Origin: Vandiemenella viatica | Taxonomy: Eukaryota > Arthropoda > Insecta > Orthoptera > Morabidae | Length of the DNA stretch: 64,000 bases | Assembly: GCA_031002005.1 (NCBI GenBank) | Contig: CM061918.1 | Location: forward strand, 39,188,947 to 39,252,946 | Reading direction: 5' to 3' | Program-made: the position numbers and the translations under genes | Notes under the pieces: model-generated | The model's database searches: none | Seen by the model: only the letters and a program-made list of their open reading frames with translations | Told to the model about the DNA's origin: nothing | Part shown: piece after piece, positions 1 through 64,000 of the stretch | Numbering within the stretch: the first letter of the stretch is position 1 | How the letters are laid out: every line of letters begins with the position of its first letter

Positions 1-1000
1 TTTACAGCGAAGGCTGGGGAACACTTTGAAAATAGAATTAACATGGTATTTTAAAATTTTGCAAATCCAGATTTCGCATGTGACGTATGATGACGTATCA
101 CAATACTTTAAACAAATGTGCTTTTAAATTAACCCACTTTCAAATTCATTTTCACCGGTCTGGAAGCTCTAAAAACAAAACCAATCACATCACTACACTT
201 GTCTCATTACGCTCTTTATCCTGTGATTTTCTGGTAGTTTGTAGTTATCAGATTCTTTTTCCAGATAGACTATTGTCTAGGTCAGTAGCCATTTTGATAA
301 AAGTTAGCTATGACAGGATCGGACACCAGTTTAACGGAACGGCTTGAGGAGTCCACACGCATCTTGTGTGTTCTTAAGTTTGAGAAAGCCCGGCCGCGGT
401 GGCTTATGGGTAGGCAGGACTTCGGGAAGCATGGCTGACCGACGCCATTTTAAAGCAGGCGGGGCAATATCAAAATTCTAAAACTTTCCGACATGTGTTC
501 AGCTTAACATTCAATTTCATTCGGGGTGTTGCGGTCTGTTCTGTTTCATGACTTGTGATCTTCGGCAAATGATTTTCTCCGATTGCCATTGCTAACTGTG
601 ACTTTTGTAACTTCTGTGAAAATTTTTAAGAATATATACTTCAGTTATCCGGATTCAGACTTTCATTTCTACTTTAGTACCTTTCTTACAGGAGGTTAAT
701 CTGTAAGTGGCGGGCGCATTAATTATTACAGTTAGCATTCTACAAGGTTTTACACGGTTATAGAACCTTTTCCGAACTTTGACAACTTTTTTGATGACTT
801 CAAGTTTAGGTGGACTTACCCCAGTATCCGACATATCCCCTAACAGCACATTTTGGAGAAGGAATGTAGGAAATAATATCTCTCTCAAGCTTCCACACAC
901 CATTCGCACAACTCCTGTTGTTCTACATCTCCAAAAGCAGACGACATCCCCATATTTGTAGTAACACATTTCTCTCCTTATGCCGAACCCATTAACAGAT
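1..1000. other. No gene recognised
   Basis: Presumed intron of the host gene. I see no splice-bounded exon and no recognisable transposon domain. The short open frames present have no family motif. Confidence 0.4.
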
Positions 1001-1004
1001 CCTT

Positions 1005-2925
1005 TGCTTTGGGCATGATTTCGTACATTCTCTCCCCAAAATCCTGGCCTCTGTCCCCTGTACATTCTTTAATAGACTGCCCAATTTCGATTACGCTGTT
1101 GTTCACAAACACACCACTTCCATTTTTCTAGACTACAACATGGATCTTTCTCATGCAGTAGACTTTGCATCTTGCCACCACTTCTTAGGGAGTGTCCATA
1201 AAGTAAATGGCTCGATCTAGGGGGTAGAGTGGTTGGTTGGAAAGCTATACTGGGCTACGTGGGGGGGGATTCTGAGCCAGGCTACATAGATTTACATTCA
1301 TGTTATTTGTCACAGTTAAAATAAGGTACAGAACACATAATAACATGTAAATATTTATTTCAGTCATTTAATTATCTTCGTTTGTAGGTTACGATAGTCT
1401 GACGAGAAAAACATTACAAAATGTCTTTGGAATCAATAAGGAGAAAAGCTACATGCCACGTGGGGGAGGGTAGAGACAAAAGCTGCATGGGGAGGGTTGG
1501 TTCACAGGAGGCCAAATTGGAGCTACGTGGTTGTACTCTTCCTTACTACCCGAATACACTACATATTACCTTCACTACTACACACAATATTTACCAACTT
1601 AGCTGTCTTCACTGCAGCTTTTTATATAGGACTCACTAGTAACAAACAGTCCATTAGGATGGTCGATGTAAGAAGCTTGGTTTGTGTTTTGCCAGGGGTT
1701 TTGTATAATAGTTCACTCAACTCAAACTCAGTGCATAAAACTCATGTAAATTATTCATACACAATTCAAGAAACAGGTTAATTATTTTAAATAGTTCATT
1801 CTTGCGCGGTCACCAGGTGATGTACCAAGCCAGCCCTAAGCCGGAGGTGGATGGATGATTAAAGAAAAAAGTCACCAACTACGTTAACACAAACTTCAGT
1901 CCACCACAAGTTTTTTGTAAGATCTTAAACCATCGAACAGGTTGGCCACCACCAAATTTTAAATACAAAGACTAATCAAAACTGATTAAAGAAAAAAAGT
2001 CACCAAGTAGATTAACACAAACTTCAGTCCGCCACAAGTTTATTGTAAGGACTTAAAACATCGAACTGGTTGGCTACCACCAAATTTTAAATACAAAGAC
2101 TAAACAAAACTTCATCATTCCGTAGATTGCAAAATTCTTTAAGAAAAAAGGAAATTAATAATCGAGTCCGCTTTCCACCAAGTGGCTGCTAATGTTCTTC
2201 TCCAATTTTGTATTATTTGAAACTTTTCATATCATGCATACTGTTCCAGCTAAACACATTCTCTTCTTGATACTAAATAAACCGCACCAATACTGTAGCG
2301 TCTCATCATGCTACCCGAGCCGCCCGCTACCATACTTAGGTTACGACTGACTTAAAACAATGTATTAGTCCGCTACTCAGGTCGGCAGAAGGTGACTGTG
2401 ATGTCACAATGGTCATAGGCCAACAGTTATACTGGCAACCAAACCCATGCAGTGGCAGCCCATATTATTTCACACCACTGTAACAACTTCATCAACTGTT
2501 TCACATTGAGAGTGTAGTTTTTCTTGAAACACTTTGGATGGGTCTTAATCTCTAGTAAGGTCCCACTACTTATTTCTGTTATTTGTGTTTTATTTATTTA
2601 CATATTATACATAATTTTTTGTTGTTGTTCAAATTTTCTTTTTATTACCTAGTAGTACTGTTCCAGAAATTACACTTTCCTATAATTATTGACTTTCTGC
2701 TTCTCCCACCACCATTGCCATCTCATACTTCCCACTTTGTTCATTTCTGGCTTCAGTCATTTGGCGAGCCTCGGCATGTATATGTCCATTCCTCTTGCCA
2801 GATGTCTCATCCCTAAGCACAATTAAGGTTTGTACTGAAATATCATTATGTGAATTCTTGTTTATTTGCCGCGGCTCTCCTGTTTTCATTTGTGGTGAGT
2901 GACTGGTTTGCTTTCCATCTCTGTG
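1005..2925 (+). mobile_element. Decayed Penelope-like element (PLE), interrupted
   Basis: Three collinear pieces match the better PLE copies in this window. At 1010-1135 a frame reads HDFVHSLPKIL, the counterpart of HDFLRSFPTIL at the end of the RT-linker region. At 1560-1670 a frame reads HNIYQLSCLHCS followed by a decayed IGLT, the start of the GIY-YIG nuclease. At 2407-2515 the DNA matches the C-terminal nuclease region. A terminal-repeat-like segment follows at 2690-2925, ending in the TTTGTGGTGAGTG block shared with other PLE ends. No long frame survives. The 1140-1420 and 1690-2400 gaps are later insertions or drift. Assignment to PLE rests on residue similarity between copies in the window. 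Confidence 0.6.
1857..2111. repeat. Two-copy tandem duplication, period about 127 bp
   Basis: The block beginning GATTAAAGAAAAAAGTCACC at 1857 recurs at 1984. The whole unit, including AACACAAACTTCAGTCC and CCACCAAATTTTAAATACAA, is repeated with few differences. It lies inside the decayed PLE. No coding content seen. Confidence 0.85.
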
Positions 2926-3401
2926 ACTTATTTTGAAGTACATCTGTTGATTAAATAAAAATAGAATTATTAGTTTGGAACAGCATACGACAAATTTTAT
3001 GAATGTAAAAAAGTTTTAAGATGGTATTTACAGTAATGTTGCTTTGTCTAATTTTAATCTAATTGCAGGACAACTTTCCACATCCATTTCAATTGTGTGA
3101 ATCCAACAGAATAATAATATCTGACAGGTTATTAGTAATGTTGGGTTTAGCATTTTGAAGAAACTAGTTTCAATTCCCAGCATTTTCTGTAACTCCAGAC
3201 AGATCATGGAATGGATCATTTGTGATGAGCCTTATCCACAACCCTCTACCAGCTTTAATGATCTCTACCCCTTAATTAAAAGAAAATTGTAATATTATAT
3301 CGATATGGTAAAACTTTATAATTTGTATGTAATTAAATAGTTTTACTTGTATTACGTTATCAATTTAATTCTTTTACAGTGATAAATGTTTATTTTTTCA
3401 G

Positions 3402-3548
3402 GTTGGAAAGGCCTAACCTTGTGGATGTGGGATCCCGGACCCAACAACCTCCTGCACCAAAACCACCTCCCGCACAAAAACCACCTCAGGCACCTAAGCC
3501 ACCTCAGGCACCTAAGCCATCTCAGGCACCTAAGCCACCTCAACCACC
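3402..3548 (+). CDS. Host gene, exon 1 of those visible (Pro/Lys-rich)
   Basis: An internal exon of 147 bp bounded by TTTTTTCAG and GTATGTGAA. It starts with one base completing a split codon and ends with two bases of the next, so it is a symmetric exon that can be duplicated or skipped without a frameshift. The 49 codons begin LERPNLVDVGSRTQQ and go on into lysine-proline repeats of the form PPQAPK. The codons around the repeats vary (AAG/AAA, CCA/CCT), so this is not a pure microsatellite. The same RPNLV start is found in exon 2 and, altered, in exons 3 and 4. I do not recognise the protein; a structural or linker role is only a guess from composition. The 5' exons must lie before the window. 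Confidence 0.7.
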
Positions 3549-3917
3549 GTATGTGAATTGTTTTTCAAATCTTGCATTTTCTTAGCTGTATTAGTACACT
3601 ACTATCAGATTGTACTATTAGTCAAAATCATTTACAAATATAATACAATTATCAATCAGAAAAATAGTATAAATGCCTATATGAATTTTTCAGTTTAGGT
3701 CTTAAAGTTAAACACTTGTTGCATTTAATTTATTTCAGTCTATTACAACACAGTTTGAAAGTATTGACTGGTCCCAACAATATTTCAGAGTAAGAAATCT
3801 TCCGTCTGATAACGTTTGTGAGAAATAAAATAGATTGGTACTATTTGAGCCAGATGGTTTAAAATTATATGAATTGTAATTTTATTGAATTAATGTTGAC
3901 CATGTATATATGTAACA

Positions 3918-4170
3918 GCACACTCAGAAAAATAAACAAGATTGGAATAAAATAGTGTAAGGGGGAACAGCCTGTGCTACAACAATTTCCTCCAGTAAAC
4001 ATTTTCTACATCCTGTAACTCATCCAGCTCAAAAGTTTGCATGTCCTCTGCATTAACAAATGGTATGTTAAAAATCAGGACTGTAACATGGAAAGTGAAT
4101 GACACTGTGAACTCAAAAACCTGCTGTGTGCTTAGACCAGAGGTATCCAAACTGTATGGTACTACATCTA
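3918..4170 (+). pseudogene. Decayed copy of exon 4 in unit 1
   Basis: The stretch after an AG at about 3930 aligns with exon 4: the AAG...ACAAG..TGGAATA block, then the glutamine/proline-coding tract and a version of the CATCAACAGATG region. In the exon 4 frame it has stop codons and indels, and no donor equivalent is evident. It is the best evidence that the duplicated unit once held both the small exon and the large one. Confidence 0.6.
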
Positions 4171-4254
4171 TCATTAAAAAAATCTAATCTGCCTGATTTC
4201 CTACCACCCTCTTTCTTCTAGTTCATAAAAAATATATATAATTTTCCAGCTCAT

Positions 4255-4445
4255 TGTTATTATTATATATATCATATGTGACTTTGTTGACCATAAGTGC
4301 CTGCACACGCTCAGTCATATGTTTCTATTTTCTTGAAAAAGGGCATGGCCCGAAATATTTATTGTTTTATTTGGGTTTGTGGAGTACTTTTTGTTGCTGC
4401 TGCTCTCCTCTCTACAACTTTGGTGAGTGGTTGGTATAGTTTATC
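4255..4445 (+). repeat. PLE terminal repeat (solo, + strand)
   Basis: It contains a GGGC-ATG-GCCC hairpin directly followed by GAAATATTT, then TGCTGCTGCTCTCC and CAACTTTGGTGAGTGG. This is the same order as in other PLE ends in the window. It faces the minus-strand copy at 4480-4615. Confidence 0.65.
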
Positions 4446-4479
4446 ATTGCTTGTATATATAATCATGAAACAGGATGAC

Positions 4480-4615
4480 TTATGGGCAGGATAGAGAAAA
4501 TAGCACAATACTCACCAAAGTTGAAGACAGGAGGGCAGCAATAAACAAACAAAATATGAGATGAACATGATTTTGATAGCATTTCAGCTTAACACCTTAT
4601 TCATGTAGAGAGGTA
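4480..4615 (-). repeat. PLE terminal repeat (minus strand), inverted partner
   Basis: The reverse complement gives CTGCCCTCCTGTCTTCAACTT and TTGGTGAGTA, and further along ATGAATAAGG...GCTGAAATG, the hairpin-GAAA block of the family. With 4255-4445 it forms an inverted pair. Confidence 0.6.
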
Positions 4616-4639
4616 TGAGCCATTTGATAAGAGAAGTTC

Positions 4640-4920
4640 GTACACACTGCGAACTTCTGTATGACTCGAAAGAGTTACAACAATATCTATACGTCAGTAG
4701 CTGTCGTCTCGCCAACATCAAACATTCCCTTCCATACAGTCTCTTCATCCGTGGATGATACATAAATACTGATTACGTGTGCCTCTCCAGATAATACCAA
4801 AAGTTATCAAGCCCTTATTTCCCATCACTGCACTGCTGATTTGTACAAAAGCAAATCTCTCACACCGCCACCCAAGTTGAATACAGCAACACTGGTTCTC
4901 TGAAAACCAACCATATGTCT
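4640..4920 (+). pseudogene. PLE reverse transcriptase fragment
   Basis: A broken frame reads LQQYLYVSSCRLANIKHSLP, matching LQQYLHFNSCHPLHIKRSLP in the well-preserved PLE at 32-39 kb. It continues with pieces matching the following QISRAIALP region. Frameshifts and stops are present. It abuts the 3' end of the minus-strand R1-like LINE. Confidence 0.6.
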
Positions 4921-4927
4921 GTCTTTG

Positions 4928-6330
4928 TCAGCTAGTTCTCTCCTTGACTGATTCTATTAACCAGATCCTGCAAGCACCTCTCAGCCTGAGTAGAATACTT
5001 CGCTGTGTGCTCCTCAATAGTTTGCTGGGTTTTACTTTTCTGAGGTGTATGGCCCAAACGGTGGCTGCATATCCTGCAATTGATGTTAATATTGTATTGT
5101 GGTATGTTCGAATAACAAGCGGTGAAAGTTGGAAATACCTTTGCCCCATACTGATTAATTTATTCGTGACTGACGTGGCTCTCCCACATGCTTCTTCCAT
5201 ATGGGCCATAAAATGTAGAATTTCGTCTAATTTCACACCAAGGTATCGACTGAAAGAACTTCTTCTTATCGTAACTCCGTCTGTTGCTCTGTAATCGGCC
5301 ATTCAGTAACATATAACAGGTTTTGTGTGGTGCTAATCTCGGTTTGACTTGTTTGCACCATCGACTGAGTTCACGCAAAACCTTTGTGCTTTTGGCCTCA
5401 ACTTCGGCTCTGGTTTTACCCTCTATAATTAAGAATAGATCATCAGAAAAGGCAACAAGTCCCAGAAGTTCCGGCATTCTTTGCAGCCTTGCCATTCCCG
5501 GTTCAAGCCCAAATGTTCCAAAATATCAGACCACAAATGGATATCTATGGGCAAGCCTTTGTTAGTTTTTTATCAGTAGATACTCCAGGCCACCTAAGTT
5601 TGACAGATCTGTTCTTACAGTAATCTTTAAAGGTGTTATACAAGTTTTTTGGACAGTTAAGTTCCTTAAGCCATGTGAAAAATGCAGGCCACCATAGATT
5701 ATCAAATGCCCCAGATATATTGACAAGAATCCCTATCACGTAATTCTGATTTGAGTTCTGTAGCAGATTCATTGTCCGGTTGATTGCATCCTCTGTAGAT
5801 CTACTCGCTCTAAATCCATATTGATTTGGATTCATCCGTTCCTTCTCCCAATGTTCTTGTAACCTCTTGCACAGCACCTTTTCTTGTATTTTGGCCAGCA
5901 CGTTTAGCAAGCAGATGGGTCGATAGGATTTAGGCAATTTTGGATCTTTGTCCTCTCCCTTCTTTATGATTAATATCTAACTCTGCTTCCAGATGTTTGG
6001 TACTCTTCCCTGATACAGGTATTCATTGTAGAGATTACACAAAGTGGAGGCTACTTACACTACCAGTTCTTGTACTACTTCAGCTGGAATACCATCTGGA
6101 CCCGGAGCTTTGTTCGTGGACATGGCATTTATTGCTTGTACTACCTCCAAGATGCTAATATCTGGAGTGTCAGTGATATTTTGCCTATGTTGGTCCATTT
6201 CCAGACTGAGCGCTCTGTGCTCCAACTTGTCATCTTCCACTTTATCATCTGGAAAAAGTTTTTGGAGTAATACTTCTGCAGTAGTTTTCCAACTCATAGT
6301 CATGGTTCCATCTTGTTTCTGCACAGTAGA
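4928..6330 (-). pseudogene. R1-like LINE reverse transcriptase (broken)
   Basis: The RT of the element at 4925-10255. Visible motifs in order are NKAPGPDGIPAEV (about 6110), SYRPICLLNVLAKI (5930), GFRASRSTEDAI, the catalytic block ISGAFDNLWWPAF, and the active-site block AFSDDLFLIIEG (5430), where the usual YADD is FSDD. The block that should read QG-PQGS is degraded to KACP near 5548. The C-terminal part at 5302-4928 carries the RYLGVKLD and GYAATVWA signatures. At least four frame breaks separate these blocks, so it cannot make a working enzyme. Confidence 0.8.
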
Positions 6331-6869
6331 CAGTGTAGTTGGGGTTTTGCCTTTCCTGCTGCAATTTTTTATGGGATACCCCTAGGGTCCATGCGCAAGT
6401 TTGTTTTCACAAATGTTTCCCAACTTTTTTGTTTAGTTAGTATTAACAGTTCTTGGAATTCACTTTTAATTTGTCTATATCTTTCCAGCAGCTGTCCTCT
6501 AATATCGGCGATGAGGCAATGTTGGTAATCTTTTCTGGCTGTATGCATCCTTTGTCGTAAGTCTTTGCAGTCTATCAATCCAAGGTCTGTCCACTGTGCC
6601 AATGGTACTCTTTAGAGGAATAGATCTTCTCATTGATATTTGGAGTGCCCGTGTAAGATCTCTTGCAGCTCAATCTACATCATTATCATCTAATAGGATT
6701 TCCTGTTGTACAAAACTACCCCTCAGCCTGTTCCAGTCTGCCCTTTGGATGTTGAATGCATCTTGGAAATCTGTACCTCCGATGTGTCAAAATCGTTCCA
6801 CCCAGTGACCAACTCAAAAGTAATAACATTATGATCACTGGTAGTTACAAATTCTAAAATGTTCCAATT

Positions 6870-7320
6870 CCTCAATAAGTTTCCAGATTGTTCAATCTTA
6901 CATCAATGTTTGACTGAGCTCCTACTCGATTGCAATATGTGTAAGGGTTATGAGGAAGATTTCTTACATCTAGATTCATTTCACTAATAGCTTCCACTAA
7001 AAGCTTGCGTCTTGTATATGTCACCCCGCTATGCCAGAGTTCGGATTTAGCATTGGTGTCAGCCATTATTACTATTGGTCTATTTCCTAGGGCAGTGCAC
7101 ACTTCTCTTATTTATCCAATGTATGGTTTAATGGGATCGCTATATTGAAAGTACAAGTTGACGAGAATTACACTACCCCAGTCATCAATGAACTTAACAC
7201 ATGTCATATGTTCATTGCAGAACTGCACTATCTTAGTTACAGTAATTTCACTGGATAGCACTACTATTGCTGTCATAGGGTTTCTGCCTGTTGAGATTAT
7301 CTGTGACGATACCGGCATGT
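6870..7320 (-). pseudogene. R1-like LINE apurinic-type endonuclease (broken)
   Basis: Two minus-strand pieces belong to an APE-like nuclease that nicks target DNA for target-primed reverse transcription. The piece 7318-7112 carries the variable middle part. The piece 7102-6872 carries IVIMADTNAKSELWHS, where the family has a DxN metal/phosphate-binding motif, and SNIDVRL in place of the usual S-x-IDL/IDVTL. Stops separate the pieces. Confidence 0.75.
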
Positions 7321-7559
7321 GATGAATCTTCCCAAAGCATGAATGTGTATCCTGAAGGCATGTGACATTTCATTTATGTTCCTCTGACAGCTACCTCACT
7401 TCGTGCAATACCAACTTGGGTCTCCTGGTGTTAGTTGTGCAATGCATAGCTTACAAGACATTTTGTGATTTATGGATGTCTGGTGTGGACATTGCACTGT
7501 GGCCATGGGAGTTTTGAATTGAAAGCTGTACACCCATGAGTTAACACGTACTGTTTATA

Positions 7560-8690
7560 TATTTAATTGGGATCAAAAGTTTCATTCCTTCTTTCAAAGA
7601 CCTTATGTACAAGAGAGAAAAGCTGAGAAGTCCCTGTAGGAGGACTGATGAATTTTAGATGTGTATGATCAATGGCTTCTAGTTGGGAGAAGGTTACATA
7701 TTTACTGGCTGGATGTGCTATTTGAGTTAGATGCCTCAGCGCCACATTGAGATTCAGAGCCTCCTCCAGTCGACCGAGTTTTAAATTTGTTTCAAAATCA
7801 CTGTATATTGTTTTGGGGTTTATAGAACTGTCTCTCTTTGTTATGTTTCCTAAATTCAGCGGTTGTTCCACCAATTTTGGATCCGTTCCAGGTTGTGGGT
7901 AATGTTCAACCCCATTTGGTGTCCCTGCATTCCATCCCAGACCAATCCTCTAGACAGAAGGGTTCCGGGGATAACTGGCAGAACTCAAAGACATTTCATT
8001 AATCTGTACTGAATGGTCGTCAGTCTGCATTCCAACATCCTGTTTATTACAGTTCTTCTCCATGTTTAGTTTTTCTCTGAAGCAGGCAGCCCTCTTTGCA
8101 TTTCTTTTTTGTCTTTAAGGGGGTCTTTCTTTCATTTTTGTAGCCTGTTTTCCAATTACATTCTCAACTATTTTCATAATTACATTTACCTGTTGAAAGT
8201 ATACATCGTTTCCCTTATCTATTCCTTGTAGTAAAATATCCATAATCAGTCCTGTTTACAGCTCGTTGTAGGGGTAATTGGTAGGTAAGACACTCTTTGC
8301 CCTTCTTGTTGCAGCTTTTGCCCCGTCTGTTGCACGGTATGCATATTGAAGGTTGAGAACTTTTCTTGCACTGATCCCTTTGCTGGTTTTCCTCTTCGCA
8401 GTGTGGATGAGAACTATTGTTCTTCTTACAATGCTTACTGACGTGTCCTAAATCCAATCATTTATTGCATTTTGGTACAATAACATAATCTTTCACTGTT
8501 ATAGCAGAAAATTCTATAAAGACTTTCTTTTGCTGCAACAGAAGTTTCCTAACAGAAGGACTCACCTGCACAACATGATGGATGAACTGTTGCTCTTTCT
8601 CTAGGTCTAGTCTTAAATTTTGGTTGGCAACCTTCCGTAAATTGACTTTTCTCTATTTTATCCTCAAGGTTTTGTTGGTAAACAGCATCA
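7560..8690 (-). pseudogene. R1-like LINE gag (ORF1), C-terminal half
   Basis: In reverse orientation the frame runs from ADAVYQQNLE (about 8690), through VRKLLLQQKK, to a cysteine/histidine cluster at 8457-8215 with HVSKHCKKN, HCEEEN, CIPCNRRGK and CNKKGKEC. These are CCHC-type zinc knuckles of LINE gag proteins, which bind RNA. One knuckle lost its leading cysteine to a stop (after PKCNK). The remainder at 7874-7563 is a leucine-rich tail of unknown role. Confidence 0.65.
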
Positions 8691-8704
8691 GCAAGGTTGT
8701 CTAC

Positions 8705-9830
8705 ATGAATTGTCCCACAACCCTAGTTCTGTACCTCCTAAAACTGACCATGGACCAACACTTGTCACCCAGTTCTTTCCTGGCCTGGAATCTGTCAACC
8801 AGATACTCCGCCATGGGCATGATTTCTTATGGTCCTTCCCTGAAATGCGTCTCCTCATTCCCAAATCCTACCCACTGATCCCCGCACTTGCTTCAGCAGA
8901 ACACCCAATCTGAATAACATCTTGGTCCACAAGTATTTACCTGCTGACTCTCCTAGCCCTCCACAGATATCTTTCCCCTGTAACAGACCCCGCTGTAAAA
9001 CATGCAGCATGCATTCTGCCACCATTGCTTACTCTAATCCTGTCACAGGTGAATCGTTCCCTATAATTGGACATACTACGTGTGCCACCACACACCTTAT
9101 TTACCAACTCACCTGCCTCCATTGCACTGCCTCCTTTATTGGTCTCACCACTCAACAACTATCCTACAGGATGAATGGCCACAGGCAAACAGTTTATACT
9201 TCCAACCCAGACCATCCAGTGGCAATTCATGCCAACTTATATGATTCGAACAACCTCAACACCTGCTTCACAGTTAGTGCTATTAGAGTTTTTCCAAATA
9301 CCACCACCCCTTCAGAACTCCGCAGATGGGAACTAGACTACAAACATATCCTTGACACCAGACACACCTCTGGCCTAAACCTACGATAAACCTGTTACTT
9401 GCTATCTTTCATTTTACTTTACAGTCAGTTACTTATATATCTATATTTCATTTTTTCATATCAATTTATTTTCGCTTGTAACCGATCTAAATAAAATTAT
9501 AACAATAACTTTTTGAATTATGATAGACAAAGATTATTTTGTTTCACATTTATAGCTGGTCAACCTTATCCCACCACCCCCGACAATTCCATCACCATCG
9601 TGCGGGTTCCGCCTTTGTTTCATTCATGTGGTGGGTCGGGATGTGACCACATCTTTCCCCCTGCCATATGTCTCACCTCTCACATGATTAAGGCTCGTGC
9701 CGAAATATTGTGCATTTGTGTTTTTACATGTCCATCTCATCCTCCTGCCTTCATCTATGGAAAGTGACGAATATCTGTTTTTTTTACCTATCCTATCCTA
9801 TCTTATTTTCAGTGTCTCATGACAGTTTCT
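8705..9830 (+). mobile_element. PLE fragment inserted in the LINE gag
   Basis: The + strand carries the C-terminal part of a PLE: QFFPGLESVNQILRHGHDFL (8770), then a frame break, CNRPRCKTCSMHSATIAYSN (8980), and the GIY-YIG nuclease with IYQLTCLHCTASFIGLT, RMNGHRQTVYTS and ELRRWELDYKHILDTRH, ending in TAA at 9389. A 3' terminal-repeat segment follows (9600-9800). The nuclease ORF from 8922 is open for 155 codons, far better kept than the surrounding LINE, so the PLE arrived later. It lacks the upstream RT. Confidence 0.8.
9600..9800 (+). repeat. PLE 3' terminal repeat
   Basis: It holds CATGATTAAGGC-TCGT-GCCGAAATATTG, quoted here in three parts: a decayed CTGANGA-like block, a GGC/GCC stem, and GAAATATT. 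CCTTCATCTATGG-AAAGTG follows. In the sister family at 32-39 kb the same place reads CTTCATCTGTGGTAAGTG. Confidence 0.65.
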
Positions 9831-9849
9831 TTGTTTCCATTACCCAACT

Positions 9850-10110
9850 GAATTGTTGGTATGTCTTACAAAATTATGAGTGGTCTTTGTTTTCTGTGGA
9901 GTTCACATCCCATCTTTTCAGCCAGTTCCTTGTTATTTAGAATTTTTTGTAAATCCTCAGGAGATTCTGTTTCCACTATAATGGCATTGTTAGTTGTGCA
10001 TATCACTCCCAGGTTTTATGATTTTTATAACTTGTTCAGCCACTTGCTTCGGATTCTCCCACCCCCACCCCCCTTTAGAAGTGATAAAAATCTCACTTTT
10101 AGTTGACTGA
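9850..10110 (-). pseudogene. R1-like LINE gag, N-terminal part
   Basis: The reverse complement reads EQVIKIIKPGSDMH, a break, TNNAIIVETESPEDLQKIL and CELHRKQRPLIIL. This is the RNA-binding core pattern of LINE gag proteins before the zinc knuckles. It stops at the PLE insertion and resumes at 8690. Confidence 0.6.
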
Positions 10111-10259
10111 GTGATTTTGGGATTCACGGCAATCGATCCTCCAGATTTTGCCATTGCAGCTTCACTGGGGACTATTTCTCCCCTATTTTGTTTGAGTTGC
10201 TCATTTTCTTTTTTAAGTGTTTTATTTTCTTTTCATAGCTGACACAGCTAGGACACGGC

Positions 10260-11228
10260 TTATATTTTATTTTTCCTACTTAAAGTATCTCAAAATATGT
10301 CTTATAATATTGATATCAACACCCAGTAATTATGTTATCGATTAGTATTAGTCCCCTCCCCCTTTTCAATACTATGAACTTTGCCAACCATGCCGCTCAA
10401 CCTCCATTCACCAGACAGCCTTCGGCGTGTATACATCATGCCATGCCTGGTGTCTCGCTCCTGGCAGGAATAAGGCTAACCACCAAAATAGTGTGTTTCT
10501 TATGTTCATCTCCGTTATGTTCATAATTCCCAGTTGCTTTCATCTGTGGTAAATGTTGGGTCGTATTTCCCTATCCTTCCTTAGTTATATATATATATAT
10601 ATATATATATATTGAACATTGGATAGGATAAAAAACCACCGCTTACCAAGGAAGGGGATTCCAGCGGCGTTGGTACACGAAAAAAACACGAACACACAAA
10701 GAATAAAATTTTCGAGCATGGCTCTTCCTCAGTAGAAGTGAGATGACTGCACGCAAGCGCTGCGTGCAACCATCTCACTTCTACTGAGGAAGAGCCATGC
10801 TCGAAAATTTTATTCTTTGTGTGTTCGTGTTTTTTTCGTGTACCAACGCCGCTGGAATCCCCTTCTTTGGTAAGCGGTGGATTTTTATCCTATCCAATGT
10901 TCAATAAATCCGCTTTTAGCGCCTTTGTTTTCTAACAATCTATATGTATATATATATATATATATATTTATAATGAGTGGGGAAATGCTAGAGTAAGACA
11001 CCAGGGAGGGAACGGCGTGCCCACACTGAAGGCTGTCTGATGAATGGAGGTTGCACGGCACGGCTGGCAAAGATCATAAAAAGTGGGGGGAGGCAAATAC
11101 TAGTTTAATAATGTTGAAGGTCTATTATCTTTGGTGATGTGGGAACATCAACATAATTACAATAATGACAATATAAAGATTATAAAACATATTTTAAGAA
11201 ACTTTAAGTAGGAAAAATAAAATATAAG
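10260..11228. repeat. Nested palindrome of PLE terminal repeats
   Basis: An inner inverted repeat (10612-10754 against 10761-10905, centred near 10757) is close to perfect over about 145 bp. Each arm carries CTGAGGA, a GAGC/GCTC stem and GAAAA, then ACACGAA, CGCTGGAATCCCCTT and a TTGGTAAGCGGTGG block. A looser outer inverted repeat (10260-10595 against 10960-11228) surrounds it, including CAGACAGCCTTC and TTTTCCTACTTAAAG on both sides. (TA)n runs lie between the layers. Confidence 0.85.
10784..10806 (+). ncRNA. Hammerhead-like core (candidate)
   Basis: CTGAGGA (10784-10790) fits the conserved hammerhead CUGANGA. A GAGC-CAT-GCTC stem-loop (10792-10802) and GAAA (10803-10806) follow. The same core is on the minus strand at 10732-10710 in the other arm. 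Hammerhead motifs in PLE terminal repeats are published knowledge. I could not close a convincing stem I or stem III here, so activity is doubtful. Confidence 0.35.
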
Positions 11229-11284
11229 AAATATTAAGTAGGGAGAAGAGGTGTGGACACAGTGGAAAAATGGAGGAGGAAGTG

Positions 11285-11650
11285 TTGTGAGTCTTTAATG
11301 TGGGAGAAAAGCTGGCTGACATTGTGTTGTAAATACCAAAGGCAGAGATACGTTTGGTTGGTGAGCCAAAAGCAGCAAATATGGGGCGTCTAGGGTTGCC
11401 TGGCTTATGGATTATGAAAGCAGGTATAGAGTAGAGTGCAAGGCATATTGAGAGTGAGGAATGAGATAGACTGAGGGGTAAGTCCTAATAGTGGTCCGTT
11501 GAACTGTATAATATCCTCTCTCCTCTTGTTAACTGTGGATGTGTAGTCACTGTTGAGTGACTGGTAGGTGCTATTATTAGACAACTGATGAAGGAGATTG
11601 ACCATGTAGACTCAATGACTCGACTGTCATTGAGATCTTATTTGCTGGAC
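11285..11650 (-). pseudogene. PLE reverse transcriptase N-terminal fragment
   Basis: The reverse complement reads INLLHQLSN (11600), YTSTVNKRREDIIQFNGPL, then after a frame change PAFIIHKPGNPRRPIFAAFG. The IHKPG...RPI block is a hallmark of PLE RTs near their fingers region. The fragment stops where the palindrome begins. Confidence 0.7.
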
Positions 11651-11659
11651 TCTGCTATT

Positions 11660-13020
11660 TACCCGAGAAAATTTTATGAAGTGGACAAGGTGGCCAAAGT
11701 AGAAAGAAATGAGGTGCTAGGAAGTCTTGGGGGGGGAAGGCAGTTGCATATCTAGGAAGCATTCCAGGGCATTAAGACCTTGACAGCATGGGATGTTCGT
11801 ATGCAGAATGTGTCCATTCCTATCTCCTATCCTCACTCTTTCTTCTTAACACGAACCAACGCATACCAAAGCTGATCTTTAAAAGAATGTGTAATATCTT
11901 TTAATTTTTGTTCATTTATTTCAATTTTTTAAAAATATTTCATGTTCTTTACATTTGTACAAAAACAAAAATGTAAAATATTTTCTGCTGAATCCTTCTG
12001 CCTGCCCATGACTTGTTTCCACGATACTGCTTCCAGTTTTGCTATACTCAGTTTTATGCTTAGCTCCCACTTCCTGTCTCTCACTAGACAATTATCTCTT
12101 AATTAGCTGCCAACCGCCACCATGTAGCTATCTCATTCTATTGTTGATGAAAGGCCATAAATGCAAAAATTTCATAACTTAATATGTGTACATATTTGTC
12201 CATGTTTCAGTGCTGTCCCACTTTAAACTCCTAGCCAGATGTTTAATTTGTCCCACTGTTAAACGCCTCTTGTTTCCATATACATATTTTTCTACCAACT
12301 GTATTATCAGCAACTGGTATTTGTTGCAACTGTTTTGCTTATGATGCTCTGAACAAAGTGTAATATTATCAGTAGCAGTTAGCAAGACGTTTTCCTACTG
12401 TGCATCGTCTTTTGCATTTCACAATTTTGTGAGAAACTTGATACTTTGCTTGAAAACATTTGCAGATTTTTTTTCATTGGTTTTGTTTTATGAATCTTGT
12501 TTAATTTTCTTTGAAATAATCCTTTATACTTACCAAGATATTCGTAATGCATTGTTTCAAGGTGCCATTTTAATTTGTCTGGTCTATTGCATACTATCTA
12601 CAGCCAAACACATTGATTTTTCCAAGCCATCTGCAAGACATAAATCGTAGTTATAAATCATATTTTCTTCTCTTGAGACCTATGCCTCTTGTTTCTGTTG
12701 CTTGTATTCCCGCCACATTCACTTGTATCAGGATCATTAACGCCATCGTTATCAGTTGGCTTTTCGGCTTCAGGTGACGTTTAAATTTGTGATCATTGCA
12801 ACAAGCTATTTTATAAAGTGTGCATTTGCAAACTGCAAGTTATGCAAACTGTCGTTGTCCAGCTTCCAGTAGATAGCTGTGAATGATTTGAAGTTATATA
12901 TTATAGTTCAGTGATATGTTATGAAAGCTTGTTTGAATGTATATATTTGTTGTTTGTATATATAGTGTTATGAAAATTACATTTCGGTTAAACTTTCCGT
13001 GCCTGACACTTTGGAAATCA
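11660..13020. other. No gene recognised
   Basis: AT-rich intron sequence. I see no exon, RNA or transposon domain that I can support. Confidence 0.4.
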
Positions 13021-13029
13021 CCAGCTTAC

Positions 13030-13480
13030 ATTAAGCAATGACAAGATGGAAAGAAGAAGCCAGAAATGAGTGGATTAAAGGATTTAAATTTTATGGAGAA
13101 TCAATGGGGATATAAAGTTAATTCGGGAGTGATTCCTTGAGGCAAGGTCTCCATTACTGATTGGTTCTTCAAGGCTAGTGTACAAGACAGAAGTAAACTT
13201 ATGGAGATCATTCAAGTATATGCCCCACTCTGTGTACAGAGAGTGAAAAGAAAGTTGAAGAGGGATTTCACAACCATCTAAACTGAAGTAAGGTGCTAGT
13301 AATGACAGATCTGAATCCCTATGTAGATCAATGCAAAAGGATTAGGGTAAGTAATAGAACCACAATAATGAAGGAAAGAATTTGCTGGAACTGTGTTGAA
13401 GGAATTCCTGGTATAAAAAAGAAGAAATTTATTAGATCACTTTATGAAGTTGCGAGGTCCTCCTTTCCGCTATTTTAAAC
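13030..13480 (+). pseudogene. LINE endonuclease relic (RTE-like)
   Basis: A broken frame reads LMEIIQVYAPLC near 13205 and VMTDLNPYVDQ near 13300, in the spacing of the IIQVYAP...GDLNA blocks of RTE-type endonucleases, followed by ERICWNCVEGI where the family has ERLL-FCEENGL. Several stops. Sister relics are at 25270-25720, 30200-30600 and 46320-46480. Confidence 0.5.
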
Positions 13481-13489
13481 TGCGATAAG

Positions 13490-14285
13490 AAAGATTGATA
13501 GCCCGTATTACTGGCACTTGGCCCTAATATGCCTTTTTACGGTAGTTGCTATCACCTCGCCGATTGTATTAATATAAAGTAACTTTTATTACTAAACACT
13601 CAATCATCTTTCAATTTGCGCAACGGATATTCTATTGCTATGTAAATCACTTTCACCACACTTTTACTATAATTCACAATTTATTACACTCCAAAATTCC
13701 CACAAGATACAATGCTTTCACTGAAACAATATTCTGTACATATTTGCCTCACGCTAGCCGAAATCAGTTTCTCCACATGTCTGCCCTATGCTAGCCACAA
13801 ACAGTCTCTCCCGCCATATTGGCTTGTTCCTTCTGCGCCAACACAACCATACAGTACTGCCAACTCTCGCAACATGAAATTACTAAACTAACTTATAATT
13901 ACCCCGTTCTACACAGACTACTATGCTGGAAGACCTATTTATAAACAATTTATAATATAATACTATAACGCAGTAATGACTGGTGAGTGGGAACCTCACA
14001 AAGTGAAGATTACTCAAGGGCATCTGTGGTAATTTTAAGGTCTGTCATTTAGAAGCACCTTGATTTGATTCCTGAACACCCTTCTGTGTATTGGCAATTT
14101 CCTGAAAATACTCTAGTTAAATACCTTGGATGTTCATTCTTGATGGCTCTTGTCCTCAGTATGTTTCAAGCTCTAATAATAATAATTATTATTATTAATT
14201 TAATTGAAATGGAGCTAACACTCCAGTGGCAATCCCCCAGTTATCCATTTACACCTTTTTATGTACTTTTTTATATATATATATA
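13490..14285. other. No gene recognised
   Basis: The part at 13520-13930 has the look of an interspersed repeat end (CCGCCATATTGG, many short A/T blocks), but I found no partner in the window. The rest is AT-rich intron. Confidence 0.3.
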
Positions 14286-14286
14286 A

Positions 14287-15165
14287 CTAGCTGTTGCCCA
14301 CGACTTCATTCATGTGTGTAAAGAATTTGGATTGCCAGCTACTGACATGTAACCACCATAGTGCACGATAGGAGACTCGAGTTTAATACCAGACACAAAC
14401 ATCAGTGATCTGTGGTGGGTATTTATGGCTGCCAAATGAAATATAGGGACACACATGTCTTTGGTCAAAATATGAACAAGTCGCAGGTCGACCACTTTCA
14501 ACCGCCATATCTCCCACACGCCCATAACTGCCGACATCTAACCACCATAGTGCACGATAGTAGACACGATACCACTACCACACACAAACACCAAAGGTCT
14601 ATGCTGTGTAGTTGTGGCAGCAAAGTGACACATACGGAGACACATGTCTCTGGTCGAAATACGAAAATATCCTTGATCGGCCACTTTCAACCACCATATC
14701 TTCCACACTTGCACAGTTAGCGAAATTCGGCCAACGTTGTGATCGATGGGTGACTCTGTGCTACTACCAGACACAAACACCAGTGATCTGCGCTAGATAG
14801 TTTTTGCTGGATAGTGATACACCATGGCACATACATCTTTGGCAGAAATATGAAAGTGCCGCAGGTTGACCACTTTCAACTACCATATCTCCCACACCTC
14901 CATAGCTACTGACATCTAACCATAGTGCACAACGGGAGATTCGATACTATTACCACACACAAACATCAATGGTCTATCCTATGTAGTTGTGGCAGGAAAG
15001 AGAAGTATAAGGATACACAAAATATGAAAATGCCCTGCATCGACCACTTTTAACTATCACATCTCTCACATCCCCACAGCTATCAGCATTCAGCCAACGT
15101 TGTGCACGACAGGAAACTCCATGCTACTTCCACACACAAACACCAGTTATCTGTGCTTCGTAGTG
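14287..15165. repeat. Degenerate tandem array, unit about 176-191 bp
   Basis: Five units start near 14336, 14527, 14716, 14902 and 15078. Each carries an ACACAAACA block, a CCACTTTCAAC-CCATATCTCCCACAC block and a GTGCACGA-like block. Units 1, 2 and 4 share GACATCTAACC; units 3 and 5 share TTCGGCCAACGTTGTG or close to it. The array begins next to CTAGCTGTTGCCCACGACTTC, a motif found at one end of many insect retroposons, and is cut off by a PLE end at about 15175. Confidence 0.8.
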
Positions 15166-15174
15166 GTGGCTGAA

Positions 15175-16255
15175 AAATGTAATATAGGGAAATATGACCC
15201 AACACTTACCACAGATGAAGGCGGCTGGGACAATGAACAAAAAACAAACACAAGAGAAGCGCAATATTTCGGCCTACAGCAGCCTTAAACGTGCAGAAGG
15301 TGAAGCACCAGGCAGCGTCACATGTGTACACATAGACGGTCGACTGGTGAATGGCGTCTCAAGTGCGGATGGTAGATTAGGTGGAAAAGGGGGGGGGGGA
15401 GTAAGCTCAAATATTGGATCGATACTGATGACGATATGTTATTATTGAAAGAGGTGAATAATAACTGGGTGGGGAGATATATATATATATAACTATAAGT
15501 GAAAAGTAAAATAAATGTAAATAGCATGGATAATAGTAAATACAGATATACAAAAAATGTAAATGGTATAGATAATAAGTGCTGGGTCTGGTGGGCAGAG
15601 TTTATTGGAGATTGAGGCCAGGAGGATGTCTGGTGTCAAGGATATTCTGGTAGGCTAGTTCCCATCTATGAAGTTCAGAGGGGGTCGTGTTGTTTGGGAA
15701 AACTCTGATTGCCCTAACGGAAAAACAGATGTTCAAATTATTGATTTTGTGGGAACTGGCATGTTTTGCAACTGGATGGGCCTCATTGTTAGTATAAACT
15801 GTCTGCCTGTGGCCATTCATTCTGATAGCTAGGGGATTGGTTGTGAGGCCTATATATGAACTGGAGCAATGGAGTTATGTCAGTTGGTATATGAGGTGTG
15901 TTGTCATGCAAGTAGCATGACCAATGATAGGGAATGTTTCACCTGTGGTAGGATTGGAGTAAGTGATAGTTGCTGGGTGTATGCTGCATGTTTTACAATG
16001 GGGTCTATTGCACGGGAATGAACCCTGTGGCAGTCTGGGCTAATCTACCATCCGCGCCTGAGACACCATTCATCAGTCGACTGTCTGTGTGTACACATGT
16101 GACGCCGCCTGGTACTTCACCTTCTGCACGTTTAAGGCTGCTGTAGGCCGAAATATTGCGCTTCTCTTGTGTTTGTTTTTTGTTCGTTGTCCCAGCCGCC
16201 TTCATCTGTGGTAAGTGTTGGGTCATATTTCCCTATCCTTCCTTAGTTTTATTGT
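15175..16255 (-). mobile_element. 5'-truncated PLE with inverted terminal repeats
   Basis: The minus strand carries a GIY-YIG domain piece (16030-15602) that reads RMNGHRQTVYTNNE and RWELAYQNILDTRHPPG and ends in TAA at about 15602. One stop interrupts IYQLT. Downstream lies a terminal repeat (15480-15175). The 5' side is truncated at about 16035 and joined to a second terminal repeat in the opposite orientation (16040-16255). This structure, a truncated body with inverted ends, is typical of PLEs. Both ends carry the AGGCTGCTGTAGGCCGAAAT block. Confidence 0.85.
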
Positions 16256-16269
16256 CTTAAAGCTTTTTC

Positions 16270-16995
16270 CTGCTCATTGTTATTATATATTTATAATATT
16301 GGAATTTTAAATTCCTCCCCCATTTACTATTCTGATTTACAAATTTTAATTTTAAATTCCTTAAGTGTTTTTGGAAAATTATTCATCACTTCACTTGGTA
16401 ATTTGGTCCAATCCCTGACACCCTTACCAACAAAAGAAAATTTTCCCACTCCCTTAAGCATGAAATCAAGTGCAAGTTGGTGGTCATGGCCTTTCCCCTT
16501 CCATGCACTGTTCCTAATTCTTTGACCAATATCCCTCCAAGCTCCATCACCTACATATGCCCTGTACATTCCCACCATTTTCTTCAACCTCCTTACCTCC
16601 AGCAAGTCCCAAACTAGTTCCCTTATCATATCAGTTACTGACTGGATCCTGCGATGATTTCCACAAACAAATCTAGCTGCTCTTCTTTGCACACCTTCCA
16701 AAACTTCTCCTACCACCTGCCCTGTGTGCTATACCCAGTTGAGTTTGTTATCAAATGTTATGCCAAGATATTTACAGTTCAAGCTTTCAACTAGCAATTC
16801 TGACCCCCACCCTATAATCGTAATTAACCTTTTGTTTTTTATCTGTGTACCTAATAAGCTGACTTTTCTTGGCATTTATCTTCATCCCATGTTGACCTAC
16901 ACATTTAGATATTCTGTCCAGGTCACCCTATAGCTGTTCACAGTCTTCACCTGTTTTGGTCCTATTGTATACCATTATATCATCTGTAAAATACC
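16270..16995 (-). pseudogene. CR1-like LINE RT, 3' part
   Basis: The reverse complement gives the RT active site as DDIMVYNRTKTG (about 16975), then GMKINAKKSQL, a break, and an open 129-codon frame (16716-16327) with VQRRAARFVCGNHRR and MNNFPKTLKEFK. The same tail is found at 47905-48200 and 58594-59061. Upstream (5') sequence is missing or decayed. It lacks the GCCACCGGAG 3' UTR seen in the other copies. Confidence 0.75.
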
Positions 16996-18029
16996 TGTAA
17001 CCCATCAACACAGTCATTCATTAGAATTATGAACAGCAATGATCTTATCATTGATGAGCTTAAAAGTTTAACTTTTTCCACTCTTGACACCTGTACAAAA
17101 AAGAATGCAGTATTTTCTCTATGTAATATAATTTTGTTTTTTGTTGTCCATGTCAATTCAATCAAGCCATGACACCCACCGACTCAGATTTTGATGAAAC
17201 ATGGTAAGTTTAGTCTTTCTATGCAGAAAAGTTAGCACATCAAATTTTTCTTCTCAATCTGGTTTAGTTTTCATTTTACAGCCAATTGAAATTTTGAATA
17301 TTTGATACATTCCTAATTCTGACGATTCTGGTCTTTGATTAAAAATAATTTATTTTTATGAAAATTTACAGAAAGCATGAGGATTGTATAAAAAAAATAT
17401 GAAAAATCCAAGAAATATTTTAAATGTATATAAAAAATAATTTTGATGATTTTTTCTGAAAGTGTGTAATACGTTAAAGTCAATATCAACAAAAGGGAAT
17501 ATAATGATTAAAAAAAATTATTTTTTCCTAATGATCTTAGAAGTGTGTTTTGTCATTAAAAAATATAAAATAATGGCTTTTTCATTTCTTTAAATATACT
17601 TTTAAAATTAAATAATATATTTTATATATATTTTTTTTTTTAAAAAAAAATTTAACTATCCAATTTGTTTACATAGCTATATATTATTTGCTGGAAAAAA
17701 GAGCTGTAAAAATAATTTTTAATGTGTTATTTTACTAAACATTGAGCATCTATCTGATCAGCTTGTTATTTCTATTATTTACAAGATTTTTTTTTGATTT
17801 TTTTCTGTGAAATATTGATTCAACCTTCATTTTTTTCCATTTCTTTTATGTAGTATGGTGATTAATATTTTATTACTCTTTATAGATTCAAGTTTATGTG
17901 GATTTGACCAATAGAAAATGCTTATATAAATATAATACATATTATTAAAGAAAAAATTAACTAAAAAAAGACCATAACAGAAATTTTTGGCTATTAATTT
18001 CCATTGGATGTTTTCCTAGATATAGTACT

Positions 18030-18360
18030 ATTTCAGTTCTTTAATCTGACTCATTCTGTCTTGGATCATCCTCATACAGTCTGTAGGGAATTTATAGACT
18101 TTTCCATTTGTTGTTGCTGGAGGGTCTGTAACAGCAAGCAGATGTGGAATTAGCACAGGGCAGATATCTTCTCACTTTGGTGAATAAAATGATGATGAGG
18201 GTCTTTGGGGATGCAAAAATGTAATTGCAGCATCCCCTTCCTCATTGATGTTTGTAACAATCCCAAAATACCAAAAATTATCATACATGCAAGCAACATA
18301 GCATGCGATGTATAGCTCATTTACTGTCACATATGTTGTGCATTTGTGTTTCAATTTGTA
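18030..18360 (-). pseudogene. Coding relic inside the inverted-repeat element
   Basis: The minus strand reads ACYVACMYDNFWYFGIVTNI, then AAITFLHPQRPSSSFYSPK, a stop, and EDICPVLIPHLLAVTDPP. The pattern (Y-x-x-x-WYxGIV, then a MHP-x-GP-x-x-SF-like block, then DDIC...DPPTTT) is one I know from uncharacterised proteins linked to DNA transposons. The exact family name is uncertain. It ends in about 60 more degraded codons. Confidence 0.45.
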
Positions 18361-18392
18361 ACAATTGAAAGGAAATAAATGTCGCTAGGCAA

Positions 18393-18660
18393 TATTTACA
18401 TGGAAAAGAAACTGAAAATACATCCAGCACTCACCAAAGTTGAAGGGAGAAGGGCAGCAGCTGGGATGTGACCACATCTTTCCCCCTGCCATATGTCTCG
18501 CCTCACATAATTAAGACTCATGTTGAAATATTGTTTTTTCTCTGGTGTGTGTGTGTGTGTTTTTTTTTTTTTTTTCCTCCTGTGTTGCTGCTGCCCTCCT
18601 CCCTTCAACTTTGGTGAGTGCTGGGTGTATTTTCCCTTTCTTTTCCATGTAAAATATTAC
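18393..18660. repeat. Palindromic PLE terminal repeat
   Basis: The left arm (18393-18459) is the reverse complement of the right arm (18592-18654), around the CACCAAAGTTGAAGGGAG / CTCCCTTCAACTTTGGTG core. The middle holds the ATAATTAAGAC...GTTGAAATATTG block and runs of GT and T. No body of the element is present. Confidence 0.75.
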
Positions 18661-18979
18661 TTGGAATTTTTTCATGTTTTTTTTTCTTTCTGGAATCCTC
18701 ATGCTTTCATTAATATTACTGTAAATTTTCATAAAAATTGACTAAAAAATAAATGAAATATAAATTATTTTCAGTCAAAGTTCAGAATCGTCAAAATTTC
18801 GAAAATAGCAAACATTCAAAATTTCGATTGGCTGTATAATGAAAACTAAACCAAAATGAGAACCATAACTTGAGGTGGATACTTTTGTATATAAGAGGAC
18901 TAAACTTGCCAAGTTTCATAAAAATCCGTGTCGGAGGGTGTCAAAATGTCATTTTTTTGGCTGAATTCACGTGGAATGA

Positions 18980-19582
18980 TCCTGTATTATTTGTTTCCTA
19001 TTATTGAACACAACAAAAATTCTGCAAATTTTAATTGTTTTACTGTGACGGATGTATATTTTTTTCAGGTATGTGAGGCCTAACCTCGTGAACGTGGAAA
19101 GTCGCTCCCAAATTCCCGCCACTGAACCGCCTCGACCACAGTATGTGAACTGTTTGTAAAACTGAACATTCCCTTTCTTTGTGTCAGAATATCTTATTAT
19201 TAAAAGTCATCTACAAATATAAGACAACTGTCTTGAATAATATTGAACATTTTGGGTTAGGACTTAAGGTTATCCACTTATTGCCTTTCAACTTATTTCA
19301 GGCTTTTATTACCTGAAAAAGTTTTGGACGGATTGACTTAATGATTTCAGAAGGTAATTTAAAAGAGTGGTCCCAACAATATTTCAGAGTTAGATATTTT
19401 CTTTCTGATAACCTTCATACAGTAGTTTGGGTCAAAAGGTTGAAAATTCTGCAACTTTTAATTTAATTAAAATAATCAGTGATCATTTTTGCAGAAGAAA
19501 AACTTAATAGTCAAGACTGGAATAAAATAATGTAAGGGACTAACTGCATACCGGGGTTGCTATGTCAGCTTATCACCTTAAC
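18980..19582 (+). repeat. Intragenic duplicated unit 2 (left part)
   Basis: Homologous to unit 1 and unit 3, with the same acceptor tract, the same donor, and the GTCCCAACAATATTTCAGAGT block at 19372. A remnant of the large exon (GCAGAAGAAAAACTT...GACTGGAATAAAATAATG) is at 19480-19545. A mariner-like element then cuts it; a stretch at 25080-25250 looks like its continuation. Confidence 0.65.
19069..19140 (+). CDS. Host gene, exon 2 of those visible
   Basis: A 72-bp exon between TTTTTTTCAG and GTATGTGAA, with the same split-codon phase at both ends as exon 1. It encodes YVRPNLVNVESRSQIPATEP and RPQ, clearly paralogous to the start of exon 1 but without the lysine-proline repeats. The spliced joint with exon 1 makes CCG (Pro), and with exon 4 makes CAG (Gln), so the frame stays open. 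Confidence 0.65.
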
Positions 19583-19584
19583 TA

Positions 19585-20552
19585 CAGGGTGGCGCAAAAA
19601 GAACGCATGGATTTGATTTGAGTAGTATAAGTGGTGGAAGTGGAATGTAGGGATGGTGATCTGTTGTTTTGTAGGTTAGATCAACCAGTTTCAGTAGCAG
19701 TGGCACAGTGGTCCATGTAGCATCGCATTACGCTGTTGAACATTTTTTTCGAAAGTAATGAATCTGTTATCACAGTTCAGCGTCTTTTCCGAACACAGTT
19801 CAATGTTCTGCGAAATGGTTTGGTTCCCTGATCGCAACACAATAATTCGTTGGGTTAACTCTGTTCAGAAAACTGGAAGTGTCAGGAAGCAGAAGTCATC
19901 CGCGTATGGCGCGAACCCCACAAAATTTCAACAGAGTAAGAGCGTCTGTTCTTCAAAGTCCTCGCTGCTCCACTAAGCAGTATGCTCCAACTCTGGGTTT
20001 GTCTCGTCTATCACTGCAGCGCATCCTGAAGGATGGGTTACAATTTCATCCTTACAAAATTATGATTGTGCAGAAGATTCATGAATGTGATCATGAGCAA
20101 TGGAGACTTTTGTGAGAGAATGCTTGATGTTCTTGCTAAAGATTGTGTTTTGTTTATGATGAGCGATGTAACTTACTTCCATTTAGACGGTTATGTAAAC
20201 AAAGAAAACTGTTGGCTATTGGACAGCAGACAACCCACAAGGACTGCATCAATCACCACTGCACAGTTCAAAAGTGATCGTTTGGTGTGGAGTTTCAAAA
20301 GTGGGAATCATTGGGCCTTATTTTTTTTGTTTTGAAGAGGGTGGTGTTAGTGTAACAGTGAATTCTGCAATGCTACGCAATTTTTTGTGGCCAAAACTTG
20401 ACACTTTAGGGATCAGCATGGCAGAGATGTGGTTTCAACAGGATGCAACCACCGCCCACACGACGAATGATTCCATGGCAGTTGTCCGAGAAATAAATAA
20501 AACTGTCTATAACCAGGAGGATACTTTAATGCATTTCATTTGAAAACACTTT
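19585..20552 (+). mobile_element. Mariner-like transposon, 3' end lost
   Basis: It starts at CAGGGTGGCGCAAAAAGAAC directly after a TA, as IS630/Tc1/mariner ends do. A broken transposase frame follows with VPDRNTIIRWVNSVQKTGSV (19830), SDVTYFHLDGYVNKENCW (20170), VWCGVSKVGIIGPYFF (20280) and EMWFQQDATTAHT (20430). The first two catalytic aspartates of a DD(E/D) transposase are thus visible. The third lay in the part that is missing: a LINE is inserted at 20553 and no transposase sequence resumes after it. At least three frame breaks. Confidence 0.75.
20543..20552 (+). repeat. Target-site duplication, left copy
   Basis: AAAACACTTT, repeated at 24554-24563 on the other side of the I-like LINE. 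Confidence 0.75.
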
Positions 20553-20583
20553 AGACCTTTACACCAGCCTGTGCTAAGAGGAT

Positions 20584-22190
20584 ATGACATACAGAAAGGA
20601 CGACACCGACGGTGATCGAGCGAAGGGAGGAGTGGCTGTGTTTGTCCGAAACACTGTCCACTCCGAACCCGTTGCTCTCACCTCTAACCTACAAGCAGTG
20701 GCAGTGAAGATATACGGTCCTATTAAACTGACCGTCTGCTCCATTTATCTACCACCAAATACGCCCGTCGAGTATGACGAACTTACCGACATACTGCGGC
20801 AGCTTACTCGGCCATTCCTCCAACTAGGAGACTTTAACGCACATAGTGCGTTGTGGGGCTCGAACACCGATTGCCCCAGAGGCCGAGTGGTTGGTAGATT
20901 AATGGAGCAAGAGGACGTTTGTATCCTGAATACAGGACAAATGACCCACTTCACCACTGCTTCCGGTTCGTCCTCTGCCATTGATCTTTCGTTGTGCTCT
21001 CCTTCAATTGCAGACTCCGTGCAGTGGGAAGTGGATCGCGACCTCCGTGGAAGCGACCACTTCCTTATATGGATGCACGTGGGCGTTGAGGGTAGAGGAG
21101 GAAACACCCGACGCAAATGGAACGTCAGTAAAGCAGATTGGCAGCTCTTCTGCCGTTCTGTTTTGCTACAATGCCGCGAGAATATACACGACAAGGTGAG
21201 TCACTTCACAGAAGTGATTCACCACGCTGCTGATGTTTCCATGCCAAAAAGCTCCGGAACGCTGCGAAGGACGCCCGTCCCCTGGTGGAACGACGAATGT
21301 CGTTCCACTATCCAGGGTCGAGACGGGCGTTGCAGTCGTTTCAGGTTGAACCCAACAGCCGACAACCTGGCAGCGTTCCGTATAGCTAGAGCTAAGGCGC
21401 GTCGGGTTATTAAGGAGAGCAAGAAAAGATCATGGCAGAACATTGTGAGTACCATAAATCGTTCCACACCTTCATCGAAAGTATGGGAGTCTATCCGCCG
21501 TATATCTGGAAGGTACTCCCGCCCACCAGTATCTGGATTACTGGACCACGGACGTGTGATAACCGACGAACGAAGCATAGCCCAGCTGATGGCAGAGAAT
21601 TTCGCTGTCATCACTTCGTCTGCCATCTTGGACCTTCAGGTCCAGCAGCGAAAGACTGCTGCCGAAAGGCACACGCTGTGCTTTGATTCGTCGGACACAG
21701 AGGCGTATAACAGCCCGTTCTCATCCTGGGAGCTGGAGTCTGCACTAAACAGTGCTAATGATACCGCTCCAGGACCTGATATGATCCAGTACCAGATGCT
21801 GAGGCATCTTAGTAATGATGCTAAAAAGTACCTTCTAGATATTTTTAATCATATTTGGACCGGAGGTCACTTCCCCGACTCGTGGAAAGAAGCAACATTA
21901 ATTCCCATTTTAAAATCTGGCAAAGACAAATTGTAGCCAGGTAGTTATCGTAGTATTGCCTTGACTAGCTGCGTGGGGAAGACACTGGAGAGGATGGTGA
22001 ATCGCCGCCTCGTCTGGTGTCTTGAATCCCGTAATCTTCTGAGCCGCTTTCAGTGTGGATTCAGGAAGTTCCGTTCCACCTTGGACAACCTGATCCTTCT
22101 GGAGGCGGCAATACAGGATGCGTTCATCCGCAGCCTACACCTTGTGGGTGTTTTTTTCGATATTGAAAAGGCCTACGATACTACCTGGTG
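20584..22190 (+). pseudogene. I-like LINE ORF2: endonuclease and first part of RT
   Basis: The endonuclease part shows GGVAVFVRNTVHSE, LGDFNAHSALWGS (GDFN), AIDLSLCSPSI and RGSDHFLIW (SDH), which are active-site motifs of APE-type nucleases. The RT part shows APGPDMIQYQML and, past a TAG at 21934 that replaces one codon in the same frame, SYRSIALTSCVGKTLERMV, FQCGFRKFRSTLDNL and FFDIEKAYDTTW with the first catalytic Asp. A TGA at 22189 replaces the next codon, probably CGA (Arg) by transition. Just before 20584 a one-base shift separates the start HQPVLRGYDI from the open frame. Confidence 0.85.
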
Positions 22191-24130
22191 ACATGTTATT
22201 TTAAAACAGTTACATGAATGGGGTTTTAGGGGTAACCTGCCCCGTTTTTTAAAATCATTTTTATCTGGTCGTTGCTTCCGGTACCGAGTCGGTAGTGAAG
22301 TGTCTGATCTTTTTATTCAGGAAAACGGTGTTCCTCAGGGGTCAGTTTTAAGCGTGACCCTATTTGCTATCGCAATCAACAGCATATCTATGGTTATAAG
22401 GAGTCCCATTCGGTTCTCCTTATATGTGGACGATTTTTTAATTTTTATTGCGTCGTCCAGCCTGCGAAGCGCAGAGCGGCAGTTCAGTTGCAGCTCACGT
22501 TGAACAGGCTGGACGAATGGTCAGTGCACACCGGTTTTCGTTTCTCTGCTGAGAAAACCCGGTGTGTACTTTTTACTCGTAGTAGAACTCTTTTACTGGA
22601 GCCCCACCTTACCCTGAGGAACACCGTTTTACTGATACTGTTCGTTTTCTGGGCCTCATTTTTGACACAAGGCTCAACTGGCTACCGCATCTCAAAGATG
22701 TGAAAGCCAGAGCCTCAAAAGCTTTAAATATTTTAAAATGTCTATGTGGCAGGTCGTGGGGCGCTGACCGCTCATGCCTGCTACAGTTTTACAGAGCCTT
22801 TGTACGGTCGCGTCTGGAGTACGGTTGCATCGTTTACGGATCGACACGGGACAGTTATCTTCGGATACTGGATAGTTTCCACCATGCTGGTATTCGGCTC
22901 GCTACGGGTGCTTATCGCACCAGCCCGATTGTCAGCATTTGTGCTGACTCTGGCGAGCCATCGCTTACCATCCGCCGGCATCTCCTCATGGTGCGACACT
23001 ACCTAAACATTGCCATTACACCAGGCAGTCCCGTGCACGGTCTAGTTATGTATCCAGACTTTGAACGACTATACTCTAATCGCCATAGAGCGACTAAACC
23101 GTTCAGCTACTGTACAAGGGCTATTTTAGAGGAATATGGTTTCGAACTGCCCTCTTTTTATCACCAGGGTTGGAGTAAATCTCCACCCTGGCTTTTAAAG
23201 AGGCCCAGAATTATTTTAGATATGTCTCGGTATAACAAACTGTTTACCGCTGACAGGGTTTTTATTAATATATTTAGAGATATTTTAAACCAGTATCTCA
23301 CGTTTACCCCGGTATATACGAATGGGTCTAAGCAGGCTAACGGAGTTGGTTGCTCCATCGTGTTCCCTCGAGCGACATATACATTCAAACTTGACGGTAA
23401 GTGCAGCGTTTACACCGCCGAGTGCTACGCCATGTTGAAGTCACTCCAGCACATGAAAGTAACGCGCAATAAGTGTTTCATTATATGCTGTGATTCCCTC
23501 AGCTGTATTCAGGCCATAGGAACTATGTACCCAGCAGAGCGTCTAATCCAAGACATCCAGGACACCCTCCTTTCCCTCCAATCTCATGGAAAGGAGGTTT
23601 TATTCTGCTGGGTACCCGGCCATGTGGGAATCAGGGGGAACGAGGCAGCTGATGAAGCTGCCAAGTTAGCCTGCGACAAGGTCAGAACCGACTTTGAACC
23701 GGTCCCAAAGTCAGACCTTGCCTCGGCGGCGAAGAGATTTGTTTTTGATGTTTGGCAGAGGCAGTGGCTGGAAGTTGAGCATAATAAGCTCCGGCAGGTC
23801 AAATCGACCGTTCAGCCGTGGAGCAGCTCCTTCCAGTGGGCAAGGAGGGATGAGGTTCTCCTTACTCGCCTCCGTATAGGGCATTGTCCTCTGACTCATA
23901 GCTTCTTCTCCACCGAGAGGACCCTCCGGAATGTGATACTTGTGGTGTACCTTTGATGGTACGCCACATTTTAACCGAATGTGTTCTGTTTTTAGATTTA
24001 AGGGCAGACGTTGGCCTAGCCAACGATCTGTCCCTTATTTTAAACGATGACGGTGACAACGTGGCTAAGGTTTTAAAGTTTTGCAGCTTGGCCGGTCTTG
24101 TCCCAAAAATTTTGGGCAGATCGGCCTAGG
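22190..24130 (+). pseudogene. I-like LINE ORF2: RT active site, RNase H, zinc knuckle
   Basis: NGVPQGSVLSVTLF and FSLYVDDFLIF (RT active-site Asp pair) are at 22325-22445. A frameshift near 22490 and another near 22640 precede a long open frame (22700-23956). That frame holds the thumb region and an RNase H domain with VYTNGSK, YTAECYAMLK, CCDSLSCI and GNEAADEAAK, the last four blocks covering the usual D-E-D-D positions. The first of these is Asn instead of Asp. After a further frameshift near 23915 the zinc knuckle ECDTCGVPLMVRHILTEC follows, and the frame ends at about 24127. Confidence 0.85.
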
Positions 24131-24139
24131 ATTTAGATT

Positions 24140-24464
24140 GGATTGGTGGCCTTTTACAACCACCAATCCGTGTACTTTTTCTTTATTTGTGTCCCTGTTA
24201 ATTTGGCTGGCCCTTTTACAGCCAGCCGGTTAGTTGGTTGTTTTAAATTGGTTGGCCCTTTTACAGCCAACCAGTCAATATATGTGTTTTTTTACATTTT
24301 GTGGCCTTTCTACAGCCATAGTTTTAGATTCAAATATTATTTTGCCGTCTGTGTGGCCGATCTCTTTACAGTCGGCCATGCAGACGGTACATGTGTCAGA
24401 ATTTTAATATTTTTACTGTGCTGTCTCTGTCGCCGACCTCTCTACAGTCGGCCACAGGGACGGC
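24140..24464 (+). other. Array of six hairpins in the LINE 3' UTR
   Basis: Six successive perfect or near-perfect stem-loops. (1) 24140-24169, 10-bp stem. (2) 24205-24227, 7-bp stem. (3) 24249-24273, 8-bp stem. (4) about 24300-24320, 5-6 bp. (5) 24345-24387, 7+7 bp with a small internal loop. (6) 24420-24464, about 11+5 bp. The stems differ in sequence, yet the loops are CCTTTTACAA, CCTTTTACA(G), CCTTTTACA(G), CTTTCTACA(G), TCTCTTTACAG and CCTCTCTACAG. Paired changes in the stems with a fixed loop indicate selected RNA (or DNA) structure. Confidence 0.85.
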
Positions 24465-24497
24465 AATTTCGCCACGTTGTCACGCCAGGTATTAGTT

Positions 24498-24553
24498 AGG
24501 GCGCTAATAACCTCGATGTTGACGTGCCCTAAATCCCGAACAACAACAACAAC
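24498..24553 (+). other. Terminal hairpin and CAA tail of the I-like LINE
   Basis: AGGGCGC (24498-24504) pairs with GTGCCCT (24524-24530), followed by AAATCCCGAA and (CAA)n. The same tail stands alone at 42540-42597. In LINEs such a 3' hairpin plus simple repeat is a plausible recognition site for the element's own RT. Confidence 0.75.
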
Positions 24554-24563
24554 AAAACACTTT

Positions 24564-25265
24564 TTAACCGGTCTAACTGTATAAGTCTTTCTAGAATTTT
24601 AGTATGTTTGTACCAGAAGAAATTATGTTTATCTCACCCCATCGTTTGATTTCAAATACTGCTTCAAACCCATGGTTTCATGAAGTTTACAGTACAAGTT
24701 TATGTGATAAATTATAATACCAGTGTTTTATGATTTAAATTACTTTAAACTCTTTCCTATGATTTCTTTAGAACAAGATCCATTAACTAGAAGCTGTTTT
24801 ATTATTATGAAGGATTCTTAAAGTGTCGAAATGTGTTCGTTATGGAGAAATTACTTCATAACAAAATATTGCATATAGCGTAATTGATTATGCTCTACTA
24901 CAGCTGTTTAGGTATGTTTAAAGCTTGATTTTTACTATTTAGAGTTGATTTAGTATCTGTATAGACTGATTAGTTAACTTTGTGACTTTAATTTGCTGCA
25001 TATATGGCTGAAAGGCCGCGGTATCAGGTACTTCAAGTTATGCCCATTCTACTATAAACAAACTTCTAAGATACCTTAAAATAAGCCAGGGACGAGCAGC
25101 TTTTGCCACAACAAGTTATTAGGTCCCACAGCCAGTACCACATTCTGTTCAGAAGTTTCCATATCTACTTTATCAACAGATAGTACGTTAAACATCAGAA
25201 CTGTAACAGTGAATGAGACTGTACCTCACAGAAAGGAGAATCTCGGATGTAACTAAGACTGACAA
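24564..25265. other. Intron; possible continuation of unit 2
   Basis: No gene seen in 24564-25060. From about 25080 to 25250 the sequence resembles the decayed large exon of unit 1 and the real exon 4: GGTCCCACAGCCAGTACCAC and CAGAAGTTTCCATATC match GTTCCACAGGCGGTACCAC and CAGAGGTTTCCACGTC. Stops in frame. Confidence 0.45.
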
Positions 25266-25269
25266 ACAC

Positions 25270-25720
25270 AACATGGGCCGGAGGTGTTATAAAGAAATTA
25301 AATTTTATGGATAAGTAACCAGCATGGAAAGTAAAATTGGTTAGAATTCTTTATAAGGCAATCTTTATGAAGATTGGATCATCAAGGTCAATGTGCAAGT
25401 AAGAAGTAAATTTGTGGAGGTTGTTAAAGTATTTGCCTCACAAACAGGACGTACAGAGAGAAAAGAAAGTTTGAGAGAGATACTTTGGAATCACCTAAAT
25501 TGAAGTAACCTGCTAATAATGGCAAATATCAGTTGAAAAGGATTTGAATATTTAGTGGTAATAGAGGACTAGGAATTTTTTTTTTTTTTTCAGAATTTTG
25601 TACAAGGAGTGACTTGATCAATGGGAAATTTCTAGCATAAGAAAGAAGAAATCAATCAAATCACTTTACGTAAAGCTGATTGTTCAGGGGCTTCTGTATT
25701 GTTTTAAGATCTCACATTTA
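25270..25720 (+). pseudogene. LINE endonuclease relic (RTE-like)
   Basis: Aligned with 13030-13480: VEVVKVFASQTGRT at 25410, then the AAGTAACCTGCTAATAATGGC block and the CTAGCATAAGAAAGAAGAAAT block, both with counterparts there. Too broken to translate. Confidence 0.4.
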
Positions 25721-26045
25721 GGACAGCTTTGCCATTTGCTTTCCTGAAATTTCTCCTGGCAAACGATGTGGCATGTCATTTGTGATGGGTCTGATCCACA
25801 GTTCTCTTCCAGATTTAATGATCTCATCATTAATGAGGGGAAAATTCGACCTTTTTTATTTTCCCTACCCCTGCCCCCCCCCCCTCCCCTCCTTTATCCT
25901 CCTAAAAGAAATTATAATATTTTTTCTGTGTGGTACAATTTTGAGATTTATACATTCAATATTTACTCTGTTATTTGTATCATATTAATGAGCAGATCAA
26001 TAATGTCTGTGAATTAATTGTTTTACAGTGATCAATGTTTTTCAG

Positions 26046-26117
26046 GTTTGAAGGATGTATGCTTGTCCATGTGGAAAATATCCCAAAAATTCTTACACCA
26101 ACCCTACCTCAATCATA
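26046..26117 (+). pseudogene. Small exon of unit 3, probably not used
   Basis: Exactly 72 bp, like exon 2, between TTTTTCAG and GTATGTGAA. The frame is open (FEGCMLVHVENIPKIL, then TPTLPQS), but RPNLV is lost. Splicing it to exon 4 joins TA with G to make TAG, a stop. Skipping it keeps the reading frame, because both flanking joints are in the same phase. I infer it is a dying exon, or one whose use would truncate the protein. Confidence 0.55.
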
Positions 26118-26484
26118 GTATGTGAATTGTTGGTTGAACTATACATTTCCTTTATTTGTCTCAAGTTATTTTTTTAACAATGTTCTTTCACAGGTATTAG
26201 ATAATTATTAATCTGGGTTAATAGTAAACTGCTTCTACTTCAATATTGTAATACACTCATTGTATGATGTGGTGTTGTCATTCACCTTTCTTCAGGTTCT
26301 AAAAAAAATTGATAGAATTGAGAGAATGATTTCCATATATAATAAGTAATTTAAATGTGTAGTCCCAACAGAATTTCAGAGTAGAACATGTTCCGTTTTA
26401 TAATGTTTGTGTAATTAAATTCTGTTGGTACTGTTTGAGCTATCAAATTGAATGAATTGAAGTGATCGACGATCATTTTTGCAG

Positions 26485-26864
26485 GCCTCAGAATGCTAAC
26501 CTCCTGAAACTGCAATTAGCCGCCAAAAAGAAAAAAGACAAGGCTGGAATAGAACCAGGCATGGGAGGTCAGCCTACACCACAACGGTTTCCTCCACCCA
26601 AACAGGTTCCACAGGCGGTACCACGTCCAGCTCAGAGGTTTCCACGTCCACCTAATCAACAGATGCGGGCTCCTCGACCACCTGTCCAACGACAGCAGAT
26701 TCCAACACAAGTGCCACGTCCTGTCCAACAGCAAATGCCAACACCAAAGCCGGCACCAAATCCTTTTCAGCCGATGCAACTAAATGTCCAACCTGTACAG
26801 CTTCCAAAACCCCAGCCAGCACCTTCTCAAGTAAAGAACGTGAGGCTTCCACAAAGACAAAGAG
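26485..26864 (+). CDS. Host gene, exon 4 (Pro/Gln-rich)
   Basis: A 380-bp exon after TTTTTGCAG, ending before GTAATG. It encodes about 126 residues: PQNANLLKLQLAAKKKKDK (a basic, helix-like start), AGIEPGMGGQ, then a long low-complexity tract of Pro, Gln, Arg and Val with PRPAQRFPRPP, QVPRPVQQQMP and QPVQLPKPQPAP. The joint to exon 5 makes GCA (Ala). This composition suits a disordered linker or matrix-type protein; there is no recognised domain. The antisense strand is open by chance, because CCN/CAN codons rarely give stops in reverse. Confidence 0.75.
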
Positions 26865-27335
26865 GTAATGTGAATATCATTCCAGAATTTACTGATTGTG
26901 TTGTCTCGGTTTATAATGTGCTGGTATGGTACTCTTCCAAAGTAGTACAATAGCAGATTGGTAGTAAGCCATAGTCAAACAGTCATAATAAAGTTTATCT
27001 AAAGAATTTATTTTAAATAAATAGCAACTGGCTTCAAGAGATATTGAAACCGATTATAAAGTTCATCAGTCACTTTGAAGTCAGGCTGCGTGTTATCCTG
27101 ACTGACTCTTGCATTGTATAGTTTTTTTCTTTGATCATTATTAAAGAAATTATACATTTAACTTATATTTTTAATTTAATATTACACTTTTGGAAAGTAA
27201 TTTTATGTCTTACTTCTTTATTCAAAAAACTTATGCAACATAACCTTTCATTAAGTTCTGGAGTAACCTTGCCACTACTGGTTTCATTTTTATTGGGTAC
27301 TGTTTATTCACTTTAAGTTGGCAGAGGTCACTGAG

Positions 27336-28388
27336 CAGTGGTAGATCTATGAATTTTCCAAGCTGGTGAAAAAAGTTTGAGAGTGCCGCCCCCTTCAGGT
27401 ATAACTTTGCCACCCTGGGTAGTATAGCTAAAATAAAAAACAGAAGGTCACCACCATATGAATTTTTCCATTCCTTCAAATACAATTTTGTTGCCCTCTA
27501 TAGTTGTCTCTCAGGGCTGTGATAGAATGAATTTGCCATTTGCCACCACTTCAAATTGTGGTGGACGAGCAAACTTTTTTTTTTCTTCTCGTGCTGTCCG
27601 CCTTGCCACCTCTGAAGAGGAATGCATATACTCGTGGGTAACCACTTTGTCATGTGAGGCTTAGCACTATAAATAAAACTCCCAGTAGAGGTATTTACAT
27701 ATTTACACTTTAATACCTCAATTATGTACATCAAGGCTCCTCCTAGCTCTTCCCATAAATTCTCAGGCTATCATTCTCTTCTCTGACTTTAATCCCTGCT
27801 GACTACATTGCTTATGGCTCACTGGATTTCTCCCACCTGTGTTCTGATTGTGAAGTCTCCTGGCGGCATCACTCGTAGTCTCCAACTGACTTCATCGATG
27901 ACGATCAAGATGATCAAGATGACCAAAATGACGACCACGACGACGACCTCTCCTCAGCCCCTGCAGTCCGGTTTTGTGTCGTCCTCCCCTCCTTGACACT
28001 CGTAGGAGGGGGTGCCCTCCAGCCAATCAGAATCACTCCTATCATACCAGCTCTCTCCACATAACGTCATGCTAACTCCTAATTTCGCTGACAATCTGTT
28101 CTACTTTGGAGGCATTGCTACCCTCCTTGCTTACATTTCACAGCCTCTAACTTGTTTAATTCTGTGTCGTAAAGCGCCCTGGTTTCGACTCTGCTATATG
28201 CAATCCCCTTCACCTAGCAGTAGTAACTTTTCATAGAATTGTAGCCTAAAATTCCGTGTTCAGCCACAACAAAATGTAATTTTGCCACCACTTCAAACAT
28301 GTTTTTTCCACCCCCCTTCAAAGTAACCACCTGGGGCAAGTTCTCTGGTTTGCCACCACTCTGTCCCACCTTCCTAGATCCAGCACTG
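27336..28388. mobile_element. Non-autonomous hAT element, 1.05 kb
   Basis: CAGTGGTAGATCTATGAATT at the left end matches, inverted, CTAGATCCAGCACTG at the right. The flanks TCACTGAG (27328-27335) and TCACTAAG (28389-28396) are an 8-bp duplication with one mismatch, the hAT signature. Inside are repeated TTTGCCACCACTTCAAA-like blocks and no transposase. The same type of terminus is seen in the MITE at 32999-33279. Confidence 0.8.
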
Positions 28389-28744
28389 TCACTAAGATGT
28401 CATGATGGTGCCTGGAGTCTGAAAAGAGTTTACCTGGTATGGCTCCTGGTGGTGAGAGAAATTTTTATGATTTGGTACTAGTCCAGTAAAGTGGGGTACA
28501 GTTCCTAATTGTCAGACTGTGCCAAAGCTGAATGCTGAAACCTACCCATAAAATATATGGAGTAAGATCATCCGGCATTGTTGATGGTGATTTGTCTGTT
28601 GGTTGGGGAAATAAAACTTAGTACTTTATTGATATCTTTCAAAAAGGATAATCCTGAGTAGACTGCACTGGGTTTCATCCTCTCGCTTCATCTTCCAATT
28701 ACAACTCAAACAGTATATTATACTAAACACATATTTGTCAAGAT

Positions 28745-28985
28745 AAACAAAACACTGTTCATACTTAACTTAGTCCACAACCCGAAGGTTGGTTGGATGC
28801 TCCCGAAAGAGGCTTACTAAGCCATTGTGTCAGAGGTAGGACGGCCAGTTCCTTTCCTCCGAGACCTACAGTTTAACATGGAATCCGAACCTCTGTGGAA
28901 GGTAATGGGAAACTGCCCGAAGGTTCTTTGGGAAGTTGCTGTGGGTAGTAAAACTCCCCATAGAAACCATTAATGTATGTTAATA
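28745..28985 (-). mobile_element. SINE, partial
   Basis: It shares with 45640-45780 the blocks GTCCACAACCCGAAGGTTGG, TCAGAGGTAGGACGGCCAGT and GACCTACAGTTTAAC. The tRNA-like head found in the other copy is absent. Orientation is taken from that copy. Confidence 0.7.
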
Positions 28986-29229
28986 ACATTTTACAAACAT
29001 TCTTAAAAGAAAATGTCAGAGACAGACAGAATGGAACTGGAGTTTTAAACTGTCATCACTGAACTGCTTCATTGCTCAACTATACCCTACTCTTGTTGCA
29101 ACTAGTTCAGTACGTAAGCAGCGTCAGATTCTTTAGAACATCTCCTCTCAAGAATGACTGAATGTGGAATGCTGTTAGTTTGTTACTGTACTCTTGTGGT
29201 AGAATATTATATAGTTTAAAAATAAGGAA

Positions 29230-30180
29230 TGATGGGGAAAGTAGACCTGTCACTTACTGAGATATGAAGGCAGGAGGGCAGTGATAAAAATATTTTACAA
29301 TATTTTAGTATGAAACATTGTTCATGTAATATTTGGATTTTTCAGGAGTGTTGTGTTATTTATTTGCTTACCTAAGCTTTCGTCTGACATGCTGTTGCCT
29401 TCATCAGAGATGCTATGTTCATTTAGCAAAGAGTGCCAAACATTACAGAGTACTGAACTGCTGCCTCCTTTACCCATTGAGGCCACCACTAATCTTCTCT
29501 TCTCAGCAGCCTTATATCTTAAAATTTTATAGCATGCTCAGTGTTGATGGCATGGCGAACTTCAGTGGATTTGTCTCTGTTGTTTTGTTTATAGTGGCAG
29601 ATACGATCTTTAAGTCTATAGCCCACAGTGTAACCTGTTTGTTTATACACTGCCACAACTGCAGGGGATTTCATAAACACCTGTTAGCTGGTGTAGGTGT
29701 AAGCAATCTTTTACCCTGGTTAATGATTGACCAAGCTTGCAGTGAGCCTTATAAACTGTTCAAATGTCCATCTACTACATCAGTCCGGTCTGTGATACCT
29801 TGTATGTGGGAAAGAATTGTGAATTTCATTGAGAAATTATTGTCATGGGGAGTGTCTTGGGGTTGATGTCTGCCATGAGTTTGTTAGTTCTTAAAACCCT
29901 TCCAATGTCAGATTTATAGTAGACGTTGACTCAGAAGATTCTTATGAGAGTCTCTATTTCTTCCATGTGACTTTACAAATCACATACTGTCCGTAATCTT
30001 TAGCTCAGTTACATGAGTATGCCCATATTTGTTGCTAGATGGACAAAGGTGTTGTTAGTGTACCATATCAGCTTTGCAGGTTTTAGGCATACTTTGCTAA
30101 TCACCTCTGTTTCGAATGCTTCCATGGGTGAAGATGGTGAGCTCATTCCTGCCCCTTCAACTTGAGCATATAGTTGAATA
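29230..30180 (-). mobile_element. PLE of a second family (GIY-YIG fragment)
   Basis: The reverse complement of about 29700-29520 reads GVYEIPCSCGSVYKQTGYTV and later RHAINTEHAIKF. This is the start of a GIY-YIG domain with Tyr-to-Lys at the second motif (VYIG is expected, VYKQ seen). The upstream part to 30180 is degraded, with HKNLL-like pieces. A terminal-repeat-like piece follows at 29335-29230 (minus strand). It differs from the 32-39 kb family. Confidence 0.6.
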
Positions 30181-30199
30181 CTGTATGGAAAAATAGTTG

Positions 30200-30600
30200 A
30201 CTTAAGGCAAAATTCAGTGAGGTCAGCACATTCAGTAGAAAATTAACGTGGAAAAAGTTTGACATATATAACCGAAATGGCTTTGTCTACCACCACTTAG
30301 TAAATAGTGGCAAGTCTTGTCTAAAATTAAAGACTCAAATAATGGAAATCACTCAAGTATTTTCCCCATTAGTATGATGTAAAGGGAATGAAAATAACAG
30401 GGACTTCTTAATCGCCTAACAGAGAAAACCAGCAAATAACAGCAGATATCTGTGTCCATTGATCACAGTAGAAAAAGATTTGGGTAAACAACGGGATCAG
30501 AGAATTTGGAAAATCAAAATAATGTGGGAGATAGTTTGTTGGAATTCTGTAAAAGGAATAGCTTTATCATTGAGGAATACTGGTTTCTATTTAAAAAATA
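30200..30600 (+). pseudogene. LINE endonuclease relic (RTE-like)
   Basis: MEITQVFSPLV near 30338 corresponds to IIQVYAP, and the following block parallels the relic at 13030-13480 (GATCACAGTAGAAAAAGATT, TTTGTTGGAATTCTGTAAAA). Broken throughout. It probably belongs with the RT relic at 31880-32260. Confidence 0.5.
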
Positions 30601-31019
30601 AAAAATAAAAAATAAATAAAATGTTAATTGGTCTAGGGCATCAATGGTGAACTGTGTGCTAGTAGATGCAAGTGAGGAAAATAGTTACAGACATCAAATT
30701 AATAGTTGAGTTAGCAATGGAACAAAGACGTAAGGTATGAAAGAGCTAGAGCCCAGGATGAAGTACTGAGGAATTATTTGGAAGCTTGAGCCAACAGTGG
30801 AACTGAGGACTATGAGGGAAGAATATGAGGACTTGAAAAGGATAGTGGTACATGTTAGGCGCAAGACGTGCATTGGGGCTGCAACACATTGCCTAAACTG
30901 TGAACATAAGTTCATAACCTGTGTAGCCTTCTGGTACCTTAATTTGTAATAAAGCAGTCACCACGGATTTGTATTATAAACCTCAAACATGAAGAGTATA
31001 ACTAAATAAGTTCTCTTGA

Positions 31020-31870
31020 CACAGTTCTAGATTCACAAAATACTTTTATTCTTGAAAAGTTCACTCTTACATTGTTGCTACCACAATTGTGGATAAGACA
31101 TCGGACAACAGTTCCATAAAAGAGTGACAGACTAAGCACATTCACACAAGAAGACAAACTTACTAAGTCCCCCTAACTTTAGTGAGCTTAAGATTACGGC
31201 TTGGTATTATGTGCTGTAACAACTACCGCATGGAGCAGTTTGCTCCGCGAACCTACATGAAGTTAACGGTTTCAAATCTGGTGGAAGACTAGCCTACATA
31301 GCAACACGAAGTTACCTCTTTCATAACTATCGAAAGACTGGGCAATTTCAAGATGGCAGCAGGGACTTTCATCAACTTTCCCATTCCTATGAGTCAGCAA
31401 ATTCTTTCAAAACTTAATATATCCCAATATACTAAATGGTTTAACTTGCAATTACTACAACGGCTTCTTGATATCATATTCAATCTATTTTCATTTAATT
31501 CAACATTCAAAAGAGTTTCTATGAGATTAACCTTGAAGTCTCTTACTTCATCGGCTTGGCGCAATTTGTCGCACTTCAACAACAATTAACAACAATTTAA
31601 CTTAATTATCTTACTGATGCTTAAACTTTTTACTAAAACCACTATATTTTCATATTCCTCTTAATTTTGGCTATCTACTGATATAAAGGTCTCAACTCTA
31701 TTCCTTTTAGTTAAAAACTTCATTTTTTTCTCTTACTTAAAAGTGGTAATTAAATTTGTCTTAATTAGTTAATTTTACTTTCAAAATATTCTAGACAGTG
31801 CTGACTATAACAGTAATAATCCTTTTGAAATTTTGTAAAAATATTTAAGAAGATACTGAAGAGAACGATA
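31020..31870. repeat. Unclassified interspersed repeat
   Basis: Resembles 46810-47600, and in the reverse sense 57110-57250. Shared features are a beginning with AGACAAACTTACTAAG-like blocks, TCCCCCTAACTTTAGTGAG, a long TA-rich middle and the GTGCTGACTA-AA block near the end (31797, 47515, 57125 inverted). No coding potential seen. Confidence 0.5.
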
Positions 31871-31879
31871 AGCGGAGCG

Positions 31880-32265
31880 TTGGGAGGAGCAATAAGCCTT
31901 TAGGCTAGGGAGGTTCTCTGTAGACGTAATATTTGCAGTAAGGCATATATAAGATGGTTTTATGAAAGATCACACCTGTGCGTTTTTGGACATTTTGAAA
32001 GCATATGACAGCATCTGCATAGAAAAGGTTTTAAAATATATGTGAGGGATGTAAGCGTTTTGTGAAGGTGGGTTTTGAAAGAACAACTTGGTTCAGATTA
32101 GACAAACGGTTCAGGCCAGCAAGTGCTTTCTTGCTATTAATGATTGTTGTTGTTTTTGCCAGTAAGATCTTGGAGCGAAACATGAAAGTCCTAATAGTAT
32201 GGGAGACAGAGAAGCAGAATCAGAAGCACAAGAATAGGTGGATACATGGCAGGAATGATGGTATC
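31880..32265 (+). pseudogene. LINE reverse transcriptase relic
   Basis: Pieces read DVIFAVRHI, then a frame with the AYDS block (GCATATGACAGC at 32000), VLKYMCEGC and WFRLDKRFRPASAF where LINE RTs have EWFEV-SGVRQG. It stops at the PLE end (32275). Confidence 0.5.
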
Positions 32266-32274
32266 TTGCAGAAT

Positions 32275-32560
32275 ATATATATAAGGAAGGATAGGGAAAT
32301 ATGACCCAACACTTACCACAGATGAAGGCGGCTGGGAACGACGAACAAAAAACAAACACAAGAGAAGCGCAATATTTCGGCCTACAGCAGCCTTAAACGT
32401 GCAGAAGGTGAAGCACCAGGCGCCGTCACATGTGTACACATAGACGGCCGACTGGTGAATGGCGTCTAAGCGCGGATGGTAGTTTAGGTGGAAGGGGGGG
32501 GGGGGTAAGCTCAAATATTGGGTCGATAATCGATACTGATATGTTATTATTGAAAGAGGT
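32275..32560 (-). repeat. PLE terminal repeat, left end of the palindrome
   Basis: Almost the same sequence as 39300-39550 in reverse, including the CCCCCC run and the ATATTGCGCTTCTCTTG block. It begins next to a (TA)n run. Confidence 0.85.
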
Positions 32561-32577
32561 GAATAACTACTGGGTGG

Positions 32578-32612
<35 letters not shown>

Positions 32613-32998
32613 TAAAACGTAAAATAAATGTAAATAGCATGGATAATAGTAAATACAGAAATAAAAAACGTAAATGGTATAGATAATAAGTGCTGGGTCT
32701 GGTGGGCAGAGTTTATTGGAGATTGAGGCCAGGAGGATGTCTGGTGTCAAGGATATTCTGGTAGGCTAGTTCCCATCTACGAAGTTCAGAGGGGGTCGTG
32801 TTGTTAGGGAAAACTCTGATTGCCCTAACGGAAAAACAGATGTTCAAATTATTGATTTTGTGGGAACTGGCATGTTTTGCAACTGGATGGGCCTCATTGT
32901 TAGTATAGACCAGGGGTCCCCAAACTTTTTATCACGTCGACCCCCTCATAGAACATTTGTCTTCTCATCGACCCCCAGATTGAACGTTTAATAAAAAC

Positions 32999-33279
32999 CA
33001 GTGCCGGATCAGGGGGGGAGGGGTGTGTACACCGGGGTGCCAACTTCAAGGGGGGAGGCAAAATCATGTTTGAAGGGCGGCGATTTAAGTCGCGGAAATT
33101 TTTTTTTTAGCTCTACTAGTACACTGGGCGCCGGGCGGCGACAACAATGTGTTTGGCCGACAATCGAGGTGGCGACACTTGGGATCAGACGGCAAAAATG
33201 GGAGCTCCAAATAATGTTGCAAGGGTCGGCATTCCTACAGTTTTTGCCCCGGCTCGAAAAATTCCTGGATCCGCCACTG
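32999..33279. mobile_element. hAT-type MITE nested in the hAT
   Basis: The ends CAGTGCCGGATCAGG and CCTGGATCCGCCACTG are inverted repeats. The flanks ATAAAAAC and ATGAAAAT agree at 6 of 8 positions. At 281 bp and with no coding content it is non-autonomous, and related by its termini to 27336-28388. Confidence 0.7.
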
Positions 33280-34099
33280 ATGAAAATTTTAATTCATTTT
33301 TAGCATTTTTGATGCTAAGCAATAAGGAGACTTGCATAACAACCCAAAGAAAGTATTTATAGTTCCCACACCTTAAAAAATCCACCCAACAACACTAACA
33401 GAAAAAGGGATATTTTACACTGTTATTATAATCGTAAAAAATAATTAAAAAATTATAGATAGATGGAAACTAGCCTATAACCGTAAGTGTCATAAAATGT
33501 AAAACACAAAATAATCATTGAAAATTTAAATAAATTATATTCGATGAAAAAACATCTGCCATTTTACGACTACTATTGAATACATTAAAAATATGTTAAC
33601 ATACCTTTTTATTAAAGTAGCTGATATTAGTGAGATGGATGGGTCTGAAGGGCAGCATCAAGATTACTGATGTTCGGTTGAAAATTGGTAAGTTTTAGTC
33701 GCAAATCACCACGGTTTTCCAAGTTCGGTATGTTTCTCTGTTTTGTTAAAATAGCGTTCGCGTGGCTAAAGCCAGCTTCAACGAAATTGGGAATGCAAGT
33801 AAGAAAGATTCGTCTTCTCCTCTGAGCTTGGGGTATTTTGTAGCAATATTGTTATTGCTCCAAAATTCGCTGAGGTTTTTATTTTTAAACAACGCTTTAG
33901 CTTCCAGATCTACGCATATTTCAATCAGTTTATCTTCTAAGCCACGTTCAATACCTTCATTATGTTAACATCAAATTGAGAAGCAAACCATTCAGGAACA
34001 TGCATGTTCTCCAAGTCTTCGAAACGTGCTTTGAAGTCTTCTCTTAATTTATCGAGAAGTTTAATATATATCTCCAAATCACGGTCGGGTATCTATTCA

Positions 34100-35463
34100 T
34101 TTTATTTTAGTAGTCGAAAGTTTGAAAAATATTTAAAATTTTTACGGGCCAGTGAAGATTTTAACAGGTCGATTTTTAGTTGAAAGGCCATTATAATTGT
34201 TCGAGCTTGAACAATTGTAACATTTTTTCCTTGCAAACGCTTCTGTACTTCGTTAAATTTCGAATAAAGATCTGCCAAATAGAACAAGATTGTTCTTGCA
34301 CTGTTTTAACTCGTCACATAGTAATGGATCCACATTCTTAAGAAACTCTGCAGACGAGTCGTACAAGTCAACAAACCTCTGCAAACTATCACCTCTTGCC
34401 AATCACCTTACCTCAGTGTGCAAAAGTAATTGATTGAAAGGTTCATCATTTTCTTCGCATAACTTCGCAAACAATCAGGAATTGAGAGGATGATCTTTAA
34501 TTTTATTAATTGACGTAATGCACGCTTTTAGAGTATCATGCAGGTCACCACTCAATTTTTTGGCTACAAGATGCTGCCTGTGTAGGACACAGTGAACGGT
34601 ACGTACATTAGGAACCTTTTCCTTCAGAAAGACGAAAAATCCTCTATAACGGCCTACCATAGCAGGTGCGCCGTCAGAAGCTACTGCAGTAATATTCCCG
34701 AAAGGAATGTTGTGCTTGTTCAAATAATCTTGCAAACATAAAAAATTGTCTCACCTTTTGAATCAGTTTGAAGATATTTAGCAAACAGAAATTCATCAAC
34801 AGTGTCATTCAGGGATGGACTATAGAACCTAACATAAACCATGAGAAGATTTGAACTTCCGAAAGTTGATTCGTCAAGTTGAATAGCAAACTTACAATGC
34901 TGGAGCTCAGAGGTCAAAGTTCTTTCCACATCATCGGCCATTTCCTCTATACGTCGCTGCACAGTATTTGCACTCAATGGTATGCACTTCAAAAATAGTT
35001 GAGAGTCTTTCTTCATAATATTTTCAATTACATCTTTTATAGCTGGTACTATAATCTCTTCACCAATTGTGTACGGTTTGCCTTTCTTTGCTATGTTAAG
35101 AGAGATGCTGTAGGATGTCCTCAGTCCTCCTTCACTATCAGCGCTAGCAGATGACTTCAGATATGTACTTTAATTTGGCCGAACTCTCTTTTAGCATTTT
35201 GAAATACTCAAAATTATTGTTTTTCTTATCAGAATGGATCCTTTCCAAGTGGTCTTTTATTTTCGCCGGCTTCATAGCAACATTGCTGAAAGTTTTTCAC
35301 ATAACAAGAACATAGGAATAGTTTCATTAGCAGAAGATGGCACAAAACCATATTTCAAATACTCGTGTGAATATTGTCTGCATTTCTTCTTAGTACTGGT
35401 AGACGACATCGTAGGTATTAAACTCAGATTTATAATATGAACAACACGATACGATCGCAGCAC
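34100..35463 (-). pseudogene. hAT transposase (ZBED5/FAM200-like), broken
   Basis: From right to left: a BED-type zinc finger region with KKCRQYSHEYLKYGFVPS, then PMFLLCEKLS and DHLERIHSDKK. One of the two zinc cysteines (normally in PMCLLCEK) is Phe here. Then FAIQLDEST (first catalytic Asp region, 34890), AVASDGAPAMVG (34690) and VHCVLHRQHLVAKK (34590). The conserved RWL-RG block reads R-stop-LARG because TGG became TGA. Stops and frameshifts break it into at least four pieces. The RNase H-like core is recognisable but cannot be active. Confidence 0.85.
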
Positions 35464-35789
35464 AACAAAACAGCAGCAGTAAGAGACGCAACTTATTACC
35501 GCACGAGCTATAAAGAACTGCCTGTTCTTGCTCAGAGTGCATTGTTGCTACTTTTTTTTAACAATAGATATCTAGACTTGAAGGAATAATAATTACATCT
35601 AAAAGTAACCTATTCAGTAGAATTAGATAGGAATAAGATAAAAAAAAAGAAGTATCTAAATTTAATGGTTTTCGGTATATTACGATATCATCTATGTAAT
35701 CTACATTTAGATATACAATACATAGAGTGGAAACCATACTAGAATTTAACAGTGCAACTTGTGTATAATGAACCAGCAGCGTTCTCTCC

Positions 35790-35990
35790 CCCCCCCCCCT
35801 CCCTTGTGGCTTTACGTCTCGTCGACAGCGCGGTCATTAGAGGCGGGATGGAACTGCGGAGAAGGAACTGGAAGGAATTCGGCCATGGCTTTTTGGAGGA
35901 AGCATCCCGGCATTAGCCTTGAGTGATTTGGTGAAACCATGGAAAACCCAAATCCGGATGCCTGGACGGTGATTCGAACCAGTGTCCTCC
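35790..35990. repeat. SINE/LINE-tail repeat inside the hAT
   Basis: It contains GGTGAAACCATGGAAAACCC and GGTGATTCGAACC, motifs I know from tails and heads of arthropod retroposons. Ends not defined. Confidence 0.4.
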
Positions 35991-36604
35991 CGAATATAAA
36001 ATGCTTAAATACCCAAAGTAAATAAAAAATAAAGTTTTAATACTTGTTGAGTTCATCACGTAGCTTGGCTAAAATAAAATAGTTGTGATGTTGAACTTCT
36101 TTCTTACCCCAAAGACGGACCTTAGAAGAGATACAATTCGTAAATTGGTCTACATTCGTTTCTCACAGGAACAACCACTAGCAAACCAGCAATGTGAGTG
36201 AAGAATAAAGCGGCGAAATCAAACAGTTTGAACGCTAAGCTTTGCCCCATTATTACCTCAACGCTTTGCGCCCCAGTATGAGTCACCGCAACAATCCAAT
36301 TGGTTTATTTGTTTTCGCTGCTTTGTTCTTCGCTCTTGTTGCTATGCTCTCCGCTCCAGTATGTTTTCTCCTTAACACATATCTAAAGCGACGCAGGCTT
36401 CGGTAAAACTAAAATTCTAACGGGCGTAGTCAGTTATTTTGGATTTTTGTTGGAATATTCCCATTTTTTTCCTATACTATTTAACTGATCCTCTTTATTA
36501 TCAATCGACCCCCTTTCGACCCCCGGGTATTAATCGACCCCCGGAGAACTCTTATCGACCCCCAGGGGTCGATACCGACCACTTTGGGGACCCCTGGTAT
36601 AGAC

Positions 36605-37537
36605 TGTCTGCCTGTGGCCATTCATTCTGATAGCTAGGGGATTGGTTGTGAGGCCTATATATGAGCTGGAGCAATGGAGGCATGTCAGTTGGTATATGAG
36701 GTGTGTTGTCATGCAAGTAGCATGACCAATGATAGGGAATGTTTCACCTGTTGTAGGATTGCAGTAAGTGGTAGTGGCTGGGTGCATGCTGCATGTTTTA
36801 CAACGGGGTCTATTGCATGGGAATGAACCCTGTGGCAGTCTGGGCGAATTACTTGGTGAGTACTTGTGGACCAAGATATTACTTAAATTCGGTGGTCTGC
36901 TGAAACATGTGCAAGGGGCAGTGGGTAGAATTTTATGGAGAATGGTGGGGAAGGAACGTAGGAAATCATGTCCACGGCGAAGGATTAGGTTAATGGACTC
37001 GAGACCAGGGAAGTACTGAGTGATGAAGGCGTTGCTGTGGTTAGTATCAAGGGGTACTGACTTGGAGTGGCTGTGTGAAGGAAGGGCTATGGCACGGGAG
37101 ATTTGTTTGTGTACTAAGTCAGGAGGGTAGCTACGGGAGATGAGAGCTCCAGACAGGTTTTCTGTGTATTGGGAAAGAGATTGTTCATCAGAGCAGATTC
37201 GCCTGCCACGGAGGGCCAGACTGTACGGAAGGGAACGTTTGATGTGCAAGGGATGACAACTGTTGAAATGAAGATATTGCTGCAGATTGGTCGGTTTGAT
37301 ATGAACAGAAGTATGTAGGCGCCTGTTATGCAAGGAAACGTCAACATCAAGAAAGGTAACATGAGTATGGGAGTACGTCCAAGTAAAGTTGATGGAGTGG
37401 TTGTTTAGAGAGTTGAGGAAGTCTATTAGATGATGCTCATCGAGGGTCCAGATCATAAAGATGTCGTCTATATATCTGAACCACACATAGGGTTTAATGG
37501 GAATATTGTTGAGGAATCGTTGTTCCAGACGGCCCAC
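36605..37537 (-). CDS. PLE RT-nuclease ORF, left arm, cut by the hAT
   Basis: A minus-strand frame open from 37537 down to the hAT insertion. It begins within the RT (GRLEQRFLNN), has the active site WFRYIDDIFMIWTLDEHH, the thumb region, PGLESINLILRRGHDFLRSF, the Cys-rich linker CNRPRCKTCSMH and the first half of the GIY-YIG nuclease (IYQLTCLHCSSSYIGLT). No internal stop. The rest of the nuclease lies beyond the hAT at 32910-32700. RT motifs before YIDD are missing, so it is truncated. PLE RTs make cDNA; the GIY-YIG nuclease nicks the target. Confidence 0.85.
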
Positions 37538-37544
37538 AAAAGCC

Positions 37545-37647
37545 GGATTTCAGCTTTTGTGGATCAGCACCTCCAGCCTGGATTTCAGCTTTTGTGGATC
37601 AGCACCTCCAGCCGGATTTCAGCTTTTGTGGATCAGCACCTCCAGCC
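37545..37647. repeat. Three tandem 34-35 bp repeats at the palindrome centre
   Basis: GGATTTCAGCTTTTGTGGAT and CAGCACCTCCAGCC repeat three times, starting at 37545, 37580 and 37614. They encode the RT stretch SAFVDQHLQP seen once in the PLE. They sit exactly where the left arm ends and the right copy begins. Confidence 0.9.
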
Positions 37648-39110
37648 TTTTGTACAGGACCTCCCTTCATTCATTAAAGACACCCCACACTTCCTTGAAC
37701 GACTTTCCACAGTCCCCACTCCTCTACCACCTGACTCCTTCCTTGTCTCCATAGATGTCTCTTCCCTTTACACCAACATCCCTCATGGACAGGGCCTCAG
37801 CTCCATGGAACACTTCCTGGAAATGCGACCTCCCGGCAGCCTCCCCAAGACATCCTTCCTCATTTCCTTGGCTAACCTCATCCTGTCTAACAACTACTTT
37901 TCCTTTAACTCGCAAATTTACCACCAGATACGTGGTACTGCAATGGGCACCCGCATGCCCATCCTATGCAAACCTTTTCTTGGGCCATCTGGAACAACGA
38001 TTCCTCAACAATCTTCCCATTAAACCCTTTGTGTGGTTCAGATATATAGACGACATCTTTATGATCTGGACCCACGATGAGCATCATCTAATAGACTTCC
38101 TCAACTCTCTAAACAACCACTCCATCAACTTTACTTGGACGTACTCCCATACTCATGTTACCTTTCTTGATGTTGACGTTTCCTTGCATAACGGGCGCCT
38201 ACATACTTCTGTTCATATCAAACCGACCAATCTGCAGCAATATCTTCATTTCAACAGTTGTCATCCCTTGCACATCAAACGTTCCCTTCCGTACAGTCTG
38301 GCCCTCCGTGGCAGGCGAATCTGCTCTCATGAACAATCTCTTTCCCAATACACAGAAAACCTGTCTGGAGCTCTCATCTCCCGTAGCTACCCTCCTGACT
38401 TAGTACACAAACAAATCTCCCGTGCCATAGCCCTTCCTTCACACAGCCACTCCAAGTCAGTACCCCTTGATACTAACCACAGCAACGCCTTCATCACTCA
38501 GTACTTCCCTGGTCTCGAGTCCATTAACCTAATCCTTCGCCGTGGACATGATTTCCTACGTTCCTTCCCCACCATTCTCCATAAAATTCTACCCACTGCC
38601 CCTTGCACATGTTTCAGCAGACCACCGAATTTAAGTAATATCTTGGTCCACAAGTACTAACCAAGTAATTCGCCCAGACTGCCACAGGGTTCATTCCCAT
38701 GCAATAGACCGCGTTGTAAAACATGCAGCATGCACCCAGCCACTACCACTTACTGCAATCCTACAACAGGTGAAACATTCCCTATCATTGGTCATGCTAC
38801 TTGCATGACAACACACCTCATATACCAACTGACATGCCTCCATTGCTCCAGCTCATATATAGGCCTCACAACCAATCCCCTAGCTATCAGAATGAATGGC
38901 CACAGGCAGACAGTCTATACTAACAATGAGGCCCATCCAGTTGCAAAACATGCCAGTTCCCACAAAATCAATAATTTGAACATCTGTTTTTCAGTTAGGG
39001 CAATCAGAGTTTTCCCTGACAACACGACCCCCTCTGAACTTTGTAGATGGGAACTAGCCTACCAGAATATCCTTGACACCAGACATCCTCCTGGCCTCAA
39101 TCTCCAATAA
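37648..39110 (+). pseudogene. PLE RT-nuclease ORF, right arm
   Basis: This copy reaches further 5' than the left arm: DLPSFIKDTPHFL, VSIDVSSLYTNIPHG (first catalytic Asp), QIRGTAMGTRM, then a one-base shift near 37950 into YANLFLGHLEQRFLNN and RYIDDIFMIW. A TAA at 38658, where the left arm has TCA, interrupts the linker. The frame resumes with CKTCSMHPATTTY, IYQLTCLHCSSSYIGLT, NGHRQTVYT and LDTRHPPGLNLQ, ending in TAA at 39108. Two lesions only, so it is recent. Confidence 0.9.
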
Positions 39111-39217
39111 ACTCTGCCCACCAGACCCAGCACTTATTATCTATACCATTTACGTTTTTTATTTCTGTATTTACTATTATCCATGCTATTTACATTTATT
39201 TTACGTTTTACTTATAG

Positions 39218-39254
<37 letters not shown>

Positions 39255-39299
39255 CACCCAGTAGTTATTCACCTCTTTCAATAATAACATATCAGTATC

Positions 39300-39550
39300 G
39301 ATTATCGACCCAATATTTGAGCTTACTCCCCCCCCCCCTTTCCACCTAAACTACCATCCGCGCTTAGACGCCATTCACCAGTCGGCCGTCTATGTGTACA
39401 CATGTGACGGCGCCTGGTGCTTCACCTTCTGCACGTTTAAGGCTGCTGTAGGCCGAAATATTGCGCTTCTCTTGTGTTTGTTTTTTGGTGTTCGTCGTTC
39501 CCAGCCGCCTTCATCTGTGGTGTTGGGTCATATTTCCCTATCCTTCCTTA
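39300..39550 (+). repeat. PLE terminal repeat, right end of the palindrome
   Basis: Mirror of 32275-32560. It contains CACGTTTAAGGC...GGCCGAAATATTG and CTTCATCTGTGGTG, ends TTCCTTAATTTT and runs into (TA)n. Nine bases shorter at the GTGGTAAGTGTTGG block than the other copies (reads GTGGTGTTGG). Confidence 0.85.
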
Positions 39551-39574
39551 ATTTTATATATATATATATATAGA

Positions 39575-39690
39575 TTATTAGGAAACAAAAGCGCTAAAAG
39601 CGGATAAATTGAACATTGGATAGGATAAAAAAACCACTGCTTACCAAAGAAGGGGATTCCAGGGGCGTTGGTACACGAAATATATATATA
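39575..39690 (-). repeat. Single arm of the 10.6-10.9 kb terminal-repeat family
   Basis: AGCGCTAAAAGCGGATAAAT, TTGAACATTGGATAGGATAA and GGGGATTCCAGGGGCGTTGG match the palindrome arms at 10612-10905. It is truncated at a (TA)n/(CA)n run. Confidence 0.8.
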
Positions 39691-39899
39691 TACACACACA
39701 CACACAACAAGTAATTACAACTCAGAAGAAGAGTTAGGATAATTGTGATATTATACATGGAGGTAACATACTATAAGTTGTAGAGGAGTTTGGATATATG
39801 GGTAATGCGACAGATGAAAATAGGAGGAACAGGAAAGAAATAAAGGTAAGTTGCAAAAAAGCACAAGAATTCAGAGGCACGGTTTGGAGCAGAAGCGGG

Positions 39900-40130
39900 A
39901 CAGAAATATAAAGAGTTATTTACAAGACTTACTTTGGGCTAATATTAATGTATGGTTTTGATTAATGGGTGATGAAAGATGAGATTTGTGGAATTCAGGT
40001 CACGAGAATGAGGATTGGCATAATTATATTGGACAAGTTGCAACATCAGTTTGAGGAAAGCAATTCATGAGGCACTTATACAGGGGTGAGGAGGGCGGAG
40101 GAGAATGGAAAGATCAGCACCCCATTGGCA
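39900..40130 (+). pseudogene. LINE RT C-terminal relic
   Basis: Pieces read IYKTYFGLILMYGFD and WVMKDEICGIQVTRMR, in the pattern of the LYK-Y--PILLYG--TW...K-E--I---EMR segment of RTE-like and related RTs. Low conservation. Confidence 0.35.
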
Positions 40131-40134
40131 AATA

Positions 40135-41450
40135 GATGAAAGGTGTAATCTTCTGACCACCACCTTTAATATTTCTCAGCTAATTTATTTACTATCGGAC
40201 TTCGTTTTTTGCCAAAGATTGGCTGCATTCACTTATAACAATTTATACCATTAGTAAAATAGTAGAGGACTGGAACAGTTACAAAAGAAAAACATTATAC
40301 TGAGTTGATCAATGATGAATCACGCTATTCAGAGTAAAGCCTGTTATATTCAAGCACTTAGACATCAGGATTGACATTAGAAATTGCAACATGTAATTCG
40401 ATTTATCAAATTCATATGTATTGTTCTGAAAACAACAGTTCTACACTTAAATCAGTCTTTTATCGCAATTTCCTTTTATAACATGCTCTTCAGCAGTCCA
40501 TAGAAATCGTCCAAACAGATAGCAACATTTTCTCTTCGCGTAATCAGTTTATTTACCAAAGGCATAACAAGAGTGAGCAAGAGTACAGAGGGCAGAACAT
40601 GAGAGATAATGGACTTACATGTCACCACATTCAATCACAATGCGCGGACTGGACAAAACTGGGAGCCCTATTATATCCCAGTGGGCTTTAAATACCCTCT
40701 GGATAACTGTACTTTGGGGGTCTGATGTCCTTTCGGGAGGAGTACTGCCAACATTTCCTTTCTGACTTTCCTGTTACCAGGTACAAAATCTCTGCCAAAT
40801 GAGAGAATGCATTGGCTTTCACAGATACTACCCCTCCCAGAAGACACCTTTACAGGTCCTTGGTTGGCTACCGGCAAATGCTCCTCCGCACCAAAGGAGA
40901 AGTGGGAATGGGTTGACTGACCTCTAGCGTGGCATTAATGTCATAATGCCAGCTACCCTAGCCTCCGGAAATTCCTAAATGATGAAATACACTGCCTGGC
41001 TCACTCTAGCTATGGGAATTTAAAATTCTAAATTCTATGCCTTATTGACTATTTAACACTACCTCCTACTTATAGTTTTTTTAAAACACTTCTACCTCAT
41101 GAATATGAATATACTAAAAATATATAACTGCAAGAGGAGGAAAAATAGACAAACAGAAGACCTGGGAGAGAACAACAGACCTGCCCAGAGACTGAAACTG
41201 TCTTGAGGGTGATGTTAGAGAGCCTAGCTGGATAGGTTTGAACATCAGCTATAGTGCACAGCACATACAAAGGCGGGTTATGCAGAGAGAGAGAGAGAAG
41301 AAATGACATACAATATGCGACATTGTCATGTTTAACTATACGCTGTACAGTTCTAAGGATATCATCACACGCTTCAACAGTCTTCTCTTGAGCTTTTGCA
41401 ACATCGTAGATCAGCCGTCTAGCATGTGCTTTACACTTAAAATGCTTATA
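40135..41450. other. No gene recognised
   Basis: Intron sequence. No transposon end or exon that I can support. Confidence 0.4.
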
Positions 41451-41689
41451 TACTCTAGTGTCCAAAAGTTAAGCATAATCAGGAAAACCGGAAATTGAAA
41501 GGAGGAAATATGAGCGATCGGTGATAATCACATCAAAGTTTACCTACCAACCATACGTGTTCTCTCTGTATAGGAAAGGAGCATTCCATGATTTGACTAG
41601 CGGCGTATCTGCAGGGTAAGCAAAGCCAGTGCCTCAGACCACTAATTCCTCACTCGTGTTAGTCCTGTTACAGTAAGCAGAGTGCAGCC

Positions 41690-42770
41690 TCGTGGTGAAC
41701 GGGACAACATAATGGCACAACGATGCCATTTGTACCCTGTTCTGCAGGGTAGAATACTCGGGCGCCTTGAAGCAGGCCAGACACAAACTGAAGTCTCAGT
41801 AGCCTTGAATGAGCCACAAAGTGTCATTTCCAGGCTTTGGAGACAATTCTGAGACATAGGAGATCTTTGTTGTAGGCCAGTACTAGGTCAACCAAGAGTA
41901 ACCACCACACATCAGGACCGATATCTGCCCTTAAGCCAAAATGCACCTGCATGACAATTGGCTGCAGATCTTGCAGTTTCCCAACAAACTGTGTACCAGA
42001 GGCTCAGAATGGCAGGCCATTTTACCAGACGTACAGCGGTGTGCGTCGTGCTCACTCCAGCACAGAGACGGGCACGTTTACTGTGGAGTCGGTAACATCA
42101 AAACCGGACCATGAATGAATGGAAAAATGTGCTCTTCACAGATGAATCCCGCTTCAGTTTACAGAATGATTCCTGTCGCACATTAATCTGGAGAGAACAT
42201 GGTAGCCGATACGACCACAGGAACATCGTGGAAAGGGACCAATATGGTGGTGTTGGTATCATGTTGTTGGGAGGCATCATGTTGAATGGTCGTATAGACC
42301 TGCAGATCTTCCTTGGTGGTCCGAGGAACACTGTTACTGCTCAGTGATACAACGATGAGGTACTGCGACCACAAGTTCGACTCTTCAGAGGTGCAGTTGG
42401 TCCAGACTTCTTCTTTATGGACGATAATGCACGTCCACGTCGCACTGCTCTCGTGAATCAATTTATTGAAGAAGAAGATATTCATCGCATGGACTGGCCA
42501 GCGAGGTCTGTGGATATGAATCCTATTGAACATGCCTGGGGGCGCTAATGACCCCGACGTCGACGCGCCCTTAAACACCAATAACAACAACAACAACAGA
42601 ACATGCCTGGGATGCATTAGGGAGACAAATTTCATCACAGCAGCCTCCACCAAGGACCCTCCAAGACCTGCGCATTGCTCTTTTGGAGGAATGGGATCGA
42701 TTGCCAAGAGAACTCTTAGACCATCTGGCAGAGAGCATGCCACATCATTGCGAAGCATGTGTGGCTTTTA
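41690..42770 (+). pseudogene. Tc1-like transposase (broken)
   Basis: The N-terminal helix-turn-helix region reads RILGRLEAGQTQTEVSVALN and PQSVISRLWRQF, followed by a stop. After further breaks come TMNEWKNVLFTDESRFSLQN (first catalytic Asp), GGVGIMLLGGIMLNGR, FFFMDDNARPRRTALV (second Asp; the usual HR is RR) and SVDMNPIEHAWG (Glu). The LINE-tail insertion falls just after the Glu. All three catalytic residues are visible, at the spacing of DD34E enzymes, but the reading frame has at least three lesions. Confidence 0.85.
42527..42610 (+). mobile_element. 58-bp LINE 3' tail with 13-bp target duplication
   Basis: GAACATGCCTGGG occurs at 42527-42539 and again at 42598-42610. Between them is GGCGCTAATGACC, a GACGCGCCC complement and (AAC)n, i.e. 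only the terminal hairpin and tail of the I-like LINE family at 20553-24553. It is an extreme 5' truncation that landed in the Tc1 transposase. Confidence 0.85.
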
Positions 42771-43117
42771 GTGGTCACCATACACCCTATTAACAGCTTC
42801 TTTTGTTGTGGATGACTATTCCAAGTTTTGTTAGTGTTCGAATAAGGTGTACCATAGCTATCAGAACCTTTCTAACACTGTTTTTTTTTTTTTTTTTTTT
42901 GGACTAGTTGTATGACAATTGGTGTGTGATTAAGTTTCAGTTTGTTCAGCAATCCTTCTGACATTCTGATAAGGAGATATTTTCTCGTTTAGCAATTATG
43001 CTTAACTTTTGGACACTAGTGTACTTTAAAAACTTGCTCTCTTCTTTGACTATGCAGAACTTTATGTTTATGCATAACCTTGGTAAACTGGGCCACCATT
43101 GTTCAAGGCTTGCACTA

Positions 43118-44402
43118 TGATGGGGGACCCAAAAGTAATGGGAATTGGGCTGCGGCAGGGAGGAAAATTTGGGGAACCCATTGTTCAACCTGGTGTCCGT
43201 TATGATCACGTCACCTGAGTCAGTGTGCAAAGTTGTGTCGCTATGAGTGCATCGGTTCGCCCGTGATAGTTTATTTTAGTGAAACAACTTTTTCCATTTT
43301 GGCAAAAACGTTATGGCAGATTGTCGAGAGCAATGCGTGGTTGTGAAATTTTGTTTCCCGATGGGGCAATCGACTGCGGAAACTACTGTAATGCTGAAGA
43401 CTGCTTATGGGGATTCTGCCCTAAGTAAATCCAGAGTCTACGCTAGTGGTTTTCACGTTTTAAAAATTGAGTAATGTCAATTGATGACCAACCCCGTTCA
43501 GGGCGCCCCTCAACGTCAAGAAGTGACAAAAATGTCAACAAAATCAATTCCATCATTCGTGAAGACCATCGCCGAACCATTGATCAACTTTGTGAGATGT
43601 CTGGAATATCATGGAGTTCAATTCAGAGGAGTTTATCTGAAGATTTGTAAATGAGAAGGGTTACAGCCAAATTTGTCCCTTTCCTTCTCACAGATGAGCA
43701 AAAGGGAGCGTCGACTTCAGGCATGTTTTGAGCTTCAAAATCAGCTCAAAGATGACCCTGAATTTTTTCAAAGGGGATGAATCATGGTGCTATGGATACG
43801 ACCCTGAAACAAATCAGCAATCAAGCCCGTGGAAGAAATGTGGCTCTCCTTGTCCCAGAAAAGCTTACTAAGTAAAGTCAAATATCAAGACAATGATCAT
43901 TTGTTTCTTCGATTGCAGAGGTGTTGTGCATGCGGAGTTCGTTCCCTCGGGTTAAACACGAGTTCTAATTGGAGGTTTTAAAAAGACTGAGGGAGAATAT
44001 TGGGAAGAAAAGGGCAGATCTTTGGTGCATAGGCGACTGGTTCTTCCATCATGACAACACACCGGCCCACACTGCCTCTCCGTAAAGCAGATTTTGACCA
44101 AGAACAGCATGACCCCCCCCCCCTCCAACTCACCGGATCTAGCCCCCTGTGATTTTTGCTCCCCAGACTCAAAAGGGACATGAAAGGAAAGTGTTTTGCC
44201 ACTGTAGAGGAGGTAAAACAAAAATTGCTGGAATGCATAAAGAACATCCCGATAAGTGAATTTAAAAACTGTTTTGAACAATGGAAGGGTTGTTTGAAGA
44301 AGTGCATTGTGATCAATGAGAACTACTTTGATCAAAATTTGGTGTAAAATTATTAAGAAATAAAGACATGACGAATTCCCAATTTTTTTGAGTCCTCCCT
44401 CA
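43118..44402 (+). mobile_element. Mariner transposon, 1.29 kb
   Basis: Starts TGATGGGGGACCCAAAAGTA and ends with the imperfect inverse TGAGGGAGGACTCAAAAAAA, with TA on both sides (43116-43117, 44403-44404). The size is right for mariner. The transposase inside is broken. Confidence 0.85.
43313..44346 (+). pseudogene. Mariner transposase (broken)
   Basis: Begins MADCREQCVVVKFCF, then TVMLKTAYGDSALSKSRVYA (helix-turn-helix) and DDQPRSGRPSTSRSDKNV, a classical mariner linker. Frameshifts follow near 43470, 43650 and 43760. The region with WFFHHDNTPAHT-like sequence (44040) carries the second catalytic Asp, and the end reads NYFDQNLV before TAA at 44346. At least four breaks make it inactive. 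Confidence 0.85.
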
Positions 44403-44404
44403 TA

Positions 44405-45073
44405 TAGTTTCACAGGTGTGAAACAGAAGGGTGGAGGTACCCATGGCAATCTCCATATCTAGTGTAAATTTTAAAGTTGAGGGAGAAGTAGTTTTTTTTT
44501 TAAGAACAGGATAGACTTTAGAAAAGAGGTAATGATAAGGAAAGAGAAGGGTTGATTTTGAAAGAGGTACTAAGTTCAGATAGAGGTGCAGTCAGTATTA
44601 TTGAATGTTGTGCCCAATGTTATCTCTCTGGTAGTTAAACCAAATGGTGGTCACCCAGTGTTATCATCACTCTGACAGGATGTTGGAGATTTTGTACATG
44701 TCTAAGGCATTTGCTCTCCAACTAATAATGTTTCACCGGTAATATTATAGTTTTTGTATTATTTTGTGTCATTATCTTAAAGTCTGTTAAGTGAAGGGTT
44801 TGCTTTCCCTGTATTTGAAATCTGTATTAAAATTTCTTGCCTCATCTAAATGCAAATGAAATATTATGAATTTTCAGTATTTTTCTGTCACTGCACTTCT
44901 TTTGCTTTTAAGTATTTTAAATCATCGGTTTGTTTTATTTATCCTTATCCTAATTTGCATTGACTAAAGACATTATTTTAGATTAGTGAGAAAATTGTGG
45001 ACCAGCATCATGTATTTGTTAAATACATACCAAACATAATATAACTTACCAAACATCTTTGTTTATTCTTCAG
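44405..45073. other. Intron, no feature recognised
   Basis: Sequence between the mariner and exon 5. Nothing seen apart from the pyrimidine tract before the acceptor at 45073. Confidence 0.4.
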
Positions 45074-45207
45074 CATCAACGACTCCTCTGTTGGAAGATG
45101 ATGATATGTCAGTAGTGTTAACAAGTGACTGTATCAACAAAAACTTCCTTCACACCTTCAAAGAGTCTTCAACGTCTACTAATTCAAATCATTATCATCG
45201 TTTTATT
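45074..45207 (+). CDS. Host gene, exon 5
   Basis: Bounded by TTATTCTTCAG and GTGAGTC. It starts with two bases that complete the split codon from exon 4 and ends on a codon boundary. The 44 codons read STTPLLEDDDMSVVLTSDCI and NKNFLHTFKESSTSTNSNHY plus HRFI. Phase agreement with exon 4 across 18 kb of intron supports the link. It marks the switch from low-complexity sequence to a more globular C-terminal part. Confidence 0.6.
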
Positions 45208-45634
45208 GTGAGTCTACTGTATTATTTATATATGATGTTGCTGTTAAATGATTATAATTTTAAGGTCATCATTTTTATTACTCCAACAAGGGTAGAATTA
45301 ATATGGCAAACTGGGATTAGTATAAATTAATACAAAGGTGATGGTGGCATCATGGTGAAAATCACTAAATTTTTAGGCTAGCTCAGTAAACAACTCCCCT
45401 ATAAATGACTGTTGACACCTTGAATGTCCTGACTCCGGTCATTTAGCTCTGGTAAATAAAACCCTGAGAAACGCCTACACGATTTCTGTTCCCACATTCG
45501 TGAAGGTAAAATCTGAGTGACCACTAGTCAAATTTTCCATTTGGAATATAGCAGATGGGAGCATGTGAAAGACAGATATCTTCTGATTTAAAACTGGGGC
45601 ATACCAGTTAAAATATGGTAATCCTGATAGAAAA

Positions 45635-45897
45635 GTAACTTAACTTAGTCCACAACCCGAAGGTTGGTTGGATCCTCCCGGAGGATGCATACTAAGCCAT
45701 TGTGTCAGAGGTAGGACGGCCAGTTCCTTTCCTCTGGGACCTACAGTTTAACGTGGAATCCGAACCACGGAGAGTCCTGGCATAGTTCATATGATCAAAC
45801 ACAACTCTCAAAATTCCTGCGCCTGCCGGGATTCGAACCCAGGACCGGAGCAGCGAATGGTTTGAAAGCTAGCGCCTTGACCACTGAGCTACCAGAA
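45635..45897 (-). mobile_element. tRNA-derived SINE
   Basis: Read in reverse, GGTAGCTCAGTGGTCAAGGC (A box) and GGTTCGAATCC (B box) form a tRNA-like head at 45893-45822. The body follows, shared with 28745-28985, ending near GTTAAGTTAAGT at 45640. The head is the internal pol III promoter of a SINE. Confidence 0.8.
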
Positions 45898-45899
45898 GT

Positions 45900-46800
45900 T
45901 CCTGGTCATTAAAAGTTTTGTGAGTACAGCTGCCTGGCAACCTGCCTATGTGAAAAGTGAATTACCATATGAATCAGTAGCAGCCTTGTAAATTATATAC
46001 TAATTGTTGACAACAAAAGCAAATGGAAAACAGGCAAATGAAATAGGCAAAACTTGAAAACTTTAGTAACATTCAACATCAGAAGCAGAAAAAAAAAATG
46101 TATATTAGGATAGAACATCAAGAGAAACATCTCAATATCATCATAAAATAAAATGATAAACAAAGAACTGGATTACTGTATAATAATACACGGCAGTGTT
46201 TCACTAAAAATAAGCAACAGCTTAAGTAGCAACATTAATAAATAAAATATTGAGGTCCGTAAAAATAATATTCCCAAAAATGAAAGAATAAGTAAATGAA
46301 GAATTTGATACCGAAATAGATCACATGACATTCAGGAGAGTTTATGTCCCTGAAGGAGGCAAAATTACTGATTCGTTTTGTGGAAACCTGCGTGAAATAT
46401 TAAACAAGACAAAAAAAAAATTACCCACCAGTAGAAGTAGGTGGCCCTAATGCTTGAATTGGAAAATATGTAGTACTAAAATATTGTGAAGTATCATTAA
46501 ATAAAAAATAAACAATGTTCAATAGATTTATGTTTAAAAGTTAAAAAATACTTTCTTTAAAAAGTGGCTTTACAAATGCATCTGGAATAGAAAAGGAAGA
46601 AGGTATGTCAAAACTGAACACTTGCATGTGGGTTACATTCTTCCATTTTTTTTTTTTTTACCGTGCCTGATACCAAATAAAGATCAGTGTATAAATGGCT
46701 GCCAGTCTATTGTTTTGTATTACCCCAATAGATAAAGAAAGGTACTTGGAATAATTCAATTTAAATTTAAATGTTTCTGTTCACTCAAAAGTTCTAATAC
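45900..46800 (+). pseudogene. Intron with a LINE endonuclease relic (46320-46480)
   Basis: MTFRRVYVPEGGKITDSFCG and NLREILNKTKKKLP match the I-RVYAPEEGK...F---L-E-LNK segment of RTE-like endonucleases. A one-base shift leads into CLNWKICSTKIL. The remainder is AT-rich and unassigned. Confidence 0.4.
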
Positions 46801-46809
46801 AAACTTCCA

Positions 46810-47600
46810 GTACCAGGTAAAATTCAGACAAGGCATCGAACTATCAGATCCACTTGAAGAAAACAGATTAAGCATATTCACTGAAGACAGACTTTCACCC
46901 TAGCTCCCTCTAACTAGGATGAGAATATTACACATGCATACCGATGAAAGTTTTTGACTAACACCGGACACTACGGAAGCATTGTTCACCCCACTTGCCA
47001 CGAACTGCCGTTGATAAAAACTGGCCACTAAGGTGACATTGCTTGCACCACCAGCCACGACCTAACTCGATGAAAATGGGAAATGACTGGAAAATCCAAA
47101 ATGGCTGACCCTCCTAAAGTAAGAAATTTGAAACTCCTAACGTGAGCTTGTAACTTTAAACTTTGATATCTAACTAACCACTTTATATTTTAAGTTTTAA
47201 TTTATAAATGTTTCTTAGTACAGTTTACTCTTGATTCTGAAACCTTCCTCAGGAATGCTTTTACAGGATTTTTATTTAATTTTGCGATGTCGACATTTTG
47301 GCAGAATAGTCTACAACGGTTACCATAGTACAACTTCGAAAATCTTTCTTTTCTCCTTTAAAAAACTCTTCCCTAAACTGACTGTGTGATTTTAACCTTA
47401 TTGATTTTTTCCTGAATCTATTTTTGCTCTTTTATCTCCTTTATTCTCGATTTTGTTTTTGTTTACTAATTAAAAATCATATTTATAATTTATTTAATTC
47501 AAGACATTCTTGTTGGTGCTGACTACAACTTGTGATTAAAAAGTCTGATGTAGCTTTTTTGCATTAATTAGTTACTCCACATCTTTCATTTTGCTTCTCC
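46810..47600. repeat. Unclassified interspersed repeat, second copy
   Basis: Matches 31020-31870 by CACTTGAAGA..., TAGCTCCCTCTAACTAGG and GGTGCTGACTACAACTTGTG blocks. No coding content seen. Confidence 0.45.
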
Positions 47601-47904
47601 TCAGCAAATTTTTTTGCATCACTAAAACTGAAATAACTTTTAAGCTAAATTTTTTCGAGCATAGAAAATACACTTTAAAATGATCTTTGTCATGAGTTCT
47701 CTTTGTGAACATGGATGTAGTCGAATCCCTTATACTTGAAAACAATTTTACCTGTGACGAAAGTGGCTCCAAAATCAAGCTAAAAGGTACTTTACTATTA
47801 AAAAAATTTGATAGAAATAATTTACTATACTGGTTCTTTGGGATAAACCTGTTCTTAAACAGTTTTGGCGAGGTTATAGATATATAACAGGTAGTGGTTA
47901 GATT

Positions 47905-48275
47905 ACTTCATTGGAGGATAGAAGGAGGGTGAAGAGAGTCATGGGAGTGTACAAGGCCTATAGGGGCGATGAAGCATGGAAAGATATTGGTGGGAAAATT
48001 AAAAGAGGTGCTTGGAAGGATAAGGTTGACCATGGCTACAAGCTGGCACTTGATTTCAGGCATAAGGGTGTGGAAAAATTTTCTTTCATAGGAAAGGGTG
48101 TAAGGGACTGAATAAAATGTCAAGAAAACTGATGAATAATTTACTTGAAACACTTAAGGAATTTAAAGTAAAAATTAGAGGGCACAAGTAGGTCAGAAGA
48201 CGAAAGGAGAGAGGGGTGTGTAGGGAGATTGCCACCGGAGTGGGCGCTCCATCGCAATTTTATCAATTATTATTA
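47905..48275 (+). mobile_element. CR1-like LINE 3' end
   Basis: An open stretch reads RRRVKRVMGVYKAYRGDEAW and KDIGGKIKRGAWKDK, then LDFRHKGVEKFSFIGKGVRD, with the frame shifting before LMNNLLETLKEFKVKIRGHK. The 3' UTR has GATTGCCACCGGAG, a GGAG/CTCC hairpin and (TTA)n. Strongly 5'-truncated. Sister of 58440-59150 and 16270-16995. Confidence 0.75.
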
Positions 48276-48279
48276 TTAC

Positions 48280-49000
48280 TTTGTTGTAAATGAAAAGCTA
48301 GCTTATAGTGTGCTAAATGTTCGTGTTTATAGACTACAGACTATTACTTTAGTTATTGGAAGAATATTGACAAGTAGAAATAAATCAAAGGTGGCAGACA
48401 CTAAAAAGAAAGAAAGACGTATCCTAATAGATGCAAGTATAAGACAACTTTATCAAAATATATTAAATCAGTAGTTGTTAGAAGTCTGAATAAACAAAAA
48501 TATTTAGATTGGGAAAAATGAGAAAAAGTGATAAGAAAGAGCAAGTTACTGAACTGGGTTGAAATCTAGATGTTGACAGAATGGTGTTTAATAGTTTTGA
48601 TAGTCGATAACACAATTTAGCAGTCACTGATGAACACATAATGTATCTAGTCTAGACAGGTAGAATTCCTAATGATTTTTGTAACATTTAAATGTGGCTT
48701 ATTTAATCAGTCCTAGTCACGAGAATCGTGTGGCTTGTTCTGGTATTTCTGCATATCATAAAACTTAGTGTAATATAATTTAAACTAGATAACTAAAGCT
48801 TCAAAAGATAGTTGTTAGCACTGTATTAAAGTCACAGTCTCACTACAACACTCATGCTGCACTTCTGGAAGACACTGGCGGGGCAAGAACTAAATTTGAT
48901 GTGGGCAAGATAAGTTTTGTGCAAGTAAGTGGTGCAAGAGGGTGGAATTAATCAAGATTTTTTTTAAAACCTATCAAATTAATATTAATAAAAATGCAAT
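48280..49000. other. No gene recognised
   Basis: Intron. Short open frames without motifs. Confidence 0.35.
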
Positions 49001-50265
49001 TGTCTTCTCTGTAAATAACATTATTAATAGCTAACAGTAAAGAATTAAAGAACAAAAATTTCCTGCTCTTAGCCTTACTGAACTCAGTAATTCTGCTTAG
49101 ATCCTATGTCTTTTCAGCTGATATTAGTGACAAAGCTGAAAGTCTTTGCTCACCCATTATACATTACAAACAATTTTTTTAAAATTAATTTTAGTTTTGA
49201 AAAGCTCCTTTCAGTGGAGGACGTACTTTCTGGTATGGTTAGCAAAATTTGAATGACAATATACGTAAGTATTTAGGTAAATTTCTTTCAAGTTACTTTC
49301 AGTTATGTACTGAAGCAGCTGTTTCACTTCTTTGATGGAATCAGGTAAGGATCAATGTTTGTAATTCTTCTTATAATTCATAGGGTTGGAAGCCCTTGCT
49401 ATCATCCACTGGCCGTATGTAAATATTCGTAGTTTTTTATTACATACTCTTTTGTCATATTTTTTTAACTTGCATAGATCATAGAGAAAACTGGAATTTT
49501 TAAAGTGTTGGTTTAAAAACATAAATCTTGAATCCATATTGCCAATTATGGAATCAATAATACTGTTAAAAAATCTGTTTTTTATTGGCTTTAGCTATTG
49601 GTTCATTACTGCTTTGATAATCTAAAGTCCTTTTGTTTCTGGCTACCATTTTATTTTTAAATTTTGGATTTTTTTCAGTAAACTAACCAGTGTCGTACAA
49701 GTTTTCCGAGACCAGATTGTCGACATTCTTTGATCGACTCACAAAATTCATGAAAATTTTCAAAAGCAATGCTTAAATGAACCTGTACAGATTACCTTAA
49801 TTTGCTTAGGATTAACACGCGCTAATATCTCTTACCATAAGTGTAATTGCATGATAAATTCTGAGATGACCATTTCGTTGAAAACCGAATCACGATCACT
49901 AAAGAGTGTCTGAGTATTCCGTGAGATTTTTTAAGCATTCAGTGCATTCAACATCATCAAATTGAAATAAGACGGCTTTCACTGCCTCGATTCTGCGAGA
50001 AGCAAACTGAATTGGAAAAAAGACGACCGGCCAAGTATTCCCAGCGACTGTCACTGTAACGCCAGCAAAAGTTGCTTGACTATTGGTATTGTCAGATGCT
50101 TTCTAGCCGGTAGGATTTATAGTTTTATGATAAGTAGTATGTTTAGTCATGGTCCTAATCGTATTTTCGAGTTAAGTAAAGTTGCATAAACCTTGAAGGT
50201 GTGAGGCCCCTTGGGCCGCGAGGCCGTAGGCGGTCGCCTACGTCTTACCCTGCTTCTGCTGGAAG
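49000..50265 (-). pseudogene. hAT transposase relic (ZMYM1-like lineage)
   Basis: In reverse, near 49240 the frame reads STSSTERSFSKLKLILKKL, and after a shift MGEQRLSALSLISAEKT, a stop, and AKSRKFLFF. This is the C-terminal dimerisation block of ZMYM1-type hAT transposases (S-ERSFS-LK...-RLS-LALLSIE). Weaker pieces at 49537-49352 (SRFMFLNQHF) and 50000-49700 belong to the core. A GC-rich block at 50200-50250 may be the outer end, but the partner end was not found. Confidence 0.6.
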
Positions 50266-50269
50266 ATTG

Positions 50270-50810
50270 TTAATTAACTTTCAGAAATCACAATTGAAGT
50301 AATGAGATGGGGTTAAGTTGAAATTGCTCACGAATTTAATGTGGAGCTAATTAAAACACTTTTAGATTGATACAGCAGTTTTTAACGAAATTGAATGAGT
50401 GTACTGAATACTCGCTGCACATCTACAAGTAACAGCTGCTCTGGCAGAACTTGAGAGATTTCCACAACCACATGAATAGCAAGGACTCGCAAGAGCTCAA
50501 TAATGAAACCATTGATCTACTCCTGCAATTTAAATAAGAATAATAGGAAATTACCTGGTAAAACAACTTTGTTTGGTGAAAAACATTTAAACTCACAAAA
50601 GGAACCTCAAACAGACATTATTAAAACATAACAATAGGGAGTAAGTGAATTTATGTTAGTATTCTAGGCTCGTGTAGCTAATGGAGTTCCATAATCAATT
50701 GGATCTCGCCAGCATCACACCACTAAACTCACCATAGAAGCTTCTCGAATAACCAACTATTGAAATCAAATATTAATTAGGCAACACTGGAGCAGGAATA
50801 AATGATATTA
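50270..50810. other. Intron, no feature recognised
   Basis: AT-rich sequence without identifiable elements. Confidence 0.35.
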
Positions 50811-50814
50811 GGTG

Positions 50815-50985
50815 ATATTTACATGGAAAGGAAAGAGTAACGGTACCCACTGCTCACCAGAATTGAAGCAAGGATAGCAGCAGCAACGAAAAATACACCA
50901 CAAACACAATATTCTGGGCCATGGTGTTTTCAAGAAAATAGAAACATGTGATTGAGCTTATTCAAGTGCCTACAGTCAACATGGT
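50815..50985 (-). repeat. Solo PLE terminal repeat
   Basis: ATATTTACATGGAAAGGAAA, CTGCTCACCAGAATTGAAG and CACAATATTCTGGGCCATGG match the inverse of 4255-4445, including the CTTGAAAA block. Confidence 0.65.
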
Positions 50986-51425
50986 CTCATGAAATATTTT
51001 TTCTTTTTCTGGCCTCTATGTGACTGTACTCCATGCAGTGTACACGTCGATGAAGAGAGCTAACTTTGTTCCTTCTATTACTAAGTCAATACTGTCTACA
51101 GTACCAATTCTGAATAATGTGTATAAAGAAAGATTTGACCAAACATTTATTTTTCAGTCTGTATACACTTGTGTTTTGTGGACATCTCATATCTATGCTT
51201 ACTGCTATGCTGCTTTCTTATTAATAGCAACCTTATTTGACTTTGTGTTGAAAGCTGCTCATATTAATAGCACTTAATTTCAAGAGCCAGCCAATAACTT
51301 CTTGGTGAAATAATACTAATAATTCAATATTCTTTCTTGCTTAGTTTATTTTTTTAAAGAAAATTGGTTTTAATAATGTAGCATTTATTTGAGGTTTCAA
51401 TAAGGGCATTTTTCTTCTTTTCCAG

Positions 51426-51509
51426 GTGAGAACACCAATTTATGACAAGCATGCTATCATGCAAGCCATTAATACAGCGATTTATCCATTGAAAATGACT
51501 CCTTATTAT
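51426..51509 (+). CDS. Host gene, exon 6
   Basis: An 84-bp exon after CTTTTCCAG and before GTAAGTATT, in phase 0 at both ends. It encodes VRTPIYDKHAIMQAINTAIY and PLKMTPYY. Strong consensus splice sites on both sides and the matching phase with exon 5 are the evidence. No family recognised. Confidence 0.6.
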
Positions 51510-51759
51510 GTAAGTATTTTATATTCAATGGGTTAACTTGGTATTAACTGCCTTTTCATATGGAATTAGTTTTCATAAGTTAATAATATATTTTATTGTC
51601 GTGGGTTATCTACAGCGTCATTCTCTGCATCTACCTCTGTTTATTTCTGAGTACTTCTTTTTTGCCACTACTTTTTTTGTGCAAATATGTTTGGAAAGGG
51701 GGGAGGGAGAAAAGGCTCTTCTACTTCTCCACCGTAAACACAATAATATCTATATAATG

Positions 51760-51900
51760 ATAATAATGAGTTGGGAAATTCTCTAACGCAATGAAAATAA
51801 GGAAGTACTTGGAATAGATGATGGCAGCTGGCTTTGTAAACATGTGTAACAATATTTTGGTGTTGAACCCTTATTCTTGCAAGTAAATGAAACATTTAGC
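51760..51900 (-). repeat. Solo PLE terminal repeat, degraded
   Basis: The reverse reads CTTGCAAGAATAAGGGTTCA followed by ACACCAAAATATTG, the hairpin-(G)AAATATTG block of the family in decayed form. Confidence 0.5.
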
Positions 51901-52190
51901 TAGGAGGCAGGACATTATTACACTGATGCACGCTAAATGAATTGGGAACACAGGTACCAATGCCAGGGTGCTAGTGGAAGAGGATGAGAAAATGCAGAAT
52001 CAATAATTTATTTATTTTATACAGAACTTTGGTATCCATTTTAAAGATTTGTATCTTAACAGTGAGTGATGTTCATTGCATTCATTTCTTATTAAACAAC
52101 TTAATAAGGAAGATAATATCATGACCGTGACTATTCCTAGAATCATAAACAGTTACAACTATATACATAACTTGCTTGCTTTCATTTTAG

Positions 52191-52435
52191 GCTATGGTCA
52201 GAGATATTGTAGTTGCAGGATATGCCACATCTAGTGGTTCCATCTTTGGTATTTTTCAACAAATGTTGAGAATTTATTTAAAGCTCCACCGTTATGTCAC
52301 ATAGAATCATAAGGCATAGCAAACAACTGATTTGAAATTCTATGCTTTAAAATGGTGAAAACCCCCATCAAAATCTGCTCAGTAGTTTTTATTTTTCAAA
52401 TTTATCCAGTTTTTGTTTTATAGATATAGATTTAA
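52191..52435 (+). repeat. Retroposon tail (RTE-like) with an exon-like start
   Basis: The last part, ATCAAAATCTGCTCAGTAGT then TTTTTAT...ATAGATATAGATTT, resembles tails of RTE-type retroposons common in insects. The first part (52191-52304) follows TTTCATTTTAG and has a 37-codon open frame in phase 0 ending in TAG, so it could act as an alternative last exon after exon 6. I consider that less likely. Confidence 0.4.
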
Positions 52436-52439
52436 GGTA

Positions 52440-54779
52440 TAACCTCCTTGAATCTGAGAGATAAAATGGAGCCTGGATCAAGTTTTGGTTCCCGAGTACA
52501 GACTGTCCTGATTGTGGCTTTTTGGCAGTTTCCTGCAATCGAGGCGAATGCTAGGACAGTCAGTCCCCAATCACCAGCTCAAACTGCGCATTTCACAAAC
52601 AGAAATACAGTTATCACACAGAATATAGGTACACATTTCGCAGGCAGATGGCAAGATAACATTCCTCCAATAAGTTAAATACTGCGAATCTGACAAATCC
52701 AATTCTATTGTTGGGGGGGAGGGGGAGGTTTGATCTCCAGTCTTGCCTTCCAGATTTTGAGTTTCAAAGTTTCTTCAAGAAGCCATGGCCAAATTCCTTC
52801 TCATATTTTGCCCTCTATCCTCTCCTTTCTCTGATGACAACATTATTGAGCCATAAAACATAGAGGGGGAAAACTCACACCCCAATAACAGACTCTGCCT
52901 TTCCTTGGCCAAAAGTAATATAAATATCACTGTTATTAGAGAGGGGTAAGTCTGGATGCATACAGTTCTGCGGACGTGTATCAATTGCGCTAGTGATGGA
53001 GGTAAATCCAAGTGCAAGTCAGACACGTAGCTGACCAGATTGGAGTGTGCGCCACAGGTCTCACCCGGCCAATCCTAGAACTGCAGAGGAGTTAGATCTG
53101 GGTTCCAGATATGGAGATTTTCACACTTCTCACGCATTTTGTTTATTACAGTTCTGACTTGAAATCTATGTTTTGAAGAGTGTAATGTTATTTACTGTGT
53201 GATTGCATTACAGTTCCATTTAAAGATAAGATTATTATTTAAAAATTGTTTCATAATCACCAACTATCATTAGGTTATTACAATCAGTATCAAGTGTTGA
53301 TGGGTAATTTAAACCCATTAGTACTGATTTATTGATCTGGTTCTAATGTATTTCATGGCATGCTTTTAAATGTGCTAAGTAAAAATCAGCACTTTAATGC
53401 TTTGTAGATTTATTAATCTTTTAATATTCAGTTTGATTATTAGTCCTATCTAGAACTTTCTCAGTTCTGATAAAGAGAATCCCTAAATGAGAAAACATAC
53501 AATACATTTAACATATCTTTATTGCAGAAACATGTTAATAATGATCTGTCTCTTTCCAAAGGGTTTCCACGGTGTATATATATATATATATAGCATTATT
53601 CTGGTGACTCTGCTGGCCACTTTTGGTGTAATATTTTATAATCTGATGAAAAAAAAAACACAGCCAACCATTCGTAGACAACACCACCTATAGATGTGCT
53701 GTTGTTCTAGAATGTCTAACAGTGGCTTCAATAGTCAATTACTATTACGAAAACTTAAAACTTGTTTAAAAATACTTCCAAATAAATTGAAATAATTTTA
53801 GATAAAATTACAAAGAATTTAAAAGTTTTTGACACTGCACTGAATAAAATAAATATTTTCAAGGCACTGAAAAATCATTGAAATACAGTAGGTGATGCAA
53901 CATAACATATTAATGTCATCTAATTAAAATGCCTGATGACGCTCTCAATTTAGTACACACAACATTTTATTCACTCATTCAAAACAGTCTAACATAACAT
54001 ACAGAGCAAAATACCATAATATAGGAACCAGTTTCACATAATTTCTCACTGACAATTTAAAATAATTTGGTTATACATACTGTTTTCTTGTTTGTTCATT
54101 TATTTTAAACTGGTAGGTTATGGATAGCTAATAATTATTTCAAAACATTGATGCTTTCATTTTTGGTACAAAAACTATCAGTTAACAAAGAATTTTGTTT
54201 TCCATTTTTTGTAGCAATAATTACAAAACTACTAAGAAATGATTTAGTTTTCTTCGTATAGAAGCTCATTCTGTGGAGAAATTTTCATTATATTTTGATC
54301 ATTGCCAAGACTGATTATACTGTGATTACTTAGTTTTTCAGATAATAATTAAATAAAATCCTCCCAACATTCTTTCATTTCATAAATTAATGTATGAACG
54401 TGATATAACTCATACTGCAGTCCTCCTTGGTCACATTTAGATCCCCACTAGCTGTTGTATAGCTGGACCCTTACAGCCAAACAAGAAACTTAGTTATATG
54501 TCCACAGAATTGGATGTACATCCAGACCAGACTCCTTTAAAATCTCTATCTGTTATTGGTGGCAGGTGTTTCATGAAAAGATCTGTTTTTATGCTATATA
54601 ATGTAGTCTGCAACTGTCATATCTATTTGTACAGTAGTTGTTACTAGCAAACTATTTCTGTTCTGACTAACTGATTAGAATCTTAAAGCTACTATCATAC
54701 TGCCACAGATGATTTATTTTGCAAACTTCTTAACACTTATAGTGGCCTATTCTAAATCTCTGTGTTGTAATGTCCACAG
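52440..54779. other. Intron, no gene recognised
   Basis: Contains a possible LINE tail near 52480-52600 (GCAATCGAGGCGAATGCTAG) and a short TA microsatellite at 53575-53592. Nothing else that I can support. Confidence 0.35.
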
Positions 54780-54893
54780 TTTCATATACAGAATGGAGTC
54801 CTCAGTTTCCTGGCAAATAATTGTAAGCAAGCAATTGTTTCCCTTGCTTCTAAAAACCTGAAAATTGGCTGTTCATCTGAAAAGTTTCCAGTG
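54780..54893 (+). CDS. Host gene, exon 7
   Basis: A 114-bp exon between TAATGTCCACAG and GTGAGTA, in phase 0 at both ends. It encodes FHIQNGVLSFLANNCKQAIV and SLASKNLKIGCSSEKFPV. Two cysteines and alternating hydrophobic residues suggest a folded, possibly beta-rich domain shared with exon 8. No known family comes to mind. Confidence 0.6.
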
Positions 54894-55570
54894 GTGAGTA
54901 TTTTTAAATCATCCAGTACTATATTTTATATGTAAATATTGAAAGGTAAGCATGTTTTTGGAGAAATTTCCCCAGTACTCCAAGTGAATGTAAATCTTCA
55001 TAGTAACTAAAATTCAGAGATGGTAATTTTTTAAAAAAAATCTAATTCAGGGATTTCTGTAATTTGAATATGTACGGGAATGTTCTATTCAGTCCAGATC
55101 TCGTTTTTGCAAGAAACTTTATAATTAAAGATCATTACACCACCATTGAAGAAATGTGTAACACACTTTTAGCAAAAGAATATTAATGGATGAAGTGTTA
55201 GAAGTAAAGGTATTATACATATTGAACTAGTTAATATTTTGATGAGAAATATGAATACTTAATTTTATTCACATTAAGATATATTTTTAACATCACTGTG
55301 TGAATGTGTTTTTCCATTAATATTTTGATGTGTTTGAAGAATTATATGGTTTCAAACAAACTATTACATCTTTACAAATAAAAGTGAGGGTGATGGGTGA
55401 GTAATAACATTCATACCCAACATTTAGTGGAACTCAGTTATTGCAGCTGAATACTGGGATGGTTCCATCAATAGGCAATCACCAGTTTCCATCTCTCTCC
55501 CAATTCTAATGACCTCAGGGTCAATGAGCCATGAAGCTACAATGGAACAGAAGAAATGCCATCAGATTAT
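54894..55570. other. Intron, no gene recognised
   Basis: AT-rich. A block near 55440-55500 (CAGCTGAATACTGGGATGGT) resembles LINE 3' tails such as the one at 62800. Confidence 0.35.
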
Positions 55571-55795
55571 ATTAATATGGAAAGCAAAGATAAAAAATAA
55601 ACTCACCACTTACCAATGTTGAAGGATGGTGGACTGCAGTGTCTAAAAATGTAACAAAACAACAACAACAAAAAACAATGTTTTAGGCTATGTCAGTAGT
55701 ATTGTTGTTGTCTTTTGTATTCGTGTATTGTTTTTGCCGTTCCTTCAACTTTTAGTAAGTGATGGATCGAATTTATCTTTCCTTTCCATATCAAT
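55571..55795. repeat. Palindromic PLE terminal repeat
   Basis: The arms 55571-55635 (GGAAAGCAAAGATAAA..., CTTACCAATGTTGAAGGA) and 55728-55792 (TCCTTCAACTTTTAGTAAG, TTATCTTTCCTTTCCATAT) are inverse copies. The middle carries CAACAAC and GTTGTTG runs that pair too. Confidence 0.65.
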
Positions 55796-55799
55796 AAAA

Positions 55800-58430
55800 A
55801 TATGAAGTATGAAACATTTTCTGACCTGAGGGAATGAGGACTTTTAGACTTCATAAAATGTTTTATACATTTTCTGATCTGACCAGAAATTTTCTCAAGC
55901 CTAGTTAATAATTGCTTCTCTCGTTTTACATGACTGGTGGTTTTCTGCTGAATTTTATTGACTATCAGATATTTATATGTGAAATCAAAATTTTACCAAT
56001 GCACAACTGCGATTTCATCAAATCCTGATTTGAAATAAATTTACCCTCAGGTTTGGCGCACTTCAGCAGACTTCCCAACCTAATGATCCCCTAGTTCGTG
56101 AATACAAACCCCCCTTGATTCATTTCAGCACAGCAGAGACTATAGATGTGCTACTAGTCAGGTGTCTGACGTCATATGCTAGCATACCTATGCATTGGAA
56201 TAGCATTAAAAGCAAGAACCTTACAGATTCTACTATATAATTTCATAAGGTAACTCACTCACCTCGATAGCTATTGGCTGGAATATTGTGATGTTATAGG
56301 TCAGCCTTCGCTTGCAAAACAGTTAGCAGAGATACCATTATAAGAAATTTGTGGTTATGTCCGCAATTTAATAGCTAAGCAACTACTACCAAATTAATAG
56401 CCATAATACAGTCATTAAGTTTTCTTTTCATAACGTTTCATAGTTAAAAAAAAAAATATTGATAAATTTTGTGGCTGGAAAAAAGAAGTGGATCTGCTTT
56501 TCAGTAACATGTTGCTAATGAAAGCAACTTAAAAATTACTCATGGTCTCTACTATAACTAAGAAAGACAGTTGTTATTCCGATTGGAAAAATTTCAATGT
56601 GATTAAAATTTTCACTAATGTTGTTGCTTGACCAAAGTTTATGCGTTATGGTTTATTTGCTTTTTAGGGATTTTACTGACCACTTTCATTAGGGTCTAAT
56701 GGCTTTCGTTCATGTTCGTTTTACGTGAGTTATTAGGTTATTTTAAGTGAACATCAGACCAAATATGTTACAGAATCGAGTATTATGGAAAGTCATTTCT
56801 TCAGAGTTGCTCAACTGTTTAATAATATGGAATGTTGTAAGGACCTTACAATTTTGGCAAATTCTAGTTTTGCTTAGGCGGGACTTAGAAATTTCGTGAA
56901 GTGTAGTTTTCAACTTGAAGCAATTTCCCTGTAATCTTGCTCACAGTTATAATTTGTCATAAAAATCATTTTAAAGTCTAATCATCATATCTGGAAACGT
57001 TTGGTTTAAGAGATATTCCGCTTTGTTCAAGTTTTGAAGCATGCGATCGTAAAAGTAGAAATTCAAAGATTTGCAATATCTTTAAATCGAGTAAAGCTAC
57101 AACTGAACTTTTATCACCAGTTGTAGTCAGCACTATCCCCGATATTTTGGCAATAAAATTAAGTAACTCAGCAAAGTCTAATTAGCAATTTTAATTAAGA
57201 GAAAATAATAAGCTTTTTTATTAAAAGAAATATCAATTTAAATTTTACATCAGCAGATAGCCCTAATCAAGACGAGTTCATACATATATGGGTTTTCATC
57301 AAAAGTTTAAGCATTTGTCCGGAAATTAAGTTTTTGTAAAATAGATTGTCGCGTATTGTTGTGCACGCGCGTAAAAAGTTCTAGAACACTTAGGGATTTT
57401 ACCCAAATTTGAATGTATCACTACGCGGAGTCTTAAACAGCTAAAAATTTAAAATTAATCACTCTAAATTTCTCAAGAGACTGCCGCTGGACTTCTAGTA
57501 GATAAGTCCAGATACTGTCGAAGTTTAAACATTTTTAATAGTCGGGATCTTCAAATAAATTACACATACTTTGAGCTACGCGGAAGCAAAAAGATGTGAT
57601 ACAGTTGCTGACGTCACTGGTTCTCGTGGTTTCGATAAAAGAGCCGGTCTGTTCCTGCCTGTGGTCTGTTCCGGTCTAGCATTATGTGAGTGAACCTGCA
57701 TCTGTCTGTCGTAACTCGCCATGCTGGTAGCTAGTTCGAACATGTGGAAACTTTGGTGTCGTGTTAAAATCATAACTTTAATGACTGTTAAGAACTGGTA
57801 AATTTGCTAAAGGGGTTTCGGTCGGTTAGATTTCTCTCCACAATCTGTAATTTTTGGAAACGTATGTGTTCGATATGCCTGCTCAACTGTAAATGCCATT
57901 TTGAACTTTTGACTTTGAAGAAAATAAAACTTTGGATTTTTCTAACAGTGAACTTGTGTGCTTCAGTTGTTAGCATAAAACCCTTTTCTCTATTTGTGGG
58001 TATCAAATATTGTGGCGACCTGAGCATTTAGTTGAGTTATCCTGGCTACATGATCAAACTAAATTAAAATATTCCGTAAGTTTTCATCGAACAGTGAGTT
58101 GCTATCAAGAATATAAGTTGAGGTACTTAGGCGATACTTCAGCCCCAGTATCGGCCTTGTTCCTTACAATGTGTATTAAGTTCTCTGGCCTTTACAGATA
58201 CTATGACCAAAGATTACATTATGAGTGTTTGCTTAGTCTCAATAAAAGACAGTGTGATGGTTTCGAAGTAAACAGGAATTTTTTTAATTTTGCAGAGTGA
58301 ACTTTTAGAGTCATTTACAAGAAGTTTCTATCTAAGTAATTATACGATTGTGCTATCGCCCCTGTTCGCGTTTAATTAATTCTATTAATGCTTTTGAGTT
58401 CTTCAAGCTCAGAGATTTTATTCACCCTGA
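55800..58430. other. Intron; faint repeat traces
   Basis: A trace of a PLE linker at about 56050-56110 (CTTCAGCAGACTTCCCAACC) and an inverted copy of the unclassified repeat at about 57110-57250 (CCAGTTGTAGTCAGCACTAT). Open frames at 57.6-58.3 kb have no motifs. Confidence 0.3.
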
Positions 58431-58439
58431 AATATATCA

Positions 58440-59150
58440 TATGATATATGTGAAGACTTGAAATGTAAATATCGTGGCATTACTTTTGATAACAAGCTTA
58501 ACTGGGCAGGACACATTGGACAGATGGTAGGAAAAGGTTTCAAAGTTCTGCACTTGTTGGAGAGAGTGATGAGGGGATCTACGAGAGAAGGAATTGGATT
58601 ACAAATCTTTGGTCAGACCATTGCTTGAATATGGTAGTGTAGAATGGGGCCCTCATTTTACGTATCAAATACAGGAGTTGAAGAGGGTGCAAAAAAGGGC
58701 TGCTAGATTTGTTTCAGGAAATTATCGCAGAATGCAATCAGTGACGGATATGATAAAGGAGCTGGAATGGGATTCATTGAAAGACAGGAGGAGGATGAGG
58801 AGGGTCATGGGAGTGTACAGGGCATATACTGGCGATGAGGCATGGAAAGATATTGCAATAGGTATGAAAAGTAGTGCATGGAAGGGAAAAGATGACCATG
58901 ACCACAAGTTGGCACTCGATTTCAGGCACAAGGGTGTGGGAAGATTCTCTTTTTTAGATAAGGGTGTCAGGGATTGGAATGAGTTACAAAGAGAAATGAT
59001 GAATAATTTACCGAAAACTTTGAAAGAATTTAAAGATAAAATTTGTAGAGGGCAAATGTAGGTGGGTGCAGGATAGGGGGAAGATGGGTGTGTAGAGAAA
59101 TTGCCACCGGAGCCTGTGCTCCATTACAATTAAATAATAATAATACTGGT
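58440..59150 (+). mobile_element. CR1-like LINE 3' end
   Basis: Starts in the RT after the active site (KYRGITFDNKLNWAGHIGQM), shifts frame, then an open 155 codons (58594-59061) with DYKSLVRPLLEYGSVEWGPH, VQKRAARFVSGNYRRMQSV and LPKTLKEFKDKICRG. This is the C-terminal domain of CR1-type RTs. The 3' UTR carries TTGCCACCGGAGCCTGTGCT, with a GGAGC/GCTCC hairpin at 59109-59122, and ends in (TAA)n. No lesions in the last 155 codons. Confidence 0.85.
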
Positions 59151-59284
59151 CGAGTTTATATTTGGACAAATCAGGTCAACCTGTCATAATCTTTCATCCT
59201 AGAAACTGGAAGTATTTTAGACCCTTGATAATGTGCAAAAAATGGTCATGGGCTTACACTAATAATTAATAAAAATCAAATATA

Positions 59285-59470
59285 AATAACATATATATCA
59301 AAGGATAGGGAAACTAAATCATCATTCACCAAAGTTGAAGGTTGGTGGACTGCAGCAAACGTACAAAACATGAGACAATTACAAATATACATTATTTTTG
59401 TTTAAAACCTTATTCATGAAGAAAGGATCGGGTCATTTGGCTAGGAAAATGCATGCACTTCAAGACTTAC
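59285..59470 (-). repeat. Solo PLE terminal repeat
   Basis: AAAGGATAGGGAAACTAAAT, CATTCACCAAAGTTGAAGG and ACCTTATTCATGAAG match other copies of the family in the minus orientation. Confidence 0.6.
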
Positions 59471-59999
59471 CCCATGTCTATCTTGGCTATGGAGAATTGG
59501 GTGTTGGTTTTAGAAGTTGTGGGGTAAACTAATGTGAAATGAACAATTGATAATTGTCAGAAAAAAAGAATATATACTGTATGTGACACTAAAATACAGA
59601 CAAACTGCAGCTCATTGTTGATGTTCCTGAATGCCACATGCTTCTAGTAAACGGTCATAATATAAAAATCACCGAACTGTAGGGAACAAGTCCAGTGAGC
59701 AACTGAATAGTTGCAAGTATCAGAAATCTTCATGCTCGATTTACAGCGGCTGACAAAATTTGGTTGTTTTGATATTTCGGATCAATGAAATTGTTGATAA
59801 ATTTAACGCTAACCTGTCAAGCAAGAACCATTTCAGAGAATGCGAGAAACAAACTCTGCAGCATTGGAAAGGGCTCAAGAGTTGATTTGGAGGATCCAAA
59901 TCAGTGTCTCAGGAAATTGGCACACTATTATTATGTAATCAGCTTCACTGTTTGGTGTCTGGGAGTGAATATGTAACATAAAAAATTCCTTAAAACAAA

Positions 60000-60150
60000 T
60001 AAATATTTATGTGGAAAGGAAAGATAAATTATACCCAACAGCCACCAAAGTTGAAGGAAGAAGGGCAGCAGCAACACAGAATAATATACAAACACACAAA
60101 AACACAACATTTTATGGTTAAACCTTTGTCAAGTCGATAAAAACACGCTC
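60000..60150 (-). repeat. Solo PLE terminal repeat
   Basis: ATATTTATGTGGAAAGGAAA, CCACCAAAGTTGAAGGAAG and AGGGCAGCAGCAACACAG match the family consensus. It lies about 50 bp from the start of the CR1-like LINE. Confidence 0.7.
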
Positions 60151-60201
60151 TCTCTGTAAAGCAGTTGCTGAGATTGTCGGAGTAGTTGGTAGTGGTGTGG
60201 A

Positions 60202-61044
60202 TTGCTACAGGAAAGTGTATATTGTGGGTATGGACTATTGGCCCATGGCCATTCTTTTGAGTTGAGATCTTTTCTTGTTGTGTTCATAATAGGATCATTT
60301 TACCGACCTCCGGACTCAGGATTAGATAATGCGGAATATTTTAGACAGTTTCTTAATAGTATTTCTCAGAAATTTCAGGGACATATATTGATCATGGGAG
60401 GTGATTTTAACATACCCTCTGTTAACTGGGACACATTTACGTTCAGGTCAGGCAGAAGAGATAGGTTAATAACCGAAACGTTCCTGGAATCATTCGCCGA
60501 AAATTCTCTTGAACAGATGGTTGAAGAGCCAGCTCGGAGTGTCAAAGATTCCTCGTCCATTTTGGATCTTTTTCTTACTAACAATCCGGATTTTGTAGAT
60601 AAGGTTTGTATGGAAGACGTTATAAGTGATCACAAGGCGATTGTGGTAACTTTAAAATCTAGGCTGAATTTGAAGCATGATAAAGACAAACTCATATATT
60701 GTTTCGATAAGGCAAATGATGTGTTTATGGTCGATCATTTGGTGAAAAATTTTGAAACGTACACGCTTAATACAAATGTTGAGGAACTTTGGTTTAATTT
60801 AAAAGAAATAATATGGACCGGCTTAAATCAATTTGTTCCCAAGAAGTTTATTAAGGTTAGTAAGAACTTCCCATGGTTCACTAGGGAAGTGAAACGTTTG
60901 CTCAGGAGGCACAGGCGTTTACATGCCACGGTAAAGAAATCGGGGGACTCATCTGATCGCACTAAATTAGTCCACTTGCAAGCGGACGTTCGTAAGGCAA
61001 TGCGTTTAAAGAATTCCAAGCCAGAAATTTATCCGAAGATCTGA
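60202..61044 (+). pseudogene. CR1-like LINE endonuclease domain
   Basis: IGSFYRPPDSGLDNAEYF, ILIMGGDFNIPSVNW (GDFN) and VISDHKAIVV (SDH) are the APE-type nuclease blocks, which cut the target DNA. The nuclease start is missing. The linker to the RT continues (SKNFPWFTREVKRLLRRHRR) until a frameshift near 61030. Confidence 0.85.
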
Positions 61045-62705
61045 TTACTAATCCAAAAAAGTTTTGGTCATATGTCAAATTAATAAGAGGCTCTCGTAAG
61101 GTCATGCTGTCGTTGATTAATGAAAATGGGGAATTATCAGAAACTAGCATCGAGAAAGCAGAAATTTTGAATAATGTATTTAAAAAAGCTTTCACGTCAG
61201 AAAACTCGGAGGAGATTCCGATATTTAACAATCGAACCAACAAAATTATGAATGATCTCGTTCTCGATGTCGAGGCAATAACTAAACTGCTTATGAATGT
61301 AAATCCCAATAAGGCTCCCGGACCAGATGGTATTCCTACAAGATTCTACTTTAGGTACGCAAAGGAAATTGTGCCGTATTTGATGAGATTATATACCGCC
61401 TCCTTGGATCAAGGAAAAATACCAGCCGAATGGAAGACCACCATTGTAAGTCCAGTGTTCAAAAGTGGAAATCTTAATGATCCTCAAAATTATAGGCCGA
61501 TCTTGTTAACCTCAATATTTTGCAGGATTTTAGAACACATCATCTATTCAAATGTCATGTGGTTTTTGGATGAAGATGAGCTTTTATACCCAAATCAACA
61601 TGGATTCAGAAAAGGCCGATGCTGCGAAACACAACTTGACCTCTTAATTCACGACTTGAGCTGTATTATAGATGAGCAATCCCAGGTTGATTTAGTTTTA
61701 TTAGACTTCAAAATAGCTTTCGACACTCACACTAGGTTACTTAGGAAACTTCGCGGTTACGGTATATCTAGACAAATATGCGATTGGGTTGCAGACTTTT
61801 TGAAGGACAGAACACAGTGTGTAGTTCTCGACGGTGAGCGTTCATCACTTGACGAGGTGAGGTCCGGGGTTCCCCAGGGTAGCGTGTTAGGGCCTCTGTT
61901 ATTTCTCATATACATTAATGATTTGTGTGACCTAATAAGGGGAATGAAAAGATTATTTGCCGATGATGCTATTATTTATCGTGAAATCACAACCCAGGAC
62001 GACTGCGCTTTGTTACAAGTCGATATTATGAAAATAATTGCGTGGTGTAAAGATTGGCAGTTGGAGTTAAACGCTAAAAAGTGCCAAGTCATGCGTGTAA
62101 GTAAAAAGGTAACACCATTTACCTTTGAATATACAATTAATGGCACTGTCCTTAGAACGGTAGATTCCGCTAAATACCTAGAGGTAACAATTCGTAATAA
62201 TTTGTCATGGAATGAGCATGACGAGAATGTAATTGGGAAAGCAAATTGTGTGCTTCGATTTCTAGGTCGTAATTTAAAACAATGCACTCCGGAAGTTAAA
62301 TCGATTGCGTACAAGTCACTAGTGAGGCCTCACTTGGAATATTGTAGCTCTGTATGGGGTCCCCATCAAAAGGGATTAATGGAGGCATTAGAGAGGGTCC
62401 AAAGAAGAGCCGCCCGATGCGTGACAGGTATATATAGTTGGAGGGAAAGCATAAGTGCCATGTTGAAGGAGTTATGTTGGGAAGACCTGGAGCACCGAAG
62501 GCGTTGCTCTCGACGGAAACTAATTGAAAAATTCTCGACTGACTATTTCGGAATGACAGCAAGCAAATATTGCTACCAGCAACATTCATATCTCGGAATG
62601 ACCACAAAAATAAGATAAGAGAAATCAGGGCCAGAACCGATTCATTTCTCTACTCATTTTTTCCTCGAGCGATTAGGGACTGGAATAGAAAGGATTTACC
62701 GGGCG
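61045..62705 (+). pseudogene. CR1-like LINE reverse transcriptase
   Basis: NKAPGPDGIPTRFYF, NYRPILLTSIFCRILEHI, GFRKGRCCETQLDLL, VLLDFKIAFDTHTRL (first Asp; two residues seem lost before HTRL), SGVPQGSVLGPLLFLIYIND and LFADDAIIYREI (active-site Asp pair) appear in order. The C-terminal part reads YKSLVRPHLEYCSSVWGPHQ and VQRRAARCVTG. A frameshift near 62550 precedes the last segment, which ends AIRDWNRKDLPGE then TAA. It would copy the element's RNA at the nicked target. Confidence 0.9.
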
Positions 62706-62944
62706 AGTAAACACAAAATCGGACAGTAGTAGCTTCCGATATAGCACTCCGGCCATCCTGATCTGGGCTTTCCATGGTTTCCCTAGATCGCTCCAGACGA
62801 ATGCTGGGATGGTTCCTCACAACAGCCCATGGGCGCCACCTGCTATATCCCGTATATCCCTTCCAAACCATTACCTTTCCTGATAGGTGCAATGCACCCT
62901 CCGCCAAACACTTTTAGTGAATCGCGGAGTAATAGTAATGGTAA

Positions 62945-63165
62945 TAATAGTAGTGAGGCCTGTGTACAAACTGGAGTAGTGGAGGCAAGTTAGTTGTGGG
63001 GCATATAACATGTCCAATGATTGGAAACTTTTTCCCCATAGTAAGGAGGTCTGTTGCATAGGGAAGATCCATGTGATGATCTTGGAGAGCATTTGTGCAT
63101 CAGCATCTTGAGATTTAGTGTTCTGCTGAAGCATGCGTGGGGGACAGCAGGTACCCAATTAATTA
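62945..63165 (-). pseudogene. PLE linker and GIY-YIG fragment
   Basis: The reverse complement reads CCPPRMLQQNTKSQDADAQM, then FQSLDMLYAPQLTCLHYSSL and YTGLTT, corresponding to FPIIGH...YQLTCLHCSSSYIGLT of the intact family. It has deletions and no continuation. Confidence 0.65.
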
Positions 63166-63284
63166 TGCTTATATTTATTTTACTATTTGAATTATAGTTT
63201 ATGTGTGACTTTCTTCTTCTGTTGATATAACGAATAAGAGGCCTTATCCATTATTTGTAAATTTGATCAAACATGTTCTTTCCT

Positions 63285-63537
63285 GGTTCTTGGCTGTCCG
63301 GGTGGCGCCGTGTCATGTTTCTTGAAACCGACGCTTCGACCCTCATTCTGGGATCTTCTTCCAGGGCAGAACTGCATCTTCGGTCAGTGAGTGGTCTTGA
63401 TTTATAGCCGAGGCTCGTGTCTGTCTATATGGTTTGATTTGCCCGGCCAATCAAAGGTCCGAGAAGACCCCAGAATGTGGGTCGAAACATCGGTTTCAAG
63501 AAACATGACGCGGCGCCACCTGGATAGCCAAGAATCA
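63285..63537. repeat. Palindromic terminal repeat of a further PLE family
   Basis: The left arm 63285-63360 is the inverse of the right arm 63461-63537: GGCGCCGTGTCATGTTTCTT against AAGAAACATGACGCGGCGCC. The right arm has GACCC-CAGAAT-GTGGGTC followed by GAAACATC, again a stem then GAAA. It sits about 140 bp before the last exon. Confidence 0.7.
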
Positions 63538-63674
63538 ACTGACTCTGGCCGTGGAAGCCTACGATTACATGTTCTTTCCTATTCCTATTTGACTTTACTT
63601 TGTTTGTAGTAAACATGATGCTCATTTGTTTACCATGATTACTCATTACTTCCAATATTGTTTTGCTTTTGCAG

Positions 63675-63806
63675 ATCGAGCTTGAGATCAGGATAAATGC
63701 AACCCTAATAGACTTAAATTCTATTTTTGGGAAGATAGTCCTTGAAAGATTAGACAAAGGGAAAAGGTTTTTGGATTTCTCTGGTCTTGTGGACATTCCA
63801 GGTTAG
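63675..63806 (+). CDS. Host gene, terminal coding exon
   Basis: After CTTTTGCTTTTGCAG, the frame (phase 0) reads IELEIRINATLIDLNSIFGK, IVLERLDKGKRFLDFSGLVD and IPG, then TAG at 63804. No donor is needed. Poly(A) signals follow. Alternating hydrophobic and charged residues suggest strands continuing the exon 7 domain. Joining the visible exons gives 354 codons of partial protein without exon 3. No family recognised. Confidence 0.6.
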   Translation: MELEIRINATLIDLNSIFGKIVLERLDKGKRFLDFSGLVDIPG

Positions 63807-63876
63807 AGAAATAGTATTAAGTCAATAATATTTATTATGTAACCTACAGTTGCCTTGTTTTGTGTATACTAGGTAA

Positions 63877-63941
63877 AATAAAGTAGTTGAGTTTACTACC
63901 CAAAAATGGGTTTTACCTCATTGTAAATGTAATAAAATAAA
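63877..63941 (+). terminator. Poly(A) signals of the host gene
   Basis: AATAAA at 63877-63882, 63931-63936 and 63936-63941, i.e. 71-135 bp after the stop codon. This is the usual place for 3' end formation. Confidence 0.55.
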
Positions 63942-64000
63942 CTGCTTTTATTTTTTTAATGCTAATATAATAGAGTTATCTTGTAAATAAGTACTTTTTA

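Follow-up and report, generated by a model that had tools for sequence, protein, structure and literature searches.

The 3′ UTR of a LINE in the window (the whole 64-kb stretch of DNA analysed here) is occupied by six hairpins at 24140-24465 (Table 1), and this array is almost certainly a selected RNA structure. Pairing is kept across copies and families of the element, above all on the sense strand and with changes on both sides of a pair, which agrees with the selection on structure that the initial annotation had proposed. The way in which a LINE protein selects its own RNA in the cell has long been an open question; in this element the unit presumed to be recognised occurs many times, with altered stems and a conserved loop, and ORF1-led parasites have inherited it.

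Six hairpins occupy the 3′ UTR

The six hairpins were found where the initial annotation had placed them, in a segment (24100-24500) that folds at −147.9 kcal/mol compared with a shuffled mean of −99.0 (z −9.24); with flanks included (23990-24560), the z score is −11.13. The sense strand folds better than the opposite strand (z −9.2 versus −7.7). Stems of at least 7 contiguous pairs with loops of 4-13 number 19, a count in which some stems are entered at more than one loop size, compared with at most 14 in 500 shuffles. The shared loop, given in the initial annotation as (C)YYTTTACA(G), reads C-N-N-U-H-U-A-C-A in H2-H6 and is closed by a C-G or U-G pair; it is 9 nt long with the following G paired, and the loop of H1 has 10 nt and ends in ACAA. 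The stems, taken there to be unrelated, include duplicates: H2 and H3 are 88% alike over 33 nt, H5 and H6 are 78% alike over 51 nt, and H2-H4 have GGC/GCC beside the loop in common. Nor do the stems grow from about 6 to 16 bp toward the 3′ end, their lengths from H1 to H6 being 10, 9, 10, 7, 19 and 18. Within H6, 24431/24453 is C.C in the window and in many young copies.

Table 1. Features of the LINE copy and of its 3′ UTR, in window coordinates
Feature	Position	Strand	Evidence
5′-truncated LINE copy (endonuclease to 3′ tail)	20553-24553	+	Target site duplication, ORF fragments, Pfam domains
ORF2 fragment, endonuclease and start of reverse transcriptase (RT)	20584-21936	+	Pfam Exo_endo_phos_2, E 6e-19
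ORF2 fragment with RNase H domain	22700-23956	+	Pfam RNase_H, E 2e-9
ORF2 C-terminus, different frame (start approximate)	23935-24129	+	Translation; Cys-His motif CDTCGVPLMVRHILTEC
Enclosing helix, 5′ arm, within ORF2 codons	24053-24065	+	13 bp, perfect, with 24471-24483
Hairpin H1, 10 bp, 10-nt loop CCUUUUACAA	24140-24169	+	Fold and model match
Hairpin H2, 9 bp, loop CCUUUUACA	24203-24229	+	Fold and model match
Hairpin H3, 10 bp, loop CCUUUUACA, duplicate of H2	24247-24275	+	Fold and model match
Hairpin H4, 7 bp, loop CUUUCUACA	24299-24321	+	Fold and model match
Hairpin H5, 19 bp, loop CUCUUUACA	24343-24389	+	Fold and model match
Hairpin H6, 18 pairs and one C.C mismatch, loop CUCUCUACA, duplicate of H5	24419-24465	+	Fold and model match
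Enclosing helix, 3′ arm, just after H6	24471-24483	+	Pairs with 24053-24065
Terminal hairpin (GGGCGCTAATAACC...GTGCCC)	24496-24532	+	At the 3′ end of family A, B and C copies
3′ tail, (CAA)n-type	24540-24553	+	Sequence

A covariance model of the hairpin (R1), trained on H2-H6 and on nine hairpins of family C (below), had six matches when the 64-kb window was searched at E up to 0.5, and every one lies within the array. H2-H6 match R1 by construction, being training rows, so the new information lies in the match to H1 and in the absence of others. Rfam gave no match in the window at gathering scores, nor, with E up to 0.5, in five loci that carry the element.

Likeness to the histone stem-loop, which has a loop of 4, was ruled out by the loop size of 9. 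Loop-to-loop kissing was rejected by eye, the loop not being self-complementary. Complements of the loop were searched for as well, and none was found in the L041 and L049 stretches, TGTAAAA occurring once in the L044 stretch. Exact patterns of the terminal hairpin and of an H5-like hairpin had no match in viral contigs, and the exact pattern of the terminal hairpin had none in bacterial and archaeal contigs, as is expected for an animal LINE.

The LINE copy that carries the array

The LINE copy lies between 10-bp direct repeats, a target site duplication (AAAACACTTT; 20543-20552 and 24554-24563). In the ORF2 fragment at 20584-21936, whose top-scoring relative has 42% identity, residues 320-448 match LINE-1 ORF2p, from which the RT is inferred. 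The reading frame is broken near the end of ORF2, and the ORF2 stop codon, TAG at 24127-24129, is in the frame of the C-terminal stretch. Judged by gene plan and domains rather than by an RT tree, the element is an I-group LINE. ORF2 has an APE-type endonuclease and RNase H (Pfam, both above cut-off), and ORF1, missing from the 5′-truncated window copy, has by eye three Cys-His motifs in L041 (CFKCQRFGHTTATC and two more) and at least one in L032, L044 and L049. Pfam gave no domain for the L041 ORF1 stretch. Among the ORF2 relatives listed, the named animal proteins are mostly spider 'X-element', 'jockey' and 'BS' annotations. No match was found for the ORF2 protein in viral contigs or for the 3′ UTR in phage records.

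The LINE was inserted beside or inside transposase-like fragments (QQDATTAHTTNDSM) that lie upstream of it, at about 18900-20543, and that resemble mariner/Tc1. Three further features of the window were recorded. At 36597-38920, two 945-nt arms, 99% complementary and 434 nt apart, carry YIDDIF-type reverse transcriptase frames and look like an inverted duplication of a Penelope-like element. A tandem repeat with a unit of 177-189 nt lies at 14336-15196; it has about five copies, which are 65-81% similar to the reference copy. A second LINE-like frame pair is present at 60202-62618, its latter frame with a reverse transcriptase domain, and R1 found no hairpin in that region.

Copies and families in the genome

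The genome searched for copies comprises 3.72 Gb. An array unique to this one copy would have counted against the proposal of the initial annotation; instead, it recurs in three families (A, B and C), and two more lineages are represented by one copy each. For family A, each of the 40 candidates scored, out of 5352, was a match (86-100% identity), with the window itself in first place. The older family B was discovered through a 68% relative within L037; scoring 40 of 1831 candidates gave 44 matches at 69-100%, the first at the query's own place, and nine copies were fetched. R1 found six of six hairpins in the B copy L055, and fewer in the other B copies, where some hairpins are lost or damaged. 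At the apparent 5′ end of element copies, GC-rich, strongly folded stretches were seen in L009 (about 860-920, minus strand) and L037 (about 1467-1530); they had no match in Rfam, and our guess is that they could form a 5′ ribozyme-like structure.

Family C, discovered through L018, has the plan of a HAL1-like ORF1-only element, ORF1 being followed by the 3′ end without ORF2. The end of ORF1 leads directly into the array in all four copies fetched, and a scripted count found it abutting the first block in 34 of the 40 matches to the array. Further upstream, the stretch read in one C copy holds an ORF1 with Cys-His motifs that has 73-78% DNA identity to ORF1 elsewhere. ORF1 seems to have been kept in this lineage without ORF2. 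In the C copy L061, nine hairpins form two blocks, and a terminal-type hairpin follows each block; three of the nine (c3, c4 and c8) have short stems or altered loops. In several ORF1-led copies of family C, the ORF1 frame is open over 497 aa. One example of a family C locus is C4537:16814143-16814292, with the array adjoining at 16814291; contigs C4537, C7, C8 and C7729 are each 388,957,591 to 388,957,675 bases long and look like chromosomes cut at a size limit.

Two more groups, represented by one copy each (L065 and L066) in stretches that end before the 3′ ends of the elements, show the order ORF1 stop, array, terminal-like hairpin, ORF2-end remnant, second array. This layout suggests that ORF2 was lost from a full element whose 3′ end was doubled; alternatively, it may be a rare rearrangement. 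A second array is present in the ORF1-led copies that were read. The initial annotation had raised duplication of one hairpin as the origin of the array, rightly so for at least two hairpin pairs, and duplication and selection are both involved in the array.

The enclosing helix and the terminal hairpin

A 13-bp helix links the end of ORF2 to the end of the UTR and encloses the array as one domain. Shuffling the 3′ side 5000 times gave a match of this length once, and shuffling the whole domain 1000 times gave none. The pair 24060/24476 is C-G in 32 of 49 rows, U-A in 6, U-G in 3 and unpaired in 8, and the codon-side change from C-G to U-A is silent in the frame of the ORF2 C-terminus. The helix is recognisable in several family B copies. 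The terminal hairpin lies outside it. Stringent LINEs end in a 3′ hairpin followed by a tail of short tandem repeats, an arrangement common to their non-autonomous partners, and here both the terminal hairpin and the CAA tail occur in family A and in the ORF1-led family C.

Insertions of about 35-60 bases, consisting of the terminal hairpin and an A/CAA-rich tail only, were observed inside other elements: at about 42537-42597 of the window, in L030 and L048 at the same place, and in L036. They start at or beside the base of the hairpin and have apparent target site duplications (GAACATGCCTGGG in the window). The element site is identical for L030/L048 and L036, which probably reflects a single event copied on. 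Given such hairpin-only insertions, reverse transcription may be able to begin without the array, although the insertions could also stem from full RNAs by extreme 5′ truncation. The question bears on one rival explanation of the array, in which it is the part of the template that ORF2p recognises at target-primed reverse transcription, an enlarged form of the 3′ UTR structure of stringent LINEs. The array does lie beside the terminal hairpin and tail, it has been retained by relatives that depend on borrowed ORF2p, and 3′ stem-loops with compensatory changes are known from LINE and SINE tails (PMC3747384, in part). We consider this explanation improbable nonetheless, because the hairpin-only insertions, unless they are extreme 5′ truncations, suggest that the terminal hairpin may suffice, and because a single recognition event needs no six to nine equal loops.

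Covariation and the fate of shared changes

Covariation exceeds both shuffled and slid controls when judged by score, in the alignment of A and B copies and in sets of 14 and 39 hairpins. The check on other genomic copies for which the initial annotation had called thus gave scores above all 500 shuffles, and compensatory changes are present. The alignment A1 has 50 rows of A and B copies, excluding L027 (close to L025) and a partial copy in L032, which was added in a 52-row version. In A1, 92.3% of cells are paired. The covariation score is 0.125 compared with 0.116 in shuffles (0/500 as high), and 38 cells are altered on both sides compared with 18.1 (0/500). Two of five measures are not beyond the shuffles: pairs with a double change (15 versus 11.7, reached in 65/500) and pair types (214/500 shuffles as high). 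In slid versions of A1, the number of doubly changed pairs is higher (20-30). Pairing is frequently absent at the stem positions 24204/24228 (18/49 rows), 24203/24229 (13/49) and 24427/24457 (13/50); the last of these also switches, being G-C in 9 rows (mostly B), C-G in 26 rows, and C.C or C.U in some older A copies.

We then contrasted changes shared by at least three copies with private changes, keeping apart those found in exactly two copies. Private changes serve as a neutral sample because most copies are presumably dead on arrival. Across H1-H6 and the enclosing helix, 38 of 50 shared transitions keep pairing on the sense strand (binomial p 3e-4), whereas private transitions do so at chance level (23/44, p 0.88), a difference with a one-sided Fisher p of 0.014. 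Double changes in the same stems show the pattern as well (5/5 shared versus 7/25 private), and for transitions in H1-H6 alone the figures are 31/42 and 19/36 (p 0.045). Transitions in exactly two copies show no excess (17 paired, 16 not), and slid partners give no comparable excess of shared over private. With all kinds of change counted in 52 rows, the contrast is stronger (36/63 shared versus 25/127 private), but it is inflated by recurrent transitions, and the conclusion is therefore drawn from transitions only. A G.U pair on one strand is A.C on the other, which places the selection on the sense RNA. Stems show a shortage of shared transversions (18 shared, 73 private) relative to spacers (54 shared, 60 private; odds ratio 0.27, p 4e-5), and shared transitions are as common in stems as in spacers. 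In 52 rows, hairpins within ORF2 codons show a similar excess (10/16 shared versus 10/50 private), so that the shared/private test is not specific to the UTR, coding and structure being inseparable there; the terminal hairpin shows none (4/10 versus 9/29).

Hairpins were also compared with one another by anchoring them on the loop. For 21 hairpins (six of the window, six of the B copy L055, which was picked for being well preserved and so favours pairing, and nine of the C copy L061), stem positions 1-9 pair with their own arm in 88% of cases and with swapped arms in 61%, and 0 of 20000 permutations reached the own-arm value. Stem position 5 of this set is C-G in 7 hairpins, G-C in 5, U-A in 4, A-U, G-U and U-G in 1 each, and unpaired in 2. 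The covariation score is 0.509 for 14 loop-aligned hairpins (0.222 shuffled, 0/500) and 0.475 for 39 distinct rows (0.204 shuffled, 0/500), the latter set, alignment A3, holding only hairpins that reached E 0.01 with R1 and were fitted to its structure, one of them a minus-strand match, a choice that favours pairing. Slid partners in the loop-aligned sets score 0.06-0.15.

These data can be set against an explanation without function, in which tandem duplication built the hairpins and template switching in DNA synthesis keeps their arms complementary. Duplication is evident in H2/H3, H5/H6 and the second arrays, and template switching has been described as both creating and maintaining hairpins (PMC8794818, in part). 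However, correction of one arm by the other predicts Watson-Crick pairs on both strands alike, whereas the shared changes favour G.U on the sense strand, and both the shortage of shared transversions in stems and the constancy of a 9-nt loop across families despite stem change are left unexplained. We regard an array without function as distinctly improbable.

Conservation of the loop

In the 19 nine-base loops of the 21-hairpin set, base 1 is C and base 9 is A without exception, bases 4 and 6 are U in 18 each, and bases 7 and 8 are A and C, respectively, in 17 each. In A and B copies, 19 of 25 shared loop variants, counted from the per-position table, fall within the first five bases; for A/B loops overall, the deficit of shared changes relative to spacers is not significant (25 shared and 38 private versus 94 and 92, p 0.15). 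Loop length and the second half of the loop are thus kept while the stem is free to change, which fits a protein that reads the loop with the stem as support, and the loops are probably protein-binding sites.

The initial annotation had also suggested a splicing decoy. On this reading each loop would be a pyrimidine tract plus CAG and would present a 3′ splice site within a hairpin, or else a site for PTB or U2AF. The loops of H2-H6 with their closing G do read Y-rich-UACAG. H1, however, reads ACAA and has no AG, 24159 being A in 50/50 rows; the invariant first C and the fixed loop length are left unexplained, and splicing needs neither of them nor the A before CAG; and the loops of family C speak against it as well, loops such as CACUAUACA and CCCCAUACA weakening the pyrimidine tract. 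We give this suggestion hardly any credence.

A putative site for the element's own protein

In the mechanism that we propose, the 3′ UTR would be a three-part RNA module made up of the hairpin array, the helix (in families A and B) and the terminal hairpin with its CAA tail. By folding the end of ORF2 back on the UTR end, the helix would make the array a single domain, and the terminal hairpin and CAA tail would be the presumed start of reverse transcription. Each loop would be one site for one protein, with the stem as a handle, and repetition would lead to avidity. The array could then mark the element RNA for its own particle, in the manner of a gag-like nucleocapsid on a packaging signal, and might help the ORF1-led relatives, in which ORF2 is mostly or wholly gone, to keep access to the machinery.

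By analogy with such systems, we tentatively read the array as a putative multivalent site for the element's own protein. That protein would more likely be ORF1p with three zinc knuckles than ORF2p, because family C still encodes ORF1p, because ORF1p has gag-like zinc knuckles as in the I factor plan, and because, going by the hairpin-only insertions, the array may be dispensable for the start of reverse transcription. The fullest form of this proposal is possible but doubtful: a multivalent packaging signal in which six to nine or more one-loop hairpins assemble a chain of zinc-knuckle ORF1p on its own RNA, in a domain closed by ORF2-end pairing, and ORF1-led parasites compete by multiplying hairpins. 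The array names nine bases of interest and provides natural contrasts in stems, loops and hairpin number.

The main rival to reading by the element's own protein is a host protein, for which the array would be a site of localisation, stability or export that brings element RNA into the germ line; we judge this unlikely. The RNA of the Drosophila I factor is moved through a stem-loop bound by Egl-BicD (dynein) (PMC13186709, in part), UUUAC is present in many loops and a UUUAY SELEX motif is quoted for Drosophila Imp (IGF2BP) (PMC4477473, in part), and the multiplicity of hairpins suits 3′ UTR binding proteins. Localisation of I factor RNA is reported to require the ORF1 protein, by the title of a paper cited in PMC2881922. 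Egl-BicD, however, touches only the part of the loop adjacent to the helix, deletion of bulges impairs binding, and the I factor signal lies in coding sequence rather than in a UTR array (PMC13186709, in part). Unlike that signal, the array has near-perfect stems and a kept loop, and a bulged stem was not found among the predicted stems, which are perfect or have one mismatch. UUUAY is also missing from several loops (CUCUCUACA, CACUAUACA and CCCCAUACA), whereas C1, U4, U6, A7, C8 and A9 are near-invariant.

Comparison with known systems

Structured LINE 3′ ends, ORF1-only derivatives and a LINE localisation stem-loop are already known; what is new here is the repeated, loop-constant hairpin array. 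The initial annotation knew of no described array of this kind, and among the papers listed in searches of open-licence PubMed Central text, none describes one in LINE UTRs in its title or displayed abstract.

The packaging signals of retroviruses and RNA phages comprise multiple stem-loops read by a zinc-knuckle or coat protein. The array would function in a similar way; the likeness is one of putative mechanism only, without homology.

In the stringent LINEs (R2, UnaL2, SART1, and plant L1 with its SINEs), as here, the 3′ end is structured, shows compensatory changes, is the presumed target of a protein that the element encodes, and is common to non-autonomous relatives (PMC3747384, in part). 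The stringent LINE described in the same source has a single stem-loop, whereas here one hairpin type occurs six to nine times with its loop kept. Also unlike stringent LINEs, the array lies upstream of a separate terminal hairpin, and families A and B add a long-range helix to the end of ORF2.

The Drosophila I factor has the same plan as the element described here, with three Cys-His motifs in ORF1 and with APE, RT, RNase H and a C-terminal Cys-His motif in ORF2 (PMC2881922, in part), and likewise an RNA stem-loop with a role in the life cycle of the element, as we propose for the array. The I factor ILS is one bulged stem-loop in coding sequence (PMC13186709, in part), unlike the UTR array, and the I factor 3′ end consists of TAA repeats (PMC3747384, in part), where the window LINE has CAA. 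The mammalian HAL1 (half-L1) resembles family C in being ORF1-only and dependent on an autonomous partner (PMC5322556, in part). It derives, however, from a different LINE and has a poly(A) end, whereas family C keeps and enlarges the hairpin array.
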